Assembly (NCBI RefSeq): GCF_004006665.1
Contig: NZ_QOCL01000014.1
Coordinates: 248,001 to 312,000 of the forward strand
Length of the DNA stretch: 64,000 nucleotides
Direction: 5' to 3'
DNA from: Halobacteriovorax sp. HLS
Lineage (GTDB): Bacteria > Bdellovibrionota > Bacteriovoracia > Bacteriovoracales > Bacteriovoracaceae
Part shown: positions 1 to 64,000 of the stretch, piece by piece
How positions within the stretch are numbered: the stretch's first letter is position 1
Layout of the letters: the number at the start of each line of letters is the position of its first letter
Notes under the pieces: model-generated
The model's input: only the letters and a program-made list of their open reading frames with translations
Database searches by the model: none
What the model was told of the DNA's origin: nothing
Made by a program: the position numbers and the translations under genes

Positions 1-1399
1 TTTTAGAGTTCCAATTTGCGAGCTCTTGCTTTTCGTAGAAAATATTCACACCATAAGGAGTGACTTTTTCATTAAAGGCATTTAATCCTTGAAAGATTGC
101 CGATGTTGTCGCTTGAAAGTGTATTGACTTTGTCGCCGGGTTAAATTGAGAGTATCTAAAAAATAATTCACCGAAGTTCTTATATAGGCTTGAGATTAAT
201 AAAGAGAGAAACTCGTTATTATAATCACAAATTTCTTTTTCTTCGATATCATAAATATAAGTTTTTTCATTATTTAAAGTGTAATTAATTATATCGAGCC
301 ATTTTTCTTTTCTAGCGGCCGAATGAAGAGACTTCTTATAATCATAGATTTGATCTTCTAAGTGATCTGAAAATTGTCCGATAAAGTCGTAGGCATCCTT
401 CTTCTTTTTGAAGTTAGAGAGTAATCCACCTTCAAAAGTAAATGAAGTTAGGAAGTCAGGTGCAGAAATCGCTTTTTCATTATCATCATGAAATACAACT
501 TCAACATCAATAAGCCCTCTTCGCTCACCAGGAGTAAGAGTTACTCTGCAGTTAGCATTTATTTCTTTAACTTCCTCTAGAGGTGTTCCATCGAGATAGA
601 TTTCACACTTGTCTGATAACTCTTTGTGCATGGCCATTTTAATTAGGTCATTAATTTCAAGAGTATTACCACGTATTTTAATTTTTTGAATTAAGGTTTT
701 TAAATCACTACTTAGATGGAAGGCCCTACCTAGGTTCCAATCAAATAGATAGAGATTTTCAAAGAGTGAAATTTCTTCACAAATACTTCCGTCATCTCTT
801 TTGTGCTTAAACTTTAACTTAGGGACTGCTCTTTCATCATTAGGACTTAAGATACTTAATATAACCTTACCTTCAAAATTATCGGGTAATGGAAAATTAA
901 CAACTTTCTTATTATGTAGAAGATAATGTAGTGATGAATACGTAGCAGTTGCTGCAGCTCCTTGAAGTTGATGAGGGCCTTTAATAATTGTTCCGTATTC
1001 AATAACATTAACACCGTTTAATCCAAAATTTGGAATTGGTGGTGATGACTCATCTCTAGGGGCTTCGCCTTCTAACTGAAGGTGATAACCTAGAAAAAGT
1101 GCGCAAGTATGTGCGCAATTGCGTTTCGCTTCCCAGTCGTGGCAGTCACAATTAGAACTATAAGGACCTTCTTCGGTATCCTCTAGTCGCTTTTTATAAA
1201 CTACTTTACATTCGTGAGATCTATCCTGACGAACAATGCCTGAAACAATGTAGTAGGTTTCCGGGCTTCCTTTAGTGAAAGATAAATTAACACATGAGAG
1301 GCTTAGAAATTTCTTGGCCTGATTAATTTCACTCTCATTAAAAAACCTGCGAGCAAGCTTTTCTAGGTGAGCTGGAAGAATAAATATGTCATTAAGCAT
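1..1399 (-). CDS. SWIM zinc-finger protein, possible N-terminal part of a SNF2-type helicase (partial)
   Basis: The frame is open from an ATG at 1399 to the left edge, so at least 466 residues are coded and the C-terminus lies outside the window. Residues 84-97 carry C84, C86, C95 and H97, the C-x-C-x8-C-x-H pattern of a SWIM zinc finger, a small nucleic-acid or protein binding module. In many bacteria this finger sits near the N-terminus of a long SNF2-family helicase. No helicase motif lies in the visible part, so that link is inference, and a stand-alone SWIM protein is equally possible. AGGAA lies 8 nt before the start. It is divergent from the regulator at 1656. Confidence 0.7.
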   Translation of the reverse strand, partial: MLNDIFILPAHLEKLARRFFNESEINQAKKFLSLSCVNLSFTKGSPETYYIVSGIVRQDRSHECKVVYKKRLEDTEEGPYSSNCDCHDWEAKRNCAHTCALFLGYHLQLEGEAPRDESSPPIPNFGLNGVNVIEYGTIIKGPHQLQGAAATATYSSLHYLLHNKKVVNFPLPDNFEGKVILSILSPNDERAVPKLKFKHKRDDGSICEEISLFENLYLFDWNLGRAFHLSSDLKTLIQKIKIRGNTLEINDLIKMAMHKELSDKCEIYLDGTPLEEVKEINANCRVTLTPGERRGLIDVEVVFHDDNEKAISAPDFLTSFTFEGGLLSNFKKKKDAYDFIGQFSDHLEDQIYDYKKSLHSAARKEKWLDIINYTLNNEKTYIYDIEEKEICDYNNEFLSLLISSLYKNFGELFFRYSQFNPATKSIHFQATTSAIFQGLNAFNEKVTPYGVNIFYEKQELANWNSK

Positions 1400-1591
1400 T
1401 ATATAAGTTCCTAATTTTTAAAGCCTCTATTGTATCTTGATTTCTTCTAAAAATATATATAGGCAGAGCTAAGATTTTTTATAATTTTAAATAGTTACTT
1501 GATCATTAAGGTCTCTTGCTCGAAAATCTTGCACCTTGTGAGGCATTTATCTGTTTTTATTACGTGATTATAGAGGTTTACGAAAATAAAA

Positions 1592-1620
1592 TTGTTCATT
1601 TCTCAAATTAATCCTATAAT
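1592..1620 (+). promoter_or_regulatory. Probable sigma-70 promoter of the response regulator at 1656
   Basis: A TTGTTC -35 (1592-1597) and a perfect TATAAT -10 (1615-1620) are separated by exactly 17 bp. The start codon follows 35 bp after the -10, preceded by AGAAGGA at 1637-1643. Confidence 0.6.
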
Positions 1621-1655
1621 AATATTATTGAGCACTAGAAGGATGTGGAAATATT

Positions 1656-2327
1656 ATGCAAAAAATCTTATTTGTGGATGACACAATTGATAACTTAGAG
1701 AGATTTAAACAGGTTTTGGGTACTCACTTTGATTTTACTCTAGCAAGTAATGCTGAAACGGCACTTGAATATGCAAAGTCCGATCAGTTTGATCTTTTCT
1801 TGATTGATATTTTAATGCCTGTCAAAAATGGTCTTCAACTCCATGATGAGATTGTTAGTGCAGATTGGTACGCAGGAACTCCAATCGTTTTAAAATCTAT
1901 GAGTCGTAATGAAGAAATGAAATTAGAGGCCCTGAGCTTAACTAAGACGGACTTTATTGGGTTTGGAATGAGCTTCGATGAGATTCGAGTGAGACTAAGC
2001 AATCAAATTTTTAGACATAAGAGAGAGAAGAAAATTATTTTAGGTCACTCTTTTGTTTTAGACGTTGATAATGTTAGAGCTGAGTACAATGGAGACTGCT
2101 TGGGACTCACAAAGCATGAGTTCATTATTCTAAAAACGCTTAGTTCTAAGAAGTTAGTTCCTAAGTATGATTTGATAGATTTGATTTGGGGAAATAAGAA
2201 TATTCAAGACGATAATAATATTAATACTCATATAGCGAACCTTAGGAAGAAGATTGAAGTAACACCTTTCAAGGTCGTAAATATTAGAGGTAAGGGTTAT
2301 TACCTAGATTCAATTGTTAAATGTTAA
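1656..2327 (+). CDS. OmpR/PhoB-family response regulator with an altered receiver
   Basis: A 223-residue two-domain regulator. The receiver (about 1-120) keeps the acidic pair D8/D9, the phospho-acceptor D51 in LIDILMP, and S81 at the Thr/Ser position. Aligned without gaps to the canonical regulator at 39169-39843, the invariant lysine before Pro is F103, and the KP pair reads FG. The C-terminal winged helix (about 130-220) has the usual INTHIANLRKK recognition helix and ends in GKGYYL, so DNA binding looks intact. Loss of the lysine usually weakens the phosphorylation switch, so it may act independently of a kinase or respond atypically. No histidine kinase is adjacent. A terminator follows directly. 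Confidence 0.93.
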   Translation: MQKILFVDDTIDNLERFKQVLGTHFDFTLASNAETALEYAKSDQFDLFLIDILMPVKNGLQLHDEIVSADWYAGTPIVLKSMSRNEEMKLEALSLTKTDFIGFGMSFDEIRVRLSNQIFRHKREKKIILGHSFVLDVDNVRAEYNGDCLGLTKHEFIILKTLSSKKLVPKYDLIDLIWGNKNIQDDNNINTHIANLRKKIEVTPFKVVNIRGKGYYLDSIVKC

Positions 2328-2334
2328 AATAAAA

Positions 2335-2363
2335 AAGGACGACTTAAAGTCGTCCTTTTTTTT
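2335..2363 (+). terminator. Rho-independent terminator after the regulator
   Basis: A perfect 10-bp stem (2335-2344 with 2348-2357), a TAA loop and eight T residues. The left side is A-rich, so it may also work in the other direction. Confidence 0.9.
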
Positions 2364-2536
2364 CACTTTGCTTTAACAGCGCCCTTTAAAGGTGAAAGTG
2401 AATACCTTCATTGCTAAATCCTTAGCACATCTTTATTATAAACAAAATTTAAGTAAACAAGAGTTAAGTTATAGTTAATAAAAGTTAAGTTTTGGAATAA
2501 GTAATTCCATAGAGAGACTTAATTAGGTGGAATAAA

Positions 2537-2560
2537 AAAGGGCCCTTAATAAGGCCCTTT
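2537..2560 (-). terminator. Terminator of the trmB-dnaG-rpoD operon
   Basis: An 8-bp stem, AAAGGGCC with GGCCCTTT, around an 8-nt loop. It lies 26 bp beyond the rpoD stop codon, with a T-rich run after it when read on the minus strand. Confidence 0.85.
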
Positions 2561-2586
2561 AGACAATCTTTAAATTTTGTTAAAGC

Positions 2587-4335
2587 TTATTCTTTATCTA
2601 TGTAACTCTTTAGCATTTTCGCTCTTGAAGGGTGACGAAGCTTTCTCAAGGCCTTCGCTTCAATCTGACGAATACGCTCTCTAGTTACAAAGAAATCTTG
2701 ACCAACTTCTTCAAGTGTATGGTCTGATTTCTCTCCAATACCAAAACGCATTCTTAAAACTTTTTCTTCTCTAGGAGTTAAAGTTGAAAGTACTGAACGA
2801 GTTTGCTCTGAAAGAGTAACACTCATAACTGCGTCGGCAGGTGAAATAATCTTTTTATCTTCGATAAAGTCACCAAGTGAGCTATCTTCTTCTTCACCAA
2901 TTGGAGTTTCAAGAGAGATAGGCTCTTTAGAGATCTTTTGAACTTTTTTCACTTTATCAACTGGAAGTTCCATTTTCTCTGCAATCTCTTCTGGAGTAGG
3001 TTCTCTACCTAGCTCTTGAATTAACTGACGAGAAGTTCGAACCATCTTGTTGATAGTTTCTATCATGTGAACTGGGATACGAATTGTTCTTGCTTGGTCA
3101 GCAATTGCTCTTGTTATGGCCTGACGAATCCACCAAGTCGCATAAGTAGAAAATTTATAACCACGACGATACTCAAATTTGTCCACAGCTTTCATTAAGC
3201 CGATATTACCTTCCTGGATTAAGTCTAGGAATTGTAATCCTCTGTTAGTATATTTCTTAGCAATAGAAACAACTAGTCTAAGGTTAGCTTCAACAAGTTG
3301 AGATTTCGCAACGTCGGCCTTTTGTTCACCTTTTAAGATAATATTATAAACATCATTGATGTCTTCAAAATCCATTCCAGCATCTAGGCTTAAACGACGA
3401 AGCTTTCTAATAACATCTTCTTGGTTTCTGATAAGTTGTTCAATTTTTGCATCAGTTGTATAAAGGTCTTTTGCAAGTCTTCTCTTAAATGCATCATCTT
3501 CTAAAACTTTTTCATAAAGAACTTTATAGTCTTCATAATCAGGAACTTCTAAAAATTTGAAAATTCTTTCTTGTTGTTCATATAGTTCTTTGAACTGAAG
3601 GAAGTATTTCTTAACCGGTTCAACAAAACTATTAATGATTTTTCTGTTGAATGTAAGGTCTGCTAAACGAAGAGCAATTTCATCCATCACTTTCTTTTCA
3701 GCTTCAGTATACTTCTTTAAAGTACCATCTTCATTTTCAACATTACCTAGTTGAGACTCTAAATCATCGCATACTGCATAGATTTGTTGTTTAACTTTCT
3801 CTATGTCTTTGTTGGAAGATTCATCGTCAAGACCACGAACAAGTTCCTTCACAAATTCACTTTGATTTTCTTGTGTTTCAACTTTTTCTTTTAGTCTGAT
3901 AATTTCTTTAATAGCATGAGTAGACTTTACGGCAGAGAGAATAATTTCTCTTTCACCTTCTTCAATTTCTTTGGCAATTACAACTTCACCTTCACGTGTA
4001 AGTAGAGCGACAGAACCCATTCTCTTAAGATATAACTTAACAGGATCTGTTGAAGCAGACTTCAATTCAGCCTTCTCTTCTTTTGAAAGAGTCTCTTCGA
4101 TAATTTCTGTACCGTCTAAGCGGATACCATCGTCTTCCTCTTCAGATACTTCGTTTTGAATATCAATACGCGCTTCTTGGATCTTAAGCATAATTTCGTC
4201 TATGGCCTCTGGCTCTACGATGCTTGTTGGAATGGCGTCATTGATTTCTTCAGGAGTTAGATACTGTTGATCTTTTCCTTTAATAAGTAGCTTTGAGAAA
4301 TCTTTTGAATTTATAAATACGGAAACAATAGACAT
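2587..4335 (-). CDS. rpoD: RNA polymerase primary sigma factor, sigma-70
   Basis: A 582-residue housekeeping sigma factor that directs core RNA polymerase to -10/-35 promoters. An acidic N-terminal section is followed by region 1.2 ([12 protein letters not shown]), a non-conserved insert of about 200 residues, and region 2 with [14 protein letters not shown] and [14 protein letters not shown]. Region 3 follows, and region 4 ends in the helix-turn-helix [20 protein letters not shown]. Length and order are normal for a primary sigma with a non-conserved region. It follows dnaG by 16 bp. A GGGGGA Shine-Dalgarno sits about 7 nt before the ATG, within a CCCCGGGG palindrome (4344-4351) that stands out in this AT-rich DNA. 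This matches the dnaG-rpoD part of the classic macromolecular synthesis operon. Confidence 0.98.
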
Positions 4336-4351
4336 TGATTTTCCCCCGGGG

Positions 4352-6259
4352 TTATTTATGTCTTAGATCTTTTACTTTTTTTAAATCCTGTTGTGCTTTA
4401 GAAAATAAATTCATCAACTCAACAGATTCTTCTTTTGTTGCACATGCTTTTATTCTCATTTTATATTCTTCAATGAGTAGCTTAAGCTTTTGCTCTTGTA
4501 GTTTCTTATTGATATCAAAAACAATTTGAGAAACTTTATTTTCGTCTAGAGCTACTGGCCTATAATTCTTCAGTGCTGAAGAAATTGTATCTTTAAGCTG
4601 GGTTGAAAATGAGCCATTTTCACTAAGGCTAGATACAATTGATACAAATTCATTTTCATCAATTTCGTAAAAAATTTCTTTAAGCTTTGTAATGTATTTT
4701 TTTACCTCATTTGATGACACAAAATCAAGTAATTCCCCGATTTTATCGCTAGTTAAGCACTCCGGATGCTTGATGATTTCAGACAATAAAGTGGTCTCAA
4801 TCTTGCTTAAAGCACTAGCGCTAAGAAGTTCCTCTTCTTGATATTGGAGATAGCTCTCATCCATTTCATATTCATCAACGTGATACATCTCAGTCATAAG
4901 GCCTGGATCATCGATTTCCTTTGGGGAGTTTGGAAAAGATTGAGGTTCATTTTTTAGGAACTGTTTGTAATTATTGATTATTTGATCCGGCTGCGAACTT
5001 AGTCCGATTCTCTTTGCGAGTTGTGCGGCGCGCTCTGTTGCTTCAAGTGATTCTCCCATGGGAGCTAGAATAGCAAAGCAGTGATTAAGTAGCGCAAGTT
5101 GAGCATCGAGAACTTCAGGTAGAGTGCTTGGAAATATTTTATCGATCTGAGCGTCTATAAAACTCTTCGCACCTTCAATCCTCTTTTGAAGCTCTATGGA
5201 TCCTTCAGCTTGAAGAAAGTCGTCAGGGTCTTTATGAGGGTTGAGGTCTACAAACTTAGGAGTTATTCCAGCTTCAACACATTGTTTATGAATTCTTTCA
5301 CTCGCATTCCAACCGGCCTGGTCATTATCAAGGCACAGGTAGAAGTTAGTCGTCATGGACTTTAAATTTCTTAAACTCGTCTCTCCAAGGGCAACTCCTT
5401 GGACGGCCACTGAATTTGTAAATCCTTTATTGAATAAAGCTATTTGATCCATATTTCCTTCTACTAAGATGACAGCATCCTTGCTTCTGATGCTACTCTT
5501 TGCAAGGTGGAGTCCATAGAGGATATGTTTCTTATTAAAGATAAAAGATTCTCGTGAATTCATGTACTTAGCTTTCTGATAATCAAATACAGCTCTACTT
5601 GTATAGCCAACAACTTGGCCAAACTGATCCCAGATTGGAAAGATAATTCGGTCTCTGAAAGTGTCATAGTGGGACTTATTGTCGTTCTTGTCGACCTTAA
5701 TAAGGCCTAGCTCTTTTGCAATATCTAAGGCAAATGATCTCTCTTTTTCATTTGGAATAGAGCTGAGATAGCTGGTGAGCTTACTGTCTTTAGGAGCGTA
5801 GCCTAGGGAGTAGGTTTTCGCGATATCATTTGAGAGGCCCCTCTTTTTAATGAATTCTTCATACTTCTCGTAAGCCTTAGTTTCCGCAAGCTTTCTATAG
5901 AGCTGAGAGCTTTTGGTTAAAATCTTTTCGGCCATGAGTAATTTTGGGGGCTTTTCTTTTTTTTGATAGTAGTCATCAAAGTTTATTCCTTGATGATCAC
6001 ATATCTCTTTGAGCGCTTCGACAAAATCGAGATTCTTGTAGTTAACGACAAAGTCTATTGCATTTCCACCCGCGCCACAAGCAAAACACTTATAGAAGCG
6101 TTTTTCGTTGGTAACGTGCATAGATGGTTTGTGGTCGTCGTGAAAGGGGCAAACTGCTAGAGAAGTAGTGCCTTTTCTAGTTATAGGAATGTAATGGCCA
6201 ACAACTGAGGTTAGGGCAATTTCATTAATAATTTTTTCTTTTAGGTCCTTAAGGGACAT
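4352..6259 (-). CDS. dnaG: DNA primase
   Basis: A 635-residue primase that lays RNA primers for chromosome replication with the DnaB helicase. The N-terminal CHC2 zinc finger is complete (C37, H40, C58, C61). The catalytic core and TOPRIM domain follow, with VILVEGNMD and the acidic CLDND motif around residues 260-310. The last 200 residues, rich in charged helices, correspond to the helicase-interacting region. It lies 6 bp after trmB and 16 bp before rpoD, so the three are very likely one transcript. No rpsU, which often leads this operon, is present. Confidence 0.98.
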
Positions 6260-6265
6260 TAAATA

Positions 6266-6961
6266 CTAATCCTTCTTCTTCGATACAAGCTCAAAGGCCT
6301 TTATCTTAATTCCTTTGTCTAAGAAGATTTTTTCAAACTTAGTTTTGAAGTCACATAGAAAGTGCTCAGGATATTCTTCTCTCAAGTTTTTAGTGGACAT
6401 GACTAGCTCGAATTGATCGTCACCTTCCATAACTTCTTCCATCCATTGTGCATATCCATCATGATCTGTCTTAATAAAGATTCTACCACCTGGCCTTAAG
6501 ACTTTATAGGCTTGATCTAGAAATGGAGCTTGGAATAGTCTCTTTTTCATATGACGTGTTTTTGGCCATGGGTCCGGGAAGAAGTAGAAAATTCTATCTA
6601 ATTCATTTTCTCCGAAAAGAAAGTGGATTCTCTCTCCTTTGGCCCTTAAATATTTGAAAGTCTTAGTAGGGTGATCGGCTAGTTTTCTAGCAAGTGAGAA
6701 ACTTCTTTTAAATCTATAATCTAGACCGATGAAATTTACTTCAGGATTTTTCTCACAGTAGTCCATCATGAAATGCCCATATCCAGAACCAATTTCTAAA
6801 CATAGAGGAGCTTCTCTTTTGAAAACTTCCTGATTCCACTTGCCTTTTAATTGCTCAGCTTCATGATCTCTAAAAACGAAATCTTTAAATTCTTCAAGCT
6901 TATCGTGGTATGGATTAGTAGACGTATATTTAAATTCATCACTATAAGTGAGATCAGTCAT
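6266..6961 (-). CDS. trmB: tRNA (guanine-N7)-methyltransferase
   Basis: This SAM-dependent enzyme makes 7-methylguanosine at tRNA position 46. Visible signatures are the SAM-binding LEIGSGYG, the family motif FFPDPWPKTRH and the C-terminal FIKTDHDGYAQWM. The frame runs up to an ATG at 7000, but that start has no Shine-Dalgarno. The ATG at 6961 has GAGG 5 nt upstream and gives a 231-residue protein of normal length, so it is preferred. It is the first gene of an operon with dnaG and rpoD. Confidence 0.95.
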   Translation of the reverse strand: MTDLTYSDEFKYTSTNPYHDKLEEFKDFVFRDHEAEQLKGKWNQEVFKREAPLCLEIGSGYGHFMMDYCEKNPEVNFIGLDYRFKRSFSLARKLADHPTKTFKYLRAKGERIHFLFGENELDRIFYFFPDPWPKTRHMKKRLFQAPFLDQAYKVLRPGGRIFIKTDHDGYAQWMEEVMEGDDQFELVMSTKNLREEYPEHFLCDFKTKFEKIFLDKGIKIKAFELVSKKKD

Positions 6962-7099
6962 AAGTTCCTCTGCATCTTTAATTTTGCTAGTAGTTATCAT
7001 GCATTAGGTCGGCTATCAATATGAAATCACTTAAGAAGGTGATGATCGTAAAAAATTACATAGAGGTCTTTTATTAAGTGTCTAATTATATTGAAAGTA

Positions 7100-7125
7100 G
7101 GGTAGTGAAGAGAACTTCTCTACCC
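7100..7125 (-). terminator. Hairpin after the 7137 gene, weak terminator
   Basis: The GGGTAG/CTACCC and inner GAAG/CTTC stems are separated by one T-T mismatch, with an AGAA loop. It lies 11 bp past the minus-strand stop codon. The following T run is poor, so its strength is uncertain. Confidence 0.45.
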
Positions 7126-7136
7126 TTAAGCTGATT

Positions 7137-7682
7137 CTATTGTTGAAAGCTATTACTTGAATTTGAGCTTTCTGAAGACCCATCATCTATAATACTCTTT
7201 GACCCTCTTTTTGAGTTATTTATCTTTTCGCTCTTTATGGCGGGAGTAAGCTCTAAGAGTGCAGTTTGTACTTCAAAGAAGTCTTCAATCATTGTGTCGA
7301 GTTGATCGTTTCTTCCGGCAAATTCTCCATAGTATCCATCGAGCTCTTCAGTAAGTGTCATACTAGTACATTTCTTATAAATATCTTCTTTATATGACTC
7401 ATTCAAACACGCGTAGACTAGACTTGACATAACTTCCATTTCATCTTGATTTGGCTTTAATGAGTCAAGAGTGAGTACTGAAATGAAGTTAGTATCTAGG
7501 GTAGAACTATCTACTTTAGCGCTTAATTTAGTAAGGCCGTTGTATCTTTGCTCGATTTCGTAATCTGGGTAATATCCATCAAGACTTTTCTTATATGAAA
7601 AGAGGATATTCTCTCTGGTCGCTTCAGCAGCAAAAAGTGAGTTTATTGATAGTAAGGATATTAAAATGATTACGTACTTCAT
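7137..7682 (-). CDS. Exported protein of unknown function
   Basis: A 181-residue protein whose first 19-20 residues form a clear Sec signal peptide with probable cleavage after LFA. The mature part is acidic, has two cysteines about 14 residues apart that could form a disulfide, and ends in a Ser/Asn-rich low-complexity tail. I recognise no domain. GGGAGA precedes the ATG, which supports the start. It is transcribed away from the 7864 gene and followed by a hairpin, so it is probably monocistronic. Confidence 0.85.
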   Translation of the reverse strand: MKYVIILISLLSINSLFAAEATRENILFSYKKSLDGYYPDYEIEQRYNGLTKLSAKVDSSTLDTNFISVLTLDSLKPNQDEMEVMSSLVYACLNESYKEDIYKKCTSMTLTEELDGYYGEFAGRNDQLDTMIEDFFEVQTALLELTPAIKSEKINNSKRGSKSIIDDGSSESSNSSNSFQQ

Positions 7683-7863
7683 AAGATTCTCCCAAAATGT
7701 GTATACCCTTTTATAGCAAAATTTAAGCCAATTAGCACACGTATTTTCAATATATTAGATAAGCTAAAAGTGTTTAATTATTGGAAATGACTAGAAATTT
7801 TACACAATTGTCGCGATGCGTCTCTATCTGTGCTAACTATTAAATAAATAATGAGGAGCTAAA

Positions 7864-8634
7864 ATGAATTCTACAATTAAGTACAGCGCTATAGCGCTCT
7901 GTCTATTTTCTACGACTCAAACCTTTGCTGTATCGAAGAGTAATTTCTGTTCTGTAAGGGCCACTTCTACATCAATCAAAAAAAATGTTTTTAATAGTGA
8001 GCAGTTTCTAACTTTTAGAAATCAGGGAGGCTTAATTAATGGAGGCGTCTGCTGGTGGCATAGTAGGTTTCAAAGAAATGCAATGTTACTTGTAAGATTT
8101 AGGGAAAACCTAGATTTTCCAACTCTAGAGCAAGCAAAGGATATTATTAAAAAGATTAGGAAAGGAAAGAGTGTTGTTGAGTTGCCAGGATTTAGCTCAA
8201 TTAGTGAGTTCTCTTATCAGTTTAGGGATGAAATCCAAGAAGAATTAGAGAAGTGGCAAATTGCAGATGGTTTTCTTCGTCAGCAGTGGATTGTTGGGCT
8301 TGCTGGAACAAGTAACACGACTGAGAAAAAATTGAAAAAGAAAATGGATGAGCTCTATCAGTATGTAAAAGTTGAAGGAAATATTGCTTATCAAAAACTG
8401 CAGATTAAAGGAGTTGACGCTCACGCTTGGCTAGTTTCTGATATAGCCAAGACTGAAAATGGATACGATTTAAAAGTACTAGATTCCAATTATCAAAGGA
8501 CTCAGGTTTATAAATATGTTGAAGGAATGACTTCATTTTACCATTCTTACTATGGAAATTTTGTTCCATATACAGAAAGAAAAAGAGAATATAGAAAAGT
8601 TCTTAAGACTGTAAAAAAATATTGTAAGCAGTAA
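7864..8634 (+). CDS. Exported protein with papain-like Cys-His-Asp/Asn arrangement
   Basis: A 256-residue protein with a signal peptide (cleavage near residue 22, after TFA). Three spaced motifs resemble a papain-fold cysteine peptidase: C63 within GGVCWWHSRFQ, H187 within VDAHAWLVSD, and D207/N209 within LKVLDSN. Between them is a helical section with a Lys-rich stretch. The pattern is what I see; peptidase activity is inference, and a transglutaminase-like or inactive relative is possible. A GAGGAG Shine-Dalgarno precedes the start. It is flanked by a strong two-way terminator, so it is likely a single-gene unit. Confidence 0.85.
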   Translation: MNSTIKYSAIALCLFSTTQTFAVSKSNFCSVRATSTSIKKNVFNSEQFLTFRNQGGLINGGVCWWHSRFQRNAMLLVRFRENLDFPTLEQAKDIIKKIRKGKSVVELPGFSSISEFSYQFRDEIQEELEKWQIADGFLRQQWIVGLAGTSNTTEKKLKKKMDELYQYVKVEGNIAYQKLQIKGVDAHAWLVSDIAKTENGYDLKVLDSNYQRTQVYKYVEGMTSFYHSYYGNFVPYTERKREYRKVLKTVKKYCKQ

Positions 8635-8643
8635 TTTTATAAG

Positions 8644-8676
8644 AAGGTTATAGGAGAAAATTTCTCTTATAACCTT
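8644..8676. terminator. Two-way terminator between convergent genes
   Basis: A 15-bp stem (one G-T wobble) with a 3-nt loop, between the stop codons of the 7864 and 8682 genes. Long A/T flanks on each side make it usable in both directions. Confidence 0.85.
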
Positions 8677-8681
8677 AATTA

Positions 8682-9410
8682 TTAATGAATTTCGAGCTCT
8701 TTTGCGACTTTAATTGTTCCAACATCAGAATCAGTATAGGCATTGAAAGGATCATTTTCTAAATCCTCTTTACTCATTTTCTTTATCCAAATAACATGTC
8801 CAGTTTTGGTACTCCAAGAAACAAAGTCGTCTTTAGAAGTGTCAGGATCTCTATTTAAATTAAAATATTTCTTTGCTGTTGCAATTGCCTGTTCAAATGC
8901 ATCTATTCCCGGCCTATATTCAAATGACATATGTTGTACAAATGAGTTTCCTTCTTCATCTTGAAATATCTGTGCATGAAAATATCTAGTTCCTGGAAGA
9001 GTATTTTGGGTTCTAATAATAGTCATTTTCCCAGTATGCTCATTACTATCGTTAGCGATGGTAAGGTTTAGTCCTTTGGAGGTGAGATTATCTTTGAGTT
9101 CTTCAATATCAATATTATCGTTTGCAAGTAGTGATAGTGTTTCACTCATTTGAATCAAAGACTTTCCACTTTTGTCTTCAGGAATAGGAACAACTTTTAT
9201 GAGTTTCTTAGGTTCTTTTTTAGTGTTGTCTGGACCTGGTGAGAGATGACTATGGGAGGAGTGATCATGAGTAGGCTGTGAAGGAGACTGAGCACTTTCT
9301 TTGTGCTCAATCGTTTGGTCTGAGGTCTCTAGCTTAGGGGATTTCAAGTTATGATAGTAAAAATAAAATCCTGCACTGATAATAACTATTAGACCTAGAG
9401 TTTTTTTCAT
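8682..9410 (-). CDS. Membrane-anchored periplasmic protein with His-rich linker
   Basis: A 242-residue protein. Residues 1-20 form a hydrophobic signal anchor, followed by a Ser/Pro/His linker containing HDHSSHSH (about 48-55) that could bind metal. A folded domain of about 150 residues follows, which I do not recognise. Its start overlaps the stop of the M23-like gene (TAATG, one base shared), so the two are translationally coupled and probably act together at the envelope. The linker length would let the folded domain reach into the periplasm or the wall. No catalytic motif is apparent. Confidence 0.85.
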   Translation of the reverse strand: MKKTLGLIVIISAGFYFYYHNLKSPKLETSDQTIEHKESAQSPSQPTHDHSSHSHLSPGPDNTKKEPKKLIKVVPIPEDKSGKSLIQMSETLSLLANDNIDIEELKDNLTSKGLNLTIANDSNEHTGKMTIIRTQNTLPGTRYFHAQIFQDEEGNSFVQHMSFEYRPGIDAFEQAIATAKKYFNLNRDPDTSKDDFVSWSTKTGHVIWIKKMSKEDLENDPFNAYTDSDVGTIKVAKELEIH

Positions 9411-11071
9411 TAAAATTTACCAATTTCCCATTTCTTTAAATAATTTGTTGGGTCCATAAGGTCACTTCTTCTTTTGTATTTATTTCCAGAAGTCGACAAC
9501 GGACCAGAACCTGTTCCTTTGAATAATTCAAAGTGTAGCATTGGACGACAGCAATTTGAATTAACTTTTCCCATATATCCTATTTGTTGTCCCATTTTAA
9601 CTTTACTTCCATTGTTTATTCCGTCTATCTTCTTTCCTGAAAGCTCACCATATCTGACAATAAAACCACCAGAGTGAACAACTTCGATAGCGTAAGTTCC
9701 TTGATAGAAGTAGTAATGATTTCTCACGACTTTTCCAGGTGCGACTGAAAGAATTGGCTCGTTTATATATCTATAAAGATCACAAGCAGCGTGACTTCTC
9801 GTTCCCCCGCCTCTTCTTGCGTTAAACATTCTCATTCCACTAGTATAGCTGTGAGTAGTCGCTTTAACCGTAGGAAACTCACAGCATTTCTCATCGTCAA
9901 TACCACTTATTTCTACGTCCTTTACTTGGTTAATAGTGCTAGTATCTCTTAAATATTTACATTTTGACTTCTGCTTTACATAGTCAGATGCAACCCATCC
10001 TACCCTTTGGTCTTTTTCCTCTCTTGCTGGAAATTCGACCTTTACAAACTCATATGTCGTACCTTCTAAAGTAAGCTCTTTCACTTCGTTATCAAAGCTT
10101 TGAAACTTCTTTACGACTTCGCCTGTTGTGGCCTTAAAGAGAACCTTGTCTAAAGAATCATCTCTCACATTTAAGGTAGAGCTCGGAATACAAACAACTT
10201 CTTCGAAAAAGCCCTCTGCTGTCGTTACAGATTCATTTTCGAGTTCTTTTTCTACCTCTTTTTGCGCTTTAATAATTTTCATATTCTTCTTAAAATTCTT
10301 CTCTATCTTTGCTTCGAATATTCCATTATCTTCAATTATGTCGAATTCTGTCTTTGATATAAGACCGTCTAGGTCATAAGCGGCTTCAAATGTTTCATAG
10401 TTTGATTGAAGTGAGCTTAATTTGTAAGACTTGATTGATGAAAAAATACTGGACTCATCTTCGTAGACACCCACAAAGGCGCTCGGAGATGTACTTGTAG
10501 CTAGATCATTATACACCCTAAAAAGTGAGTAATTTCTTCCGCTTCTTTCTCCGTCGCAGTTCATCTTATAGTAGCTTCCACTTGATTCTGCGAGCCAAAA
10601 AGACGAATCCTTTTCGCTAAGTTCATTGATATTTGTTTGAGAAAGGTTCTTGTGGTCAACTTCAAGAATATAGTCTTCGACAGAGTGTATAGAGTCTTTA
10701 AATAGATAGCCTGAGTCACTTCTTTTAGTGTACCAACGATTTACTTTTTCTTGAGTATTCGTATTAATACCTACAACTTCAATGAATTCGTAGTTACGTC
10801 TTTGTTTATTTTGTTTTAACTTTAAGATAGAGCCATTTACTAAGTGAGATTGTTTAACACCATTGTAGTTTCTTAGATTCTCTGTGCCTTGCTGCTTCCA
10901 TCCCGTGAAGCCACTAATTCTAAAAGGAATCGTGGTTGAAGGAATTATCTTACAAGAGCTGGCCTTGATAAGACCTTCTTGATTATCCCAAAGGAATACA
11001 GGAGTATCATCTGCCAGAACAGGGGAGATAATTGAATTCATGGCCAATAATGTAAGTAGTGTTTTTTTCAT
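9410..11071 (-). CDS. Exported SH3-M23 protein with degenerate peptidase site
   Basis: A 553-residue protein: signal peptide (cleavage near A20), an N-terminal section of about 250 residues I cannot assign, a bacterial SH3-like domain (about 290-366) and a C-terminal M23/LytM domain (about 405-545). The zinc-ligand positions are kept: H427 and D431 (HAACD) and H513 (MLHFEL). Both catalytic histidines of the LytM family appear replaced, by E476 in YGELS and by M511. This resembles the EnvC/NlpD logic, in which dead M23 domains activate amidases, rather than an active endopeptidase. Nine cysteines suggest disulfides. A TGTC-N9-GACA dyad lies 86 bp upstream. It is coupled to the 8682 gene. Confidence 0.9.
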   Translation of the reverse strand: MKKTLLTLLAMNSIISPVLADDTPVFLWDNQEGLIKASSCKIIPSTTIPFRISGFTGWKQQGTENLRNYNGVKQSHLVNGSILKLKQNKQRRNYEFIEVVGINTNTQEKVNRWYTKRSDSGYLFKDSIHSVEDYILEVDHKNLSQTNINELSEKDSSFWLAESSGSYYKMNCDGERSGRNYSLFRVYNDLATSTSPSAFVGVYEDESSIFSSIKSYKLSSLQSNYETFEAAYDLDGLISKTEFDIIEDNGIFEAKIEKNFKKNMKIIKAQKEVEKELENESVTTAEGFFEEVVCIPSSTLNVRDDSLDKVLFKATTGEVVKKFQSFDNEVKELTLEGTTYEFVKVEFPAREEKDQRVGWVASDYVKQKSKCKYLRDTSTINQVKDVEISGIDDEKCCEFPTVKATTHSYTSGMRMFNARRGGGTRSHAACDLYRYINEPILSVAPGKVVRNHYYFYQGTYAIEVVHSGGFIVRYGELSGKKIDGINNGSKVKMGQQIGYMGKVNSNCCRPMLHFELFKGTGSGPLSTSGNKYKRRSDLMDPTNYLKKWEIGKF

Positions 11072-11156
11072 AAAAAATTCTCAAAAGTTAATAAAGTTTG
11101 CTTAATTCTATAAGAAATACTGTTCAAGTCCGTGCTCTTTGAAAAGTCTATAGAAG

Positions 11157-11175
11157 GTGTCAATATTTTAGACAC
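11157..11175. promoter_or_regulatory. Operator-like dyad GTGTC-N9-GACAC
   Basis: A perfect 5-bp inverted repeat with a 9-bp A/T spacer, between the divergent 11071 and 11275 genes. The same TGTC-N9-GACA architecture occurs twice at 13422-13472. No regulator is assigned. Confidence 0.4.
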
Positions 11176-11274
11176 TTACTACATTGACCAAAGATTTTAC
11201 GCAGTTGAAAATAATTCAAGATTAAAGATTAAGTCTTCGTTTTTAGATATTATGAGTGGCACATAGGAGTTTAA

Positions 11275-11679
11275 ATGAAGAAGTTCTTAATAGGTATAGC
11301 TCTAGTGACTACGTTTTCGTCCCAGGCAAATAACCTGCTTGAAAACCCTCGAGTAAGAAGTTTCCTAGAGGCCGCAAGCAAAATTGAATTTTGTGGGCGT
11401 AGTTGTTACCAAGCCAGTAATGGGGATAATGTTCATTTAGATGAGATGAGTTGCGAGGAACTAGAGGAAGTAAGTATTTCTCTAAATGAAAGTCTCGCGG
11501 CACACGAAGAAAGATTAAAAGAAATAAGAGCTATCTTGTCCCGACCGGCCTATAGAAATATTTTTGTTGATGAAGATGAACTCAAGTTCACTGGATATGT
11601 TTTAAATACTGACTTAATTCCAAGATTAAAACACCGTACAATTCGTGTGCATGAAATAATTGAGAGTAAGTGCGAATAA
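11275..11679 (+). CDS. Small exported protein with four cysteines
   Basis: A 134-residue protein with a signal peptide ending near SSQA (residue 18). The mature part is mostly helical and charged, with cysteines at about 40, 44, 60 and 133, so probably two disulfides. The CxxxC spacing resembles neither a haem motif nor a thioredoxin motif. No family is recognised. It shares an upstream region containing a TGTC-N9-GACA dyad with the divergent M23-like gene. The ATG follows ACATAGGAGTTTAA, a good Shine-Dalgarno. Confidence 0.8.
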   Translation: MKKFLIGIALVTTFSSQANNLLENPRVRSFLEAASKIEFCGRSCYQASNGDNVHLDEMSCEELEEVSISLNESLAAHEERLKEIRAILSRPAYRNIFVDEDELKFTGYVLNTDLIPRLKHRTIRVHEIIESKCE

Positions 11680-11682
11680 AAA

Positions 11683-11700
11683 AGCTCCCCGAAGGGAGCT
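11683..11700 (-). terminator. Terminator of the DegT gene
   Basis: AGCTCCC with GGGAGCT and a CGAA tetraloop, followed on the minus strand by a T run. It sits between two convergent genes and ends 6 bp from the DegT stop codon. Confidence 0.85.
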
Positions 11701-11705
11701 ATTAG

Positions 11706-12797
11706 TTATGCATTTTTGATGATTTCGGAAATATATTTTATCTGTTCTTCAGTTAAGAAAGGAGTCATAGGAAGACAGAGAGTTCTTCCTGCGAAGTTCT
11801 TAGCATTTGTATCTTCTCCTTCAAAACCTTTGAATGGAGTCATTTCACTAATTGCTTGATCATAGAAAGGTGTTGTAGAAACGCCTTTTTCTTTTAATAG
11901 GTCAGCTAGCTTGATTCTCTGCTCTACACTTTCACATTGAACAGGGTAGAGATGCCACGAAGATGTTTCAATATATTTTTGAGGAAGAGTTCTTACGCTA
12001 GCACCTTCTAAATGCTTATGGTAAAGGGCTGCATTAGACTTTCTCTCTTTATTATAACCCTCAATTTTTTCAAGTTTTTTATAAAGAACTGCTGCCTGAA
12101 GATGATCACAACGAGAGTTTCTTCCATAGGCTTCATCGTCACCACGACCATGATTTCCTACGACTTTAATCTTATTATAAAGTTCCTCACTCGGCATAAG
12201 AACCGCTCCTGCGTCACCAAAGGCTGCTAAGTTCTTTGTTGGATAAAAAGAAAAAGTTGTTAAGTTGTTTGATGAACCAACAGGGCCTGTTGGAAGAAAT
12301 GTTCCCTGGGCCTGAGCTGCATCTTCTACAATCTTAATATTCTTCGGGTTACAAATCTGCTCAAGTTCAGCAATAGGAGCAGGTAGTCCGTATATATGAA
12401 CAGGGATAATTGCTTTTAGCTCATGCTTTTCACTAAGTCTTTTAACTGAGTCAGGGCATATTAAGCCATCGATAGGATTAACATCTACATATATTGGTGT
12501 AGCTCCTCTATTTAGTACGGCCTCAATCGTTGCATAAAAAGTAATTCCTGGAACGCCAACTTTATCACCGTGGCCGATACCTAAAATCTCAAGAGACATT
12601 TCGATAGCATCAGTTCCATTTGCAACGAGAGCACATTTCTTCGCTCCTTGCATCTTCGCAAAGTCTTCTTCAAACTTTTTATTATACTCACCTTCAGCAA
12701 AAGCATTCTTATCGATGATTTCACCTAAGAGAGATTTAACTTCTTGTCTAAATTCTTCGTTGTGTAATTTTTCAAAATCGTAAAATGATATTTCCAT
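11706..12797 (-). CDS. DegT/DnrJ/EryC1/StrS-family sugar aminotransferase
   Basis: A 363-residue PLP-dependent enzyme of the family that aminates keto-sugars linked to nucleotides, for surface polysaccharide or glycoprotein synthesis. Visible marks are the PLP lysine K188 in FYPTKNLAAFGD, D159 in VEDAAQAQG, and NGTDA near residue 61 for phosphate binding. GAGG precedes the ATG at good spacing. No other nucleotide-sugar or glycosyltransferase gene is close, so substrate and pathway cannot be read from context. It is monocistronic by its flanking terminator. Confidence 0.93.
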   Translation of the reverse strand: MEISFYDFEKLHNEEFRQEVKSLLGEIIDKNAFAEGEYNKKFEEDFAKMQGAKKCALVANGTDAIEMSLEILGIGHGDKVGVPGITFYATIEAVLNRGATPIYVDVNPIDGLICPDSVKRLSEKHELKAIIPVHIYGLPAPIAELEQICNPKNIKIVEDAAQAQGTFLPTGPVGSSNNLTTFSFYPTKNLAAFGDAGAVLMPSEELYNKIKVVGNHGRGDDEAYGRNSRCDHLQAAVLYKKLEKIEGYNKERKSNAALYHKHLEGASVRTLPQKYIETSSWHLYPVQCESVEQRIKLADLLKEKGVSTTPFYDQAISEMTPFKGFEGEDTNAKNFAGRTLCLPMTPFLTEEQIKYISEIIKNA

Positions 12798-12879
12798 CTT
12801 TAGTCCTCGGATTAAGGTATACGGATGGATTATATCAGTGATTTTTCTATTGATCTATTCTAGATTGTTGTACAGGGTG

Positions 12880-13113
12880 TTACTTTTTATTGATCCATTC
12901 ACTCAAGATATCGGCCGCTTTCTTTGCGCCTTCACCTTGTTCGATTTTGGACTTAATAGATTTTATATAGGATTCAATCTCGGCCTTGTCTCTAATGGCC
13001 TGATCTTTTCCCCCGTTTTTAGCGGGAGAGTCATTAGTGGTCCTAACAGCAGAGAAACTCTGCTTTTTAGGACCTGTAGGTTTAAATAAATTTTGCAATT
13101 TCTTTATTCCCAT
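12880..13113 (-). CDS. Small basic cytoplasmic protein, unknown
   Basis: A 77-residue protein without a signal peptide. It is Lys-rich, with a disordered-looking Ser/Lys/Asn section (about 15-40) and a C-terminal helix ending DILSEWINKK. AAGGA lies before the ATG. It begins 11 bp after the 13125 gene and clearly belongs to the same small operon. No domain is recognised. Good ribosome sites on both genes and a shared upstream region support it as real. Confidence 0.75.
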   Translation of the reverse strand: MGIKKLQNLFKPTGPKKQSFSAVRTTNDSPAKNGGKDQAIRDKAEIESYIKSIKSKIEQGEGAKKAADILSEWINKK

Positions 13114-13124
13114 TACTTTATTCC

Positions 13125-13346
13125 TTAAGCTGCCGCTTGAGGAGCTCTCTTAGCACCTTGGTAGTGTTTTACCACTTTTTCCATATGGTCTTCGATAATT
13201 TCATATAATTCTAGTTTAGTTTCTCTTGGGTCCATTCCGGCCGGCATTGCTGAATAGATAACTTCATTTTCAACTTCCGTAAATACATACCAAGTGTTAC
13301 CAAGTTTTTGAAATGCTACTTCTGATTGTGTGTCTTGATTTGTCAT
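13125..13346 (-). CDS. Small conserved-looking protein, unknown
   Basis: A 73-residue protein, acidic in the middle, ending in an Ala/Pro-rich tail. A beta-strand section (NTWYVFTEVENEVIYSAM) is followed by an amphipathic helix (KLELYEIIEDHMEKVV), a plausible compact alpha/beta fold. The ribosome site is very strong (GGAGGGG, 4 nt before the ATG), suggesting high expression. Two operator-like dyads lie 76-126 bp upstream. It is the first gene of an operon with the 12880 gene. No family is recognised. Confidence 0.82.
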   Translation of the reverse strand: MTNQDTQSEVAFQKLGNTWYVFTEVENEVIYSAMPAGMDPRETKLELYEIIEDHMEKVVKHYQGAKRAPQAAA

Positions 13347-13421
13347 GTGCCCCTCCAGGACTATTTGATTTCTCTTCCTGAGATATCAATTTCTTTTTCT
13401 ACATGACTTATCGAACTTGGT

Positions 13422-13472
13422 TGTCAAAACTTTAGACATTTTTATTGGTCTAAGTTGTCGAAAATATAGACA
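13422..13472. promoter_or_regulatory. Two tandem TGTC-N9-GACA dyads upstream of the small-protein operon
   Basis: The dyads are at 13422-13438 and 13456-13472, centres 34 bp apart (about three helical turns). Between them AACTTTAGAC and GTCTAAGTT form a further bulged inverted repeat. The first dyad read on the minus strand contains a perfect TTGACA, so a bound repressor could cover the -35 of the 13346 gene. Confidence 0.45.
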
Positions 13473-13507
13473 ATTTGAATGTTTTTAAAAGAAAGTAAAA
13501 TGCTCGG

Positions 13508-14560
13508 TTAATAATTTGCTCTAAGGCCTAAGAAGACATTGAATTGTGCCGCAATAGGATAGTTTATTTCACTTGTCTCGTTCCACAATTCATCGATTTG
13601 AATTGGAGTTGTTGTGGAGAGAGTGTAAGGAAGATTAAAAATAGTTTCTGTACCTAAAATAAAATCAAGTCCAGTGCCTGGAATAAAGTCTTTGATAGCG
13701 TAAGTTAATCCAAGTTTAGGAGTGATTGAGTAACCAGTAAAAAGGCGTTCTTCAAATTGTCCATCAAGAGTTCCTTGCTCTACGGAGTATCTGTGCAAGT
13801 TGTAAGTGAAGCCACTAAATAGAGTTAGGTTTCTACTTTCATTTCTGTAAATGTCATATGAAATATAAGGACCTATTCCTATTTCACCATGTGTTTCCTG
13901 CGTGGTTCTTTGTGTCGAAACAAAGTAAGTGCTTCTTTGACCACTAAATTGTAGAGAACCGCCAAAGTAAAATCTATCAAAGTTATCAAATTCAACTTTT
14001 CGAGCGTAAATAGTATTGAATGAATACTTATTTCCAATTTGTTCTTCAAGTACAGTTGTCCCATAGTTAAATCCACTTTTTGCGGCAGGTCCAATACCGA
14101 AGGACATATAAGCTCTTGCCTTTCTTGGGTCAATCAATGGATAAGTGTCTGGAAGTGGTTCTTCTATTCTGTAGTCGGTTGGATCATAGCTCGCATAAGG
14201 ATTCATTTGTAGTTGATCTTCTCTTTCGTCATTATAAATAACTTTTACAAATTTCTTAGAAATCCATGCGTCTTCGCCTGCAGTGGTTAGGGTTTTTAAA
14301 AAGAGTATGTTCTCTTTATTCTGTGGTAGTGGTTCACCATTAGAGTCAACATTATAGTTCATCTGCCACTGACTATTGTTTAACTGATTAGAGTTGATAA
14401 ATAGTTTCTTTCCTTTTCGAACACGTTGGAGTGTTCTTGCCGATTGATCAGGGGCTGCAAGTAGAGGAGCTTCAAGAACAATGACTTCAGCATCTATGGC
14501 CATAGCACTATTAATAAAAATGACTAATAGAAGAGTTATGATTTTTTTTATAGGTTCCAT
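13508..14560 (-). CDS. SH3-like plus outer-membrane beta-barrel protein
   Basis: A 350-residue exported protein: signal peptide (to about A21), an SH3-like domain of about 90 residues, a short Pro-rich linker, then a C-terminal section of about 200 residues made of alternating polar/aromatic strands and ending in Tyr. That ending is typical of outer-membrane barrels recognised by the Bam complex. A periplasmic SH3 domain would plausibly bind peptidoglycan. Its start overlaps the end of the 14548 gene by 13 bp, so both are translated from one message. The two products look like distant paralogues with the same plan. Confidence 0.82.
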   Translation of the reverse strand: MEPIKKIITLLLVIFINSAMAIDAEVIVLEAPLLAAPDQSARTLQRVRKGKKLFINSNQLNNSQWQMNYNVDSNGEPLPQNKENILFLKTLTTAGEDAWISKKFVKVIYNDEREDQLQMNPYASYDPTDYRIEEPLPDTYPLIDPRKARAYMSFGIGPAAKSGFNYGTTVLEEQIGNKYSFNTIYARKVEFDNFDRFYFGGSLQFSGQRSTYFVSTQRTTQETHGEIGIGPYISYDIYRNESRNLTLFSGFTYNLHRYSVEQGTLDGQFEERLFTGYSITPKLGLTYAIKDFIPGTGLDFILGTETIFNLPYTLSTTTPIQIDELWNETSEINYPIAAQFNVFLGLRANY

Positions 14561-15579
14561 GTAAATTGATATCCTATGCTAAATGAACTTTGAGTCATTG
14601 TTGTTTTTTCAGGTGAAATGGGAGCTTGTCCAGGAAGTTCTGATTTTACTGAGCTTCTTATGAATGAATTCTCATATCCAAGAGAAATATTTCCATAACT
14701 TGTTTTGTATAGAGCTTCTAAGCCAATTTGCCATAATAGTGTAGAGAAACTAATTTTCTGTCCATTGTCTGAAGCGTTGAAAAATAGAGACTTCTTGACT
14801 GCCAGCTGAGTATTTAAAGCGAAGCTTCCTCTATCATAGAATGTATATTTTGCAGTAGGTCCAAAGTAGGCAGCATTCCAGATAGATTCTGAACTATCTT
14901 CAAAATTCAAAACCCCATATTGGTAGTCAAAAACAAGGCCAAAATCTACAGGGAGAAATGATTCGTAATAGAGTTTTACACTTACTGTGTTAGAGTTTGC
15001 GTTTCCATCAGAGTAGCCAAGATTCTGTCCGACATAACTCATATTTGAAGTATCATTTCTAAAGAGAAGATGTGTTTGAAGCGGTAGAACTTTATCCGAA
15101 GTATGGTTCTGAGTCTTAACGGGGTAGGTCTTATCGGCAGGAATTGTCGATCTTAGTTTTATAATATCTTGAACAGAGGTTAGGTTCTTAGTGTGAGTTT
15201 TATATTTAATACTCCCATCTTTTGATAGAATATAGGACCATTTTCCACCGTAGTAGATCTCTCTGGCCTTTACGTAGACTTTTCTTTCGTTATAGAAAAC
15301 TTCATTACCATCTAACTTTATAAGCTTAGAGTTCTTAGTTAGCGAGGCATAGAAGTTTTCAGGAATTAAGGGGTCGGTTCTAATGTATTCTTTGGGTTTA
15401 TATTTTCGGTACCGAATTTTGGAAATATCAATCGATTCAGATAAAGAATCGATTTGAGAGAAATTAACTTCATCTTCTAAAAATTCGTCTAAGACATCAT
15501 GTGGAGGAACTATTGCAATTTCCGATGCCATTACGTTTATACTTAATAAAATGATAAGAATTTTAGTTATTATTTTCAA
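14548..15579 (-). CDS. Outer-membrane beta-barrel protein, partner of the 13508 product
   Basis: About 343 residues. The frame can begin with GTG at 15597, but the TTG at 15579 has GAGG 7 nt upstream and starts exactly at the signal peptide (KIITKILIILLSI), so it is preferred. After the signal peptide come about 150 residues with an SH3-like pattern, then strand-rich sequence ending in SIGYQFTWNL, an outer-membrane barrel C-terminus. It overlaps nudB upstream by 17 bp and the 13508 gene downstream by 13 bp, forming a three-gene overlapping operon. Confidence 0.8.
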   Translation of the reverse strand: MKIITKILIILLSINVMASEIAIVPPHDVLDEFLEDEVNFSQIDSLSESIDISKIRYRKYKPKEYIRTDPLIPENFYASLTKNSKLIKLDGNEVFYNERKVYVKAREIYYGGKWSYILSKDGSIKYKTHTKNLTSVQDIIKLRSTIPADKTYPVKTQNHTSDKVLPLQTHLLFRNDTSNMSYVGQNLGYSDGNANSNTVSVKLYYESFLPVDFGLVFDYQYGVLNFEDSSESIWNAAYFGPTAKYTFYDRGSFALNTQLAVKKSLFFNASDNGQKISFSTLLWQIGLEALYKTSYGNISLGYENSFIRSSVKSELPGQAPISPEKTTMTQSSFSIGYQFTWNL

Positions 15580-15988
15580 GCCATTTCCTCGCTTCACAAA
15601 ATGCTAACCAATTGCTCTCGTATCCAAAGTTTTTATTATTTAACTGGTCTGCTTCATACCACTTAAAGCTTTGGTGCTCTTTTTCGCATAGAGATACATG
15701 ATGACTAAAAGGAGCAAGTACTAAATAAACCTTTTCGTGAACAGATTTATTCCAACGATCAGTGAAATCAAAGAAAATTGGAAGTTCTGTAAGTGTTCCT
15801 GTTAGGCCTGTTTCCTCTTGTAATTCTCTTAGCGCGCCTATTACGTAGCTCTCTTTATCTTCAACTGATCCTGTTACATTTTGCCAATGAAAATCTCTAT
15901 CTTCTTTGGTCTGTAACAAAAGTACTTTTGATCTTGTTTCTAAATCAAAAATAACTACTTGGACTTTTTTATGACGCTTCTCTTCCAT
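15563..15988 (-). CDS. nudB: Nudix hydrolase, NudB-like
   Basis: A 141-residue protein with a full Nudix box, G-x5-E-x7-REL-QEE-TGL, starting at about G40 (GSVEDKE). The surrounding sequence (HWQNVTGS before the box, then EHQSFKWYE) matches the dihydroneopterin-triphosphate pyrophosphatase branch used in folate synthesis, which also hydrolyses dATP. The specific substrate is inferred from that resemblance. It is the first gene of an overlapping operon with two outer-membrane proteins, a pairing with no obvious functional logic. Confidence 0.85.
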   Translation of the reverse strand: MEEKRHKKVQVVIFDLETRSKVLLLQTKEDRDFHWQNVTGSVEDKESYVIGALRELQEETGLTGTLTELPIFFDFTDRWNKSVHEKVYLVLAPFSHHVSLCEKEHQSFKWYEADQLNNKNFGYESNWLAFCEARKWLENNN

Positions 15989-16142
15989 ACCTTAATTATA
16001 CTCTAATACGTGTAAATAGGAACTTAGGCGGACGAGATTTATCACGCGGTGGGTCTATGACGAAAAAGTTTGCTTATATTGCATCTAGTCTTTGGCAAGA
16101 TTCATTGCTACTCAGTGTGCAAAATGATATGAATATAGAACT

Positions 16143-16805
16143 ATGACAGACGTAACAAGCTTCCTACACACACTAGCGACATGTCTGCCGGGATTTCTTA
16201 TTGGAGTGGTATTTCATGAATACGCTCATGCCCTTGTGGCCACCAAGTTTGGTGACGATACACCCGAGCGATACGGTCGACTAACTCTTAATCCTTCTTC
16301 ACATGCAGATATGATGGGGACTATTATTTTTCCACTAGGTCTAATGCTTTTTGGATTAACTCCTTTCGGGTGGGCCAAGCCAGTTCCTGTCAATCCATCA
16401 AACTTTAAAAAATATAAGGCCGGAAGCTTTTGGGTTGCCTTTGCTGGTCCTGGAGCAAATATAATCATAGCTCTGCTATGTTCTCTACTCTTTGCATTGT
16501 CATATACACAGCTACCTATGAGTGTGTCTTTTAAGCCTGCAATTGAAAATATGCTCCGTTATGCTGTGGTTATAAATCTAGTTCTTGCAGTATTTAACCT
16601 GATCCCTTTTCCTCCACTGGACGGATCAAAGATGGTAATGCCTTTTTTAGATTACAATCAGGCCAGAAAGTATGAAGAGTTACAAAGATTTACTTTCCTA
16701 TTTTTTATAATTTTATGGATGACTGATATTTTCTCTTACCTTGTTAGACCAGTCTTTGCGCTTTCTAATATGGTGACAGGATTATTTATAATGCTTTTTA
16801 GCTAA
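16143..16805 (+). CDS. Site-2 protease family (M50) membrane metalloprotease
   Basis: A 220-residue polytopic membrane protein. The zinc motif HEYAH is in the first membrane segment (about 25-29), and the third ligand is the Asp of NLIPFPPLDG (about 160). It belongs to the short S2P group without a PDZ domain, which cleaves substrates inside the membrane. It opens the conserved order S2P-scpA-scpB-rluB, 11 bp before scpA. The ATG has no Shine-Dalgarno. A possible promoter, TTGCTA-17-TATGAA (16105-16133), would place the transcript start almost at the ATG, so translation may be nearly leaderless. Confidence 0.93.
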   Translation: MTDVTSFLHTLATCLPGFLIGVVFHEYAHALVATKFGDDTPERYGRLTLNPSSHADMMGTIIFPLGLMLFGLTPFGWAKPVPVNPSNFKKYKAGSFWVAFAGPGANIIIALLCSLLFALSYTQLPMSVSFKPAIENMLRYAVVINLVLAVFNLIPFPPLDGSKMVMPFLDYNQARKYEELQRFTFLFFIILWMTDIFSYLVRPVFALSNMVTGLFIMLFS

Positions 16806-16816
16806 TGGAGTAATGG

Positions 16817-17749
16817 ATGTTAGATACAACCATTCAGGTCAAAACAGATAACTTTGATGGACCGCTTGGTCTTTTACTTATGCTCGTACAAAAAGAAGAG
16901 ATGAGTGTAAAAGATCTAGATTTAACAAAAATTACGAGCCAATACCTAGGCTATCTCGCAGAAATGCGTGATTTAAACTTCGACATTGCTGGAGATTACC
17001 TCTATTTAGCAGCGACACTTCTCTTATTAAAATCTAAAAACTGTATAACTGAAGAAGAGCAAGAGCGTCTTAAAGATCAACTTTCTGACGGAGAGGGGTT
17101 AAATATAACTTCTTCAGCAGAGCTTATTAGAAGATTAGAAGAGCTTCAACACTTCCAAAAGATGGGAGAGAAGCTTTGGTCACTTGATAAGAGAGACGAG
17201 CATATCTTTGTAAAACCAAAGATCAATAGAAAGGCCATTGTAAACTCAATCTTGACTCCTATGGAGCTAGAGAAACTTACAATGGCAATGATGGATTTCT
17301 TATTTAGAGAAAGAAGAAAATATACAGTTGTAAAAAGAGACCGTTTATCTATTAAAGAGAAACTTGTCTTCCTTAGATCACACTTAGAAGTTGGGCAAAA
17401 AACAACTTTACAGGATCTTTTAGATAATGATGGTGGCGAGAATTTAGATAATAAAGTTATAACTTTTATTTCTTTATTAGAGCTTGCACGCCTACAGAGA
17501 CTTGAAGTTTTTCAAAATGAGTCAATGGGTAGCATTTACGTTGATGTCGTAAAATCATTAGAAGATTTTGATGTTACTCAGGCCGATGGTTTTGAAGATG
17601 AAGATGAGCTTGCTGAAAAGGCAATCTCTGAAGATATTGCAAATACTATTGCACAAAATGGAGTAGAGATCGCTGAAGAGCCTTTATCTGCAAATGAAAT
17701 GACACACACTCAGCAAGATGCTGTTAACGAAGAGCAAGTTCTTCAATAG
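16817..17749 (+). CDS. scpA: Segregation and condensation protein A
   Basis: A 310-residue kleisin that bridges the SMC heads in the bacterial condensin complex. The N-terminal signature FDGPLGLLLMLVQKEEMSV is intact and contacts the SMC neck. The middle has the usual LLLKSKN stretch, and the C-terminal winged helix is around 190-245, followed by a 60-residue acidic tail. A TGGAG Shine-Dalgarno lies 6 nt before the ATG. It is separated from scpB by 17 bp; the products act together. Confidence 0.96.
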   Translation: MLDTTIQVKTDNFDGPLGLLLMLVQKEEMSVKDLDLTKITSQYLGYLAEMRDLNFDIAGDYLYLAATLLLLKSKNCITEEEQERLKDQLSDGEGLNITSSAELIRRLEELQHFQKMGEKLWSLDKRDEHIFVKPKINRKAIVNSILTPMELEKLTMAMMDFLFRERRKYTVVKRDRLSIKEKLVFLRSHLEVGQKTTLQDLLDNDGGENLDNKVITFISLLELARLQRLEVFQNESMGSIYVDVVKSLEDFDVTQADGFEDEDELAEKAISEDIANTIAQNGVEIAEEPLSANEMTHTQQDAVNEEQVLQ

Positions 17750-17766
17750 ACCCTCGAGAGACGATT

Positions 17767-19434
17767 ATGATTGATACGAATGAAAATGAACTCATTAATG
17801 ACGAAATTCTAAATCAAATTGAAAATGTTGTTTTTGAAGATAACTTTGATGATGAAGTTGAAGCAGCTCTTTTATCTGAAAGAGAAGATGAGCTAGAAGC
17901 AACACTTTATCCTAGTGAGTCTGACCTTGAATATCCTGATATGGAAATGAGTTCAGATAATATCGATCAAGGTGATGATATTGTAGAAGAACTTGATGAA
18001 GAGCAAGAAGATAAAATTTGGCAGGCGAGAACAGGGCTTAATTTTGAAACTCTTTGTGGAGCCATTGAGACAATTATTTTCATGAGTGACAAGCCTGTTG
18101 CTTTGGCAAAAATTAGAAATGTAATTGATGAAGATCTTCCATTGCGTGTTGTTCATGCTTCATTAGAAAGACTTCAAAATGAATATGAATTAAAGCATCA
18201 CGGTTTAAGGCTACAAGAAGTTGCTGAAGGGTATCAGTTTAGAACTAAAGCAACTTACTCTAAGTATGTGCAAGATTTATTTAAAGTGAACTCTCTTGTT
18301 CTTTCGCCAACTGCTTTAGAAGTACTGGCCATTATTGCTTATAAACAACCAGTTTCTAAAATAGAGGTAGAAAAAATTAGAGGAGTGGATTCTTCTCATA
18401 TTGTTAGAGGATTAATGGATAAGAGACTTGTTAAGACAACAGGTCGTTCTGATGAAGCTGGTAGACCAGTTCTCTACGGAACTACAACAGAGTTCTTAGA
18501 AGTATTTAACTTAAATGACTTAAATGACCTTCCGCCTGAGCATGAGCTTGATGAAATGAGCCAACAGGAGATTGGAAAAATCTCTGACATTAAGACAATT
18601 GTTCACACTGGTGACAAGTCGAGATTTTCATTTGATGAAATAGATGAACTTGATGCACTGGCCGATAGAATTAAGTCCATCGACTCAGAAACTGATTTTA
18701 CGAGATCACTCAAAGTTGAAGAGAAGAAAAGAAGAACGGAAGATGGAGAGGCGATTAAGTCGGCTTTTGATCTACTAGAGGAGCATCTTGACCATAAACT
18801 TGTTCTAGATGCGAATATGGAATCAGTTATCTCTGAAGTATTTACTGCAGTAACTGATCCTTCAATAATAAGAGACTTAACTGCTGGACCTTTTAATCTA
18901 CCAGAACTTGTCGAAGAAGAGGAAGAAGAGTTTCAGATGATTGACCTGGATACAGGTGAAGTCATAGTAGATGAGTTAGAAGATGACCAAGAAAGTGAAG
19001 GTGAAGACTTTCAATTAAGTGAAGAGCAGATTTCAGAGCTTGAAGACTTTGACTTTATGGTTGATCTAGAGATGACTGAAGAGCAAGTTAAAGAAATATC
19101 ACAAGCTACTGGTATTGAAATTCAACCAAGTGATGATGAACCCGCTCCAGCTCTAGAAGCGACTAGTCCTGTTGAGGAACAAGCTATCGAAACTGCTGAA
19201 AACCTTTTTAAAGATAATGCGGATGAAATATCTTCTTTGGCCGCAGCACTTGATCAGGCATTTGCCAATCTTACGGGTGAGAGTTTAGATGAAACTGATC
19301 TTGAAGATAGTGAAGCAAATATCAATGAAAAAGTTAATGATATTGATGAGTTATCATCAATGATTTCTGAAAAAGCTAAGGGCTTGGATCTTGATTTAAG
19401 CTTTCTAAATGACTCTTCAGACTCTGAAATCTAA
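17767..19434 (+). CDS. scpB: Segregation and condensation protein B with long acidic extensions
   Basis: The ScpB core of tandem winged helices lies at about 92-262 (LCGAIETIIFMSDKPV, then AIIAYKQPVSKIEVEKIRG and AGRPVLYGTT). Typical ScpB is only around 180-250 residues, but this one is 555. It has a strongly acidic N-terminal extension of about 90 residues and a C-terminal acidic, Glu/Asp-rich extension of about 290 residues with no recognisable fold. The frame is uninterrupted and codon use matches its neighbours, so this is not a mis-join. The tails could mimic DNA or bind a partner; that is inference. Confidence 0.95.
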   Translation: MIDTNENELINDEILNQIENVVFEDNFDDEVEAALLSEREDELEATLYPSESDLEYPDMEMSSDNIDQGDDIVEELDEEQEDKIWQARTGLNFETLCGAIETIIFMSDKPVALAKIRNVIDEDLPLRVVHASLERLQNEYELKHHGLRLQEVAEGYQFRTKATYSKYVQDLFKVNSLVLSPTALEVLAIIAYKQPVSKIEVEKIRGVDSSHIVRGLMDKRLVKTTGRSDEAGRPVLYGTTTEFLEVFNLNDLNDLPPEHELDEMSQQEIGKISDIKTIVHTGDKSRFSFDEIDELDALADRIKSIDSETDFTRSLKVEEKKRRTEDGEAIKSAFDLLEEHLDHKLVLDANMESVISEVFTAVTDPSIIRDLTAGPFNLPELVEEEEEEFQMIDLDTGEVIVDELEDDQESEGEDFQLSEEQISELEDFDFMVDLEMTEEQVKEISQATGIEIQPSDDEPAPALEATSPVEEQAIETAENLFKDNADEISSLAAALDQAFANLTGESLDETDLEDSEANINEKVNDIDELSSMISEKAKGLDLDLSFLNDSSDSEI

Positions 19435-19470
19435 GAGAAAGTATTAATTTCACATCGATTGACAATAAAA

Positions 19471-19499
19471 GAGGCTAACTGTACGTTAGCCTCGTTTTT
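19471..19499 (+). terminator. Terminator between scpB and rluB
   Basis: A perfect 9-bp stem, GAGGCTAAC with GTTAGCCTC, a 5-nt loop and a T run. It lies inside the longest possible reading frame of rluB, so it also argues for the later rluB start. Confidence 0.9.
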
Positions 19500-19551
19500 A
19501 CATACCTATATAAATCTTAAACGGCCGAGAGGGCAGATTAAGGAGTTCAAA

Positions 19552-20580
19552 ATGTCTGAATTAAGATTACAAAAATTTATTGCTGATTGTGGAATTACTT
19601 CGAGAAGAAAAGCGGAGGAGTTAATAGCACAAGGGCGTGTTCAAGTTAACGGTGAAACAGTTAGAGTTCTTGGAACAAAAGTAAATCCAAGCACTGATGC
19701 AGTGATCGTTGATGGTAAGATTGCTGATCTCGCCAGTGTTGACCATGTCTACGTTGTAATGAACAAGCCAAGAGGATACGTAACAACTTTAAATGATCCA
19801 GAAGGTAGAAAAACTGTAATGGACCTTTGTATGGAAGTTTCGGAAAGAATTTATCCAGTTGGTCGTTTAGACTATCTTTCAGAAGGTTTACTTGTTTTAA
19901 CTAATGATGGTGAAGTGGCAAATATGATCATGCACCCTAGTTTCAATATAACAAAAGTATATGAAGTTAAGGTTTTTGGTAGTGTTACAGACACGATTCT
20001 TAAAAAATTAAGAAATGGTGTTCAGCTAGAAGACGGTTTCATGAAACCATTATCTGTAAGAGTTATTAAGCAACTTCCAAATAAGACTTGGTTAGAATTT
20101 AGACTAGGTGAGGGAAGAAATAGAGAGATTAGAAGAATTTGTGAAGCTTGCGGACTAACTGTTGATAAGCTTAAACGTTTTGCAATTGAAGGGTTAACAG
20201 TAGACGGAATTGCTCCTGGAAAGTTTAGATATATTTCTAAGAGACAACTTCTTTCTCATGTTGGACTTCTTGAAGATGGGCGTAAAGATCCTCACGCAAA
20301 AACTTGGCACTCAGATAAGAAGACTGTTAATTTAAAGAAAAAAGGTGTTCAACCAGGTACTGCAGCTGATGACGCTAGTTGGATTAAGTATAGAAAGGAA
20401 ACTTATTTTCAATCGGTAAAAGAATTAGCTGAAAGAAAGAAGCTTGAAAAAGAACAAGAGAGCGCGGCTTCTCTTGCTGCTAGAGATGAGGCTCACTTTG
20501 CTAGAAAGAAGAGAAAGTCTCTACGTGAAGCTAAGAAAGCTGATAACGTTAAATTTCCACATGCGATCATAGAGAAGTAG
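19552..20580 (+). CDS. rluB: 23S rRNA pseudouridine synthase, RluB-type
   Basis: The start at 19552 has AAGGAG at 19540-19545 and begins MSELRLQKFIADCGITSRRK, the usual S4 RNA-binding start. A longer frame to 19459 is rejected because it spans a terminator. The S4 domain (about 1-60) is followed by the synthase core with the catalytic Asp in GRLDYLSEGLLVLTNDG (about 100-118). The C-terminus carries a basic tail of about 90 residues beyond the usual core, rich in Lys/Arg and ending in RKKRKSLREAKK. RluB modifies U2605 of E. coli 23S rRNA; the exact site here is inferred. Confidence 0.93.
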   Translation: MSELRLQKFIADCGITSRRKAEELIAQGRVQVNGETVRVLGTKVNPSTDAVIVDGKIADLASVDHVYVVMNKPRGYVTTLNDPEGRKTVMDLCMEVSERIYPVGRLDYLSEGLLVLTNDGEVANMIMHPSFNITKVYEVKVFGSVTDTILKKLRNGVQLEDGFMKPLSVRVIKQLPNKTWLEFRLGEGRNREIRRICEACGLTVDKLKRFAIEGLTVDGIAPGKFRYISKRQLLSHVGLLEDGRKDPHAKTWHSDKKTVNLKKKGVQPGTAADDASWIKYRKETYFQSVKELAERKKLEKEQESAASLAARDEAHFARKKRKSLREAKKADNVKFPHAIIEK

Positions 20581-20586
20581 GTCGAG

Positions 20587-21108
20587 ATGAAATTCTTTAG
20601 CATTTTACTTTTACTACTTATGATCTCTTGTACCAAAGAAGAGTTTAATAACCAATATAACCTTCCAGGAAGTAGTGAAACTACTACCTCTCAAGAAGTT
20701 CAAGAAGTTTTACTTGAAAAAAATGTGAGAACTCTTGAATTCTTAGGAGATCTCTCTATTCCTGCATACAGCAGTAAAGTGAAAGAAGAGTTCTTTTACG
20801 AAAGAAAGAAAGCTACTTGTAAGTTAACTTACAAGATGTCGAACTTTGATGTAAATATAAAAAAAGGTTTTCAATTACCAATTCTTAGTGAGGAAATTAG
20901 ATTAACTCGAGATTTTACTTCTAGTGATAGATCAGTCATAGAGTATAGTATATCATTTGACGAAAATGACTTTAAGATTAATTATTTAATCTGTTCTTTT
21001 GAAAATGGGAAAGATCTGTTTTTAAACAGAGATCTACTGACTACTTTCAAAGAAATTATGAAGAAAGTTAGCCTCTTTAACTCTCAAAATGAACAATTTA
21101 TATTTTAA
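20587..21108 (+). CDS. Lipoprotein of unknown function
   Basis: A 173-residue protein with a short signal peptide and lipobox MISC (acylated C15), so it is membrane-anchored in the envelope. The mature part has a Ser/Thr/Gln-rich spacer, then an alternating beta-strand pattern with two cysteines that could pair. No family is recognised. It starts 6 bp after rluB and is presumably co-transcribed, ending at a shared two-way terminator. Confidence 0.83.
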   Translation: MKFFSILLLLLMISCTKEEFNNQYNLPGSSETTTSQEVQEVLLEKNVRTLEFLGDLSIPAYSSKVKEEFFYERKKATCKLTYKMSNFDVNIKKGFQLPILSEEIRLTRDFTSSDRSVIEYSISFDENDFKINYLICSFENGKDLFLNRDLLTTFKEIMKKVSLFNSQNEQFIF

Positions 21109-21115
21109 AATGAAT

Positions 21116-21136
21116 AAGGGTCAATATTTGGCCCTT
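21116..21136. terminator. Two-way terminator between convergent genes
   Basis: A 9-bp stem, AAGGGTCAA with TTGGCCCTT (one G-T wobble), and a TAT loop. It overlaps the stop codon of the minus-strand gene at 21135. Confidence 0.7.
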
Positions 21137-22367
21137 ACTCAATCTCTTTTATAATTTTGTCTAAATTCTTTTTTTGAATATCTATCATTTCTAAATTAAT
21201 CAAGCTTTCAAGACCGCAGTGTATACAATTCTCACTTAGAGATTTTAATTTGGCACATTTTCCTGAGTTGATAAGTTTGTCCATGACTTGAGAGCTAGTC
21301 TTAACCTGTAGGCCATCAATTTCTCGGTGATCTCCACTCCTGCGTCTATCTGCTACAAAACTATTTGCATCATCCTTGTCTAGAGCGCAACTAGAGTAAA
21401 GCTTTGAATAGAGTTTAGAATCATACTTTAATTCTAGGCGTTCAATTTCTTTTTCAATAGGAAACCTCTCATCACCTTGTACTGAGCGTAGTCTATTCTT
21501 TAACTTTCTTATTTCACCCTCAAGTGCATAGTTTGTGTTTAATCTAGAAGAAATTTCTTCTTCTGACAGAGAACAAGGACATTGAGAGTTTGGTGTTCTC
21601 GTTGAACATTTCACAATATAATTAAAGAAATAAGAAGCCGGCATTTTCGATGAACAGAGCTTTTCATCATCTTTTCCAAACAATGTGTAGCTGCTATTAC
21701 TATTTGAGCCAGGAAGTTTCCCCATTTCAATACCTAGAGGTATGTACATTCCTATATTTGTTTCAAGTCCAATCGATCTTGAGATTGCTGAGGTATATAA
21801 TCCTCTATGGTAGACACGAATTGAAACTTTCTTTGGGTCTCTATAGTCTAGGGCATCTAACTTTTCATATTGATAGCTTGATTTAGATTTAGGAATAGTT
21901 GGTAACTCTATTGGCCTATCTTTTATCTTTAAGTCAGTTGTTTTACGTGTATCAATAGAGCCATTCTTTGAGAAATGAACTTTCGCTCCATTTGCAAGGG
22001 CCATACTAAAGGTACCGTCCTGATTCTTTGTAATAGATAGGCCTTTATCATTTGGAAAGAGTTGATAAGACTTGTATCCTGATGATGAACTATCTGTTGG
22101 ACCTGTACCATAATTACTAAGAACATTGATCTTGCCTTTCGATTGGAAGCTCCATTGCCTCGAGGCATCTTGTCTGGATTGGCTATAGGGAGATACTTTA
22201 CTGTCTCTAGATGTTTCTATAGTAAAAGAACAAACGTCTGAGAAGTTATCTATTCGAATAGTTACTTGCTCGTTTACCTGCAGAGACCTCTCTTTGATAT
22301 CCTTGCAATGTATGGTTTGCGAATAAGAGTTAATTGAAAAAAGTAGTAGAATAGTTATTAGTTTCAT
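21135..22367 (-). CDS. Exported protein of unknown function
   Basis: The preferred start is the ATG at 22367, which opens a signal peptide (KLITILLLFSINSYS); 410 residues. A start at 22397 would lie inside the terminator of the upstream gene. The N-terminal half is Ser/Thr-rich and beta-like. The C-terminal half has a helical, charged section (about 270-330) and a cluster of cysteines (CPCS, then CAKLKSLSENCIHCG), suggesting disulfides or metal binding. No catalytic motif is recognised and the Shine-Dalgarno is weak. Confidence 0.82.
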   Translation of the reverse strand: MKLITILLLFSINSYSQTIHCKDIKERSLQVNEQVTIRIDNFSDVCSFTIETSRDSKVSPYSQSRQDASRQWSFQSKGKINVLSNYGTGPTDSSSSGYKSYQLFPNDKGLSITKNQDGTFSMALANGAKVHFSKNGSIDTRKTTDLKIKDRPIELPTIPKSKSSYQYEKLDALDYRDPKKVSIRVYHRGLYTSAISRSIGLETNIGMYIPLGIEMGKLPGSNSNSSYTLFGKDDEKLCSSKMPASYFFNYIVKCSTRTPNSQCPCSLSEEEISSRLNTNYALEGEIRKLKNRLRSVQGDERFPIEKEIERLELKYDSKLYSKLYSSCALDKDDANSFVADRRRSGDHREIDGLQVKTSSQVMDKLINSGKCAKLKSLSENCIHCGLESLINLEMIDIQKKNLDKIIKEIE

Positions 22368-22384
22368 AATGAATTTATCGGAAT

Positions 22385-22419
22385 AAAAAAGGCCCAAGAT
22401 GAATCATTGGGCCTTTTTT
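22385..22419 (-). terminator. Terminator of the 22441 gene
   Basis: GGCCCAA with TTGGGCC, a 9-nt loop, and six A/T pairs on both sides extending the stem or serving as the T tail. It lies just past the minus-strand stop codon. Confidence 0.9.
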
Positions 22420-22440
22420 ATGAAATATAATTTTAAAAAA

Positions 22441-22758
22441 TTAATTATCGTAAGAAACTACATTAGAGTTTGTAATATGTTCTTGGAGGATATCCATCGA
22501 ATACTCTAGCGCTTGCTCAGCGTAAGGAATATTATCAACACCTTTTAGGTCTTGAGCAAAATGGGCCTTCTTTATAATTGAAGCACACATTCTCATAAAG
22601 TTAGCGCTACCATCAAAGAATTCATCTTCGCTATCAGTGACTAATACATGCTGCAACATAGTGTTAAGTGACTTGATAAGTCTAACTTGGGCATCGGTTA
22701 ATTCAGATGTATCTACTTCAATAAAGACTCTTTGATTTTTTGCAGTAATGGCGCTCAT
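22441..22758 (-). CDS. Small cytoplasmic protein of unknown function
   Basis: A 105-residue protein without a signal peptide, mostly predicted helix. A conserved-looking centre contains DSEDEFFDGSANFMRMCASIIK. AAGGAAAGGA lies directly before the ATG and a strong terminator follows, so it is a genuine single-gene unit. No family is recognised. The helical, acidic composition would suit a small regulator or adaptor, but nothing in the sequence proves it. Confidence 0.85.
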   Translation of the reverse strand: MSAITAKNQRVFIEVDTSELTDAQVRLIKSLNTMLQHVLVTDSEDEFFDGSANFMRMCASIIKKAHFAQDLKGVDNIPYAEQALEYSMDILQEHITNSNVVSYDN

Positions 22759-22874
22759 ATTCCTTTCCTTTTATTCGGGTTCAGCTCATATCAATAAGCT
22801 AATCGCCACATTTTCTAATATTTTTAGCAATTTATGTTGGAGCAAAATACTTTTTTTATAAATCATAATTAAGC

Positions 22875-22903
22875 TGGACAAATTACATCCATTAAATTAC
22901 TAT
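22875..22903 (+). promoter_or_regulatory. Probable promoter of initiator tRNA
   Basis: TGGACA (22875-22880) and TACTAT (22898-22903) with a 17-bp spacer, 37 bp upstream of the mature tRNA 5' end. Confidence 0.5.
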
Positions 22904-22940
22904 TTGGACAATTCGAAAATTCCTATTTTCAATTATTTAA

Positions 22941-23017
22941 CGCGGGATGGAGCAGTCAGGTAGCTCGTCGGGCTCATAACCCGAAGGCCGGAGGTTCGAA
23001 TCCTTCTCCCGCAACCA
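22941..23017 (+). tRNA. Initiator tRNA-fMet (anticodon CAT)
   Basis: A 77-nt cloverleaf including an encoded CCA. The acceptor stem CGCGGGA/TCCCGCA leaves the first C facing A72, the unpaired 1-72 position that marks bacterial initiator tRNA. The anticodon stem is GTCGGGCTCATAACCCGA, with the three G-C pairs typical of initiators. The T-loop is GGTTCGAATCC. An ABC transporter gene begins 9 bases after the CCA end. Confidence 0.97.
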
Positions 23018-23025
23018 ATTTTTCT

Positions 23026-23751
23026 ATGAAATCATCAATAATATCTATATCCAATCTCTCCAAAAAATTTGGTGAATTACAAGTTTTAGATGGATTAAAC
23101 CTGAGTATTGAACTTGGCGAAATTTATGGATTTTTAGGACCTAATGGAGCAGGTAAATCTACTACCCTTAAGTGTATTATTGGTCAGCTTGAGTATGATT
23201 CAGGCAATATTAGTGTTTTTGATATATCCCCAGACTCTAGAAAACAATTCAAGGCTCTCTCTGTTGGCGTTGTTCCAGAGACTCAAAATTTATATGAAAA
23301 TCTATCTGTGTATCAGAATTTAGAATTATTTTGTGGTCTTTTGAGTGTTGATAAGCAAAGAATATATGAGATTTGTGAAGAACTCTTTTTAATGGATAAA
23401 CTCAAGTCTAAAGTGAAGTATCTTTCTAAAGGCCTAAAGCAAAGAGTTCTTTTGGCTAGATCTGTATTACATCGTCCAGAGCTTTTATTTCTTGATGAGC
23501 CAACAAGTGGGCTTGATCCTATTTCGGCCCATAAAGTTCATAACTATATTAGAAAGCTTAATGCCACTGGAACAACTATTTTTTTAACGACCCACTTTAT
23601 GGAGGAAGTTGAAGAGTTGTGTACAAGAGTGGGGTTTTTGAAAAATGGTAAAATCATAGAAGAGGGAAGTGTTACAGATCTTTTGGAAAAATATAATGTA
23701 GATAAAATAAAGAAGGTTTTCCTGAGATTATTGGATGATTCCTATGAATAG
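23026..23751 (+). CDS. ABC transporter ATP-binding subunit (ABC-2 export type)
   Basis: A 241-residue ATPase with Walker A GPNGAGKST (about 38-46), signature LSKGLKQRV in the SKG variant usual for ABC-2 exporters, Walker B LLFLDEPTSGLDP, and the switch His in TTHFMEEVE. It drives export through the permease encoded 17 bp overlapping downstream. The ATG is 9 nt from the end of the initiator tRNA with no Shine-Dalgarno, so the message freed by tRNA 3' processing would be practically leaderless. The substrate is unknown; related Nat/CcmA-type systems move ions or drugs, or help build the envelope. Confidence 0.93.
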   Translation: MKSSIISISNLSKKFGELQVLDGLNLSIELGEIYGFLGPNGAGKSTTLKCIIGQLEYDSGNISVFDISPDSRKQFKALSVGVVPETQNLYENLSVYQNLELFCGLLSVDKQRIYEICEELFLMDKLKSKVKYLSKGLKQRVLLARSVLHRPELLFLDEPTSGLDPISAHKVHNYIRKLNATGTTIFLTTHFMEEVEELCTRVGFLKNGKIIEEGSVTDLLEKYNVDKIKKVFLRLLDDSYE

Positions 23752-24988
23752 AATAAAGGTTCTTCTAAAGAAAGAGTTTTTTGATTTTATTAATCATCCT
23801 CAAACATTTGTAATATTCTTCGTCGTTATTGTAATTAATTTCTTTCTAGCCAAGAGTATTGGTACCATTCAATTAGAAATGTACTTAACAATGTCCATTG
23901 TTATGATTGGGTTTTATTCACCTTCATTTCTATTCACTGAAGAAATTGAAAAAAGAACTTTGGATGCACTGTTGCTGACACCTGTTAGCGCGTTTGAAAT
24001 TATTTTTTCTAAAGCATTGTTTTATACTTTACTCTCAACTCTTGTATCTGTGTTTCTTACTTTGTCGTTTGATGCGAGTAAGTATAATATTTTAACTGTC
24101 TTCTTTGCAGTAACTCTAGGGAGCCTTTGGGTTACGTTGCTCGGTATTATCATAGGATCATTATGTAAGAAGCAGTCTGAAATAAGTGGATACGGTACAA
24201 TTATCTTCTTGGTTCTCTTTCTTCCAAATTTACTCGCACCAATAAATGACGGGCTGAACTTAGTTTCTTTAGGGCTCCCTACTCGATATGTGACGGAGTT
24301 AATTCATAGTCCGGTAGGATCTAAAAGGTTCTTTGAATTCTTCCTTGCGCTTGTATTACAGGTTATTCTTTTACTTTTTCTTAACCTTGAAGGAATTAAA
24401 AGAATTCAAAGTGGGGTAGAGAACTTAAAGAGAGTTAGATTTAAAGAGTACATAATAGTGTTTCTCGTTCTTCTTCTTTCATTTAGTAGTGCCCACTATT
24501 TTCAAAGTTTAAGAGGTGGTCATATAACAATAGACACTAAGAAGTATTATAAAATTCAAAAGTTAAATGTATCATTCTTATTAGATAGTCCAAATCTTGA
24601 AGTAGAAGAGATGGATCTGTTTGGAGAAAAAGTCATTAGTATTTCCGATTCAACAATAGAAAATATTTCTATAAAAGTTAGAATCAAAGAGAGAGTTGAG
24701 GCCAAGACTCTGAGCAAGTGGTATGAAGAAAAGAATGTGGCCCTTAGTGAGAAAAAGAGCTTTGTTGTAAGTAGATCACTTTCTGATGATAACTTTACAT
24801 ACGAAGTTGAAAATAGGAGAGGAAAGTATTGGAGCTTTAATTTCTTTAGAGGCCATCAACAAGTTTCCATAGTACTGAGTGTTTCTAGCTCGATTAAGAT
24901 TAGTGATCATGAGCATATGCGAAACCTTTGGCGCAATATGTGCGACTCAAGGCTTAATTCTATCAAAAGTAAATCCAAAATAAAGTAA
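23735..24988 (+). CDS. ABC-2 type permease subunit
   Basis: A 417-residue membrane protein. A first membrane segment at about 23-45 is followed by five more to about 260, including the family stretch FSPSFLFTEEIEKRTLDALLLTP. The C-terminal 150 residues after the last segment are soluble, probably periplasmic, and beta-rich. The gene overlaps its ATPase by 17 bp; a second ATG at 23744 is also possible. An extracytoplasmic tail of this size is longer than in simple ABC-2 permeases and may contact envelope substrates. Confidence 0.9.
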   Translation: MIPMNRIKVLLKKEFFDFINHPQTFVIFFVVIVINFFLAKSIGTIQLEMYLTMSIVMIGFYSPSFLFTEEIEKRTLDALLLTPVSAFEIIFSKALFYTLLSTLVSVFLTLSFDASKYNILTVFFAVTLGSLWVTLLGIIIGSLCKKQSEISGYGTIIFLVLFLPNLLAPINDGLNLVSLGLPTRYVTELIHSPVGSKRFFEFFLALVLQVILLLFLNLEGIKRIQSGVENLKRVRFKEYIIVFLVLLLSFSSAHYFQSLRGGHITIDTKKYYKIQKLNVSFLLDSPNLEVEEMDLFGEKVISISDSTIENISIKVRIKERVEAKTLSKWYEEKNVALSEKKSFVVSRSLSDDNFTYEVENRRGKYWSFNFFRGHQQVSIVLSVSSSIKISDHEHMRNLWRNMCDSRLNSIKSKSKIK

Positions 24989-25005
24989 TTCCAGTATGTT
25001 ACTTT
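24982..25005 (+). terminator. Weak hairpin after the ABC permease
   Basis: AAAGTAA with TTACTTT around a 10-nt loop, including the stop codon, followed by a T/C-rich stretch. Modest stability. Confidence 0.35.
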
Positions 25006-25061
25006 ATCTTCTCTCGTGAATTAATTTCATGCACACTAGTAAAAAACTCGATATCTGCTAG

Positions 25062-25089
25062 TTTAAACTCATTAATTTAGGAGTTTAAA
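25062..25089 (+). promoter_or_regulatory. Hairpin enclosing the ribosome-binding site of the 25090 gene
   Basis: A perfect 9-bp inverted repeat, TTTAAACTC and GAGTTTAAA, with a 10-nt loop. The right arm contains most of the Shine-Dalgarno AGGAG (25079-25083) and ends on the base before the ATG. Folded RNA would hide the ribosome site. Confidence 0.5.
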
Positions 25090-26022
25090 ATGTCTTTATC
25101 ACAGGCCAAAGTAGTTTTCGGATCTAGAGAGATCAATCATCCATTAGCTAAAATTGTGGGAATAATCTTAGGATTACTAATCGCTTCGATTGTAGTGAGT
25201 ACGGTTGTTTTCTTTGTATTGCCTTTACTTGGTGTTGTCGCAGGAGTGGTTTTCTTTGCTATCGCTGCCGTAGGACTAACCTTACTTGCTCTTGCTTATC
25301 CAATTAGAAAGAAAATAAAGAATAAAGATTTTAATGTTAACTTTTCAGACAACGATAGAGATTATAATTTCTCAATTGATGGTGATTTAGAAATTAATGC
25401 TAAAAGCGTTACTAACCTTGAAGTTATTCTTGAAAATGGAAAAGTGAAAATCTCAGAATCACCAACAGGTGATATTATCTGCAAGAGTTCTAAAGGTGTG
25501 ATTGGTTACTTGGAGGAGGGATCATCTCTGTTTCTTAAAGGTATATCCAAAGAAGAAGACCTTCTAGAGGTTCTAATTCCTAGGCACGTCTATATATTGG
25601 TAAAAATAGGAAAAGGTGAACTTGATCTTCGAGAAGTTCCTGTCTCTTTAAAGGTTCAAATGGGGATGGGGAAAATTGTCGCCTACTCAACTTTAAATGA
25701 CCTACATGTTCAATCTGGTAACGCTAAGGTTTATGCCCACAGTCTTGCTGGAGAAGCAAATCTAGAACTTGGAATGGGAGATGTTGTTCTCGACGTAACG
25801 CCTACAGGGATCGATCAGCTTATTTCTATTAAATCTGCAAAAGTTAAAGCTAAGGTTATTGTACCAGTAGGAATTCCTGTTCATGCAAAGGCCGAGGGGC
25901 TTAATGTCAATATTGATAGTGATGTGACATTACTTGATGAAGCTCCGCTATATTTAAATCTAAAAGCTGCTGTAGGAAATGTTGAGATAAAGGAAAAGAG
26001 TAACCTTATTTATCTTCAATAA
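25090..26022 (+). CDS. Membrane protein with DUF4097-like beta-repeat domain
   Basis: A 310-residue protein. Two long hydrophobic segments (about 22-45 and 48-70) are followed by about 220 residues of short repeated beta strands with regular Gly/Asp turns (DLEINAKSV, VKISESPTGD, LDLREVPVSL, VYAHSLAGEANLELG). This resembles the DUF4097/adhesin-like right-handed repeat fold. The function is unknown; related proteins are membrane-attached envelope factors. Translation may be controlled by the hairpin over its ribosome site. Confidence 0.85.
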   Translation: MSLSQAKVVFGSREINHPLAKIVGIILGLLIASIVVSTVVFFVLPLLGVVAGVVFFAIAAVGLTLLALAYPIRKKIKNKDFNVNFSDNDRDYNFSIDGDLEINAKSVTNLEVILENGKVKISESPTGDIICKSSKGVIGYLEEGSSLFLKGISKEEDLLEVLIPRHVYILVKIGKGELDLREVPVSLKVQMGMGKIVAYSTLNDLHVQSGNAKVYAHSLAGEANLELGMGDVVLDVTPTGIDQLISIKSAKVKAKVIVPVGIPVHAKAEGLNVNIDSDVTLLDEAPLYLNLKAAVGNVEIKEKSNLIYLQ

Positions 26023-26085
26023 TTTTGCCTTTTCATTTTGGCTTCTTTGGTTGAATATTATGATACTCAATCAAAGGAGAGTTCC

Positions 26086-28113
26086 TTGAAAATTCCAAGT
26101 CCTAAGAAAATTCCACATAAAATGATCGCTCACGAAGATGAGAGAGTTGATAATTACTATTGGATGAGATTTCTAGATGAGGACAAAGATGTAAAAAAAC
26201 ATCTATTACAAGAAAATGACTTCTTTAAAGATTATCTTCAAAATACTACTGAATTACAAAAACAACTGTACGATGAGATGCGTTCTCGAAAAAAAGAGAA
26301 AGATCAAAGTGTTCCGGCCCTAGATGGAGATTATTACTACTATGATCGCTATGAAGAGGGGCAGGAGTATGCAATCCATTGCCGTACGAGTAAAGGTTCA
26401 AATTCTGAAGAAATACTCTTAGATGTTAACTTGTTAGCGATTGATAAGGACTTTGTTGATATTGGTGCCTTTAGCGTTTCTCCTGATGGGAAGAAAATGG
26501 CCTACTCGATAGATGATAATGGTTCAGAAGTTTATAAAATATATATAAAAAACTTAGAGACCGGTGATCTTTATCCTGAAATTATTGATCAAGCGTATGA
26601 CTCTATATGTTGGTTTAATGATAGTGAGCATTTTTGTTATAACGTCGTAAATAAAAATCTAAGACCGCATAAAATTAAAAAGCATAAACTACATTCAGAT
26701 GTTAGTAGTGATGAGGTTTTGTATCATGACAAGAGTGCAGAGTTCTTTGTTCACTGTGCAAAAGGAATAGATAATGAATATATCTTTGCTGTAAGTGGTG
26801 GTTCTGTTTCTACAGAGTATTCAATACTAAGTGCTAATAAACCTGAAGGTAAATTCAATCTATTTCAAAAAAGAAAAGATGATTTAGAATATGATATTGA
26901 TCACAGAGATGGCATCTTCTATATCCTTACAAATGATGAGCATGAAAACTTTAGAGTGGTAACTTGTGACTCGAAAGATAGTTCTCTAGAGAACTGGAAA
27001 GAATTTATTCCAGGGTCTGATTCTAGGTACTTATTAGGGTTTGATACGTACAACGATTTTGCAGTCTTAACATTTAGAGAAGATGGTCTACGTAATTATG
27101 AAATTATATTCTTTGATGAAAGACCTAGTCAGCTTATAACTTTTCCTGCTCAAGCTTATAGTACAAGTGTTGGTGAAAATTATGAGTTTAATACAAGTGT
27201 ATTTCGCTATAATTATAGTGCTCTAAATTGTCCTAGTTCTGTATTGGAGTATGATGTTAATACAAAAACGACTTCAACTTTAAAAGTTCTTGAAGTTGCT
27301 AACTTTGATAGTGATAAGTATATAGTTCGAAGACGCTCGTATACCTCTCGTGATGGTGTGAAAGTACCAGTCTCAATTCTTTGTCTTAAAGATTATTCAG
27401 AAAATTCTCCCCTTTATGTTTATGGCTATGGCTCATATGGTTCCACTATTGATCCGAGTTTCAGAGATGACCTCTTTAGTTTAGTTGATAGAGGATTTAA
27501 CTTTGCTATTATCCACCCAAGAGGAAGTTCTACTTTAGGGAGATCATGGTATGAGAATGGAAAGTTTCTAGAAAAGAAAAATACTTTTAATGATTTTATA
27601 GATGCTACTCGTGGACTTTGCGAAGATGGTTATGGAAAAGAGGGAAATATCATTGCTAGTGGCGGAAGTGCTGGAGGTTTGTTAATGGGGGCCATTGCAA
27701 ACCTTGCTCCTGATCTTTACAAAACGATTGTAGCGGAAGTTCCTTTCGTTGATGTATTAACAACTATGTTAGATAAGGATCTTCCACTAACTCAGCTAGA
27801 GTATAAAGAATGGGGAAATCCTCAAGAGCGTGAGTACTATGATTATATTAAGTCATATTCTCCTTACGATAATTTAGAAGCTAAGAATTATCCTAATATC
27901 TTAGCAACTGCCGGACTAAATGACCCTAGAGTGACTTATTGGGAGCCTGCTAAATGGATTGCGAAATTGAGAGATTTAAATACTGGCAGTTCAAGTATTT
28001 TTCTCTACACAAATATGGATGCTGGTCATGGTGGAGCAAGCGGTCGATTTGAGTACTTAAAAGAAGAGTCCATGGTCTATGCCTATATTCTAAAAAGCTT
28101 TGGGCGGGATTAA
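26086..28113 (+). CDS. ptrB: Oligopeptidase B (S9A serine peptidase)
   Basis: The TTG at 26086 is preferred: AAGGAG lies 6 nt upstream, and the protein then begins KIPSPKKIPHKMIAHEDERVDN as in the family. A longer frame starting at a TTG at 26038 lacks a ribosome site. The 675-residue enzyme has an N-terminal beta-propeller that gates access and a C-terminal alpha/beta-hydrolase. The triad is S528 in GGSAGG, D613 in LNDPRV and H648 in DAGHGG. It cleaves short peptides after basic residues. There is no signal peptide, so it is cytoplasmic and probably recycles peptides from digested protein. Confidence 0.94.
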   Translation: MKIPSPKKIPHKMIAHEDERVDNYYWMRFLDEDKDVKKHLLQENDFFKDYLQNTTELQKQLYDEMRSRKKEKDQSVPALDGDYYYYDRYEEGQEYAIHCRTSKGSNSEEILLDVNLLAIDKDFVDIGAFSVSPDGKKMAYSIDDNGSEVYKIYIKNLETGDLYPEIIDQAYDSICWFNDSEHFCYNVVNKNLRPHKIKKHKLHSDVSSDEVLYHDKSAEFFVHCAKGIDNEYIFAVSGGSVSTEYSILSANKPEGKFNLFQKRKDDLEYDIDHRDGIFYILTNDEHENFRVVTCDSKDSSLENWKEFIPGSDSRYLLGFDTYNDFAVLTFREDGLRNYEIIFFDERPSQLITFPAQAYSTSVGENYEFNTSVFRYNYSALNCPSSVLEYDVNTKTTSTLKVLEVANFDSDKYIVRRRSYTSRDGVKVPVSILCLKDYSENSPLYVYGYGSYGSTIDPSFRDDLFSLVDRGFNFAIIHPRGSSTLGRSWYENGKFLEKKNTFNDFIDATRGLCEDGYGKEGNIIASGGSAGGLLMGAIANLAPDLYKTIVAEVPFVDVLTTMLDKDLPLTQLEYKEWGNPQEREYYDYIKSYSPYDNLEAKNYPNILATAGLNDPRVTYWEPAKWIAKLRDLNTGSSSIFLYTNMDAGHGGASGRFEYLKEESMVYAYILKSFGRD

Positions 28114-28160
28114 GCTTAAATTGAGTTAGTTCTTAAGTTATTTTTGACGATAAGTTTAAT

Positions 28161-29045
28161 ATGTCACTGGCCAAAAAAAAGATATGTATTGTTGATGATG
28201 ATAAGGGAGTTCATGAATTTCTTTCTGAATATATACGCTCCATTAGCAAAGAGGTCGTTATCACCCATGCTTATAATGGGCATGAAGGTTTAGTTAAACT
28301 TGATGGAATTAAATTTGATTTACTTATAACAGATTTGAATATGCCTCATATGAAAGGAGGCAATATGCTTAAACATGTCCTCAGGTTAAATAAAAACTAT
28401 GTTCCAGATAATATTTTAGTTTTCTCAGGACTAATAGATCCAAATGAAATGGAACCAAGTAAGATTAAAAACCTAACTTATATGAGTAAGCCCTTTGATG
28501 AAGGTGATTTTAATGAATATCTAAGGCGAACCATTCGTTTAAAGTCTTCATATAAGTTTGATGATGTTGTAGATCAGAAGTACCTAGTTCCTTTTGTTGA
28601 AGCAGTTAAAGAAGTTTCAAGACTAAGTTATAACTTAGATATTCACTTTTGCACGGCTACGAATATGGATAGAAGAAATGAAGCTGAATATGAACTAGCA
28701 GCGACTGGTAATTTTCAAGGAGATAACTTTCATGCCAGCTTTATTCTTAGTATGGATAAACAGACATATTTCTCTTATATAAAGTCTGGTAAAGGCCATG
28801 ATTTTACAATTTTAACTGAAAAATCGGTGGAGCACTTTAATACTTTATTTAAACAGATTGTAGAGTTTACTCAAAGAAGGCTTTATGAATTAGGAGAAAA
28901 AGTAAACTACACAGTCTCTGATGTTATTTTTGGAGAGGATGTAAAGCTTGTTAACTTTTTCAAGGGAAAGAACTTTATTTTAGAGTTTGAAGCAAAAGGC
29001 CGACCATTTTACTTAGAAATAGTATTGAAAAAATCTTACCTATAG
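28161..29045 (+). CDS. Response regulator with CheX-like output domain
   Basis: A 294-residue protein. The receiver (about 1-125) has D12/D13, phospho-acceptor D58 in LITDLNMPH, S89 and K110 in SKPF, so it looks fully functional. The second half (about 140-294) resembles the CheC/CheX/FliY fold (EAVKEVSRLSYNLD, then FHASFILSMDKQTYFSY), which dephosphorylates CheY-P or acts as an adaptor. The catalytic E-x2-N pair of CheX is not clearly present. It is monocistronic by spacing and the Shine-Dalgarno is weak. A role in motility or surface signalling is inferred. Confidence 0.88.
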   Translation: MSLAKKKICIVDDDKGVHEFLSEYIRSISKEVVITHAYNGHEGLVKLDGIKFDLLITDLNMPHMKGGNMLKHVLRLNKNYVPDNILVFSGLIDPNEMEPSKIKNLTYMSKPFDEGDFNEYLRRTIRLKSSYKFDDVVDQKYLVPFVEAVKEVSRLSYNLDIHFCTATNMDRRNEAEYELAATGNFQGDNFHASFILSMDKQTYFSYIKSGKGHDFTILTEKSVEHFNTLFKQIVEFTQRRLYELGEKVNYTVSDVIFGEDVKLVNFFKGKNFILEFEAKGRPFYLEIVLKKSYL

Positions 29046-29105
29046 TTTTGTCATCTGAACCTTTTTTGTGCATTATATATGTATCAATTCAAGAGGTGAA
29101 ATCAT

Positions 29106-30248
29106 ATGAAATTTGTTCTGTTTATCGTGGCCACATTACTTTCAGCTAATATCTTTGCTAAGACTGAGAAAGAAGTTATGCAAGAAGTTGCCCAGAGTTT
29201 TGTAAAACTTATTCCTTACATGAGTAATGTTAAGAAATTTAAAGAAAAAGAAAATGAAAAGGAGATTAAAGATAGACTTCAGTTCATTTTGAAAGCTTTT
29301 AAAAGCTCCGGTCATGCTGGTAAGTTTACTAAGACTGAATTTAAAGCAACATATAATGTGATGATTGAACACCTTGATGAAACCATTGAGAGCTTTGATA
29401 CTAATCATAAGGTTTTTGCATATAAGAAATTAAGATCAACTGGTCAGTTATGTATGTCATGTCACAATATGATTAGTGGTGGTTCAAGATCTTTTGTTAA
29501 AGAAGTTTCAAAAGTTAAAGCAACAGATTTTACGACAGCATATGATCACGCTGAATTTCTATACTTGATTAAAGATTATAGAAAAGCAGAGAGAGAGTAC
29601 CGTAAGTGGACGGACTTTGTAGCTGCCAAAATGACTTCAAAAAATACTCTGGCAGATGATATGATCTTTAAAGCTGCCATTAAAGTTATGGCAATCAATC
29701 TTGCTATCTATTACACTCCTAAGAAAGCGAGACAGTATCTTGATCGCACTCTTACAAATAAGAATATTACACCAGCGCTAAGGCAAGAGTTTAAGGATTG
29801 GAATGATAGCTTGATTCCTTGGATGAATTGGAAAAGGCCATCGACAATTTCTAAGAAATTCTTAACTGATTTTATTAAGACGAAGCTAACTCCACTTGAA
29901 AATGAAGGCGAAATCCTGGCCGATAGTAAGAATCTGCCTGTGTTAATTATTGCAAGAGGAGTGATGGATAAGTATCTTAAGAGCTCTGTAAGTGATGATA
30001 GCGTAGCTCTAGCAATGTATTGGAAGGCCGTCTCTGAGAGATTGATTGGGTTTTCATACTTCTATTCTCTGGCCGATATGCAGCTAAGGGCCTGTATTAC
30101 TGACTATCCTAAATCAAAGGTTGCTAAGAAATGTTACCAAGAATTAGAAAAGCAAATGGTTCTTGGTTATAGTGGTTCTGCTGGAATTAATATTCCTAAA
30201 GATGTACAAGAAGATCTTTCGAAACTTAAGTCCCTAATTTCACAGTAG
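29106..30248 (+). CDS. Periplasmic c-type cytochrome-like protein with helical repeat domain
   Basis: A 380-residue exported protein (signal peptide to about A18). A helical domain at about 20-120 ends in the haem-attachment motif CMSCH (C116, C119, H120). A CxxCH at the end of a helix bundle resembles cytochrome c' organisation. The remaining 250 residues look like paired helices (TPR-like) with several Tyr/Ala-rich repeats. Electron transfer or haem-based sensing is inferred. AGAGGTG precedes the ATG. A long hairpin follows. Confidence 0.87.
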   Translation: MKFVLFIVATLLSANIFAKTEKEVMQEVAQSFVKLIPYMSNVKKFKEKENEKEIKDRLQFILKAFKSSGHAGKFTKTEFKATYNVMIEHLDETIESFDTNHKVFAYKKLRSTGQLCMSCHNMISGGSRSFVKEVSKVKATDFTTAYDHAEFLYLIKDYRKAEREYRKWTDFVAAKMTSKNTLADDMIFKAAIKVMAINLAIYYTPKKARQYLDRTLTNKNITPALRQEFKDWNDSLIPWMNWKRPSTISKKFLTDFIKTKLTPLENEGEILADSKNLPVLIIARGVMDKYLKSSVSDDSVALAMYWKAVSERLIGFSYFYSLADMQLRACITDYPKSKVAKKCYQELEKQMVLGYSGSAGINIPKDVQEDLSKLKSLISQ

Positions 30249-30255
30249 TAAATAA

Positions 30256-30285
30256 GGCTTATGGGTTAAAACTAACCCATAGGCC
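30256..30285 (+). terminator. Strong hairpin after the cytochrome-like gene
   Basis: A 13-bp stem (one G-T wobble) with an AAAC loop, 7 bp after the stop codon. A clear T tail is lacking, so it may be an mRNA 3' end stabiliser as much as a terminator. Confidence 0.65.
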
Positions 30286-30352
30286 ATTGAATAAATTTCA
30301 ATTCACTGGCCCTTTGCACAATTTTGTCGTATATAAGTTCAACATAATAAAT

Positions 30353-30440
30353 ATCAGGTTAATAATGTCCTCTGGATCTATTAAGTTCGCTAGTAAACGT
30401 CTAAGCTAACCCAGTTACTTCAAATCATTATAAACCTGAT
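30353..30440 (+). promoter_or_regulatory. Inverted repeat bracketing a leader ORF before the DEAD-box gene
   Basis: ATCAGGTT (30353-30360) and AACCTGAT (30433-30440) are perfect complements 72 nt apart. The left arm contains the AGGTT in front of the leader ORF at 30365, and the right arm is 22 nt before the helicase start. Pairing could link leader translation to helicase expression. Confidence 0.35.
30365..30409 (+). CDS. Possible leader peptide of the DEAD-box helicase gene
   Basis: ATG to TAA codes 14 residues, MSSGSIKFASKRLS. AGGTTAAT before its ATG resembles AGGTGAAT before the helicase ATG. The leader of cold-induced helicase genes is often regulatory. The sequence is short enough to arise by chance, so this is a candidate only. 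Confidence 0.3.
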   Translation: MSSGSIKFASKRLS

Positions 30441-30462
30441 GAAATTCAACCAAAGGTGAATA

Positions 30463-32337
30463 ATGAATTTTTCTGACATGAATCTGCCAGAGACGCTTCT
30501 GCGTGCTCTTGAGGCAAAAGGCTACACAACTCCAACTGAAATTCAGGAACAAGCGATTCCTCTTCTTCTAGAGAAGGATACTGATTTTGTTGGTCAGGCC
30601 CAGACAGGTACTGGTAAAACAGCGGCTTTCTCTCTTCCACTACTTGCTAAGATAGATACTAACTGTGGTGATGTACAAGCAATCGTATTAAGTCCAACGA
30701 GAGAGCTTGCTAATCAAATTTGCGATGAGATGAACTCATTTTGCAAGAATACTAAAATCAAAACATTAACTGTGTATGGTGGTGTTCCACTTGATGGACA
30801 AATAAGAGTTCTAAAAAGAGGTAGACCACAAGTTGTTGTAGGTACACCTGGTAGAGTTTTAGACCTTATTAAAAGAGGTGTATTAAAGCTTGAGCATGCA
30901 AAGCTAGCAGTTCTTGATGAAGCTGATGAAATGCTTGATATGGGATTTATTGATGATGTTAAGACAATCCTATCTGAACTAGGTGAGCAAAAAAATACTT
31001 GGATGTACTCGGCTACAATGCCACCAATAATTCTTAAATTAATTAAGACATACTTATCGAATCCTGAAGTTATCAAAGTTGAAGCTAAGACACTTTCTAA
31101 TGAAAATATCGAACAAAAATATTTTATTATTAGAAGAGGTTACATGGGTGAAGCAGTTTGCAGAATCTTAGACTCTCTTGATGATTACTATGGAATTATT
31201 TTCTGTAGAACTAAGATAGATGCTAAGAGACTTGCTGATGAATTTAACTTCAGAGGTTTTCCTTCTGATTCTCTTCACGGAGATATGTCTCAAATGCAAA
31301 GAGATCTAACGATGAAGGCATTTAAGAGAAAGAAAGTTAAACTTCTTGTATGTACAGATGTTGCAGCAAGAGGAATTGATGTTGATAACTTAACTCACGT
31401 TATTAACTATGGGCTTCCACAAGATCTTGAGTCTTATGTTCATAGAATAGGTCGTACTGGTAGAGCTGGAAATAAAGGTGCTGCATTAACGATTATTGAA
31501 AATAACGAAAGAGGTCGTATAAGAATGTTGGAAAGACATACTAAGGCTAAAATCGAGCAAGGAACACTTCCATCAATTGATGATATTAAATCTAAGCTAG
31601 TGAAGAAAGAAGTCGCGCGTTTTGAAAAAATCTCAAGTGTTATTGAAGATGGTGCGAAACTTGATAATAGCTTTTCTGTATTCTCAGAGTCTATGGATCA
31701 CCTAGAAAAAGATGCACTATTGAAGCTAATGTTCACATATATGTTCAAAGAGAATATGGATCGTTACAATAAGCAAGAAAGTATAGAACAACCTGCACGT
31801 GGTGATCGTTCTGTTAGAAATGACAGAAATGATAGAAGAGACCGTGGGGACAGAAGAGATCGCGGAGATAGAAGAGACCGTGGTGATAGAATGGATAGTA
31901 GAGGATCAAGAAGTGATCGTGGCGCTGCCAGAACAAATGGTAGTGCGAGATTCTACTTTGGAGCCGGAAAGAAGCACGGGATAGATCTCAAAAAACTTCT
32001 TGAATCAGTCTCACATGCAACTGGTGTTGAGCAAAGAGATATAAAGCAAGTAGATCTAAAAGATCAATTCTCTTTCTTTGAAGTTGCTGAAGCTCATAAA
32101 GAGAAAGTTCTTTCTGTTACGAGTATCGCAACTGGAAATCATGCAGCAAATCTTGAACTAACGAGAAACGCAAGACCTGAAAGATCTTATAACGGATCTG
32201 ATAGACGTGGCGGATATAGTAGAAATTCTTCAGGTTCTAGAGATGGAGAATCTTCTAGAAGAGGTAACTTTAGAGGAAATAGAAGACCAAGCTCTTCTAA
32301 CTCGGAAGGTAACTCGCAAAGGTCAAGCCGTTACTAG
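30463..32337 (+). CDS. deaD: DEAD-box ATP-dependent RNA helicase, DeaD/CsdA-type
   Basis: A 624-residue helicase. The motifs run in order: Q motif with MNLPETLLRALEAKGYTTPT, motif I AQTGTGKT, motif II DEAD, motif III SAT, and motif VI HRIGRTGRAG. The helicase core ends near 370. A dimerisation-like helical section follows, then an Arg/Asp/Gly repeat tract (about 455-490), a DbpA-type RNA-binding domain (about 492-565) and a Ser/Arg/Gly-rich tail. It remodels rRNA and mRNA, usually important at low temperature. AAAGGTG is the ribosome site. The HI0933 gene starts 4 bp after its stop. Confidence 0.95.
   Translation: MNFSDMNLPETLLRALEAKGYTTPTEIQEQAIPLLLEKDTDFVGQAQTGTGKTAAFSLPLLAKIDTNCGDVQAIVLSPTRELANQICDEMNSFCKNTKIKTLTVYGGVPLDGQIRVLKRGRPQVVVGTPGRVLDLIKRGVLKLEHAKLAVLDEADEMLDMGFIDDVKTILSELGEQKNTWMYSATMPPIILKLIKTYLSNPEVIKVEAKTLSNENIEQKYFIIRRGYMGEAVCRILDSLDDYYGIIFCRTKIDAKRLADEFNFRGFPSDSLHGDMSQMQRDLTMKAFKRKKVKLLVCTDVAARGIDVDNLTHVINYGLPQDLESYVHRIGRTGRAGNKGAALTIIENNERGRIRMLERHTKAKIEQGTLPSIDDIKSKLVKKEVARFEKISSVIEDGAKLDNSFSVFSESMDHLEKDALLKLMFTYMFKENMDRYNKQESIEQPARGDRSVRNDRNDRRDRGDRRDRGDRRDRGDRMDSRGSRSDRGAARTNGSARFYFGAGKKHGIDLKKLLESVSHATGVEQRDIKQVDLKDQFSFFEVAEAHKEKVLSVTSIATGNHAANLELTRNARPERSYNGSDRRGGYSRNSSGSRDGESSRRGNFRGNRRPSSSNSEGNSQRSSRY
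31831..31884 (+). repeat. Three 18-bp tandem repeats in the helicase gene
   Basis: Three in-frame copies (31831-31848, 31849-31866, 31867-31884) code (D)RRDRGD units, with degenerate copies on both sides. Copy number could vary between strains without breaking the frame. Confidence 0.85.
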
Positions 32338-32341
32338 TTAA

Positions 32342-33529
32342 ATGAACGATGAAACCTTTGATGTCATAGTAGTTGGTGGAGGAGCGGCAGGTTTAATGGC
32401 CGCTTCTGTATCAGCAAATAGGGGATTAAAAACCCTCGTCTTAGAAGGCAATAAGATTCTAGGACGTAAAATTTTAATTTCAGGTGGAGGAAGGTGTAAC
32501 TTTACTAACCTCTACACTGAATCTAGTAATTACCTATCTAAAAACTCCCACTTTCACAAATCGGCCCTTAAGAGATTCTCTCCGTACGATTTTTTAGATT
32601 TAATTGATAAGTATAATATTTCTTATTTTGAAAAAAAAGATGGTCAGCTCTTTTGTAAAACGTCTGCAAAAGAAGTCATTTCGTTACTTGAGAAAGAGTG
32701 TTTAAGAGGTCAGGCCCAGATTGTTCTTTCTAGTAAAGTGCATGATATCCAGAAAAAGGATTTGTTTCACGTAAGTTCTTCTAAGGGAGATTTTAAGGCC
32801 CGTAATATTGTTGTTGCAAGTGGTGGACTTCCAATCTCAATGATAGGAGCGACAGACTTTGGGCTAAAGGTTGCGAAATTTTTTGGTCATGATATTGAAG
32901 AGACTTCACCGGCCTTAGTTCCATTTACTTTGGAAGAAAGTCTTCTTTGTGAGACATCTAAGTTATCAGGAGTTTCATTAAGAACAAAGATTAAAACAGA
33001 TCATAAAGCCTTTGTTGAAGATATTCTATTTACCCATAAAGGGCTGAGTGGTCCAGGAATTTTACAAGCTTCTTTATATTGGAATAGAGCTGAAAAGGTT
33101 AGTCTAGACTTTTTACCAGAGTTGAGCGAAGAGGACTTGCTTAAGTCTTTTCAAAAAAATTCTAAGAAAGTAATAGATTCTTTTTTAAAGATTCATCTGC
33201 CTAAGAAATTTGTCGATTTCTTTTGTCGTTACGAGGCTTTGTCATTAACAAAGAAAATGGCCGAATATTCTAAAGATGAGAGAATGAAGGTTATTTCTCA
33301 ATTGAAAGACTTTTCTTTTAGACCATCTGGAACAGAGGGGTATAGAAAAGCAGAAGTAATGAAAGGCGGAGTATCAACTGATCAAATATCTTCTAAGACA
33401 ATGGAGAGTAAGATTGTTAAAGGACTTTTCTTTGTAGGGGAAGTTGTAGATGTTACTGGAGAGTTGGGAGGATTTAATTTCCAATGGGCCTGGGCATCTG
33501 GTAATGCCGCAGGCCAGAGTATTATTTAA
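32342..33529 (+). CDS. HI0933-family flavoprotein
   Basis: A 395-residue FAD-binding protein of the HI0933 family. The N-terminal Rossmann motif is VIVVGGGAAGLMAA, followed by the family markers GRKILISGGGRCNFTN and, near the end, GLFFVGEVVDVTGELGGFNFQWAW. Some relatives (BaiN) reduce bile-acid intermediates, but most have no known substrate, and none can be inferred here. It begins 4 bp after the helicase gene and probably shares its transcript. Its 3' end overlaps the convergent gene by 8 bp. Confidence 0.92.
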   Translation: MNDETFDVIVVGGGAAGLMAASVSANRGLKTLVLEGNKILGRKILISGGGRCNFTNLYTESSNYLSKNSHFHKSALKRFSPYDFLDLIDKYNISYFEKKDGQLFCKTSAKEVISLLEKECLRGQAQIVLSSKVHDIQKKDLFHVSSSKGDFKARNIVVASGGLPISMIGATDFGLKVAKFFGHDIEETSPALVPFTLEESLLCETSKLSGVSLRTKIKTDHKAFVEDILFTHKGLSGPGILQASLYWNRAEKVSLDFLPELSEEDLLKSFQKNSKKVIDSFLKIHLPKKFVDFFCRYEALSLTKKMAEYSKDERMKVISQLKDFSFRPSGTEGYRKAEVMKGGVSTDQISSKTMESKIVKGLFFVGEVVDVTGELGGFNFQWAWASGNAAGQSII

Positions 33530-34316
33530 GCATTATATATAAATATGGTTTTTGTACTCTAAAAGTATCACTTTCAGACTTTTTTAATTCATCAAATATT
33601 TTATTCTTTATATTTAAGAAACTGGCCTTAGCTTTGTCTATTCGAATAGATACTCTTTTCTTATCATCTTCGAACTCTGTTTTACCTTCAATTTTAACTT
33701 TTGCATTCATTCCAATATCAACTTCTGCAACCATATTAAAAGACTTGTTAGAAATAGTAATAGTTCCATTCTTTACTACGGTAGTACTTGCTCTAACTCC
33801 GGGGAGTTCTTCTAGAATATTTAAAATCTTTCGAGAGGATGAAGTTTTGAAATAAGTAAGATTAACTTTTGAGTTAGTTAGGCATGCATCCAGAACTTGA
33901 TGACCATAATTTTCAAACATCCTAGCTTTACTACAGTTTACATTAAGGCCTCTTAAGGCTGTATCTGAGTATTCAACAACTGAATTAAATGTACCTATGG
34001 AAGCAGATAATCTTCTACCCGATGTTACATAGTTTAAGTCCTTCCAGTTTCCAGTATAGATATCATTTATAATTGCAGGAGGATTTTCAAAGTAGTATTC
34101 TCTATTATTGAAACTAAGTAGATAGCCCTTTTCATCGCCCTGAAGAGTCACTTCAATCTTTGATTTATTCTGTGTTGGAATAATGAGCTCACTAGCGGTG
34201 GCCCTTCCATCTGGCTTATCATAGGAGCCTGTAAAGTCTGTTATTCTAACGGTTGTAAAGTCCGCAAGAGCTAATGGTGCGCTAAGAAGCATGAGCCCTA
34301 GTAAGGTCTTTTTCAT
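33522..34316 (-). CDS. Exported protein of unknown function
   Basis: The start at 34316 is chosen because GGAG lies upstream and the protein then begins with a signal peptide (KKTLLGLMLLSAPLALA); 264 residues. A frame reaching 34397 has no ribosome site and spoils the signal peptide. The mature part is beta-strand rich with charged loops and two cysteines, somewhat like lipocalin or YceI-type periplasmic barrels, but without a recognisable signature. Its last 8 bp overlap the convergent HI0933 gene. Confidence 0.8.
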   Translation of the reverse strand: MKKTLLGLMLLSAPLALADFTTVRITDFTGSYDKPDGRATASELIIPTQNKSKIEVTLQGDEKGYLLSFNNREYYFENPPAIINDIYTGNWKDLNYVTSGRRLSASIGTFNSVVEYSDTALRGLNVNCSKARMFENYGHQVLDACLTNSKVNLTYFKTSSSRKILNILEELPGVRASTTVVKNGTITISNKSFNMVAEVDIGMNAKVKIEGKTEFEDDKKRVSIRIDKAKASFLNIKNKIFDELKKSESDTFRVQKPYLYIMLK

Positions 34317-34400
34317 TATGTTCTCCAAATTATTTGTGTTCTTATAGTCATATTCGAGAATTAAAGAAGAAAACTTGATAAAAAGCGAAACTATCAATTG

Positions 34401-34429
34401 TTGTAGGGAAGATTTTTCTTTAATATAGA
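34401..34429 (+). promoter_or_regulatory. Possible murG promoter
   Basis: TTGTAG (34401-34406) and TATAGA (34424-34429) with 17-bp spacing. The transcript would begin about 14 nt before the GTG start at 34450 and just include its GGAG site. Confidence 0.4.
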
Positions 34430-34449
34430 TATATCGAATGGAGATTAAA

Positions 34450-35508
34450 GTGAGAAAAATTGTTTTTACCGGAGGAGGAAGCGGTGGTCATGTAATGCCA
34501 GCGATTACTCTTATAAAGAAATTAAAAGAATCGGGAAACTGGGACATATCTTATATTGGTGGGAAGAATGGAATCGAGAGATCACTTATTTCTGAATTTG
34601 ATATCCCTTATAAGGCCATATTTACCGGTAAGTTGAGGCGCTACTTTTCATTTGAAAATTTCTTAGATCTTTTTAAAGTTGGACTTGGTTTTTTACAATC
34701 CTTTTTTTCATTTATTTCTATGCCTTCTAATACTTTAGTTTTCGCTACTGGTGGTTTTGTATGTGTTCCAGTTGTAATCGCGGCAAAGTTAACTGGTAAG
34801 AAAGTATTTATCCATGAGCAGACAAGTAGAGTTGGTCTTGCCAATAAAATATGTTCTAAATTTGCAGATACTATTTTTGTAAGCTTTGAAGAATCAATCG
34901 AGTTCTTTCCTAGGTACAGAACAAAGGTCTCTGGTTATCCACTTCGAGATGAATGTTATAATACTCATATAGAAACTAAAGAGATTCAAGGATTCCCTTT
35001 AATATCAGATAAGCCTCTTCTTTTTGTTACCGGAGGAGGAAATGGCTCTCTGTTACTTAATAATCTAATAAAATCAGACCTTGAAGAATTAAACTCTCGA
35101 TTTCGAATAATTCATCAAGTAGGGAAGAACTTTATCGAAGAGTTTTTGCCTTTTAAATCTGAAGATTACTTACCTGTAGCTTTTGTTGGAAGCGAGATGA
35201 TTGATATTATGAAATCTAGTGAAATTGTCATTTCTCGCTCTGGGGCAGGTACTGTGTGTGAGCTTCTTGCTTTAAAAAAAAGAAGTATATACATACCTTT
35301 AAAAATTGCCCAAAAGAATGAGCAGTTTCATAATGCAATGGAAGCTCATCGGAAGTTAGGTTCGCTTGTAATAAGTGAAGATGAATTGCCCAATATGTCT
35401 ATTATTGAGATTTTAGACTTATTTGATAAAGATAAATCCGAACATTGTGATTATACAATTCAAAACGGAACAGAGTTTATCTTGGACGATATTAATTGCG
35501 CCCTTTGA
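34450..35508 (+). CDS. murG: UDP-GlcNAc:undecaprenyl-PP-MurNAc-pentapeptide transferase, MurG family
   Basis: The GTG at 34450 has GGAG 6 nt upstream and gives a product beginning RKIVFTGGGSGGH, as in MurG; an ATG at 34438 is less likely. The 352-residue GT28 enzyme shows GGGSGGH for lipid/pyrophosphate binding, the HEQ motif, the second GGGNGS loop, and the donor-binding SRSGAGTVCELLALKK. MurG makes lipid II on the inner membrane face. It stands outside any visible division/cell-wall cluster, so it may be a second copy or a relocated gene. The 3' end overlaps the CBS gene by 17 bp. Confidence 0.88.
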   Translation: MRKIVFTGGGSGGHVMPAITLIKKLKESGNWDISYIGGKNGIERSLISEFDIPYKAIFTGKLRRYFSFENFLDLFKVGLGFLQSFFSFISMPSNTLVFATGGFVCVPVVIAAKLTGKKVFIHEQTSRVGLANKICSKFADTIFVSFEESIEFFPRYRTKVSGYPLRDECYNTHIETKEIQGFPLISDKPLLFVTGGGNGSLLLNNLIKSDLEELNSRFRIIHQVGKNFIEEFLPFKSEDYLPVAFVGSEMIDIMKSSEIVISRSGAGTVCELLALKKRSIYIPLKIAQKNEQFHNAMEAHRKLGSLVISEDELPNMSIIEILDLFDKDKSEHCDYTIQNGTEFILDDINCAL

Positions 35509-35920
35509 AATTGATAATAAATTTTAAAAGATCCATTCTTGAAATCGACCCTATGACTTCTCTATTTGATGTTACAACTGGAGCAAGCTTCAGTTTATTT
35601 TGAGACATATAGAGAATAATTTCTTTTAAGTGTAAGTTTTCAGAAATAGTGAAAATGCTTTGAGAAAATGTTATTTTTTCAGATTTGTCTCTATGACTAA
35701 TTTGGATAAGTAGATCGGACTCTGAAATGAAACCAATGGCCCTATTATTTTCATCAACAACAGGGGCGCCACTAACTTTAGCTGAGTCAAGAATGAGAAT
35801 GGCCTTTTCTATACTGAAATTCTTAGAAATTTTAGTAACTTGTTTATTCATTATCTCAGTTGCAATTATATCACTGAGTTTTTGTGTTGATACTTCTTCT
35901 ATCTTATCAATAGGATACAT
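35492..35920 (-). CDS. CBS-domain pair protein
   Basis: A 142-residue cytoplasmic protein made of two CBS motifs in tandem (about 22-80 and 85-140; SGAPVVDENNRAIGFISESDL and KLAPVVTSNREVIGSISRMDL). Such pairs bind adenine nucleotides and report energy state to a partner. No fused effector is present, so the partner is unknown. It overlaps murG tail to tail by 17 bp. Confidence 0.92.
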   Translation of the reverse strand: MYPIDKIEEVSTQKLSDIIATEIMNKQVTKISKNFSIEKAILILDSAKVSGAPVVDENNRAIGFISESDLLIQISHRDKSEKITFSQSIFTISENLHLKEIILYMSQNKLKLAPVVTSNREVIGSISRMDLLKFIINFKGRN

Positions 35921-36008
35921 ACTCTGACCCTTCGCGCGTTGTTGTCATTTGATTACATTATTATAATATAAGTCGGGATGAAAAATAATCTTAAAATAAG
36001 GATGTTTT

Positions 36009-36674
36009 ATGAGATTTGTCATTTACCTAAGTTTAACACTATTTATTTTATCTTGTTCAAACTCTAAAGATTCAAACCTTTCACAAAATATACCTAATAA
36101 TTATACAACTCCTGTTCTTGCTGAGAACTTTTCAATAATTGGAGATTACAAGTCGTTATGGCCAGAGTCTTGGACGCAAATAGTTTATGAAGCTCTAGAG
36201 AGTCAAAATAGTGAGTTGCTTCATATTTCTCCGTCAACTAGTGACTTGGCATTTCTTAGTTGTCAAAATTATCATGAATTCTCTCGTGCGCAGAAAAAGA
36301 AGTTTTGGACAATTTTTTTAGCCTCAATTTCACACTTTGAGTCCAGTTTTAATCCTAGAACACGTTATTGGGAATCTACTATGAATAAATATTCAGAAGG
36401 ACTTTTTCAGTTAAGTGTTGATGATAGTGCGAACTATGATTACTGTGATTTAAGCTCAGACACTATTTTAAACCCTCTTGAGAATATTTCTTGTGGTGTG
36501 AATATTTTAGAAAAGCAACTAAGAGGAGGCTACTCAAGAGAGCCGGGGAGACTCTTTCCTCCACGTTCATTTTATTGGTCAGTTTTAACTTCTGCAAAAT
36601 CTAAGCAAAAGGTTCGTTTATTTTTTAAAAAAAGGGCGAGTAAACATTTAGAAGAGTGCTCTAGAAGTATATAA
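36009..36674 (+). CDS. Lipoprotein with lytic-transglycosylase-like domain
   Basis: A 221-residue lipoprotein (lipobox ILSC, acylated C16). The domain at about 95-205 shows the SLT signature: E111 in SHFESSFNP as the likely catalytic acid, then YSEGLFQLS and NPLENISCGVNIL. It would cleave glycan strands of peptidoglycan in the periplasm. Four cysteines in the domain suggest disulfides, unusual for cytoplasm-facing relatives and fitting export. AAGGATG precedes the ATG. Its end overlaps the DUF4105 gene by 14 bp. Confidence 0.87.
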   Translation: MRFVIYLSLTLFILSCSNSKDSNLSQNIPNNYTTPVLAENFSIIGDYKSLWPESWTQIVYEALESQNSELLHISPSTSDLAFLSCQNYHEFSRAQKKKFWTIFLASISHFESSFNPRTRYWESTMNKYSEGLFQLSVDDSANYDYCDLSSDTILNPLENISCGVNILEKQLRGGYSREPGRLFPPRSFYWSVLTSAKSKQKVRLFFKKRASKHLEECSRSI

Positions 36675-38544
36675 TAAGTGAAGCTTCATTTATCCAGTTC
36701 TTCTTGTAGCGTTTATAGTCTAAGTTTAAAGCGTAGTTTTTAAATGGAATATATCTTAACTTTGAACCATAGCTATAGGTTTGCTCAACGTGAGCTGGGA
36801 ATCTCCATTTGTAATCTCCAAAAATACCGATGTTAAGCTTATCCATAGGTCTGAATATAATCTCGGCTTCTGGTCCTACTCCAAATCTAAATCCATTATG
36901 GGAGAGCTCTTTGTGTAAATCTAACTCTGAAGTAAGTAGTGCAAAGGCCTTAAAATATTTCGTAAATATTGAAGTACCACCACCAACTTGAAAGGTTGGG
37001 GCTTGGCAAGCCGAGCAGCCCGAATCATTTATAGCTCTACTTCCAAGTTTAAATCTCCAAGAGATATTTGAGAAATACTTCTCAATAGGACTAAGAGAGA
37101 TAACATTTACGATATCTATAAAATCGAGCTTAAGTTTTGAGCTATCATTATAATAATTAAACTTCATATGCCCCATTTCCATTGTTGCTTGAGGGTTTTG
37201 GCCATCTTGAGGATCATAGAAGTCATGAAGTGCAAATCGATAGGAAAGAGTTTCGTAAGTTTTAAGAGATTTATTCTTTCCAACTCCAAGCCAAAATCTT
37301 CTTGAATCATGTCCAAAGTCTGGTCTTTGTTTATGAGGAGTTGGAATCGTCTCAATAGTTGTTTGAACTTCAGTTTCACTTCTCGCGATGAGAAGTTCAT
37401 TCTTCCATTTTAATGCCTCAGGTTTTTCAAGTAAAATATCTTCGCTATGTGTGAAGTCGAGATAGTCGATTGCTGTATCTAAAATTTTTGCCTGTTTCTC
37501 TTTACTTAGGCCCTGAACTGGATTGGCTGTTTTTTCTTTAATAACTTTTTCAAAAAACTGTTTTTCATCTTGCATTAGGCGCTGTACAGATTGTTTCGCT
37601 TTTCTCATTGTAGATGGTCGATAACTCACTCGTCTTACAAGACCTGGTGTCTTTCCTAGAGTTTTAATGGTGTCTACAGGAATAACAAAGCTAGGATTTC
37701 TCTTAGAAAGATTCCATTTAGGATTAGCAACATCTAAAAGGCCAAGCATATGGTATGAGCAATTTTCAGTTAGGTAGTAATATTGAAAATATGTTTGTCC
37801 CATTTCCCAAATATGAGCAACGATCATATTAATTTCTTTTTGAGATAAATTAAGGTCATAACTCCAAAGATCTCTTGATTCAAAGTCGTTGTACTCTCTT
37901 ACTTTATAGAAATATGGCATTGAAGCAAATTCTCCACGAAAGCCTCCAGCAAAGCCCATCACTCCGTAGAGAAGAGAGTTCGTTGTTGTGACAACGGCGG
38001 AATAGTTTATTGCGTAGTCAAGTAGTTCAAAGTTTTGATCTTCCTGATCAGTATGTCTAATATTCTTATTTATCCTCATTAATGTATGGCCAAATGCCGA
38101 AGCCGGAGTATCTAAGAAATAAGAAGAGAAAACGATGGATATAGATTTTGCTGAAAGTTTATTTTTAAATTTGTTATATCTAGGACAAGATACTTTAAAT
38201 TTTGACAGATTAATTAAGCCTTTGCTTTCGAAGAAAGTTGCTCTTGCTGGAAATCGACATAAAGGATGCTCGTCAGAGCTTAAGTTCTTGTCCTTTTCAA
38301 TGGCCTCAATATTTGCAATTAATTCATTTTGAGGATTTGATTTTCCGTCTTTAGAAAAGAAGAAAGTTTCACCGTCTGCCTCTGAACTAACTCCTCCAAA
38401 GAAATTTGAACGATAATGCATGAGGTTTAGCCAAGTTGGGTCATCATAGATTCTTTGTTGATCTATTTTTTCTCTCATGTCTTTTGAGATAGTAGCAAAT
38501 GTTGGAAGTGATATTAAAAGAGTGAAAAGTGTTAATTTAATCAT
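36661..38544 (-). CDS. DUF4105 protein with C-terminal outer-membrane section
   Basis: A 627-residue exported protein (signal peptide to about A17). The central part matches DUF4105, with H153 in SAFGHTLMRI and C262 in TENCSYHMLGLL, a His and Cys pair suggesting a permuted NlpC/P60-like active site. The final 230 residues are strand-rich with aromatic ends and finish in SLIIYF, consistent with an outer-membrane barrel. Function is unknown for the family; a wall- or lipid-directed hydrolase is inferred. Tail-to-tail overlap with the transglycosylase-like lipoprotein may be coincidental. Confidence 0.9.
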   Translation of the reverse strand: MIKLTLFTLLISLPTFATISKDMREKIDQQRIYDDPTWLNLMHYRSNFFGGVSSEADGETFFFSKDGKSNPQNELIANIEAIEKDKNLSSDEHPLCRFPARATFFESKGLINLSKFKVSCPRYNKFKNKLSAKSISIVFSSYFLDTPASAFGHTLMRINKNIRHTDQEDQNFELLDYAINYSAVVTTTNSLLYGVMGFAGGFRGEFASMPYFYKVREYNDFESRDLWSYDLNLSQKEINMIVAHIWEMGQTYFQYYYLTENCSYHMLGLLDVANPKWNLSKRNPSFVIPVDTIKTLGKTPGLVRRVSYRPSTMRKAKQSVQRLMQDEKQFFEKVIKEKTANPVQGLSKEKQAKILDTAIDYLDFTHSEDILLEKPEALKWKNELLIARSETEVQTTIETIPTPHKQRPDFGHDSRRFWLGVGKNKSLKTYETLSYRFALHDFYDPQDGQNPQATMEMGHMKFNYYNDSSKLKLDFIDIVNVISLSPIEKYFSNISWRFKLGSRAINDSGCSACQAPTFQVGGGTSIFTKYFKAFALLTSELDLHKELSHNGFRFGVGPEAEIIFRPMDKLNIGIFGDYKWRFPAHVEQTYSYGSKLRYIPFKNYALNLDYKRYKKNWINEASLIIYF

Positions 38545-38560
38545 GGAAAAAAGAGTAACA

Positions 38561-38581
38561 CTGGAAGCATGATGCTTCCAG
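38561..38581 (-). terminator. Terminator of the DUF3015 gene
   Basis: An 8-bp stem, CTGGAAGC with GCTTCCAG, and a 5-nt loop; a T-rich run follows within 10 bases on the minus strand. Confidence 0.65.
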
Positions 38582-38599
38582 CGGATTACGAATCAAAAA

Positions 38600-39061
38600 T
38601 TAGATACAAGCTTTATTTGCTTCAATTACATTTCTGATAGACATGTCAATTTGACCTGCTTCAGCATTTTGAGTAGAGAAGATTGTCTTGTAGTTTTTTT
38701 GTAGAGCTGAACCAACTGCATTGAAGTTAGTACAACCATACATTCTTGTTAAAGAAGCAAGAGTAGCACCTTGTCCACGAGCGATGTCGTTAGAAAGAGC
38801 AACTTTGTTAGCTTTGATGAATACAGCGTTAGCTTGTCCACCAGCACCGTCTAGCTCACAGTTAGAAGTTCCAGAAGTCATACCAAAAGTATTGTTACCA
38901 GATAGACCGTTAGTAGTCGCTCCAAGTACTTGGTGTACAAGGTTTGATCCATCAGTAAAAAGTGTAGAACCTAGTCCACAACCTTGTGCTTGGTAAGAAG
39001 CTGCATTTGCTGATGCTGTCATAAGAGTTCCGGCCATAAGACCAAGGATAATTTTTTTCAT
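38600..39061 (-). CDS. DUF3015 exported protein
   Basis: A 153-residue protein with signal peptide (cleavage near A20) and the DUF3015 pattern (CGLGSTLF, then VLGATTNGLSGNNTFGMTSGTSNC). Four cysteines fit two disulfides. The ribosome site is near-perfect (GGAGGAAT), and codons differ from neighbours, with more frequent G/C-ending choices such as GTA, GCT and ACT mixtures typical of strongly expressed genes. It may be abundant in the envelope. Its molecular role is unknown. Confidence 0.9.
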   Translation of the reverse strand: MKKIILGLMAGTLMTASANAASYQAQGCGLGSTLFTDGSNLVHQVLGATTNGLSGNNTFGMTSGTSNCELDGAGGQANAVFIKANKVALSNDIARGQGATLASLTRMYGCTNFNAVGSALQKNYKTIFSTQNAEAGQIDMSIRNVIEANKACI

Positions 39062-39110
39062 TAATTCCTCCGTGAAAATGTTAATGAATTTATATTTGAT
39101 GATATAAAAA

Positions 39111-39132
39111 TAGCAGAGGATGGCCTCTGCTA
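39111..39132 (-). terminator. Terminator of the 39169 response regulator
   Basis: A perfect 9-bp stem, TAGCAGAGG with CCTCTGCTA, loop ATGG, followed by five T on the minus strand. It separates the regulator from DUF3015. Confidence 0.85.
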
Positions 39133-39168
39133 CAATGAGAAAAATAAACTAATTTTATTAATACCTGA

Positions 39169-39843
39169 CTAGATTCTTAGGATATAGCCACGTGATTTAA
39201 TAGTTTTGATATAAGATGAGAAAGGTTTTAGCTTCTTTCTAAGATTTGATAGGTGAGTATCAATATTCTGGTTTTGAACGTGTACATTAGGCCATAGAAG
39301 GTTTGTTATGTACTCTCTACTAAAGATCTTATTAGGACTCTTTGCAAGTAAATGAATAATTTTGAACTCAATTGGAGTTAATTGGATTTTCTTTTCTCCA
39401 ACTTGCGCCATTTGGATTTCAGTATGAAGAATAAAGTCTCCAAAAGAAATTTTATCTTCTACAGGTCTTGTTCCTTGTTTTGTTTGAATCTTATTTTTAA
39501 TTCTTGCAACAAGCTCATTTAGAGAAACAGGCTTAACGATAAAGTCATCACAACCAAGATCCATTCCTTGAACAACAACTTCTTCAGAAGGGTCACCAGT
39601 TAAGAAGATAACAGGAACTTCTGGATGAGTGTCTCTGAATTTCCCATATAACTCGAAACCATTCATATTTGGCATATGAAGATCAAGAAGAACTAAGTCA
39701 GTCTTCTTAGTGCTTAGATAGCCAAGAAGTTCTAGAGGATTCTGAATCAGCTCCAGATTAAAGTTTGTTTCTAAAAGTTCCTTGTAGCTCAAGAGATTAT
39801 CTTGAACATCATCTACGATTGTTACATGCATTTTTTCACCCAT
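39169..39843 (-). CDS. OmpR/PhoB-family response regulator
   Basis: A 224-residue regulator with a complete receiver: D11/D12, phospho-acceptor D54 (LLDLHMPNM), T82 and K104 in VKPVS. The C-terminal winged helix (about 130-222) has the INQNIDTHLSNLRKK-type recognition helix and ends RGYILRI. AGGAG lies 6 nt before the ATG. No kinase gene is adjacent, so it is an orphan in this window. It is a good reference for the altered relative at 1656. Confidence 0.95.
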   Translation of the reverse strand: MGEKMHVTIVDDVQDNLLSYKELLETNFNLELIQNPLELLGYLSTKKTDLVLLDLHMPNMNGFELYGKFRDTHPEVPVIFLTGDPSEEVVVQGMDLGCDDFIVKPVSLNELVARIKNKIQTKQGTRPVEDKISFGDFILHTEIQMAQVGEKKIQLTPIEFKIIHLLAKSPNKIFSREYITNLLWPNVHVQNQNIDTHLSNLRKKLKPFSSYIKTIKSRGYILRI

Positions 39844-40019
39844 AATTTACTCCTAAGAGTACCTTGTTGTATGCTACATAATAGTTGAGCACGTTCTTAA
39901 GGTTTGTTAGCTAAGTTACCTTATTTGTATCTATTTTTATGCTGAATCCGGATTCGTGTCAATTAATTTAGTTTTTATTTATGCAAAAAATATGTAATCT
40001 TAAGGTTAAGGAAAAGTTA

Positions 40020-40376
40020 ATGACACAAGTAATTAATATCTCAAATTGGAAAAATAAGTTGAGTAAATTCGCCGGAGATAGAGATTGGGGCCAATTTCAT
40101 ACACCAAAGAATCTTGTGATGGCCATGAGTGTAGAATGTTCAGAACTATTAGAACATTTTCAGTGGCTGACAAAAGAGCAAAGTGAAAATCTTGAAAGTG
40201 AAAAACTTGAAGAAATAAAAGAAGAGATGGCCGATGTTCTTCTCTACATGATTCGTCTAAGCGATGTATTAGATGTTGATTTAAATGATGCCATGGAAGA
40301 GAAGTTTATTAAGAATGGACTTAAGTACCCCGCTGAAAAAGCGCGAGGTACGATGAAGAAGTACGATAAATTATAG
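40020..40376 (+). CDS. MazG-like nucleotide pyrophosphohydrolase
   Basis: The start at 40020 (AAGGAAAA upstream) gives 118 residues beginning TQVINISNWKNKL; a longer frame to 39981 lacks a ribosome site. The sequence RDWGQFHTPKNLVMAMSVECSELLEHFQW and the later EEMADVL place it with the all-alpha NTP pyrophosphatases related to dCTP pyrophosphatase, whose acidic residues bind Mg2+. It would clear abnormal or excess dNTPs. Its 3' end overlaps the next gene by 6 bp. Confidence 0.92.
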   Translation: MTQVINISNWKNKLSKFAGDRDWGQFHTPKNLVMAMSVECSELLEHFQWLTKEQSENLESEKLEEIKEEMADVLLYMIRLSDVLDVDLNDAMEEKFIKNGLKYPAEKARGTMKKYDKL

Positions 40377-40922
40377 ACCTAGAAGACCTTCTTTGAGTCC
40401 TTCGTCTTTGGCGTTAATGAACCAGACTGAAAGCAAGGCCTTTGAAAAATCTTGTCCACTAATCTTGTCTTTCTTCGCTCCTGCTATAGTTGACTCAACA
40501 CCATCTGCTAAGAAGTTAAACTCCATAGTTTCTTTCTTTTTTACATCTTTAAAGTAGGTGTAAAATTTTTCCATTCTTTCTTTGAGAGCTGGGTGTTTCT
40601 CTTTTGGTAGAGCATTCTCAAACGCTTCTTTCCAGCCATCAATCAGGTCTTTTGCATCCACATCTCTAACAAATGTCATAATGATTTTCTTAGGAGAAGA
40701 GTCTTGTAGAAATGAATTGTAGTCAGAAGATTTCTTCTCCATATAGAAGGCGCCTACATATACTTTTACCTTGATCCAAGTGGCCTTTCTTGTGGCTATT
40801 CCATTTAGAACTAATTTTTTTCCAGCGAGTTCAACTGAATCTGGGTGACTTACACCATCAAGTTCAGCGCTGATAACTGAAGTAGAAATAAGAAATGCCA
40901 ACGTTAAAATGAATCCTTTCAT
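40371..40922 (-). CDS. Exported chalcone-isomerase-like protein
   Basis: A 183-residue protein with a signal peptide (to about A19) and the chalcone-isomerase-like pattern: GKKLVLNGIATRKATWIKVKVYVGAFYM, then IIMTFVRDVDAKDLIDGW. Bacterial members are periplasmic and probably bind fatty acids or similar ligands rather than acting as isomerases. It is tail to tail with the MazG-like gene (6 bp overlap). Confidence 0.9.
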   Translation of the reverse strand: MKGFILTLAFLISTSVISAELDGVSHPDSVELAGKKLVLNGIATRKATWIKVKVYVGAFYMEKKSSDYNSFLQDSSPKKIIMTFVRDVDAKDLIDGWKEAFENALPKEKHPALKERMEKFYTYFKDVKKKETMEFNFLADGVESTIAGAKKDKISGQDFSKALLSVWFINAKDEGLKEGLLGL

Positions 40923-41000
40923 TTTTTCTCCTAAGATAATAATTTATGAACTTTATAAGTATGAAGGGATTTAAGGCGTTTTGTAAATGAGCAAAAAAAA

Positions 41001-41018
41001 GCCCTCTAAATAGAGGGC
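41001..41018 (-). terminator. Terminator of typA
   Basis: GCCCTCT with AGAGGGC, loop AAAT, followed on the minus strand by eight T residues. Confidence 0.92.
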
Positions 41019-41034
41019 CTAGTTTAGTTTTGAA

Positions 41035-42864
41035 TTACTTCTTCTCTCCACGAACAACTTTTCTTTTGTTGGTCGCAAGTTCTTTCTTTCTGATTCTGAT
41101 ATTTAGTGGAGTTACTTCAACCCACTCATCTTCATCGATCCAGTCCATTGCCCATTCAAGAGTTTTTGCAGGTACAGGAGGAAGTACAATATTTACATCC
41201 TTTCCTGCTGTTCTCATACTTGATAAATGCTTTTCTCTAACACAGTTAACATTTGTATCATTTACTCTTGTATGTTCACCAATAACCATACCTTCATAAC
41301 ACATATCACCTGGCTCAACGAACATCTTACCGTTGTTAAGAAGGTTAAAGAGTGCGTAAGGAGTGATTTTTCCAGCTCTGTCAGATATGATCGCACCATT
41401 TTGACGTGCAAGCATGATTCCCGCATATTCACCGTATCCAAGGTATTCAGAACTCATAAGTCCTTCACCCCTAGTATCTGTTAAGAATGTCGATCTATAT
41501 CCAATAAGACCACGAGATGGAATTCTAAATTCTACTCTTGTTCTATCTTCACCGATTGGCATCATATTTCCCATGATCCCTTTTCTTATAGAAAGTTTTT
41601 CTGTAATTGGACCTGTACAATCTGAAGGGATATCTAGAACAACATTTTCATATGGCTCAGTTTTAGCTCCATTTTCGTCAGTCGAAAAAAGAACTTCCGG
41701 TCTTGAAATCATAAGCTCAAACCCTTTTCTTCTAATTTCTTCAAAAACGATGGCAAGTTGAAGCTCCCCACGTCCTTTAAGCTTTAGAACTTTCGGGTCA
41801 TCCGTATGCTCATACTTAAGAGCAACGTTTAATCTACATGCTTCTTGTAATAGTTCTTCTAGCTTTCTAGAAGTAAGGTATTCACCTTCTTTACCAGAAC
41901 CTGGTGAAGTATTAACTGAACAGTTTACAGAAACTGTAGGTGGCTCTACTTCAATTCTTTCAAGAGGAGCGATATCTTTTGTCGAACAAATTGTATCTCC
42001 AATTTCAGATTCAGCAGAACCTGCAACAATAACAATTTCTCCTGCACTAGCTGAGTCAACTTCTTTAAATCCAATTTTGTCATAAACTTGAATTGAAGAA
42101 ACTTTGAAAGTCTTATTCTTCGCGTCTCTGTCACAACGTACAAAGTTTTGGTTCTTTGTGATAACACCTCGACCAATTCTACCTACAAATAATGGTCCTA
42201 AGTATTCTGAGTAAGAAAGGTTAGTTACTAGTAGTCTAAGGTCCTCTCCCTCTTCAACCTGAGGTTGTGGGTAAAAGTCAGAAACGATAAAGTCTAGGAT
42301 AGGGAACATATCACTTCTTTTTTCAGCTGGGTCAAGAGTTGCCCAACCTTCTTTTGCAGAAGAATAAATAATTGGAATATCTAAATCGTAATCTTCTAGT
42401 CCTAATTGATCGGCCATTTCAAGAAATAGATCTTCAATTTCAGACTTAACTTCTTCAATTCTCTCATCTGGTCTGTCGATCTTATTAATAACAACACCAA
42501 TTTTAATTCCTCTTGCAAGTGCTTTAGATAGAACGAATCTTGTTTGAGGTAGAGGACCTTCTGCAGCGTCTACTAAAAGTAGAACACCATCAACCATCAT
42601 AAGAGATCTCTCAACTTCTCCACCGAAGTCGGCGTGGCCAGGAGTATCTAGAAGGTTAACTCTAAAACCCTTGTAATCGAAAGCACAGTTTTTAGCTGTA
42701 ATTGTAATCCCTCTTTCTTTTTCAATGTCACCAGAATCCATTACTCTTTCAGCAACTTTTTCTCTTTCACCAAATGTTCCAGATTGTTTCAATAGCTCAT
42801 CAACGAGCGTTGTTTTTCCGTGGTCAACGTGGGCGACCACAGCAATGTTTTTAAGATTAGACAT
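41035..42864 (-). CDS. typA: Ribosome-associated GTPase TypA/BipA
   Basis: A 609-residue translational GTPase. G1 [12 protein letters not shown]2 [10 protein letters not shown]3 [10 protein letters not shown] and G4 NKID are visible in the first 140 residues. EF-G-like domains and the TypA-specific C-terminal domain ([14 protein letters not shown]) follow. It assists large-subunit assembly and growth under stress or cold. A probable -10 (TATAAT) lies at 42916-42921 on the minus strand, and AGGAAG precedes the ATG. It is monocistronic. Confidence 0.98.
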
Positions 42865-42961
42865 ACAACTTCCTATAGGTTATGATGCTTGTTGTTAATT
42901 TTTCAGTAAATTTTCATTATACTAATACTTGTTAACTGCTTTGTAACTTAAAGAATGCATT

Positions 42962-44803
42962 ATGATTCAATTGAATAACATTTCTAAGTCTTTTGGGGGG
43001 CAAAATCTCTATGAAGACATTTCATTTACACTAGGAAGTAAGGAACGAGTAGGCCTTGTTGGTCGAAATGGTAGCGGAAAATCAACACTTTTTAAGATTA
43101 TTACTGGTGAGATGGCCTATGAAGGTGGAAGCGTTAATATCCCAAAAAATTATAAGATTGGTTACCTCTCCCAGCATCTTAAGTTTGAAAAAAATACAGT
43201 CTTAGAAGAATGTATACAATCTTTAAGCGAAGAAGAGAGATTTGACCACTATAAGGCTGAAAAAATCCTCTCAGGGCTAGGCTTCTCGCAAGAAGAAATG
43301 CAAGAGAATCCTTTGAAGTTCTCGGGAGGATATCAGATTCGTATTAACCTTACAAAATGTCTCTTAGAAAACCCTAATCTTCTACTGTTAGATGAGCCTA
43401 CAAACTATTTAGATATTATGTCTCTACGTTGGCTTCGAAGCTTTCTAAAGAGCTTTGAGGGAGAGGTTATCCTGATTACCCACGATAGAGACTTTATGGA
43501 TGATACAGTTACTCACACTATGGGGCTAACAAGAGGTCGTTTAAAAAAGATTAAAGGTGATACCGTAAAGTTTTACGAACAACTTCTAGAAGAAGATATG
43601 CTTTATGAACAAACTCGTTCGAATCAAGAAAAGAAGAAAAAAGAGTTAATGGCCTTTGTTGATAAATTTAGAGCAAAGGCCTCTAAAGCAACTCAAGCAC
43701 AGTCAAGATTAAAGCAACTTGAGAAGATGGGGAGTATGAATGAGCTTGCTAAAGAGGGGAGTATGGCCCTTTCTTTTAGACATATTCCTTGTCCTGGAAA
43801 AACTATTTGTACCGTAAAAGATGTTTCATTTGGTTATGAAGAAGAAAACCTCTTTAGTGGTGTAAATTTTGAAATAAAAAGAAATGACTGCATTGGTATC
43901 ATTGGTAAAAATGGAAAAGGAAAATCGACTCTATTAAATGTTATAACAGGTGAGTTAAAAGCTAGAACTGGTGAAATTCAATATCATCCTTCAGCTAGTA
44001 TTGGTCACTTTGGTCAAACAAATATTAAAAGACTTTCAGAGAATAATACAATTGTAGCAGAGGTTACTGCAACAAACCCTGAGCTGACAAATACAGAGGT
44101 GAGAAAGATTTGTGGCTCGATGATGTTTGAAGGTGATTTGGCAGATAAGAAAATAAGTGTTCTTTCCGGTGGCGAGCGCTCTAGGGTAATGCTTGGAAAA
44201 ATTATTGCTCATAAGTCTAATATTCTCTTTTTGGATGAGCCTACGAACCATTTAGATATGGAGTCAGTAGAGATTCTTTGCGAAAAGCTGGAAGAGTTTC
44301 CAGGTGCTATTGTCTTAGTTACTCATAATGAAATGTTACTTCGAAGACTTGCAAACCGACTTGTCGTTTTTAGAAACTCTCAAGCGCAATTATTTGAGCA
44401 AGGGTATGATGAATTCCTAGATAAGATCGGTTGGGATGAAGACGAGTTGAGTGAATCACAAGGAGAAAACGTAGCTCCTTCGAAGAAAAATAAAAAAGAA
44501 GATAAGCGCTTAAGGGCCGAGCTTATTCAGCAACGTAGTAGAGCGACAAAGGAGCTCAAAAAGAAGATGGATAAATTAGAAGAGGGGATCTTTAGCAAGG
44601 AAGAAAAGGCCGAAGAATTAAATGAGCAGCTTATTAGTGCTAGCACTAGTGGAGACGGGAAGTTGATAAATGATATTTCTCAAAAACTAGGAGTCTTACA
44701 AAAAGTCTTAGATATGGAGTATCATGAGCTTTCTTTAGTTAGTGATGAGTTTCATGGGATTTTGGATGAGTTTGAGCAAAAACTTTCCTTTCTAGATCAT
44801 TAA
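42962..44803 (+). CDS. ABC-F family ATPase
   Basis: A 613-residue soluble protein with two ABC domains (Walker A GRNGSGKS and GKNGKGKS; signatures FSGGYQ and LSGGERSR; Walker B LLLDEPTN and LFLDEPTN) joined by a helical linker. A C-terminal coiled coil (about 520-605) follows. No membrane partner is present, typical of ABC-F factors that bind the ribosomal E site. The subtype is closest to YheS/Uup-like proteins by layout, but not certain. The Shine-Dalgarno is weak. Confidence 0.95.
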   Translation: MIQLNNISKSFGGQNLYEDISFTLGSKERVGLVGRNGSGKSTLFKIITGEMAYEGGSVNIPKNYKIGYLSQHLKFEKNTVLEECIQSLSEEERFDHYKAEKILSGLGFSQEEMQENPLKFSGGYQIRINLTKCLLENPNLLLLDEPTNYLDIMSLRWLRSFLKSFEGEVILITHDRDFMDDTVTHTMGLTRGRLKKIKGDTVKFYEQLLEEDMLYEQTRSNQEKKKKELMAFVDKFRAKASKATQAQSRLKQLEKMGSMNELAKEGSMALSFRHIPCPGKTICTVKDVSFGYEEENLFSGVNFEIKRNDCIGIIGKNGKGKSTLLNVITGELKARTGEIQYHPSASIGHFGQTNIKRLSENNTIVAEVTATNPELTNTEVRKICGSMMFEGDLADKKISVLSGGERSRVMLGKIIAHKSNILFLDEPTNHLDMESVEILCEKLEEFPGAIVLVTHNEMLLRRLANRLVVFRNSQAQLFEQGYDEFLDKIGWDEDELSESQGENVAPSKKNKKEDKRLRAELIQQRSRATKELKKKMDKLEEGIFSKEEKAEELNEQLISASTSGDGKLINDISQKLGVLQKVLDMEYHELSLVSDEFHGILDEFEQKLSFLDH

Positions 44804-44887
44804 GTTCTTGAAATTAAAGGCTAGTTAAGAAATTAAGTTTAAAAAATTACCTTTAGAATATTTTGGTTATGTAGGAAAATATTTGCC

Positions 44888-45868
44888 ATGAATAATGATC
44901 AAGAAAAAATACTTCTAAGCTTTGCCGAATCATTTTCACTGACTCCAAGGGAAGGTGAAATTGTTGGTCAGCTTCTTTTGCAAATGACTTCAACTAAGCA
45001 AATTTCTGACTCTCTAGGAATTAGTACTTCTACAGTAAGAAATCATTTTGAAAGTATTTTTAGAAAAACAGGCTGTGAGAATAAATGTGAAGTAGCAGTA
45101 TTACTTTACAAGCAGCTGTTAACTAAGGTGCAAGACTTTAAACCTTTTGGGAGATCTCCAAAAGTTATTGTTGTTGATGATAATGAGGTAATGTGTGAGC
45201 TCTTAGCAACTAGCTTAGAACCTTATGGAATTAATATCACTGCAGTTACAGAGTCTGAAAAAGTATTAGAACTCCTTGAGGTAGATCGTTACGATTGTAT
45301 TATTTCTGATATAAGAATGCCTTCAATGGATGGAGTGGAGCTATTAGAAAGAATTAGAAAGACACATCCGATTTGGCCGTTTGTTATTCTAATTTCTGGG
45401 CATCATGACTATGATATGGATGACTTACTCAATCATGGAGCAGTTGCATTCGTTCAAAAACCTTTTAAGGTTGATGAGTTATATTCTTTAATATCAGCTT
45501 ACTATATTGATGATCTCGTCGAAAGAAATCGTGCCATGTTAATGGATAAAGATGTTCTCTATGATTTTAGTGAAAATACTATTGATCTATCGCAGGTTTC
45601 AGTAGGTGCAGGTGGAATTTTTATATCCTTTGATAACTCACCTGAACTAAGAAGTTCTGTTGTAGGTAATGTATATGACTTCTCTCTAAAAGTTAGTGAT
45701 CAGATCAATGCTGTTCAAGTTGCAGCAGAGATTGTTTGGAAGAAAGAAGAGAATATCGATACTCCAGGAGTAGGTATCAGATTCTTAACTATGACTCCTC
45801 AAATAGACTCATATATTAAGAAGCATATTTCTAAGAATAAGATTCAAAGCTTTATTCCTAATAATTAG
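44888..45868 (+). CDS. HTH-receiver-PilZ-like regulator
   Basis: A 326-residue protein with three domains in an unusual order. Residues 14-78 form a LuxR/GerE helix-turn-helix (LTPREGEIVGQLL, ISTSTVRNHFESIFRK). Residues 92-205 are a complete receiver with D97/D98, phospho-acceptor D141, S170 and K191. Residues 225-315 look like a PilZ-type domain (IDLSQVSVGAGGIFIS, then GVGIRF), without a clear RxxxR c-di-GMP motif. In most LuxR-type regulators the HTH is C-terminal. The combination suggests phosphorylation and possibly a c-di-GMP-linked input to one DNA-binding output. Confidence 0.9.
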   Translation: MNNDQEKILLSFAESFSLTPREGEIVGQLLLQMTSTKQISDSLGISTSTVRNHFESIFRKTGCENKCEVAVLLYKQLLTKVQDFKPFGRSPKVIVVDDNEVMCELLATSLEPYGINITAVTESEKVLELLEVDRYDCIISDIRMPSMDGVELLERIRKTHPIWPFVILISGHHDYDMDDLLNHGAVAFVQKPFKVDELYSLISAYYIDDLVERNRAMLMDKDVLYDFSENTIDLSQVSVGAGGIFISFDNSPELRSSVVGNVYDFSLKVSDQINAVQVAAEIVWKKEENIDTPGVGIRFLTMTPQIDSYIKKHISKNKIQSFIPNN

Positions 45869-46018
45869 TGACCAGTTCACTTGGCGCTATACTTTATCGA
45901 AAATAAAAGGATTTTATCTAAAATCAGTAGTTTATGTCCGTCTTTTTTTTCCACATATAAAAATATTTAGTAACGAAGTAAAATATTTCGGAGAGACTTT
46001 TTACCTAAGAGTGAGAGA

Positions 46019-47263
46019 ATGAAGCTAATTAATCTATTTCTGTTATTTGCGTTGATATGTTTAGCTTCATGTGAGCCTCCTGCCCAAATGAATAAGGTTC
46101 AACTTGGCGAGTGGAACTCTGACGATAAGAATGAAGGTTTGTCCGATGAAGAGTGGCAAAGAAGTATGCGTGATCTTTCTGATGGAAATAGAACTATCCC
46201 TTCATCGTCTGAAGTAACTTCTCATATTGACTCTTTCTTAACCCCTGCAAATGATTGTTATAATTATTTTAATCCAAGTGATTCGATAAGCAATCCGGCT
46301 TCTAAGGGGGCGAGAACTGTTCTTGCTTCGTTCTATCAGTCTTGTGCGGCAATTGATAATGTCATCACTTCTAGGGTAAATACTCTAAAAGGGGTTACTT
46401 CAGTTAGAGTTGCCGATGGTAAGTGTGGTGTGAAATCTAGAAGAATTAGAAAAATATATGATAGAGATGCTTTTATTAAATCTCATATTGTTTTAAGTAA
46501 GCTTGATAATGACCCAAGCTACCCTGGTCCTGGCTGTATTGATAAGAGAAAGGCCCCACCTGTTTATGGATATTGTTCAACCACCAATGTGAATTCTAAG
46601 GGAGAAGCTAAATTATCCCAAAAAGGAATGGGTGTTGCTAAGAGCTCATTACCAGCTTCAGGAATTGACTGTTCAGCTTTTATTTCATTGGCCCTAGGCT
46701 CTCAAGGTTTAAAGGTCTCTAAAACGGATGATAAATTTAAAAGATATACAACAACAGGTTTTGCAGGAGCAGCACAGTCTTCTAAGAACTCATGTTTAAA
46801 GAGTCCAGTTTTTAGTGAAGAAAAATCTATTATCCCTGGAGATATTATAAACTACAGAGCAAGTCATGTGGTAATGATAGACGCTGTAGGAGAAGACCCT
46901 CTTGGCATTGATAAATTTTCTAAAACTTCAAACTGTGGTGCTATTACTATCGATGCATTTGATTTTACCTATATTCACAGTGGGTTGACTGGTGGAAATT
47001 ACGGACCTTCTAGGGTTCATGTAAGTGCCCATAATGGATCATCAAGTACAATGTTTAATAATCTTGTACAGCTGGCAAGAAAGGCCTGTGCTAAGAAAGT
47101 AAAAGGAGAAAAAGAGCTAGGCTCTGCTTCAAAGCTACATTCTAGCAATGCGAGATTCGGACTTCTAAGGCATCAGTCTGATGATCCTCGTTGTAGAACT
47201 GATAAGAAAGTTAAAATTGAAGGTCAGTCTTGTATCGACCAATGTGTAGAGAAAGGTAGTTAA
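46019..47263 (+). CDS. NlpC/P60-like lipoprotein
   Basis: A 414-residue lipoprotein (perfect lipobox LASC, acylated C18). A Ser/Asp-rich stretch leads into a long N-terminal section of unknown fold. The domain at about 205-360 has C218 in GIDCSAFISLALG, PGDIINY, and H283 in ASHVVMID, the C-H pattern of NlpC/P60 cell-wall peptidases, usually cutting gamma-D-Glu to diamino acid bonds. Ten or more cysteines suggest extensive disulfides. It forms an operon with the small exported protein starting 2 bp after its stop. Confidence 0.88.
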   Translation: MKLINLFLLFALICLASCEPPAQMNKVQLGEWNSDDKNEGLSDEEWQRSMRDLSDGNRTIPSSSEVTSHIDSFLTPANDCYNYFNPSDSISNPASKGARTVLASFYQSCAAIDNVITSRVNTLKGVTSVRVADGKCGVKSRRIRKIYDRDAFIKSHIVLSKLDNDPSYPGPGCIDKRKAPPVYGYCSTTNVNSKGEAKLSQKGMGVAKSSLPASGIDCSAFISLALGSQGLKVSKTDDKFKRYTTTGFAGAAQSSKNSCLKSPVFSEEKSIIPGDIINYRASHVVMIDAVGEDPLGIDKFSKTSNCGAITIDAFDFTYIHSGLTGGNYGPSRVHVSAHNGSSSTMFNNLVQLARKACAKKVKGEKELGSASKLHSSNARFGLLRHQSDDPRCRTDKKVKIEGQSCIDQCVEKGS

Positions 47264-47264
47264 A

Positions 47265-47735
47265 ATGAAAGTTAAAGTATTTCTTTTATTGTTTATTTTT
47301 TCGATTCCAGCTTTAGGATTGGTTTGTCCCGATGGAATTAGTAACGAAACGATAGCAAAGGAGCTTATTGCTGTTGAACTTTCTGGTGTTCGAGTGAGTG
47401 ATATGGCCGAAAGTTACTGTCTAAAACAATCAGCTCACCCTCATATTTTAGTAACTCATGAAGAAGCTGTTGAAGAAGAGAAGTTTGCTAAGTACTTTGT
47501 AAAAACTGATGTTGAGATTGAAATCAAGTCGTTAAAAGAAATAGATAAGGATACTGCTACATTTAAAGTCGAATACGAGCTTCAAGGTAGTGATGAAAAA
47601 AATAAGCCTGTCAAAATAAAATCATCATTAACTTTTATGAAAAACTCGAATCCTATAGTTCAAAAAACTTATGGATGCGCATCTATTTTAGAACCACCAC
47701 AAGAAATCACTCTTTATAAGAGATGTAAGAGATAA
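47265..47735 (+). CDS. Small exported protein, partner of the NlpC/P60-like lipoprotein
   Basis: A 156-residue protein with a signal peptide (to about residue 18) and four cysteines (C21, C52, and two near the C-terminus). The centre is an acidic, beta-strand-rich domain resembling cystatin or lipocalin-type scaffolds only loosely. No family is recognised. Its start is 2 bp from the previous stop, so it is translated from the same mRNA. A chaperone, inhibitor or immunity role toward the wall enzyme is plausible but unproven. Confidence 0.83.
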   Translation: MKVKVFLLLFIFSIPALGLVCPDGISNETIAKELIAVELSGVRVSDMAESYCLKQSAHPHILVTHEEAVEEEKFAKYFVKTDVEIEIKSLKEIDKDTATFKVEYELQGSDEKNKPVKIKSSLTFMKNSNPIVQKTYGCASILEPPQEITLYKRCKR

Positions 47736-47739
47736 ATTT

Positions 47740-49866
47740 TCAACGTCGCCAACTATGAAATTTCTTAACAAACTCTAGCAGTTTTTCCGGTTTTCTTTCA
47801 CTTTTCCATGCGCCAGCAAGATACTTATTTGCTTCACCCATAGTCGGGTATGTGTGAATTGTTGAGAGAATTGTGTTAAGACCATAATTATTTTTCATCG
47901 CGCTGATAAACTCAACAAGTAAGTCACTTGCATGATTTCCAACTATGGTTGCACCAATTATTTTATCTGTTCCAGGTTTGGTTAAAACTTTAACAAAACC
48001 ATGATCTTCACTATCTGCTATAGCTCTATCAAGATCATCAATCCCATACTTAGTTATCTCGTATTCTATTTCCTGGGCTTTGCAACTCTGTTCATTTTGA
48101 CCAACTGTTGCGACTTCTGGATCAGTGTAAGTGGCCCAAGGAATAACACTATAGTCGACCTTAAACTTTTTAAATATTCCAAAGAGACCATTTACGGCAC
48201 AATACCAAGCCTGATGTGCAGCAGTGTGAGTTAATTGATACGGACCCGTAACGTCTCCACAGGCGAAGATATTTGGATAGTTTGTTTGTAGATATTCATT
48301 AGTCTCGATAGTTCCGTTATCTCTCAATTTAAGAGCTAGGTTCTCTAGACCGAATCCACGAGTGTTTGGCTTTCTTCCTACTGCAATAAGAACTTTATCA
48401 AATTCAATGATAATATCTTCTCCGTCAATCTCACAGGTTAGCTGGTTTCCACTAAAGCTCTTCGCTCTATGGTTAATTAAGACATCTATACCTTCGTCTT
48501 CCAATTTTTTATGAATAAGAGTTGAGACATCAGGGTCTTCTTTCATCATTACTCTAGAAGACATTTCGACTATTGTTACTTTTGACCCTAGCCTAGAAAA
48601 GGATTGGGCTATTTCTAATCCAATTGGTCCTCCACCTAAGACAACAAATCTAGCCGGTAAATCTTCAAGATTCCATAAAGTATCAGATGTTAAAAAGTCA
48701 GTCGTTTCAATACCTGGAATTGGGGGAATAAAAGGACTTGCTCCCGTGGAAATAGTAATACTTTTAGTCGTTAGCACTTTTCCATTAACTTGCACTTCCC
48801 AAGGGGAGAGAATTTTTGCTTCACCTTGAATACAATCAACTCCTAATTTTGAATATCTCTCAATTGAATCATGGGGTTCAATTTTAGTAATGACACTTTT
48901 TACTCGATTCATAATTTCTTTAAAGTCGAAATCGATTGCAATGGAGCGGATACCAAACTCATTTGCACGTTTTGAGTAATGAATTACTTTGGCAGATTTT
49001 ATTAGTGCTTTTGAAGGAACACAGCCAGTATTAAGGCAATCTCCTCCCATTTTATGCTTCTCTATAAGAGCAACTTTTGCATTAACTGTAGCGCCGATAT
49101 ACGAAGTCACAAGACCTCCTGCTCCAGCACCAATTGAGATCATATTGTAGTCATAGCTCTTAGGTCTTTTATGATTTTGATAGACTTTATTAGCTTTAAT
49201 CTTACTTATGAGAGCTTTAGCAAGTAGAGGAATAAAAGCGAGAAGTGTGAATGAAAATATCAATGAAGGACTCAGTATTCCTTTTAGTGAATCTATTTTC
49301 GATAACTCAACTCCTGCGTTCACATAGACAATTGTTCCAAGTAACATTCCTATCTGAGAAACAAAGAAAAATGTGAGAATTCTTATCGGGGTTAGTCCCA
49401 TTACTAAATTAATAAGAAAGAAAGGAAAAGCTGGAATAAGTCTTAGCGTAAAGAGATAGAACGCTCCATCTGTTTTTATTCCTTCATTAATAACTTTTAA
49501 TTTCGTGGCGAACTTTTCTTGTACATAGTCCTTGAGAATAAATCTTGCCGCTAAGAAAGCTAAAGTGGCGCCTATTGTGCTAGCAAACGAAACTATAAGT
49601 GTACCCTTTACTAGACCAAAAATTGCTCCGCCTGCGAGGGTAATAATGGTTGCTCCTGGTAACGAAAGGGCCGTCGAAACTATGTAGATACTCATGTAGA
49701 TGAGAATCATTTTTGAAGGGTTTTCTTTATTAAAATTTACTAGATCTGATAAATTTGATTTTAAATAATCTAAACTAAGGTAATTAGTAACGTCAAACTT
49801 CCATGCAACGATAAATAGAATAATGATAACTAGGACGAGAGTCCCTTTTTTTAAAATAGGTTTCAT
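47740..49866 (-). CDS. Fusion of TVP38/DedA-type membrane domain and pyridine nucleotide-disulfide oxidoreductase
   Basis: A 708-residue fusion. Residues 1-230 are a VTT/DedA-like membrane domain with several hydrophobic segments and the SLPGATIITLAGGAIFG signature. From about 240 runs a complete class I disulfide oxidoreductase: GAGAGGL for FAD, redox cysteines in GGDCLNTGCVPS, GGGPIGLE for NAD(P)H, and the C-terminal HTYPTMGE. Similar fusions are annotated in several bacteria. The physiological substrate is unknown; membrane-anchored reduction of a quinone, metal or disulfide is possible. Confidence 0.93.
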   Translation of the reverse strand: MKPILKKGTLVLVIIILFIVAWKFDVTNYLSLDYLKSNLSDLVNFNKENPSKMILIYMSIYIVSTALSLPGATIITLAGGAIFGLVKGTLIVSFASTIGATLAFLAARFILKDYVQEKFATKLKVINEGIKTDGAFYLFTLRLIPAFPFFLINLVMGLTPIRILTFFFVSQIGMLLGTIVYVNAGVELSKIDSLKGILSPSLIFSFTLLAFIPLLAKALISKIKANKVYQNHKRPKSYDYNMISIGAGAGGLVTSYIGATVNAKVALIEKHKMGGDCLNTGCVPSKALIKSAKVIHYSKRANEFGIRSIAIDFDFKEIMNRVKSVITKIEPHDSIERYSKLGVDCIQGEAKILSPWEVQVNGKVLTTKSITISTGASPFIPPIPGIETTDFLTSDTLWNLEDLPARFVVLGGGPIGLEIAQSFSRLGSKVTIVEMSSRVMMKEDPDVSTLIHKKLEDEGIDVLINHRAKSFSGNQLTCEIDGEDIIIEFDKVLIAVGRKPNTRGFGLENLALKLRDNGTIETNEYLQTNYPNIFACGDVTGPYQLTHTAAHQAWYCAVNGLFGIFKKFKVDYSVIPWATYTDPEVATVGQNEQSCKAQEIEYEITKYGIDDLDRAIADSEDHGFVKVLTKPGTDKIIGATIVGNHASDLLVEFISAMKNNYGLNTILSTIHTYPTMGEANKYLAGAWKSERKPEKLLEFVKKFHSWRR

Positions 49867-49925
49867 GAATATCCCTTAAGATTATTTACTAACTAATAGT
49901 TTAATGATTTAGAGTCATGTTACAA

Positions 49926-50459
49926 TCATTTCTTCTTAGGAATATGAATTAGTGATACGGAGTTCATGCAGTATCTTAATCCTGTAGGGTCTGGACCATC
50001 TTCAAATACATGACCTAAGTGAGCGTCACATCTAGAACAAACTATTTCAACTCTTTTCATGCCAAATTTCGTGTCAACATTTTGATTTACTGCGGACTTA
50101 TTAATGACATCCCAAAAACTCGGCCAACCCGTTCCAGATTTATACTTCGTCGAAGCGTCAAAGAGGTGCTGTCCGCAATTAGAGCAGATATAAATACCAT
50201 CTTCTTTATTATCCCAGTATTTTCCTGTGAAAGATCTCTCTGTTCCGGCCTCTCTAGTTACAGTGTATTGAAGGGGAGAGAGAACACTTTTCCAATATGC
50301 TTTATCTTTTGATTTCCAATCAACTTTGTCTGAGTCAATTTTCGAAAGATGACTTGCTTCATAATCAAAGCCTTCATTTGCAGCAGATTTCTTGAATAGG
50401 CTAAACATTGTTCCTCCAGCTAGGCATAAGGCAATAATAATATAAGAAAGCTTTTTCAT
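49926..50459 (-). CDS. msrB: Peptide-methionine (R)-S-oxide reductase, exported form
   Basis: A 177-residue protein. The first 25 residues form a hydrophobic signal or anchor, so the enzyme acts outside the cytoplasm. The zinc site is C92/C95 (CSNC) and C141/C144 (CSRC); the catalytic cysteine is C164 in GLRYCMNSVSL. GTGWPSF is intact. It repairs oxidised methionines in envelope proteins. It is unlinked to msrA and the reductant is unknown. Confidence 0.95.
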   Translation of the reverse strand: MKKLSYIIIALCLAGGTMFSLFKKSAANEGFDYEASHLSKIDSDKVDWKSKDKAYWKSVLSPLQYTVTREAGTERSFTGKYWDNKEDGIYICSNCGQHLFDASTKYKSGTGWPSFWDVINKSAVNQNVDTKFGMKRVEIVCSRCDAHLGHVFEDGPDPTGLRYCMNSVSLIHIPKKK

Positions 50460-50550
50460 AATAACTCCGTGATCTCTACTATAAGTGTAGATTGTTATTA
50501 AAATGTGACAAGCTTTTAGTCTACTATGTCTAATATACTGTTTTTATTGA

Positions 50551-51093
50551 TCAGTTCTTAGACAACCTTTTTTTCTTATAAACTTTTATTCCGATCATAA
50601 GTATAGCGGAGAAGGCCAAAAGACCAACGACACCATAAATCATAGAGACCATATCTTGCAGGATAATTAAGAAAACAATTGCAAATAGAAAGATAGTTGC
50701 TACTTCGTTCCAAATTCTTAGACCATTAGACGACCAAGAGTATGAGTCATTTTGTAATGCTTTAAAAATAAGATGACACTTAAAGTGATAAAAATAGAGA
50801 AATATAACAAAGATGATCTTTGCTATCATAAATGGGTGATCAGTTAGAGGCATATAAATATGTAGTAAGCTAGGGCCTAAGATTAACGTTACAATTGCTG
50901 AAGGCCAAGTAATTCCATACCAAAGTCGCCTAGACATTATCTTAAATTGGTCGGTAAGAATTGTTTTCTTTGGTTCTTCTAATTCGCTACTTTCTGTTTG
51001 ATAAATAAATAAACGAACGATGTAAAAAAGCCCCGCAAACCAAGTTACAATAAAAATAATATGTAGAGCTTTTAAGTATGGAAATGATGACAT
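50551..51093 (-). CDS. hemJ: Protoporphyrinogen IX oxidase, HemJ family
   Basis: A 180-residue membrane protein with four to five hydrophobic segments. It begins with the HemJ/CopD signature YLKALHIIFIVTWFAGLFYIVR. The conserved histidine H11 and the later KCHLIF and LRIWNEVATIFLFAIVFLI fit HemJ, which oxidises protoporphyrinogen IX in many oxygen-using Gram-negative bacteria. The CopD copper family shares part of the pattern, so HemJ is the better but not the only reading. No other haem gene is adjacent. Confidence 0.85.
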   Translation of the reverse strand: MSSFPYLKALHIIFIVTWFAGLFYIVRLFIYQTESSELEEPKKTILTDQFKIMSRRLWYGITWPSAIVTLILGPSLLHIYMPLTDHPFMIAKIIFVIFLYFYHFKCHLIFKALQNDSYSWSSNGLRIWNEVATIFLFAIVFLIILQDMVSMIYGVVGLLAFSAILMIGIKVYKKKRLSKN

Positions 51094-51169
51094 TTTTATT
51101 CCTAGATCAATAGTTTAAATAAATATATCATTTCTCTGACAGAAAAAAGAGTCTCATTTTAGGAAAATC

Positions 51170-51769
51170 ATGAAAAAAACCTTTTATATATTCAGGCATG
51201 GGCAAACAGATTGGAATAAGGAAAGAAAAGTTCAAGGCCAGACCGATATTGAGCTAAATGAACTGGGTCAAGAGCAGGCTCAAGAACTAAAATGTTTCTT
51301 TGATAGCTTTGATATTGATATATGTTATAGCTCTGATTTGAGTAGGGCCTATAGAACTGCTGAGATTGCTTTTAGTGGTAAAGGGGTTTCAATTTTTAAG
51401 AGTATTAATTTGAGAGAAGCCAACTTTGGACAAGTTGAAGGAATGACTAGAGAGAATCTGATTGCAATCTATAATGAAAACTTTTGGGAAGTTAATGAGC
51501 AATCAGATGAGTCCTTGAACTTTTGTTATCCTGGAGGTGAAACTAGAAGGGAGCTTAGGGACCGACTGGTTAAATTCATTGAGAATCTAAGAGACTCTGC
51601 TACAGAGAGAAATATTGCAATAAGTACTCATGGTGGAGCGTTGAGAATTTTACTCCATCATTTTCTTCCTAAGGACGCAACTCCTTTGCCTATACCTAAT
51701 TGCGTTGTCTATAAACTAACCTTTGATGGGGATTCGGCCCTTATTGAAGGACCTTTAAATAATAATTGA
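51170..51769 (+). CDS. Histidine phosphatase (phosphoglycerate mutase-like)
   Basis: A 199-residue enzyme with the catalytic RHG motif in YIFRHGQTDWN (His10) and the second His in ISTHGGALRI. Its size suits the CobC/PhoE-type branch rather than glycolytic mutase. Substrates range from phosphosugars to cobalamin intermediates and cannot be assigned. AGGAAAA lies upstream of the ATG. Its end overlaps the DASS transporter gene by 15 bp tail to tail. Confidence 0.92.
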   Translation: MKKTFYIFRHGQTDWNKERKVQGQTDIELNELGQEQAQELKCFFDSFDIDICYSSDLSRAYRTAEIAFSGKGVSIFKSINLREANFGQVEGMTRENLIAIYNENFWEVNEQSDESLNFCYPGGETRRELRDRLVKFIENLRDSATERNIAISTHGGALRILLHHFLPKDATPLPIPNCVVYKLTFDGDSALIEGPLNNN

Positions 51770-53197
51770 AATTAAAACAACTAAAAATATAATTGCAACG
51801 ATATTGAAAAAGAATCCATTCTTTATCATAGTTCCTATTTTTACTTCTCCACTGCCATAAACAATAGCATTAGGAGGAGTTGCGACAGGAAGCATGAAGG
51901 CCATATTACAGCTTGTACTAACAGCAAGTACAAGGGCAAGAACCGACATATTCACTGTACTGGCAGAGGCAATAACAATTGGAATTAGAATATTCGCTGC
52001 CGCTGTGTTTGAGGCAACTTCAGTCATGAATATTGTAAAAGTAATCAATGCTAGTAAGAGAATGAAATTAGAAGAATTTCCAAAGTTTGAAATAAGAATA
52101 TCTCCGGCCATAGTAGCAAGACCAGTTTTAAAAAGTATTCCTCCAAGACTTAGTCCTGAGCCAAATAGTACTAATGATGGCCAGTCGACAGACTTAGCAT
52201 CTTCAAGAGAGAGAATCTTTATTCTATCTTTTAGAGGAAAAACAAATAGTAGTGATGCGAAGAAGATCGAGACCACTCCCGGATCGAGTCTTTGAGTAAA
52301 GAAGATCGATAGAGAATGCTCTTTTCCTAAAATGAAGGAGAAGATACTTGGGCTAAACCAAAAGAACACAGTTAGACCAAAGAGAGAGAGAACGAAGAAT
52401 TCTTGAGCATTAAGCTTTTCAAATTTTTCGGATTTAATAATTTCAATATTTCTAATGTCAAAGTTTGTTCTTTCTATCTTCTTTGTGACCCACCAAGAAA
52501 TACCTAATATAAATATAATAACTAAAGGTATAAATGTGATGAACCATTGAAAGAAAGAAAAATCTATATTTGCTAAATCTTTAAGCATTCCAATGGCAAT
52601 CATATTAGGAGGAGATCCAATTGGCGTACCTAATCCTCCAATAGTCGCAGAGTAGGCCATGCCTAAAAGTATTGTAGACTTTAGTTCTTTACTTTCAATC
52701 TTAAGACTTTTAATCATTCCTAAGACTATTGGGAGCATCATTGCAGTAGTGGCCGTATTGGAAACCCACATTGAGAAAATTGCAGTTAAAGAGAATATTC
52801 CTAAAATAGTTCGCTTTAAACTTCCTCTAAAGAAACTAGATGTTAAGAGCCATACTGAAATCTTCCTATCAAACCTCATTACCTCTAAGGCCTTTGCAAA
52901 AAGAAAGCCTCCAAGAAATAGAAAAATGATAGGGTTTGAAAAAGGAGCAAATGCTTCAGTAGCAGGTACAACTCCAAGAATTACAGAGGTACTCACGCCA
53001 AGTAATCCAGTTACAAATAGTGGTATTGGAGTTAAAAACCACTGGCATACAGTAAGAGAAAATATTGCCAAAAAAGTTTGTGCCTTGGCATCCATTTCTA
53101 AATTTAAATTTAAAATAATGAAAAATATAATAGGGCCTATTACTAGGCCCCATTTATTTATATATAAGAGAAGTTTTTTTATTGATACTCTAACCAT
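51755..53197 (-). CDS. DASS/SLC13-family anion symporter
   Basis: About 480 residues with 11-12 membrane segments. The two SNT loops (SNTATTAMMLP and SNTAAANILIP) that bind Na+ and dicarboxylate are present. It imports C4-dicarboxylates, citrate or sulfate using sodium. The ATG at 53197 overlaps the pckA stop by 8 bp, so translation is coupled. A dicarboxylate importer next to PEP carboxykinase fits growth on amino- and organic acids from prey or the environment; this link is inference. Confidence 0.92.
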   Translation of the reverse strand: MVRVSIKKLLLYINKWGLVIGPIIFFIILNLNLEMDAKAQTFLAIFSLTVCQWFLTPIPLFVTGLLGVSTSVILGVVPATEAFAPFSNPIIFLFLGGFLFAKALEVMRFDRKISVWLLTSSFFRGSLKRTILGIFSLTAIFSMWVSNTATTAMMLPIVLGMIKSLKIESKELKSTILLGMAYSATIGGLGTPIGSPPNMIAIGMLKDLANIDFSFFQWFITFIPLVIIFILGISWWVTKKIERTNFDIRNIEIIKSEKFEKLNAQEFFVLSLFGLTVFFWFSPSIFSFILGKEHSLSIFFTQRLDPGVVSIFFASLLFVFPLKDRIKILSLEDAKSVDWPSLVLFGSGLSLGGILFKTGLATMAGDILISNFGNSSNFILLLALITFTIFMTEVASNTAAANILIPIVIASASTVNMSVLALVLAVSTSCNMAFMLPVATPPNAIVYGSGEVKIGTMIKNGFFFNIVAIIFLVVLISIII

Positions 53198-54773
53198 TGT
53201 AAGCAGGAGCACCCTTTATATTATTAGTGTAAAAGTCACCGAACTTTTCCATTTGAGAGTGGAAAGATACGGCCAGCTCTTTTGCTTTTGAAGCGTAGTC
53301 TGTCGAATTTTCCCAAGTCTTTTGAGGAGTAAGTAGTTCAGATGGAACACCAGGAACTTCGCAAGGAATCGCAAAGTTAAAAATTGGATCATTTTCGTAG
53401 GCAACATCATCAAGCTTGTTAGATTGAATAGAGCGGATAATTTTTCTTGTAATATCAAGAGGAAATCTCTGTCCAACACCACAAGCTCCACCAGTCCAAC
53501 CAGTGTTAACTAGCCATACCTTAATGTCGTACTTCTCTAGATATTTACCTAGAAGTTCAGCATATACACTTGGGTGTCTTAGCATGAATGGAGCTCCAAA
53601 GCATGGAGAGAAAGTAGCTTGAGGCTCTACTACACCAATTTCTGTTCCTGCAAGTTTAGCTGTATATCCTAGAACAAAGTAGAACATTGCTTGTTCAATA
53701 GATAGTTTTGAAACTGGAGGTAGTACACCAAATGCATCAGCACTTAAGAAGAATATGTCTTTAGGTATTTTACCTTTAGAAGATGTTTCAAGCTCTTTAA
53801 TGAAACTAAGTGGATAAGAAGATCTTCCATTTTCAGCAAGTGTTTTGTCGTCGAAATCAACAATACCAGTTTCTTCATTAAGCACAACATTCTCTAGTAG
53901 GGCCCCAAATTTATTGGATGCATCCCAAATCTCAGGCTCAGTAGACTTTGATAATTTATAAGTTTTAGCATAACAACCACCTTCAAAGTTGAAGATTCCT
54001 TCGTCGCTAAGACCGTGCTCATCATCTCCAATTAGGTAAGTCCCTTCATCAGTCGAAAGAGTTGTTTTACCAGTTCCAGAAAGACCAAAGAATACAGATA
54101 CATCTTCATTCTCTAGTCTTGAGGCTCCTGAATGCATTGGCAGAATTCCAATCTCCGGAAGTCTGTAGTTCATGGCTGCAAACATACTCTTCTTAATTTC
54201 ACCGGCGTATAACGTTCCACAGATAATTGTAGTACTTGAGTCAAGACAAGTTACTACTGCTGTTTCTGTTTTATTTCCATATTTACCTGGCTCAAGCTTA
54301 AGTTCTGGAGCGTGAAGAATTGTGTAATCACCGTCTTTGAACTCTCTCATCTTTCCTCTAAATAAGTGCTTAGAAAAAAGTGCGTGTTGTGGGTGAGAAG
54401 AGATTAGTCTTGCACTGATATTATGTTCTTTATGTGCACCAACAGATCTTTCTGTTGTATACAGGTCTCTATTGTCATTTAAGTAAGTGATAACATCACT
54501 TTTTAGAGCAGCAAATTGCTCTGTAGTCATAGGAAGTAAATCGTTTTCCCACCATACAGGTTTTTCTGTAGTAGAAGTTTTAACGATATATCTATCTTTA
54601 GCTGAACGGCCAGTGTGCTTACCTGTTACAACAGTAAGTGCTCCATCATTTGTAAGTTTTCCATAACCTTTACGTACGGCCTCAGCAATAAGAAAGCTTC
54701 TCGGAGAGTCACTGTGAATTTTGTACTCGCCTCTGCTTGTTTTAATACCTAGTTCATTTAAAAATGTTTCCAT
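53190..54773 (-). CDS. pckA: Phosphoenolpyruvate carboxykinase (ATP)
   Basis: A 527-residue enzyme that converts oxaloacetate and ATP to PEP, the entry step of gluconeogenesis. GLSGTGKTTLS (P-loop) and the metal-binding region around HSGASRLENEDVSVFFG are clear, as are the substrate residues in the RIPK-type N-terminal half. AGAGGAG precedes the ATG. It is divergent from alaS across 227 bp and is followed by the overlapping DASS transporter. Confidence 0.97.
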   Translation of the reverse strand: METFLNELGIKTSRGEYKIHSDSPRSFLIAEAVRKGYGKLTNDGALTVVTGKHTGRSAKDRYIVKTSTTEKPVWWENDLLPMTTEQFAALKSDVITYLNDNRDLYTTERSVGAHKEHNISARLISSHPQHALFSKHLFRGKMREFKDGDYTILHAPELKLEPGKYGNKTETAVVTCLDSSTTIICGTLYAGEIKKSMFAAMNYRLPEIGILPMHSGASRLENEDVSVFFGLSGTGKTTLSTDEGTYLIGDDEHGLSDEGIFNFEGGCYAKTYKLSKSTEPEIWDASNKFGALLENVVLNEETGIVDFDDKTLAENGRSSYPLSFIKELETSSKGKIPKDIFFLSADAFGVLPPVSKLSIEQAMFYFVLGYTAKLAGTEIGVVEPQATFSPCFGAPFMLRHPSVYAELLGKYLEKYDIKVWLVNTGWTGGACGVGQRFPLDITRKIIRSIQSNKLDDVAYENDPIFNFAIPCEVPGVPSELLTPQKTWENSTDYASKAKELAVSFHSQMEKFGDFYTNNIKGAPAYNG

Positions 54774-54795
54774 ATTGTCTCCTCTTTAAACAACT

Positions 54796-54811
54796 CACAA
54801 TTTAGATTGTG
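54796..54811 (-). promoter_or_regulatory. Small hairpin in the pckA leader
   Basis: CACAAT with ATTGTG around a TTAG loop, 23 bp upstream of the pckA ATG. It could modulate translation; stability is low. Confidence 0.25.
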
Positions 54812-54838
54812 CGTTGCTAATAGTTCTCATTAGAAAAA

Positions 54839-54854
54839 TTAACGTGCATGTTAA
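54839..54854. promoter_or_regulatory. Near-palindrome between pckA and alaS
   Basis: TTAACGTGCATGTTAA is a 16-bp palindrome with one mismatched pair on each side of the central TGCA. It lies in the divergent region, in the right place for an operator controlling pckA. Confidence 0.3.
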
Positions 54855-54928
54855 CCCCTAGAAACCTATTTGACACGATAAAAAGGGTATTTTTCATCAT
54901 GTTTTTTAAGCATAATTACTCTTATATT

Positions 54929-54957
54929 TTGGCGAAATGGATAAGATGTTATATAAC
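54929..54957 (+). promoter_or_regulatory. Probable alaS-hisS promoter
   Basis: TTGGCG (54929-54934) and TATAAC (54952-54957), 17 bp apart, 43 bp before the alaS ATG. Confidence 0.55.
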
Positions 54958-55000
54958 TGTAGCAAAAAAATATAACGTATTGCGCAAGGTGTCTAAACCC

Positions 55001-57625
55001 ATGAAAAGTCTTACTTCAAAAGAGATTAGAGAGAAGTTTCTCGATTACTTTGAAAAACACAACCACTTAAAAATAAAGGCGTCATCAGTTGTTCCAAAGA
55101 ACGACCCGACATTATTATTTATTAACTCTGGTATGGCACCTTTGAAGCCATTTTTTCTTGGAAAGGAAGAACCACCTCAGCCGAGACTTTGTAATTTTCA
55201 ACCATGCATTAGAACTAAAGATATAGATGATGTTGGAGATAGACATCACTTAACTATTTTTGAGATGATGGGCTCTTGGTCAATAGGAGACTATTATAAA
55301 GATCTAGCCTGCAAATTGGCCTACGACTTATTGGTAGAAGAGTTTGGTTTTGATCCTAAAAGACTTTATTTCACTGTTTATGCTGGAAATAAAGAACATG
55401 GTATCGCTGCAGATACTGAGTCAATTGAAGCTTGGAAGAAATGTGGGGTGCCTGAAGATCATATCGTAGTTATGGGTGAGGATAATTTCTGGGGACCGGC
55501 AGGTGACACTGGTCCTTGTGGACCATGTACTGAAGTTTTCTTTGATTGTGGTCCTGAGTATGGGCCGGAGTATAAGCCAGGTGGTCATTTTGATGATGTT
55601 TCTAGATATATTGAAATCTGGAATGCTGGTGTTTTTATGGAATTAAATAAGCAAAAAGATGGATCATTTAAAAATCTTCCTCTGAAGTCGGTTGATACTG
55701 GTTCAGGACTTGAAAGACTCGCGATGGTTATGAATGGTCATGACTCGGTATATGAGACTGACTTAATGCAACCTTTAATGGAATTATCCTATGAGCTTTT
55801 AGGTGATAAGGACGTAAAAAAAGCGAGAATGCTTACTGATCATATTAGAGCAGCAGTTTTTATTCTTAGTGAGGGAGTTACTCCGTCAAACGAGGGGCAA
55901 GGATATATTCCTAGAAGACTGATAAGAAAATGTGTGGCCGCTCTAATGGCAAGAAAGGTTGAAAAAATAGACTTCTCTAAAATGGTTACAACAATAGTAA
56001 GTATGATGAGTGATTACTATCCACAGATTAAGCAATCCTTAGAGATGGTCACTTACAATCTAAATAATGAAATTAATGACTTTATTCCTACTGTGAAAAC
56101 AGGATTGGATTTAATTGAAAAAGAACTAGAGACCAATGCTAGTTCAAAAAAGAAGTTTCCAGGTGTTGTAGCATTTGAGCTTGTTACTACTCATGGTCTA
56201 CCACTAGATGTTTTGAAAACTGACCTTAATGATAGAGGTATAGAGCTAGATGAGCTCGAGTATGAAAAATGTTACGAAGCTCATAGAAAAGCTTCAAGAG
56301 TAATTTCCAGAAAGGGTGGAGCAAATGATCAAGATAAGATTCAAGAGCTTGTCTCGAATCTTAAAGATACAAAGTTCCTAGGTTATGAAAGAGAAACACA
56401 ATCTTCTTCAGTTAGCTTACTCATTAAAGAAGGTGAGATCGTTACTACTGTTAATGAGGGTGATGAATTTCTTTTCTGTACAGAAGAAACTCCCTTTTAT
56501 GGTGAGTCTGGTGGACAGGTTGGTGATACAGGAGTTGCTCAATCAGCTTCTTGCTCAATCGAAATCGTTGACACTATGAAAGTGGGAAATATTCACATTC
56601 ATGTAGCAAAACTCATCTCTGGGGCGTTGAAAACTGATGAGCAATTAGAGCTTTCTGTTAATTCAGAAGTAAGAGCTGATATTAAGAGAAACCATTCAGC
56701 GACACACTTATTGCATGCGGCTTTACATAAGGTTATTGGAAAACATGCAGTTCAAAAAGGGTCTTTAGTAAGGTCTGATAGATTAAGATTTGACTTTGGT
56801 CATCAACAAGCTGTAACTAAGGCCGAGCTTGATGAAATTGAAGCGATTACAAATACATGGATTATGAAAAACTCTCAGACTCAAGCCGATCTACTTGATT
56901 ATGATGAAGCAATTGAAAAAGGCGCTATGGCCCTTTTTGGAGAAAAGTATGACTCCAAGGTTAGAGTTATTTCTTTTGGTGAAGACTCCGTAGAGCTATG
57001 TGGTGGAGTTCACGTTGAAAGAACAGGTGATATAGGATTGATGTTAATTACAAGTGAATCATCTGTAGCAAAGGGAATTAGAAGAATTGAGGCGGTAACT
57101 GGTCGTGAAGCGTATAAGCTTCTACAAGAAAGAAATATTATTCTTAGAAAAACATCTGATTTGCTATCTGCAAAGCCTGTAGACTTTGAGACTAAAATTA
57201 AGGAACTTAAGCAGAAGGCATCTGCTAAAAAAGAAGCACCTAAGAAAGTTTCGTCTAAAGAAGCTAAATTTGACATTGAAAAATCATTAGAGCTATCTGG
57301 AGCAAAGATTTTAGTTGCCCAAATGAATGCAGATTCTTCAGTTCTAAAAGATCTAGGGGATCAGTACTTAGCTAAGGGCGACTATCAAGTGATTTGCCTT
57401 GCTGGAAGTGATGAAAAAACTATTCGTGCATTTGCCTGGGTAGGTGATGGGTTTAATAAAAAGCTTAAGGCCGGAGATTTGTTAAAAGAAGTTCTTAAGC
57501 CAGTCGCTGGAAAAGGTGGAGGAAAACCCCACTTTGCTCAAGGGGGATCTCCTAATATCGGTGATATTGCGAAAATTTTTGAAGCGATGGATAGTGTAGA
57601 AACATTTTTAAAGAGTAAACTATAA
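55001..57625 (+). CDS. alaS: Alanyl-tRNA synthetase
   Basis: The start at 55001 gives 874 residues beginning KSLTSKEIREKFLDYFEKH, which matches the family; AAGGTG precedes it. A frame open to 54848 would add 51 residues covering the promoter and is rejected. The class II core has GMAPLKPFFLG and motif sequences around GDRHHLTIFEMMGS. The editing domain has HSATHLLH and CGGVHVERTG, where Val replaces the usual Thr of CGGTH. The C-terminal oligomerisation domain has GKGGGKPHFAQGG. hisS starts on its stop (TAATG). Confidence 0.98.
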   Translation: MKSLTSKEIREKFLDYFEKHNHLKIKASSVVPKNDPTLLFINSGMAPLKPFFLGKEEPPQPRLCNFQPCIRTKDIDDVGDRHHLTIFEMMGSWSIGDYYKDLACKLAYDLLVEEFGFDPKRLYFTVYAGNKEHGIAADTESIEAWKKCGVPEDHIVVMGEDNFWGPAGDTGPCGPCTEVFFDCGPEYGPEYKPGGHFDDVSRYIEIWNAGVFMELNKQKDGSFKNLPLKSVDTGSGLERLAMVMNGHDSVYETDLMQPLMELSYELLGDKDVKKARMLTDHIRAAVFILSEGVTPSNEGQGYIPRRLIRKCVAALMARKVEKIDFSKMVTTIVSMMSDYYPQIKQSLEMVTYNLNNEINDFIPTVKTGLDLIEKELETNASSKKKFPGVVAFELVTTHGLPLDVLKTDLNDRGIELDELEYEKCYEAHRKASRVISRKGGANDQDKIQELVSNLKDTKFLGYERETQSSSVSLLIKEGEIVTTVNEGDEFLFCTEETPFYGESGGQVGDTGVAQSASCSIEIVDTMKVGNIHIHVAKLISGALKTDEQLELSVNSEVRADIKRNHSATHLLHAALHKVIGKHAVQKGSLVRSDRLRFDFGHQQAVTKAELDEIEAITNTWIMKNSQTQADLLDYDEAIEKGAMALFGEKYDSKVRVISFGEDSVELCGGVHVERTGDIGLMLITSESSVAKGIRRIEAVTGREAYKLLQERNIILRKTSDLLSAKPVDFETKIKELKQKASAKKEAPKKVSSKEAKFDIEKSLELSGAKILVAQMNADSSVLKDLGDQYLAKGDYQVICLAGSDEKTIRAFAWVGDGFNKKLKAGDLLKEVLKPVAGKGGGKPHFAQGGSPNIGDIAKIFEAMDSVETFLKSKL

Positions 57626-58932
57626 TGGCGTTAAATAAGAAACCGTATAAAGGTACTAGAGACTTCTTCCCTGCAGATAAGAGAGTTCAAGATTATATTT
57701 TTTCAAAGATGAGAGAGTCTGCTAACTCTTTTGCATTTGAACCCTACGATGGTCCTATGCTTGAAGAAGTAGAACTTTATAAGGCAAAGTCTGGTGAAGA
57801 GCTTATCAATGATCAAATCTATTCCTTTACTGATAGAGGTGATCGATTTGTTGCAATTCGCCCTGAGATGACTCCGACAGTTGCTCGTATGGTTGCTCAG
57901 GTACATAGAGAAATTCCAAAGCCAATTAAGTGGTATTCTATTCCAAATTTGATGAGATATGAAAAGCCTCAAAGAGGACGTTTAAGAGAGCATTGGCAAT
58001 TTAATTGCGATATCTTTGGTGCAACAGGTAGAAATGGTGAAATTGAAATACTTCAACTTATAATTCATTTAATGAAGAGCTTTGGTGCAACCTCTGAGCA
58101 CTTTGAAGTTTTAATTAATGACAGAGAAATTGTTAATACTGTTTTTAATGATTTGATGAAAGTTTCTACGGAAACTTCTTATAAGCTCTACAAAATTATA
58201 GATAGAGCTAAGAAAGTATCAGCTGAAGCCTTAGATAAGATGATTGGTGAGCTCTCTCTTGAGCAGGATAGTGTAAATATTCTTAAGAGCTATCTTTCGG
58301 TCAAGAGCTTTGATGAATTATTTAGTTTTCTAGGCGAGTACGATCAAGTTGAAAAGGTCTCTGGATTTAAAGAACTTTCTGATATTGCTAAGAAAATTGG
58401 TTTAGATAAATTCTTAGTTTATGATCCTACTATTGTTAGAGGGCTAGATTATTATACTGGAATTGTCTTCGAGGTTTTTGATAAAAACCCTGAAAACAGA
58501 AGAGCACTCTGCGGTGGAGGTGCATATGCAAATCTACTACAAATCTTTAATGAAAGCCCTGTTGCTGGAGTTGGATTTGGACTAGGAGATGTGACCCTTA
58601 CTGATTTTCTTATTACGCACAAGTTGTTACCTGACTTTTCTAAAAATAGTGTAGATCTCTATTTAACTTTTCAAAGTGAAGCGGCACTCGCAAAAAGTTT
58701 TGAACTTGCTGATCAGATACGTGAACTTGGTTTTAGTGTTTTAAATTCTCTTGATACTGTAAAGTTTAAAAAAGTTTTTCAGGGTGCTGATAAGAACGGA
58801 GCGCGTTTTGTGGCCCTTCTTGGGGATCAAGAACTTGAAGGAGAGTATATTCAGATCAAGAATATTGAAACAAAGGAATCATTCGAAGTTAAATTTTCAA
58901 ACTTAGAAGAATTAGAGAAAATATTTAGTTAG
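57625..58932 (+). CDS. hisS: Histidyl-tRNA synthetase
   Basis: A 435-residue class II synthetase with GTRDFFP at the start, motif 2 PQRGRLREHWQFNCDIFG, the histidine-A signature VRGLDYYTGIVFEVF, and a C-terminal anticodon-binding domain. It shares one base with the alaS stop codon, giving translational coupling. Two unrelated synthetases in one operon is uncommon. A two-way terminator follows. Confidence 0.98.
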   Translation: MALNKKPYKGTRDFFPADKRVQDYIFSKMRESANSFAFEPYDGPMLEEVELYKAKSGEELINDQIYSFTDRGDRFVAIRPEMTPTVARMVAQVHREIPKPIKWYSIPNLMRYEKPQRGRLREHWQFNCDIFGATGRNGEIEILQLIIHLMKSFGATSEHFEVLINDREIVNTVFNDLMKVSTETSYKLYKIIDRAKKVSAEALDKMIGELSLEQDSVNILKSYLSVKSFDELFSFLGEYDQVEKVSGFKELSDIAKKIGLDKFLVYDPTIVRGLDYYTGIVFEVFDKNPENRRALCGGGAYANLLQIFNESPVAGVGFGLGDVTLTDFLITHKLLPDFSKNSVDLYLTFQSEAALAKSFELADQIRELGFSVLNSLDTVKFKKVFQGADKNGARFVALLGDQELEGEYIQIKNIETKESFEVKFSNLEELEKIFS

Positions 58933-58950
58933 TCTAACTTTGATTTAATA

Positions 58951-58977
58951 CGAGGCCTCATATATGAGGCCTTTTTT
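58951..58977. terminator. Terminator shared by hisS and the antiporter
   Basis: An 18-bp palindrome GGCCTCATATATGAGGCC followed by six T. The tail reaches the stop codon of the convergent gene at 58976. Confidence 0.9.
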
Positions 58978-60133
58978 ATAGTGTAGAAGTGTCAAATGCT
59001 TCAGGTGGAGCTTTTTGGAAAACTATGGAAGGAACTAAACTGGCCAAAACTGTATAGATAACTAGGCCAGATAAGATATTAGTATCAACATTGAACTTCT
59101 CTTTCAAAATACTCATCATAACTAACCCAAAGATTAAAGTAGGCATAAGTGAGATAGAAATTGCTTTTCTATCATCCCAAAACTCAGAGAGATACTTCTT
59201 AATTGAGTATGTTAAAAGACCTACTCTTGTTGGAATCATAAATAAGAATAGTAAGAGTCCTATAATTAGTCCTTTCATAGTAAAGAAATCAGTAGTGATT
59301 TTTAAACCTGAAGAGAAGAAGTAGAAAGGCACAAAAATAGCAAAGAATGAGCTTAAAGAGTTTAATATACGATCAGACTCTTCACTTTCTATAAAATGTT
59401 TAAATTGACCAGCAACAACACCTGCAATAAAGGCCCCTACTAAATAGTACGTTCCAATCTTCTTCGTGATAACACCGGCTATAAATGCGACAAGGATGAG
59501 AAAAGAAACCTCAGTCTTAGGTGCATAAGGAGCGATGAATTTTAAGAATACTTTAAATATAATAGGTAGTGAGAAAATCAATAAGAGTAAAACAGCTTTA
59601 GAAATTAAAAAGCTTTTCAAGTCGCCCGATTGAAGGGCCACAAACATAATGAATATAGCAACAATCTCTTTTGAGATAGCTTGTGATTTAATCCAGTATT
59701 CTTCCGTTGGCTTAAATTGAAAAAGTTTGAGTGAATTAAGAATAAACCCTGCCGACGGAGTTAGGACACCAATAGATAAAATGAGAGCAGGTCTATAATC
59801 TAAGTCTAGAACTTTTGTAAAAATGAAAGCTGCAAAGAAGATCAAAAGTAAGGTTTTGAATAGGAATTTTGAAATAGTTGGAAAGTCTTTTTTTATCTCC
59901 TCAACTTCTACTTCCATTCCCGCAAACAAAAATAAAGTAGTAATTCCTAGTTTCGCAAGGACATCAACAAGTTGATCATCTTGAAACCACCCAAGAGAAA
60001 TTCCTGTAATGGCGCCCAGTGCTAGAGAAGAAATCCCGATCGGGATACGAAACCTTAGTAAAACCTTTGGCACAAGGATTAGAATGGAAAAGAGTATAAT
60101 ATACTTAATCTCAGATGAAATAATGAAGTCCAT
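58976..60133 (-). CDS. CPA2-family cation:proton antiporter
   Basis: A 385-residue membrane protein with about 12 segments and the KefB/NhaA-like core (LGITTLFLFAGMEVEVEEIKKDF; RVGLLTYSIK). It lacks the cytosolic RCK/TrkA domain found in Kef channels, so it is a bare transporter. It probably exchanges Na+ or K+ for H+ in pH or osmotic balance. It is encoded 2 bp after the META-domain lipoprotein gene. Confidence 0.9.
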   Translation of the reverse strand: MDFIISSEIKYIILFSILILVPKVLLRFRIPIGISSLALGAITGISLGWFQDDQLVDVLAKLGITTLFLFAGMEVEVEEIKKDFPTISKFLFKTLLLIFFAAFIFTKVLDLDYRPALILSIGVLTPSAGFILNSLKLFQFKPTEEYWIKSQAISKEIVAIFIMFVALQSGDLKSFLISKAVLLLLIFSLPIIFKVFLKFIAPYAPKTEVSFLILVAFIAGVITKKIGTYYLVGAFIAGVVAGQFKHFIESEESDRILNSLSSFFAIFVPFYFFSSGLKITTDFFTMKGLIIGLLLFLFMIPTRVGLLTYSIKKYLSEFWDDRKAISISLMPTLIFGLVMMSILKEKFNVDTNILSGLVIYTVLASLVPSIVFQKAPPEAFDTSTL

Positions 60134-60135
60134 AT

Positions 60136-60534
60136 TTAGTCTCTCGTCGCTACAATAGTTTCATTTGCTTTCGAAATAATATTTAGCATATTGTCTTTTA
60201 TAATTATATTTTTAGTACTAGAAGTAATTTTGTTGAACATGAATTCCATCATATTAGCTTGATCATCACATAGTCGCTTTGTTGCACCCATTTTAGAAAA
60301 TGTGTATATGCCTTTAGTTTCTATTAGATTTGCGAAAAAATTGTTGCAACCATTATTACCTTTAACTGATAAGTCTTCGTTGATAATGATATAAGGGTTC
60401 AGTTTTGTAGATACTTCTTTGTTTAATATAGATACAATTTTCCATTTTCCAAAAATATTCTGTGTTTTGGAAGTTGGATTCATCTGACAAGATGAAAAAA
60501 GAAGTATTAAAGGCAAAATAGCTGTCAATTTCAT
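60136..60534 (-). CDS. META/HslJ-domain lipoprotein
   Basis: A 132-residue lipoprotein (lipobox FSSC, acylated C16). The META domain has the signature GNNGCNNFFA, then MGATKRLC, with the two cysteines in the usual places and W31 in KWKIVSI. Relatives such as HslJ are induced by heat or secreted as motility-linked proteins; the function is unknown. It heads an operon with the antiporter. Confidence 0.87.
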   Translation of the reverse strand: MKLTAILPLILLFSSCQMNPTSKTQNIFGKWKIVSILNKEVSTKLNPYIIINEDLSVKGNNGCNNFFANLIETKGIYTFSKMGATKRLCDDQANMMEFMFNKITSSTKNIIIKDNMLNIISKANETIVATRD

Positions 60535-60784
60535 TTATCATTCCTTATGTTTAGACCTTTAATTTGACCATCTTATGCCTATATTGTCTAAGTAATATTT
60601 TGTCTTTAGCTCGACTTTTCGCTATTCTTTTTGAAGAAGTTTATAGTGCTCTTGGCCGTTTTTGTCTATGACGCTAATTTTTTATAGGATTACCTCTTTG
60701 ACTATGCTTTAGACCTCTAAAACATAGTGAAAATGATAGGATAGGACCTTACTTCGTAATTGATAAATAAAACTAGGGTATTTT

Positions 60785-61585
60785 ATGGCATACAGTTTAT
60801 TAGCACTTATTGATGATGTTGCTGCAGTTCTTGATGACGTTGGGGTTATGACTAAGGTCGCCTTAAAGAAAACTTCTGCTGTGATGAGTGATGATCTAGC
60901 TGTTAATGCAAACCAAGTAGATGGAGCTCATCCAACTAGAGAGCTGCCGATAGTATGGAAAATATTTAAAGGCTCATTAATAAATAAAGTTATTGCGATA
61001 AGTCTTATACTTGTAATTAATCTCATTTATCCTCCACTTAATACTTTCTTGTTAATATGTGGAGGTCTCTATCTTGCTTATGAAGGAGCGCATAAAGTTC
61101 TTGAATATTTTGTTTCTAGTAAGACAAAAAAGAATGTCGAGTTTTCTGAGAAGGAAAAAATAGCAGGAGCAATAAGAACGGATTTGGTTCTATCTTTTGA
61201 GATAATAATTATAGCGAAGAGTTATATAACTGGTCAGTTTTTAGAGCAGTTATTAACCTTAAGTGTTGTTGGTATCTTGGCCTCTATTATTATTTACGGT
61301 CTGGTTGCAGTTATTGTTAAGATTGATGATCTAGGATGTCTTTTAGTGCAAAGAGGCTTTAAGTCAATGGGGCTACTTCTTGTTACGATTATGCCTTATT
61401 TTATGAAGCTACTAAGTATTGTCGGTACCATCGCAATGTTCTTGGTGGCAGGTGGTATATTTACTCATGCATTTCATTTGCAGTTTATCGAGATTGAATC
61501 AATCCAAAATGCTATTTTAGGAATAATAGTAGGTCTTGTTGTGTGTACTTTTGAGATGATATTTAAGAAGCTTATAAGAAAATGA
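60785..61585 (+). CDS. DUF808 inner-membrane protein (YedI-like)
   Basis: A 266-residue membrane protein. It begins with the family start LLALIDDVAAVLDDVGVMTKVALKKT, has QVDGAHPTRELPIVWKIFKGSL, and six or so hydrophobic segments. No function is established for the family. Its last four bases overlap the ATG of the outer-membrane protein gene (ATGA), so both are coupled. Confidence 0.92.
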   Translation: MAYSLLALIDDVAAVLDDVGVMTKVALKKTSAVMSDDLAVNANQVDGAHPTRELPIVWKIFKGSLINKVIAISLILVINLIYPPLNTFLLICGGLYLAYEGAHKVLEYFVSSKTKKNVEFSEKEKIAGAIRTDLVLSFEIIIIAKSYITGQFLEQLLTLSVVGILASIIIYGLVAVIVKIDDLGCLLVQRGFKSMGLLLVTIMPYFMKLLSIVGTIAMFLVAGGIFTHAFHLQFIEIESIQNAILGIIVGLVVCTFEMIFKKLIRK

Positions 61586-62790
61586 TGTTTAGGTTTATAT
61601 TTCTTTTTTTATTTATTACTTCTTCTTACGCTCAGTCTTCAGCACTTTTTGAGGTAACGAATCTAAGTTTAGAAGACTTTGGAAATAGAAGAATTATTGG
61701 CCTTCCTTATATGTTCTTTACTGAAGCGACTGAATTATCTTATGGAGCAGTAGTTGTTTCTAGGGGATATGGTCAAAAAGACTTGGCCATCGTAGGAACA
61801 GGCTATACAAGTGAGAATAAGAGTTACGGCTATGTTGTGGGTGTTTATAATTATCATATTAAAAATATTTCTAATAAATTATTTATTGATTATCAAATTA
61901 ACTCAAATAAGAAAAATAATGATCTAGTTTATTTGAACTCAAATAAACAAAACTCTGCAGAAAATACAAATAGCATTAAGGGTGTTTCTAGAAATAGAAA
62001 GACGATCGTTAAGGCAAATTATACTTTATCTGTTAAAAACAAAAAGGGACAAATTGAGCTTCCAGAGTTTTTTGAAAAGTATGTTTACTCCTTCAAGACT
62101 GGAGCTAAGAAGCTAGGGCTTAGTTACTTTGATGAGTTTATGGATTTTGATGAATTTGATGGAGATAATTACTATGGAAGATCAAAAGGATTTATTATTA
62201 ATTTTGAACATGATGTGAGAGATATTCAAGGGACTCCTTCAAAAGGCTTTCGATCTTTCGTAAATCTTGCTCATGACTTTGGAAGTGACTCAAGAAGTAA
62301 GTACACGAAACTTGAATTTGATCATTCAAAATACTTTAAGATTCCAAACTTCTCATTTACTACATTGCAAGTTATCGCTCTTAATGCCTTCTATTCAACA
62401 ATGTTAGATTATGATGAAAGTAATCCTCCTGCATGGTTTGCTCAGGCAAACTTAGGAGGAAGTAAACGACTTAGGGGTTATAGACAAAGTCGCTTCTATG
62501 GAAAGAATGCCTTATATGGTTCTGTTGAATATAGAACTAGGCCAAAGTTAAATATTTTTAAGCAAATTCCTATTATTGATAAAATTGATATTCCGTGGTG
62601 GCAACTTGTTGTGTTTGGAGAGGTCGGAAATGTTAATAATCAAAAGAATTTTGATTTAAGAATACCTAGTACCTATTATTCCTATGGCTTTGGCCTAAGT
62701 GCAATGGTGGAGGGTCTTGTGGCAAGGTCAGATTTAGCTTTCGGAGAAGATACTTATTATATTAGATTCTTTGTTAATCAATCGTTTTGA
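61582..62790 (+). CDS. Omp85/BamA-type surface-antigen barrel without POTRA domains
   Basis: A 402-residue exported protein (signal peptide to about A17). It is strand-rich throughout, with the Omp85 loop motif KRLRGYRQSRFYGKN (the RGY that enters the barrel) near residue 295, and a terminal Phe in VNQSF. There is no room for N-terminal POTRA domains, so it is a barrel-only member. Assembly of envelope proteins or lipid transport is possible but not shown. It is coupled to DUF808. Confidence 0.87.
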   Translation: MMFRFIFLFLFITSSYAQSSALFEVTNLSLEDFGNRRIIGLPYMFFTEATELSYGAVVVSRGYGQKDLAIVGTGYTSENKSYGYVVGVYNYHIKNISNKLFIDYQINSNKKNNDLVYLNSNKQNSAENTNSIKGVSRNRKTIVKANYTLSVKNKKGQIELPEFFEKYVYSFKTGAKKLGLSYFDEFMDFDEFDGDNYYGRSKGFIINFEHDVRDIQGTPSKGFRSFVNLAHDFGSDSRSKYTKLEFDHSKYFKIPNFSFTTLQVIALNAFYSTMLDYDESNPPAWFAQANLGGSKRLRGYRQSRFYGKNALYGSVEYRTRPKLNIFKQIPIIDKIDIPWWQLVVFGEVGNVNNQKNFDLRIPSTYYSYGFGLSAMVEGLVARSDLAFGEDTYYIRFFVNQSF

Positions 62791-63818
62791 GCAGTATTCA
62801 GTTGTCCGCAAGCGGCAAGAACATCATCACCTTTAGTTGTTCGAATCAGAGCAGGTATTTTAAATTTTTGTAATTCCTTTTTAAAGTCTTCAACTTTTTG
62901 ATCAGTTGGTCTTTCGTAAGATGTTCCTGGGTAAGGATTAAAAGGAATTAAGTTGATATACGCTTCTTTTCCTTTTAAAAGCTCTCCCGTTTTTTTGGCA
63001 TCTTCAATACTATCGTTGAAATCTTTAATAAGTAGATATTCATATGTAATAAACTGTTTCTTACTCAGAGGGATTGAGTCAATGTATGTGATAACATCTT
63101 CAAGCGGATATTTCTTATTAATAGGAATGAGCTCATTTCTTTTTTGAGTTTCCGTGGAGTGGAGTGACAAGGCAAGATTAACTCCTGGGATTTCATCTTT
63201 CCATCTTTTTAACCCAGGAATGTAGCCAGATGTCGAAATTGTTATTTTCTTAGGACCAATTGAAGTACCATTTTTAGAAAGAAAAATTTCGCAAGATTTC
63301 TTAACAGCATCAAAGTTATGTAATGGTTCCCCTTGGCCCATATAAACAATATTTAAAATTCTAACTTCATTAGGTCGATTTCTTTCAAGCCATTGCCATG
63401 CAGCTATGAATTGTCCCACAATCTCAGAAGTTGCTAGATTTCTCTTTAGCCCCTGCGTTCCTGTAAAGCAAAAAGAGCATTTCATCGCACAGCCAACTTG
63501 AGAGGAGAGGCAGATCGAATACTTTTGATGAAAGGGGATGAGCACTGTCTCTACTTTAGAGCCGTCATTTAGCTCAAAGAGAAATTTTACTGTCTTATCT
63601 TCAGATTCAATAACTTTATGTATTTTTGGAAGATCAAAAGAATATCTATTTTCAAGAAAGTTCTTCGTTTCCTGAGATAGCTCCATCTTACAAGGATAGG
63701 ACTTTTTTTGTTTATAAAACCAGTTGTATAGGTTTTGTGCACCAAAGCTATTGAGCTGATTCTTATGTAGCACTTCAAGAAGGTCTGTAAAAGTAAGGTC
63801 GTAAAAGGACAATTTCAT
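62778..63818 (-). CDS. rlmN: 23S rRNA (adenine2503-C2)/tRNA dual methyltransferase RlmN
   Basis: The start at 63818 gives 346 residues beginning KLSFYDLTFTDLLEVL, consistent with the family; longer starts (63860, 63875) lack ribosome sites and add a Tyr-rich unmatched stretch. The radical-SAM cluster is C110-x3-C114-x2-C117 (CAMKCSFC), with YMGQGEPLHN after it and the methyl-carrying cysteine near the C-terminus in DVLAACGQL. It methylates A2503 and tRNA A37. The 3' end overlaps the Omp85-type gene by 13 bp. Confidence 0.96.
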   Translation of the reverse strand: MKLSFYDLTFTDLLEVLHKNQLNSFGAQNLYNWFYKQKKSYPCKMELSQETKNFLENRYSFDLPKIHKVIESEDKTVKFLFELNDGSKVETVLIPFHQKYSICLSSQVGCAMKCSFCFTGTQGLKRNLATSEIVGQFIAAWQWLERNRPNEVRILNIVYMGQGEPLHNFDAVKKSCEIFLSKNGTSIGPKKITISTSGYIPGLKRWKDEIPGVNLALSLHSTETQKRNELIPINKKYPLEDVITYIDSIPLSKKQFITYEYLLIKDFNDSIEDAKKTGELLKGKEAYINLIPFNPYPGTSYERPTDQKVEDFKKELQKFKIPALIRTTKGDDVLAACGQLNTAQND

Positions 63819-63977
63819 ATAGCGAAAGTAGAATAGTTCGAACCTTTTGGCAATCTTCATATAATATATATCCACTTGTAAAATCAGTAGGTTGGGGTAT
63901 GTCTTATATAGTAGCTATTCTGAAAGCATAGACTTAAAATATTGTAGTTAACCAACTAGTAATAATGAGAATAAAAT

Positions 63978-64000
63978 ATGAATAATAAACTTCCATTGGA
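63978..64000 (+). CDS. Start of a further gene (partial)
   Basis: An ATG at 63978 opens MNNKLPL and runs off the window. GAGAAT lies upstream. Too little is visible to name it. Confidence 0.35.

What the first reader, a model, noticed from the sequence alone, without database searches (positions are those of the whole stretch)
9410..11071. M23 domain that kept zinc ligands but lost both catalytic histidines, coupled to a His-rich partner
H427, D431 and H513 match the zinc site; the two catalytic His positions hold E476 and M511. Known dead M23 proteins (EnvC, NlpD) switch on amidases. The next gene overlaps by one base and encodes an anchored protein with a His-rich linker. This may be a two-part envelope regulator specific to this lineage. 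A zinc site kept without catalysis is unusual; the E476 position may create a new metal site.
Basis: partly seen in the sequence, partly recalled or inferred. Interest (0 to 1): 0.6.

Follow-up and report, generated by a model that had tools for sequence, protein, structure and literature searches.

The report
Cell-wall enzyme with swapped catalytic residues
A predatory-type marine bacterium makes a cell-wall-cutting-type protein whose two usual catalytic histidines are replaced by glutamate and methionine; the same swap is fixed in a whole family found in many phyla, often as a bacterial weapon, so it is more likely an enzyme with altered chemistry, paired with a membrane-anchored neighbour that may protect the cell, than a dead regulator.

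Summary
The 553-aa protein (9410-11071, minus strand) has an M23 fold with zinc ligands H427, D431 and H513; E476 and M511 sit where active M23 enzymes have their two catalytic histidines. No displaced conserved histidine exists. The reading as a lineage-specific dead regulator is not supported. E/M is invariant in 89 of 89 distinct sequences of a well-supported M23 branch that spans at least nine phyla. In other phyla this domain ends an Rhs/Tox-PAAR protein, follows VgrG, or is paired only with a peptidoglycan-binding domain. It is often followed by a small exported protein, the layout of effector and immunity genes. In Bdellovibrionota it is instead a Sec-exported protein whose next gene is always the 8682-9410 family: 47 of 47 genomes, no real exception, although presence is patchy. 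The genome already has a coiled-coil EnvC-like protein without zinc ligands. My best reading is an active zinc peptidoglycan hydrolase with altered chemistry (Glu as base, Arg support) plus a membrane-anchored, periplasm-facing self-protection partner. Activity and inhibition are inferred, not shown. The His-rich linker is only partly conserved. New variant of a known kind.

The parts
9410..11071 (-). M23-type protein, 553 aa, Sec-exported, E/M variant of the active site
11012..11071 (-). signal peptide (residues 1-20, MKKTLLTLLAMNSIISPVLA)
   Evidence: read from the sequence; helix 2-13 in the model; inference
10679..10927 (-). SH3-like module, residues 49-131
   Evidence: structure match to the SH3b region of LytB, Z 8, 59 aligned
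9974..10150 (-). SH3-like module, residues 308-366
   Evidence: Pfam SH3_3 E=0.0023, below its cut-off
9413..9883 (-). M23 domain, residues 397-553
9791..9793 (-). zinc ligand H427
   Evidence: 88/88 in E/M sequences and 9/9 in ordinary M23
9779..9781 (-). zinc ligand D431
   Evidence: 88/88
9644..9646 (-). E476 at the place of the catalytic His260 of LytM
   Evidence: E in 89/89 sequences of the subfamily, H in 9/9 ordinary ones
9539..9541 (-). M511 at the place of the first His of HxH
   Evidence: M in 89/89, H in 9/9 ordinary ones
9533..9535 (-). zinc ligand H513
   Evidence: 89/89
9458..9472 (-). subfamily-specific C-terminal motif RRSDL, residues 534-538
   Evidence: R534 89/89, R535 and D537 87/89; absent in ordinary M23
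8682..9410 (-). partner gene, 242 aa, overlaps the M23 gene by one base; proposed self-protection (inhibitor) protein
   Evidence: adjacent downstream gene in every Bdellovibrionota module seen
9348..9407 (-). N-terminal membrane helix of the partner, residues 2-21
9174..9347 (-). disordered linker of the partner with 5 His, residues 22-79
8685..9173 (-). periplasmic alpha/beta domain of the partner, residues 80-242

Best explanation
The gene pair is an exported peptidoglycan hydrolase with its membrane-anchored self-protection protein. Shown: the M23 fold; the intact Zn(His, Asp, His) site; the fixed replacement of both catalytic His by Glu and Met in a large well-supported branch; toxin-tip and immunity-gene layouts of its relatives; and the unbroken pairing with the partner gene in Bdellovibrionota. 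Inferred: the protein is exported by Sec, binds wall through its SH3-like modules, and cuts a peptide bond in peptidoglycan using zinc-bound water. E476 would act as the base (or hold and orient the water), and an invariant Arg (R420, R425 or R534) would steady the oxyanion, as Glu and Arg do in M15 enzymes of the same fold group; M511 would be a hydrophobic filler. The partner, held in the inner membrane with its domain in the periplasm and translated straight after the enzyme, would bind and hold the enzyme inactive until it is beyond the cell's own wall.
For: (1) E476 and M511 are invariant in 89 distinct sequences, 49 of them matching only a search pattern that contains neither residue. 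All sampled fall on one side of a branch with 100/100 support against 24 H/H domains. Decay would not keep two new residues and five other subfamily-specific positions (R420, Y433, R534, R535, D537) fixed. (2) In other phyla the domain is the C-terminal end of an Rhs/Tox-PAAR protein (L166), lies beside VgrG (L170), or is joined only to PG_binding_1 (L140, L148), leaving no other candidate for the toxic activity. It is also fused to amidase or lysozyme-like modules (L055, L056). (3) 14 such loci share a homologous small exported protein directly downstream; two Acinetobacter loci share another, lipoprotein-like one. (4) A. baumannii group Tpe24 (798 aa, M23, called a T6SS peptidoglycan hydrolase effector by prediction; PMC6833914) matches the 798-aa protein L053 in length and domain. 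(5) Partner and E/M M23 occur together in 47 of 369 genomes, partner alone in one whose contig ends before the M23, M23 alone in none. Median gap is 1 nt over 33 loci; one genome has two partner copies (L050), and separate modules within one genome (G131; L116 and L138) each keep a partner. A very diverged pair keeps the order, with the partner as a lipoprotein (L233). (6) Precedent: Bd3460 is a periplasmic self-protection protein encoded directly after the endopeptidase it inhibits in Bdellovibrio (PMC4686830).
Against: No activity has been measured for any E/M member found here. In classical M23 enzymes both His are held to be catalytic, so the simple forecast is loss of activity. Known M23 folds with incomplete sites have mostly become protein-interaction modules (PMC9662197). 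VgrG was shown beside one locus and Rhs/PAAR in one; many alphaproteobacterial and verrucomicrobial members show no exported protein downstream. The partner is not homologous to the downstream genes of other phyla (hhalign probability 1.5%), and its fold gives only weak matches (best Z 5.7). The window's genome has no T6SS sheath gene, so the weapon analogy need not carry over.
Confidence: 0.45

Rival explanations
1. The enzyme is active as above, but the partner is a helper rather than an inhibitor: a membrane tether, folding or zinc-loading factor, or activator that positions the enzyme at the wall.
For: The partner is anchored and has a disordered linker. Many partners have His-rich stretches in the linker or C-terminal tail (18 of 33; tails 17% His), which could handle zinc. 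The pairing in Bdellovibrionota is without real exception.
Against: Duplicated partner genes beside one enzyme (L050) and the exported small proteins beside relatives in other phyla fit immunity better. The His stretches are missing in nearly half of the partners.
Confidence: 0.22
2. The domain is not catalytic. The zinc site is structural, and the domain binds peptidoglycan or another protein; with its SH3-like modules and partner it forms a wall- or prey-binding scaffold.
For: Both residues held to be catalytic in M23 are gone (PMC9662197). M23 folds with incomplete sites usually have binding roles.
Against: Zinc ligands are kept without exception, whereas the EnvC-like protein of the same genome has lost them. 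The domain forms the toxin end of Rhs and VgrG-linked proteins.
Confidence: 0.2
3. One reading: a dead M23 that switches on an amidase, with the partner as co-regulator, in the manner of EnvC or NlpD.
For: EnvC and its complex with AmiB are among the closest folds (Z 15). The genome has one Amidase_3 protein.
Against: The genome has a separate coiled-coil EnvC-like protein (L004). The protein has no coiled coil. E/M relatives occur in effector settings with no visible link to cell-division amidases. The module is patchy even within the genus (G004 lacks it), unlike a division regulator.
Confidence: 0.08

Closest known systems
M23B peptidases (LytM, lysostaphin, StM23 9gy1, ShyA)
   Same: fold (Z 13-16) and Zn(His, Asp, His) site
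   Different: both catalytic His replaced by Glu and Met; extra C-terminal RRxDL...P motif and invariant Arg residues not seen in ordinary members
EnvC / NlpD / ActS amidase activators
   Same: M23 fold with an incomplete catalytic set
   Different: zinc ligands intact; no coiled coil; partnered with a different, conserved gene; an EnvC-like protein exists separately
LECT2 (mammalian M23 fold lacking a catalytic His)
   Same: M23 fold lacking a catalytic His (PMC9662197)
   Different: bacterial, exported, both positions fixed as E and M, effector-type settings in relatives
T6SS / Rhs peptidoglycan-hydrolase effectors of Acinetobacter, e.g. the predicted group Tpe24 (PMC6833914)
   Same: the same M23 E/M domain in a protein of the same length, 798 aa (L053)
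   Different: window protein has a Sec signal peptide and SH3-like modules; its genome has no T6SS sheath gene
Bd3459/Bd0816 endopeptidases with Bd3460 self-protection protein, Bdellovibrio (PMC4686830)
   Same: proposed logic: exported wall enzyme and periplasmic protector encoded directly downstream
   Different: serine DD-endopeptidase and ankyrin protein there; zinc M23 and a membrane-anchored alpha/beta protein here; unrelated folds
M15 peptidases (VanX, VldE type)
   Same: Zn(His, Asp, His) with an Arg near the water (VldE: PMC11667670) and, from general knowledge, a Glu base in VanX
   Different: the Glu here sits on the M23 position of LytM His260, not in the M15 position; geometry not measured

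Membership tests
M23 fold family (Pfam PF01551) | profile match above the curated cut-off | tested here: met
   51.7 bits against cut-off 28.7; Z up to 15.7 to M23 structures
M23 fold family (Pfam PF01551) | zinc ligands HxxxD and the second His of HxH | tested here: met
   H427, D431, H513 invariant
Classical catalytic M23 peptidase | first His of HxH and the His about 30 residues before it | tested here: not met
   M511 and E476, in all 89 subfamily sequences
Classical catalytic M23 peptidase | peptidoglycan endopeptidase activity | not testable with these tools
   no assay possible
EnvC-type amidase activator | degenerate M23 without zinc ligands, with N-terminal coiled coil | tested here: not met
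   ligands present; N-terminal part is beta-rich and SH3-like; another gene, L004, fits the description
EnvC-type amidase activator | binds and activates an amidase | not testable with these tools
   one Amidase_3 gene exists in the genome
T6SS effector with immunity protein | T6SS in the genome and no Sec signal | tested here: not met
   no TssC/VipB (PF05943) match in the genome; signal peptide present
Secreted wall enzyme with self-protection protein (works like Bd3459/Bd3460) | exported enzyme followed by a dedicated envelope protein, always together | tested here: met
   47/47 genomes, median gap 1 nt
Secreted wall enzyme with self-protection protein (works like Bd3459/Bd3460) | partner binds and inhibits the enzyme | not testable with these tools
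   no complex prediction available; partner folds as an anchored periplasmic domain
Known immunity-protein folds | structural match of the partner domain | tested here: inconclusive
   best row comes from the Rhs1-CT/RhsI1 complex, 6xtd_B, Z 5.7, 121 aligned, rmsd 5.2; below the level that can be trusted

The most novel reading that the evidence does not exclude
A multi-phylum clade of M23-fold enzymes has replaced the classical His/His catalytic pair by a Glu base (with invariant Arg support), converging on M15-like chemistry, and is used both as an antibacterial effector tip and, in Bdellovibrionota, as an exported wall enzyme with a dedicated, previously undescribed membrane-anchored inhibitor family.
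Probability: 0.38. Interest if true: 0.7.

Novelty: new variant of a known kind. Interest (0 to 1): 0.55.

Why it matters
If the E/M domains are active, the rule that M23 proteins without both catalytic His are dead is wrong for a large clade, which annotation pipelines would misjudge either way. The clade gives a natural test of how a zinc peptidase can change its catalytic residues while keeping fold and metal. For Bdellovibrionota it offers a new candidate enzyme and self-protection pair beyond Bd3459/Bd3460, found in several families of the phylum. Its patchy distribution makes comparisons between close relatives with and without the module possible.

Tried and rejected
Viral-contig search with the full protein found nothing. 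PHROGs, NCBIfam and PADLOC gave only generic M23 hits for the enzyme and nothing convincing for the partner. Idea that E/M is a local loss: rejected. Idea that a catalytic His moved elsewhere: rejected. Idea that C430 replaces a lost ligand: not supported, since C430 is T, A, V or I in some members. Homology between the partner and the downstream genes of other phyla: none detected. Partner fold: no solved structure at E <= 0.001 and no Z of 8 or more. Literature searches for a non-canonical M23 with Glu or Met found no description; the library lacks most subscription journals. The Fisher value treats related genomes as independent and should not be read as a probability. No complex prediction tool was available.

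Full report
What is there. The ORF at 9410-11071 on the minus strand encodes 553 aa with an N-terminal signal peptide, SH3-like modules (residues 49-131 match the SH3b region of LytB; residues 308-366 weakly match SH3_3) and a C-terminal M23 domain. H427, D431 and H513 are the zinc ligands. E476 lies on the catalytic His about 30 residues before HxH, and M511 on the first His of HxH (alignment; roles of these positions in PMC9662197).

Is it chance or decay? No. All fifteen full-length members within the family, the window's included, have E and M. A scan of 84,980 species genomes returned 79 loci. Pooling all loci in hand, 89 distinct domains carry E and M, nine carry H and H, and none is mixed. 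One of the two search patterns contains neither residue, and 49 E/M sequences match only that pattern, so the count is not an effect of the search. The E/M sequences sampled (55 rows) lie on one side of a branch with 100/100 support against 24 H/H domains. They share further fixed positions absent from or variable in ordinary M23: F399-P400, R420, Y433, R534, R535, D537, P541. The only conserved His are 427, 466 and 513; H466 is present in ordinary M23 as well, so the catalytic His have not moved elsewhere. A good internal control is L050, where an ordinary M23 (RYAHL, PHLHYE) lies in the same gene run as an E/M one.

Where the variant lives. It is found in Bdellovibrionota, Pseudomonadota, Campylobacterota, Myxococcota, Verrucomicrobiota, Acidobacteriota, Planctomycetota, Fibrobacterota and Binatota. 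Outside Bdellovibrionota the settings point to antibacterial effectors. L166 is Tox-PAAR plus RHS repeats plus M23-E. L170 lies next to a VgrG. L140 and L148 consist of PG_binding_1 plus M23-E only. L055 and L056 join the domain to amidase-like and LysM/lysozyme-like parts (read from the sequence and the record's annotation). The A. baumannii protein L053 has 798 aa, the same length and domain as effector group Tpe24, predicted to be a peptidoglycan hydrolase (PMC6833914); identity with that group is likely but was not checked by accession. Fourteen loci share a homologous small protein with an N-terminal hydrophobic export signal directly after the M23 gene, and two Acinetobacter loci share another. 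This is the layout of effector and periplasmic immunity protein. It argues that the M23-E domain does damage, hence is probably catalytic. This step is inference.

The partner in Bdellovibrionota. Product 8682-9410 is a membrane helix (2-21), a disordered linker (22-79) and a confidently folded alpha/beta domain (80-242; pLDDT mostly above 90). It matches no Pfam, PHROG, NCBIfam or PADLOC family convincingly. Among 369 genomes of the phylum, 47 have both genes, none has the M23-E alone, and one has the partner alone on a contig that ends before the M23 would begin. Over 33 loci the median gap is 1 nt. Two modules in one genome each keep their partner (G131; L116 and L138 from one assembly). 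One genome has two partner copies (L050). The most diverged pair found (L233) keeps the order, and its partner is a lipoprotein by its lipobox. The genes are gained or lost together: G004, of the same genus, lacks both. The His-rich linker of the window's protein is not a family rule: 18 of 33 partners have three or more His in the linker or the C-terminal tail, and the tails are 17% His where present.

How it most likely works. Shown: fold, zinc site, fixed E/M swap, effector-like settings of relatives, and obligate pairing with the partner. Inferred: zinc-bound water is activated by E476 instead of a His, with an invariant Arg steadying the transition state, as in M15 enzymes of the same fold group; VldE, an M15-type L,D-endopeptidase, has an Arg on the zinc water (PMC11667670), and the Glu base of VanX is general knowledge. 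The enzyme leaves through Sec, and the anchored partner shields the cell's own wall, in the manner of Bd3460 in Bdellovibrio (PMC4686830). The genome has no T6SS sheath gene, so a Sec-exported enzyme is the fitting form here.

Why not an amidase activator. The genome has one Amidase_3 protein (L186) and a separate coiled-coil protein with a fully degenerate M23 domain (L004), the expected EnvC. The window's protein has neither the coiled coil nor the loss of ligands, and the module is patchy within the genus. The possibility is not excluded, only unlikely.

Origin. The window is G000:C14:248001-312000. G002, of the same genus, shares a contig of 587,193 bases with Halobacteriovorax marinus isolate 36_234_T64, so the genus is most likely Halobacteriovorax (inference).

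Limits. No activity data; no coordinates to measure E476 to zinc; no complex prediction; the partner's fold is not identified; the literature held is partial. Confidence is higher for 'active enzyme' (about 0.67, the sum of the best explanation and its first rival) than for 'partner is an inhibitor' (about two in three, given an active enzyme), which gives the joint figure of 0.45.

Noticed in passing
window 13508-15597, minus strand: Two overlapping genes for exported proteins of about 350 aa with beta-rich C-terminal parts (possible outer-membrane barrels), no Pfam match, conserved beside the M23 module in the genus.
   Followed up: no
window 7864-8634, plus strand: Exported 256-aa protein that converges on the partner gene, 57-64% identical in two congeners, no Pfam match.
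   Followed up: no
L051 / L137: In G041 the partner gene is interrupted by a TGA and the M23 is cut by the contig end; possibly a decaying module.
   Followed up: partly
L233:1845-4353: Very diverged E/M M23 (HPGCD, DYAEVY, RHMLHLE, RRSDL) followed by a lipoprotein version of the partner.
   Followed up: yes
L050:6510-11632: A 922-aa E/M M23, two tandem partner genes and an ordinary H/H M23 in one gene run.
   Followed up: yes
L139, L147, L148, L157, L162, L163, L166, L168, L169, L176, L177, L178, L180, L182 (gene after the M23): An unnamed family of small exported proteins, often with a GDFDGDG-like motif and ending in EAGxDxxLxWDG...P, that may be the immunity proteins of M23-E effectors.
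   Followed up: partly
G000:C1:500120-500398 (L004): Coiled-coil protein with a fully degenerate M23 domain, the probable EnvC of this organism.
   Followed up: partly
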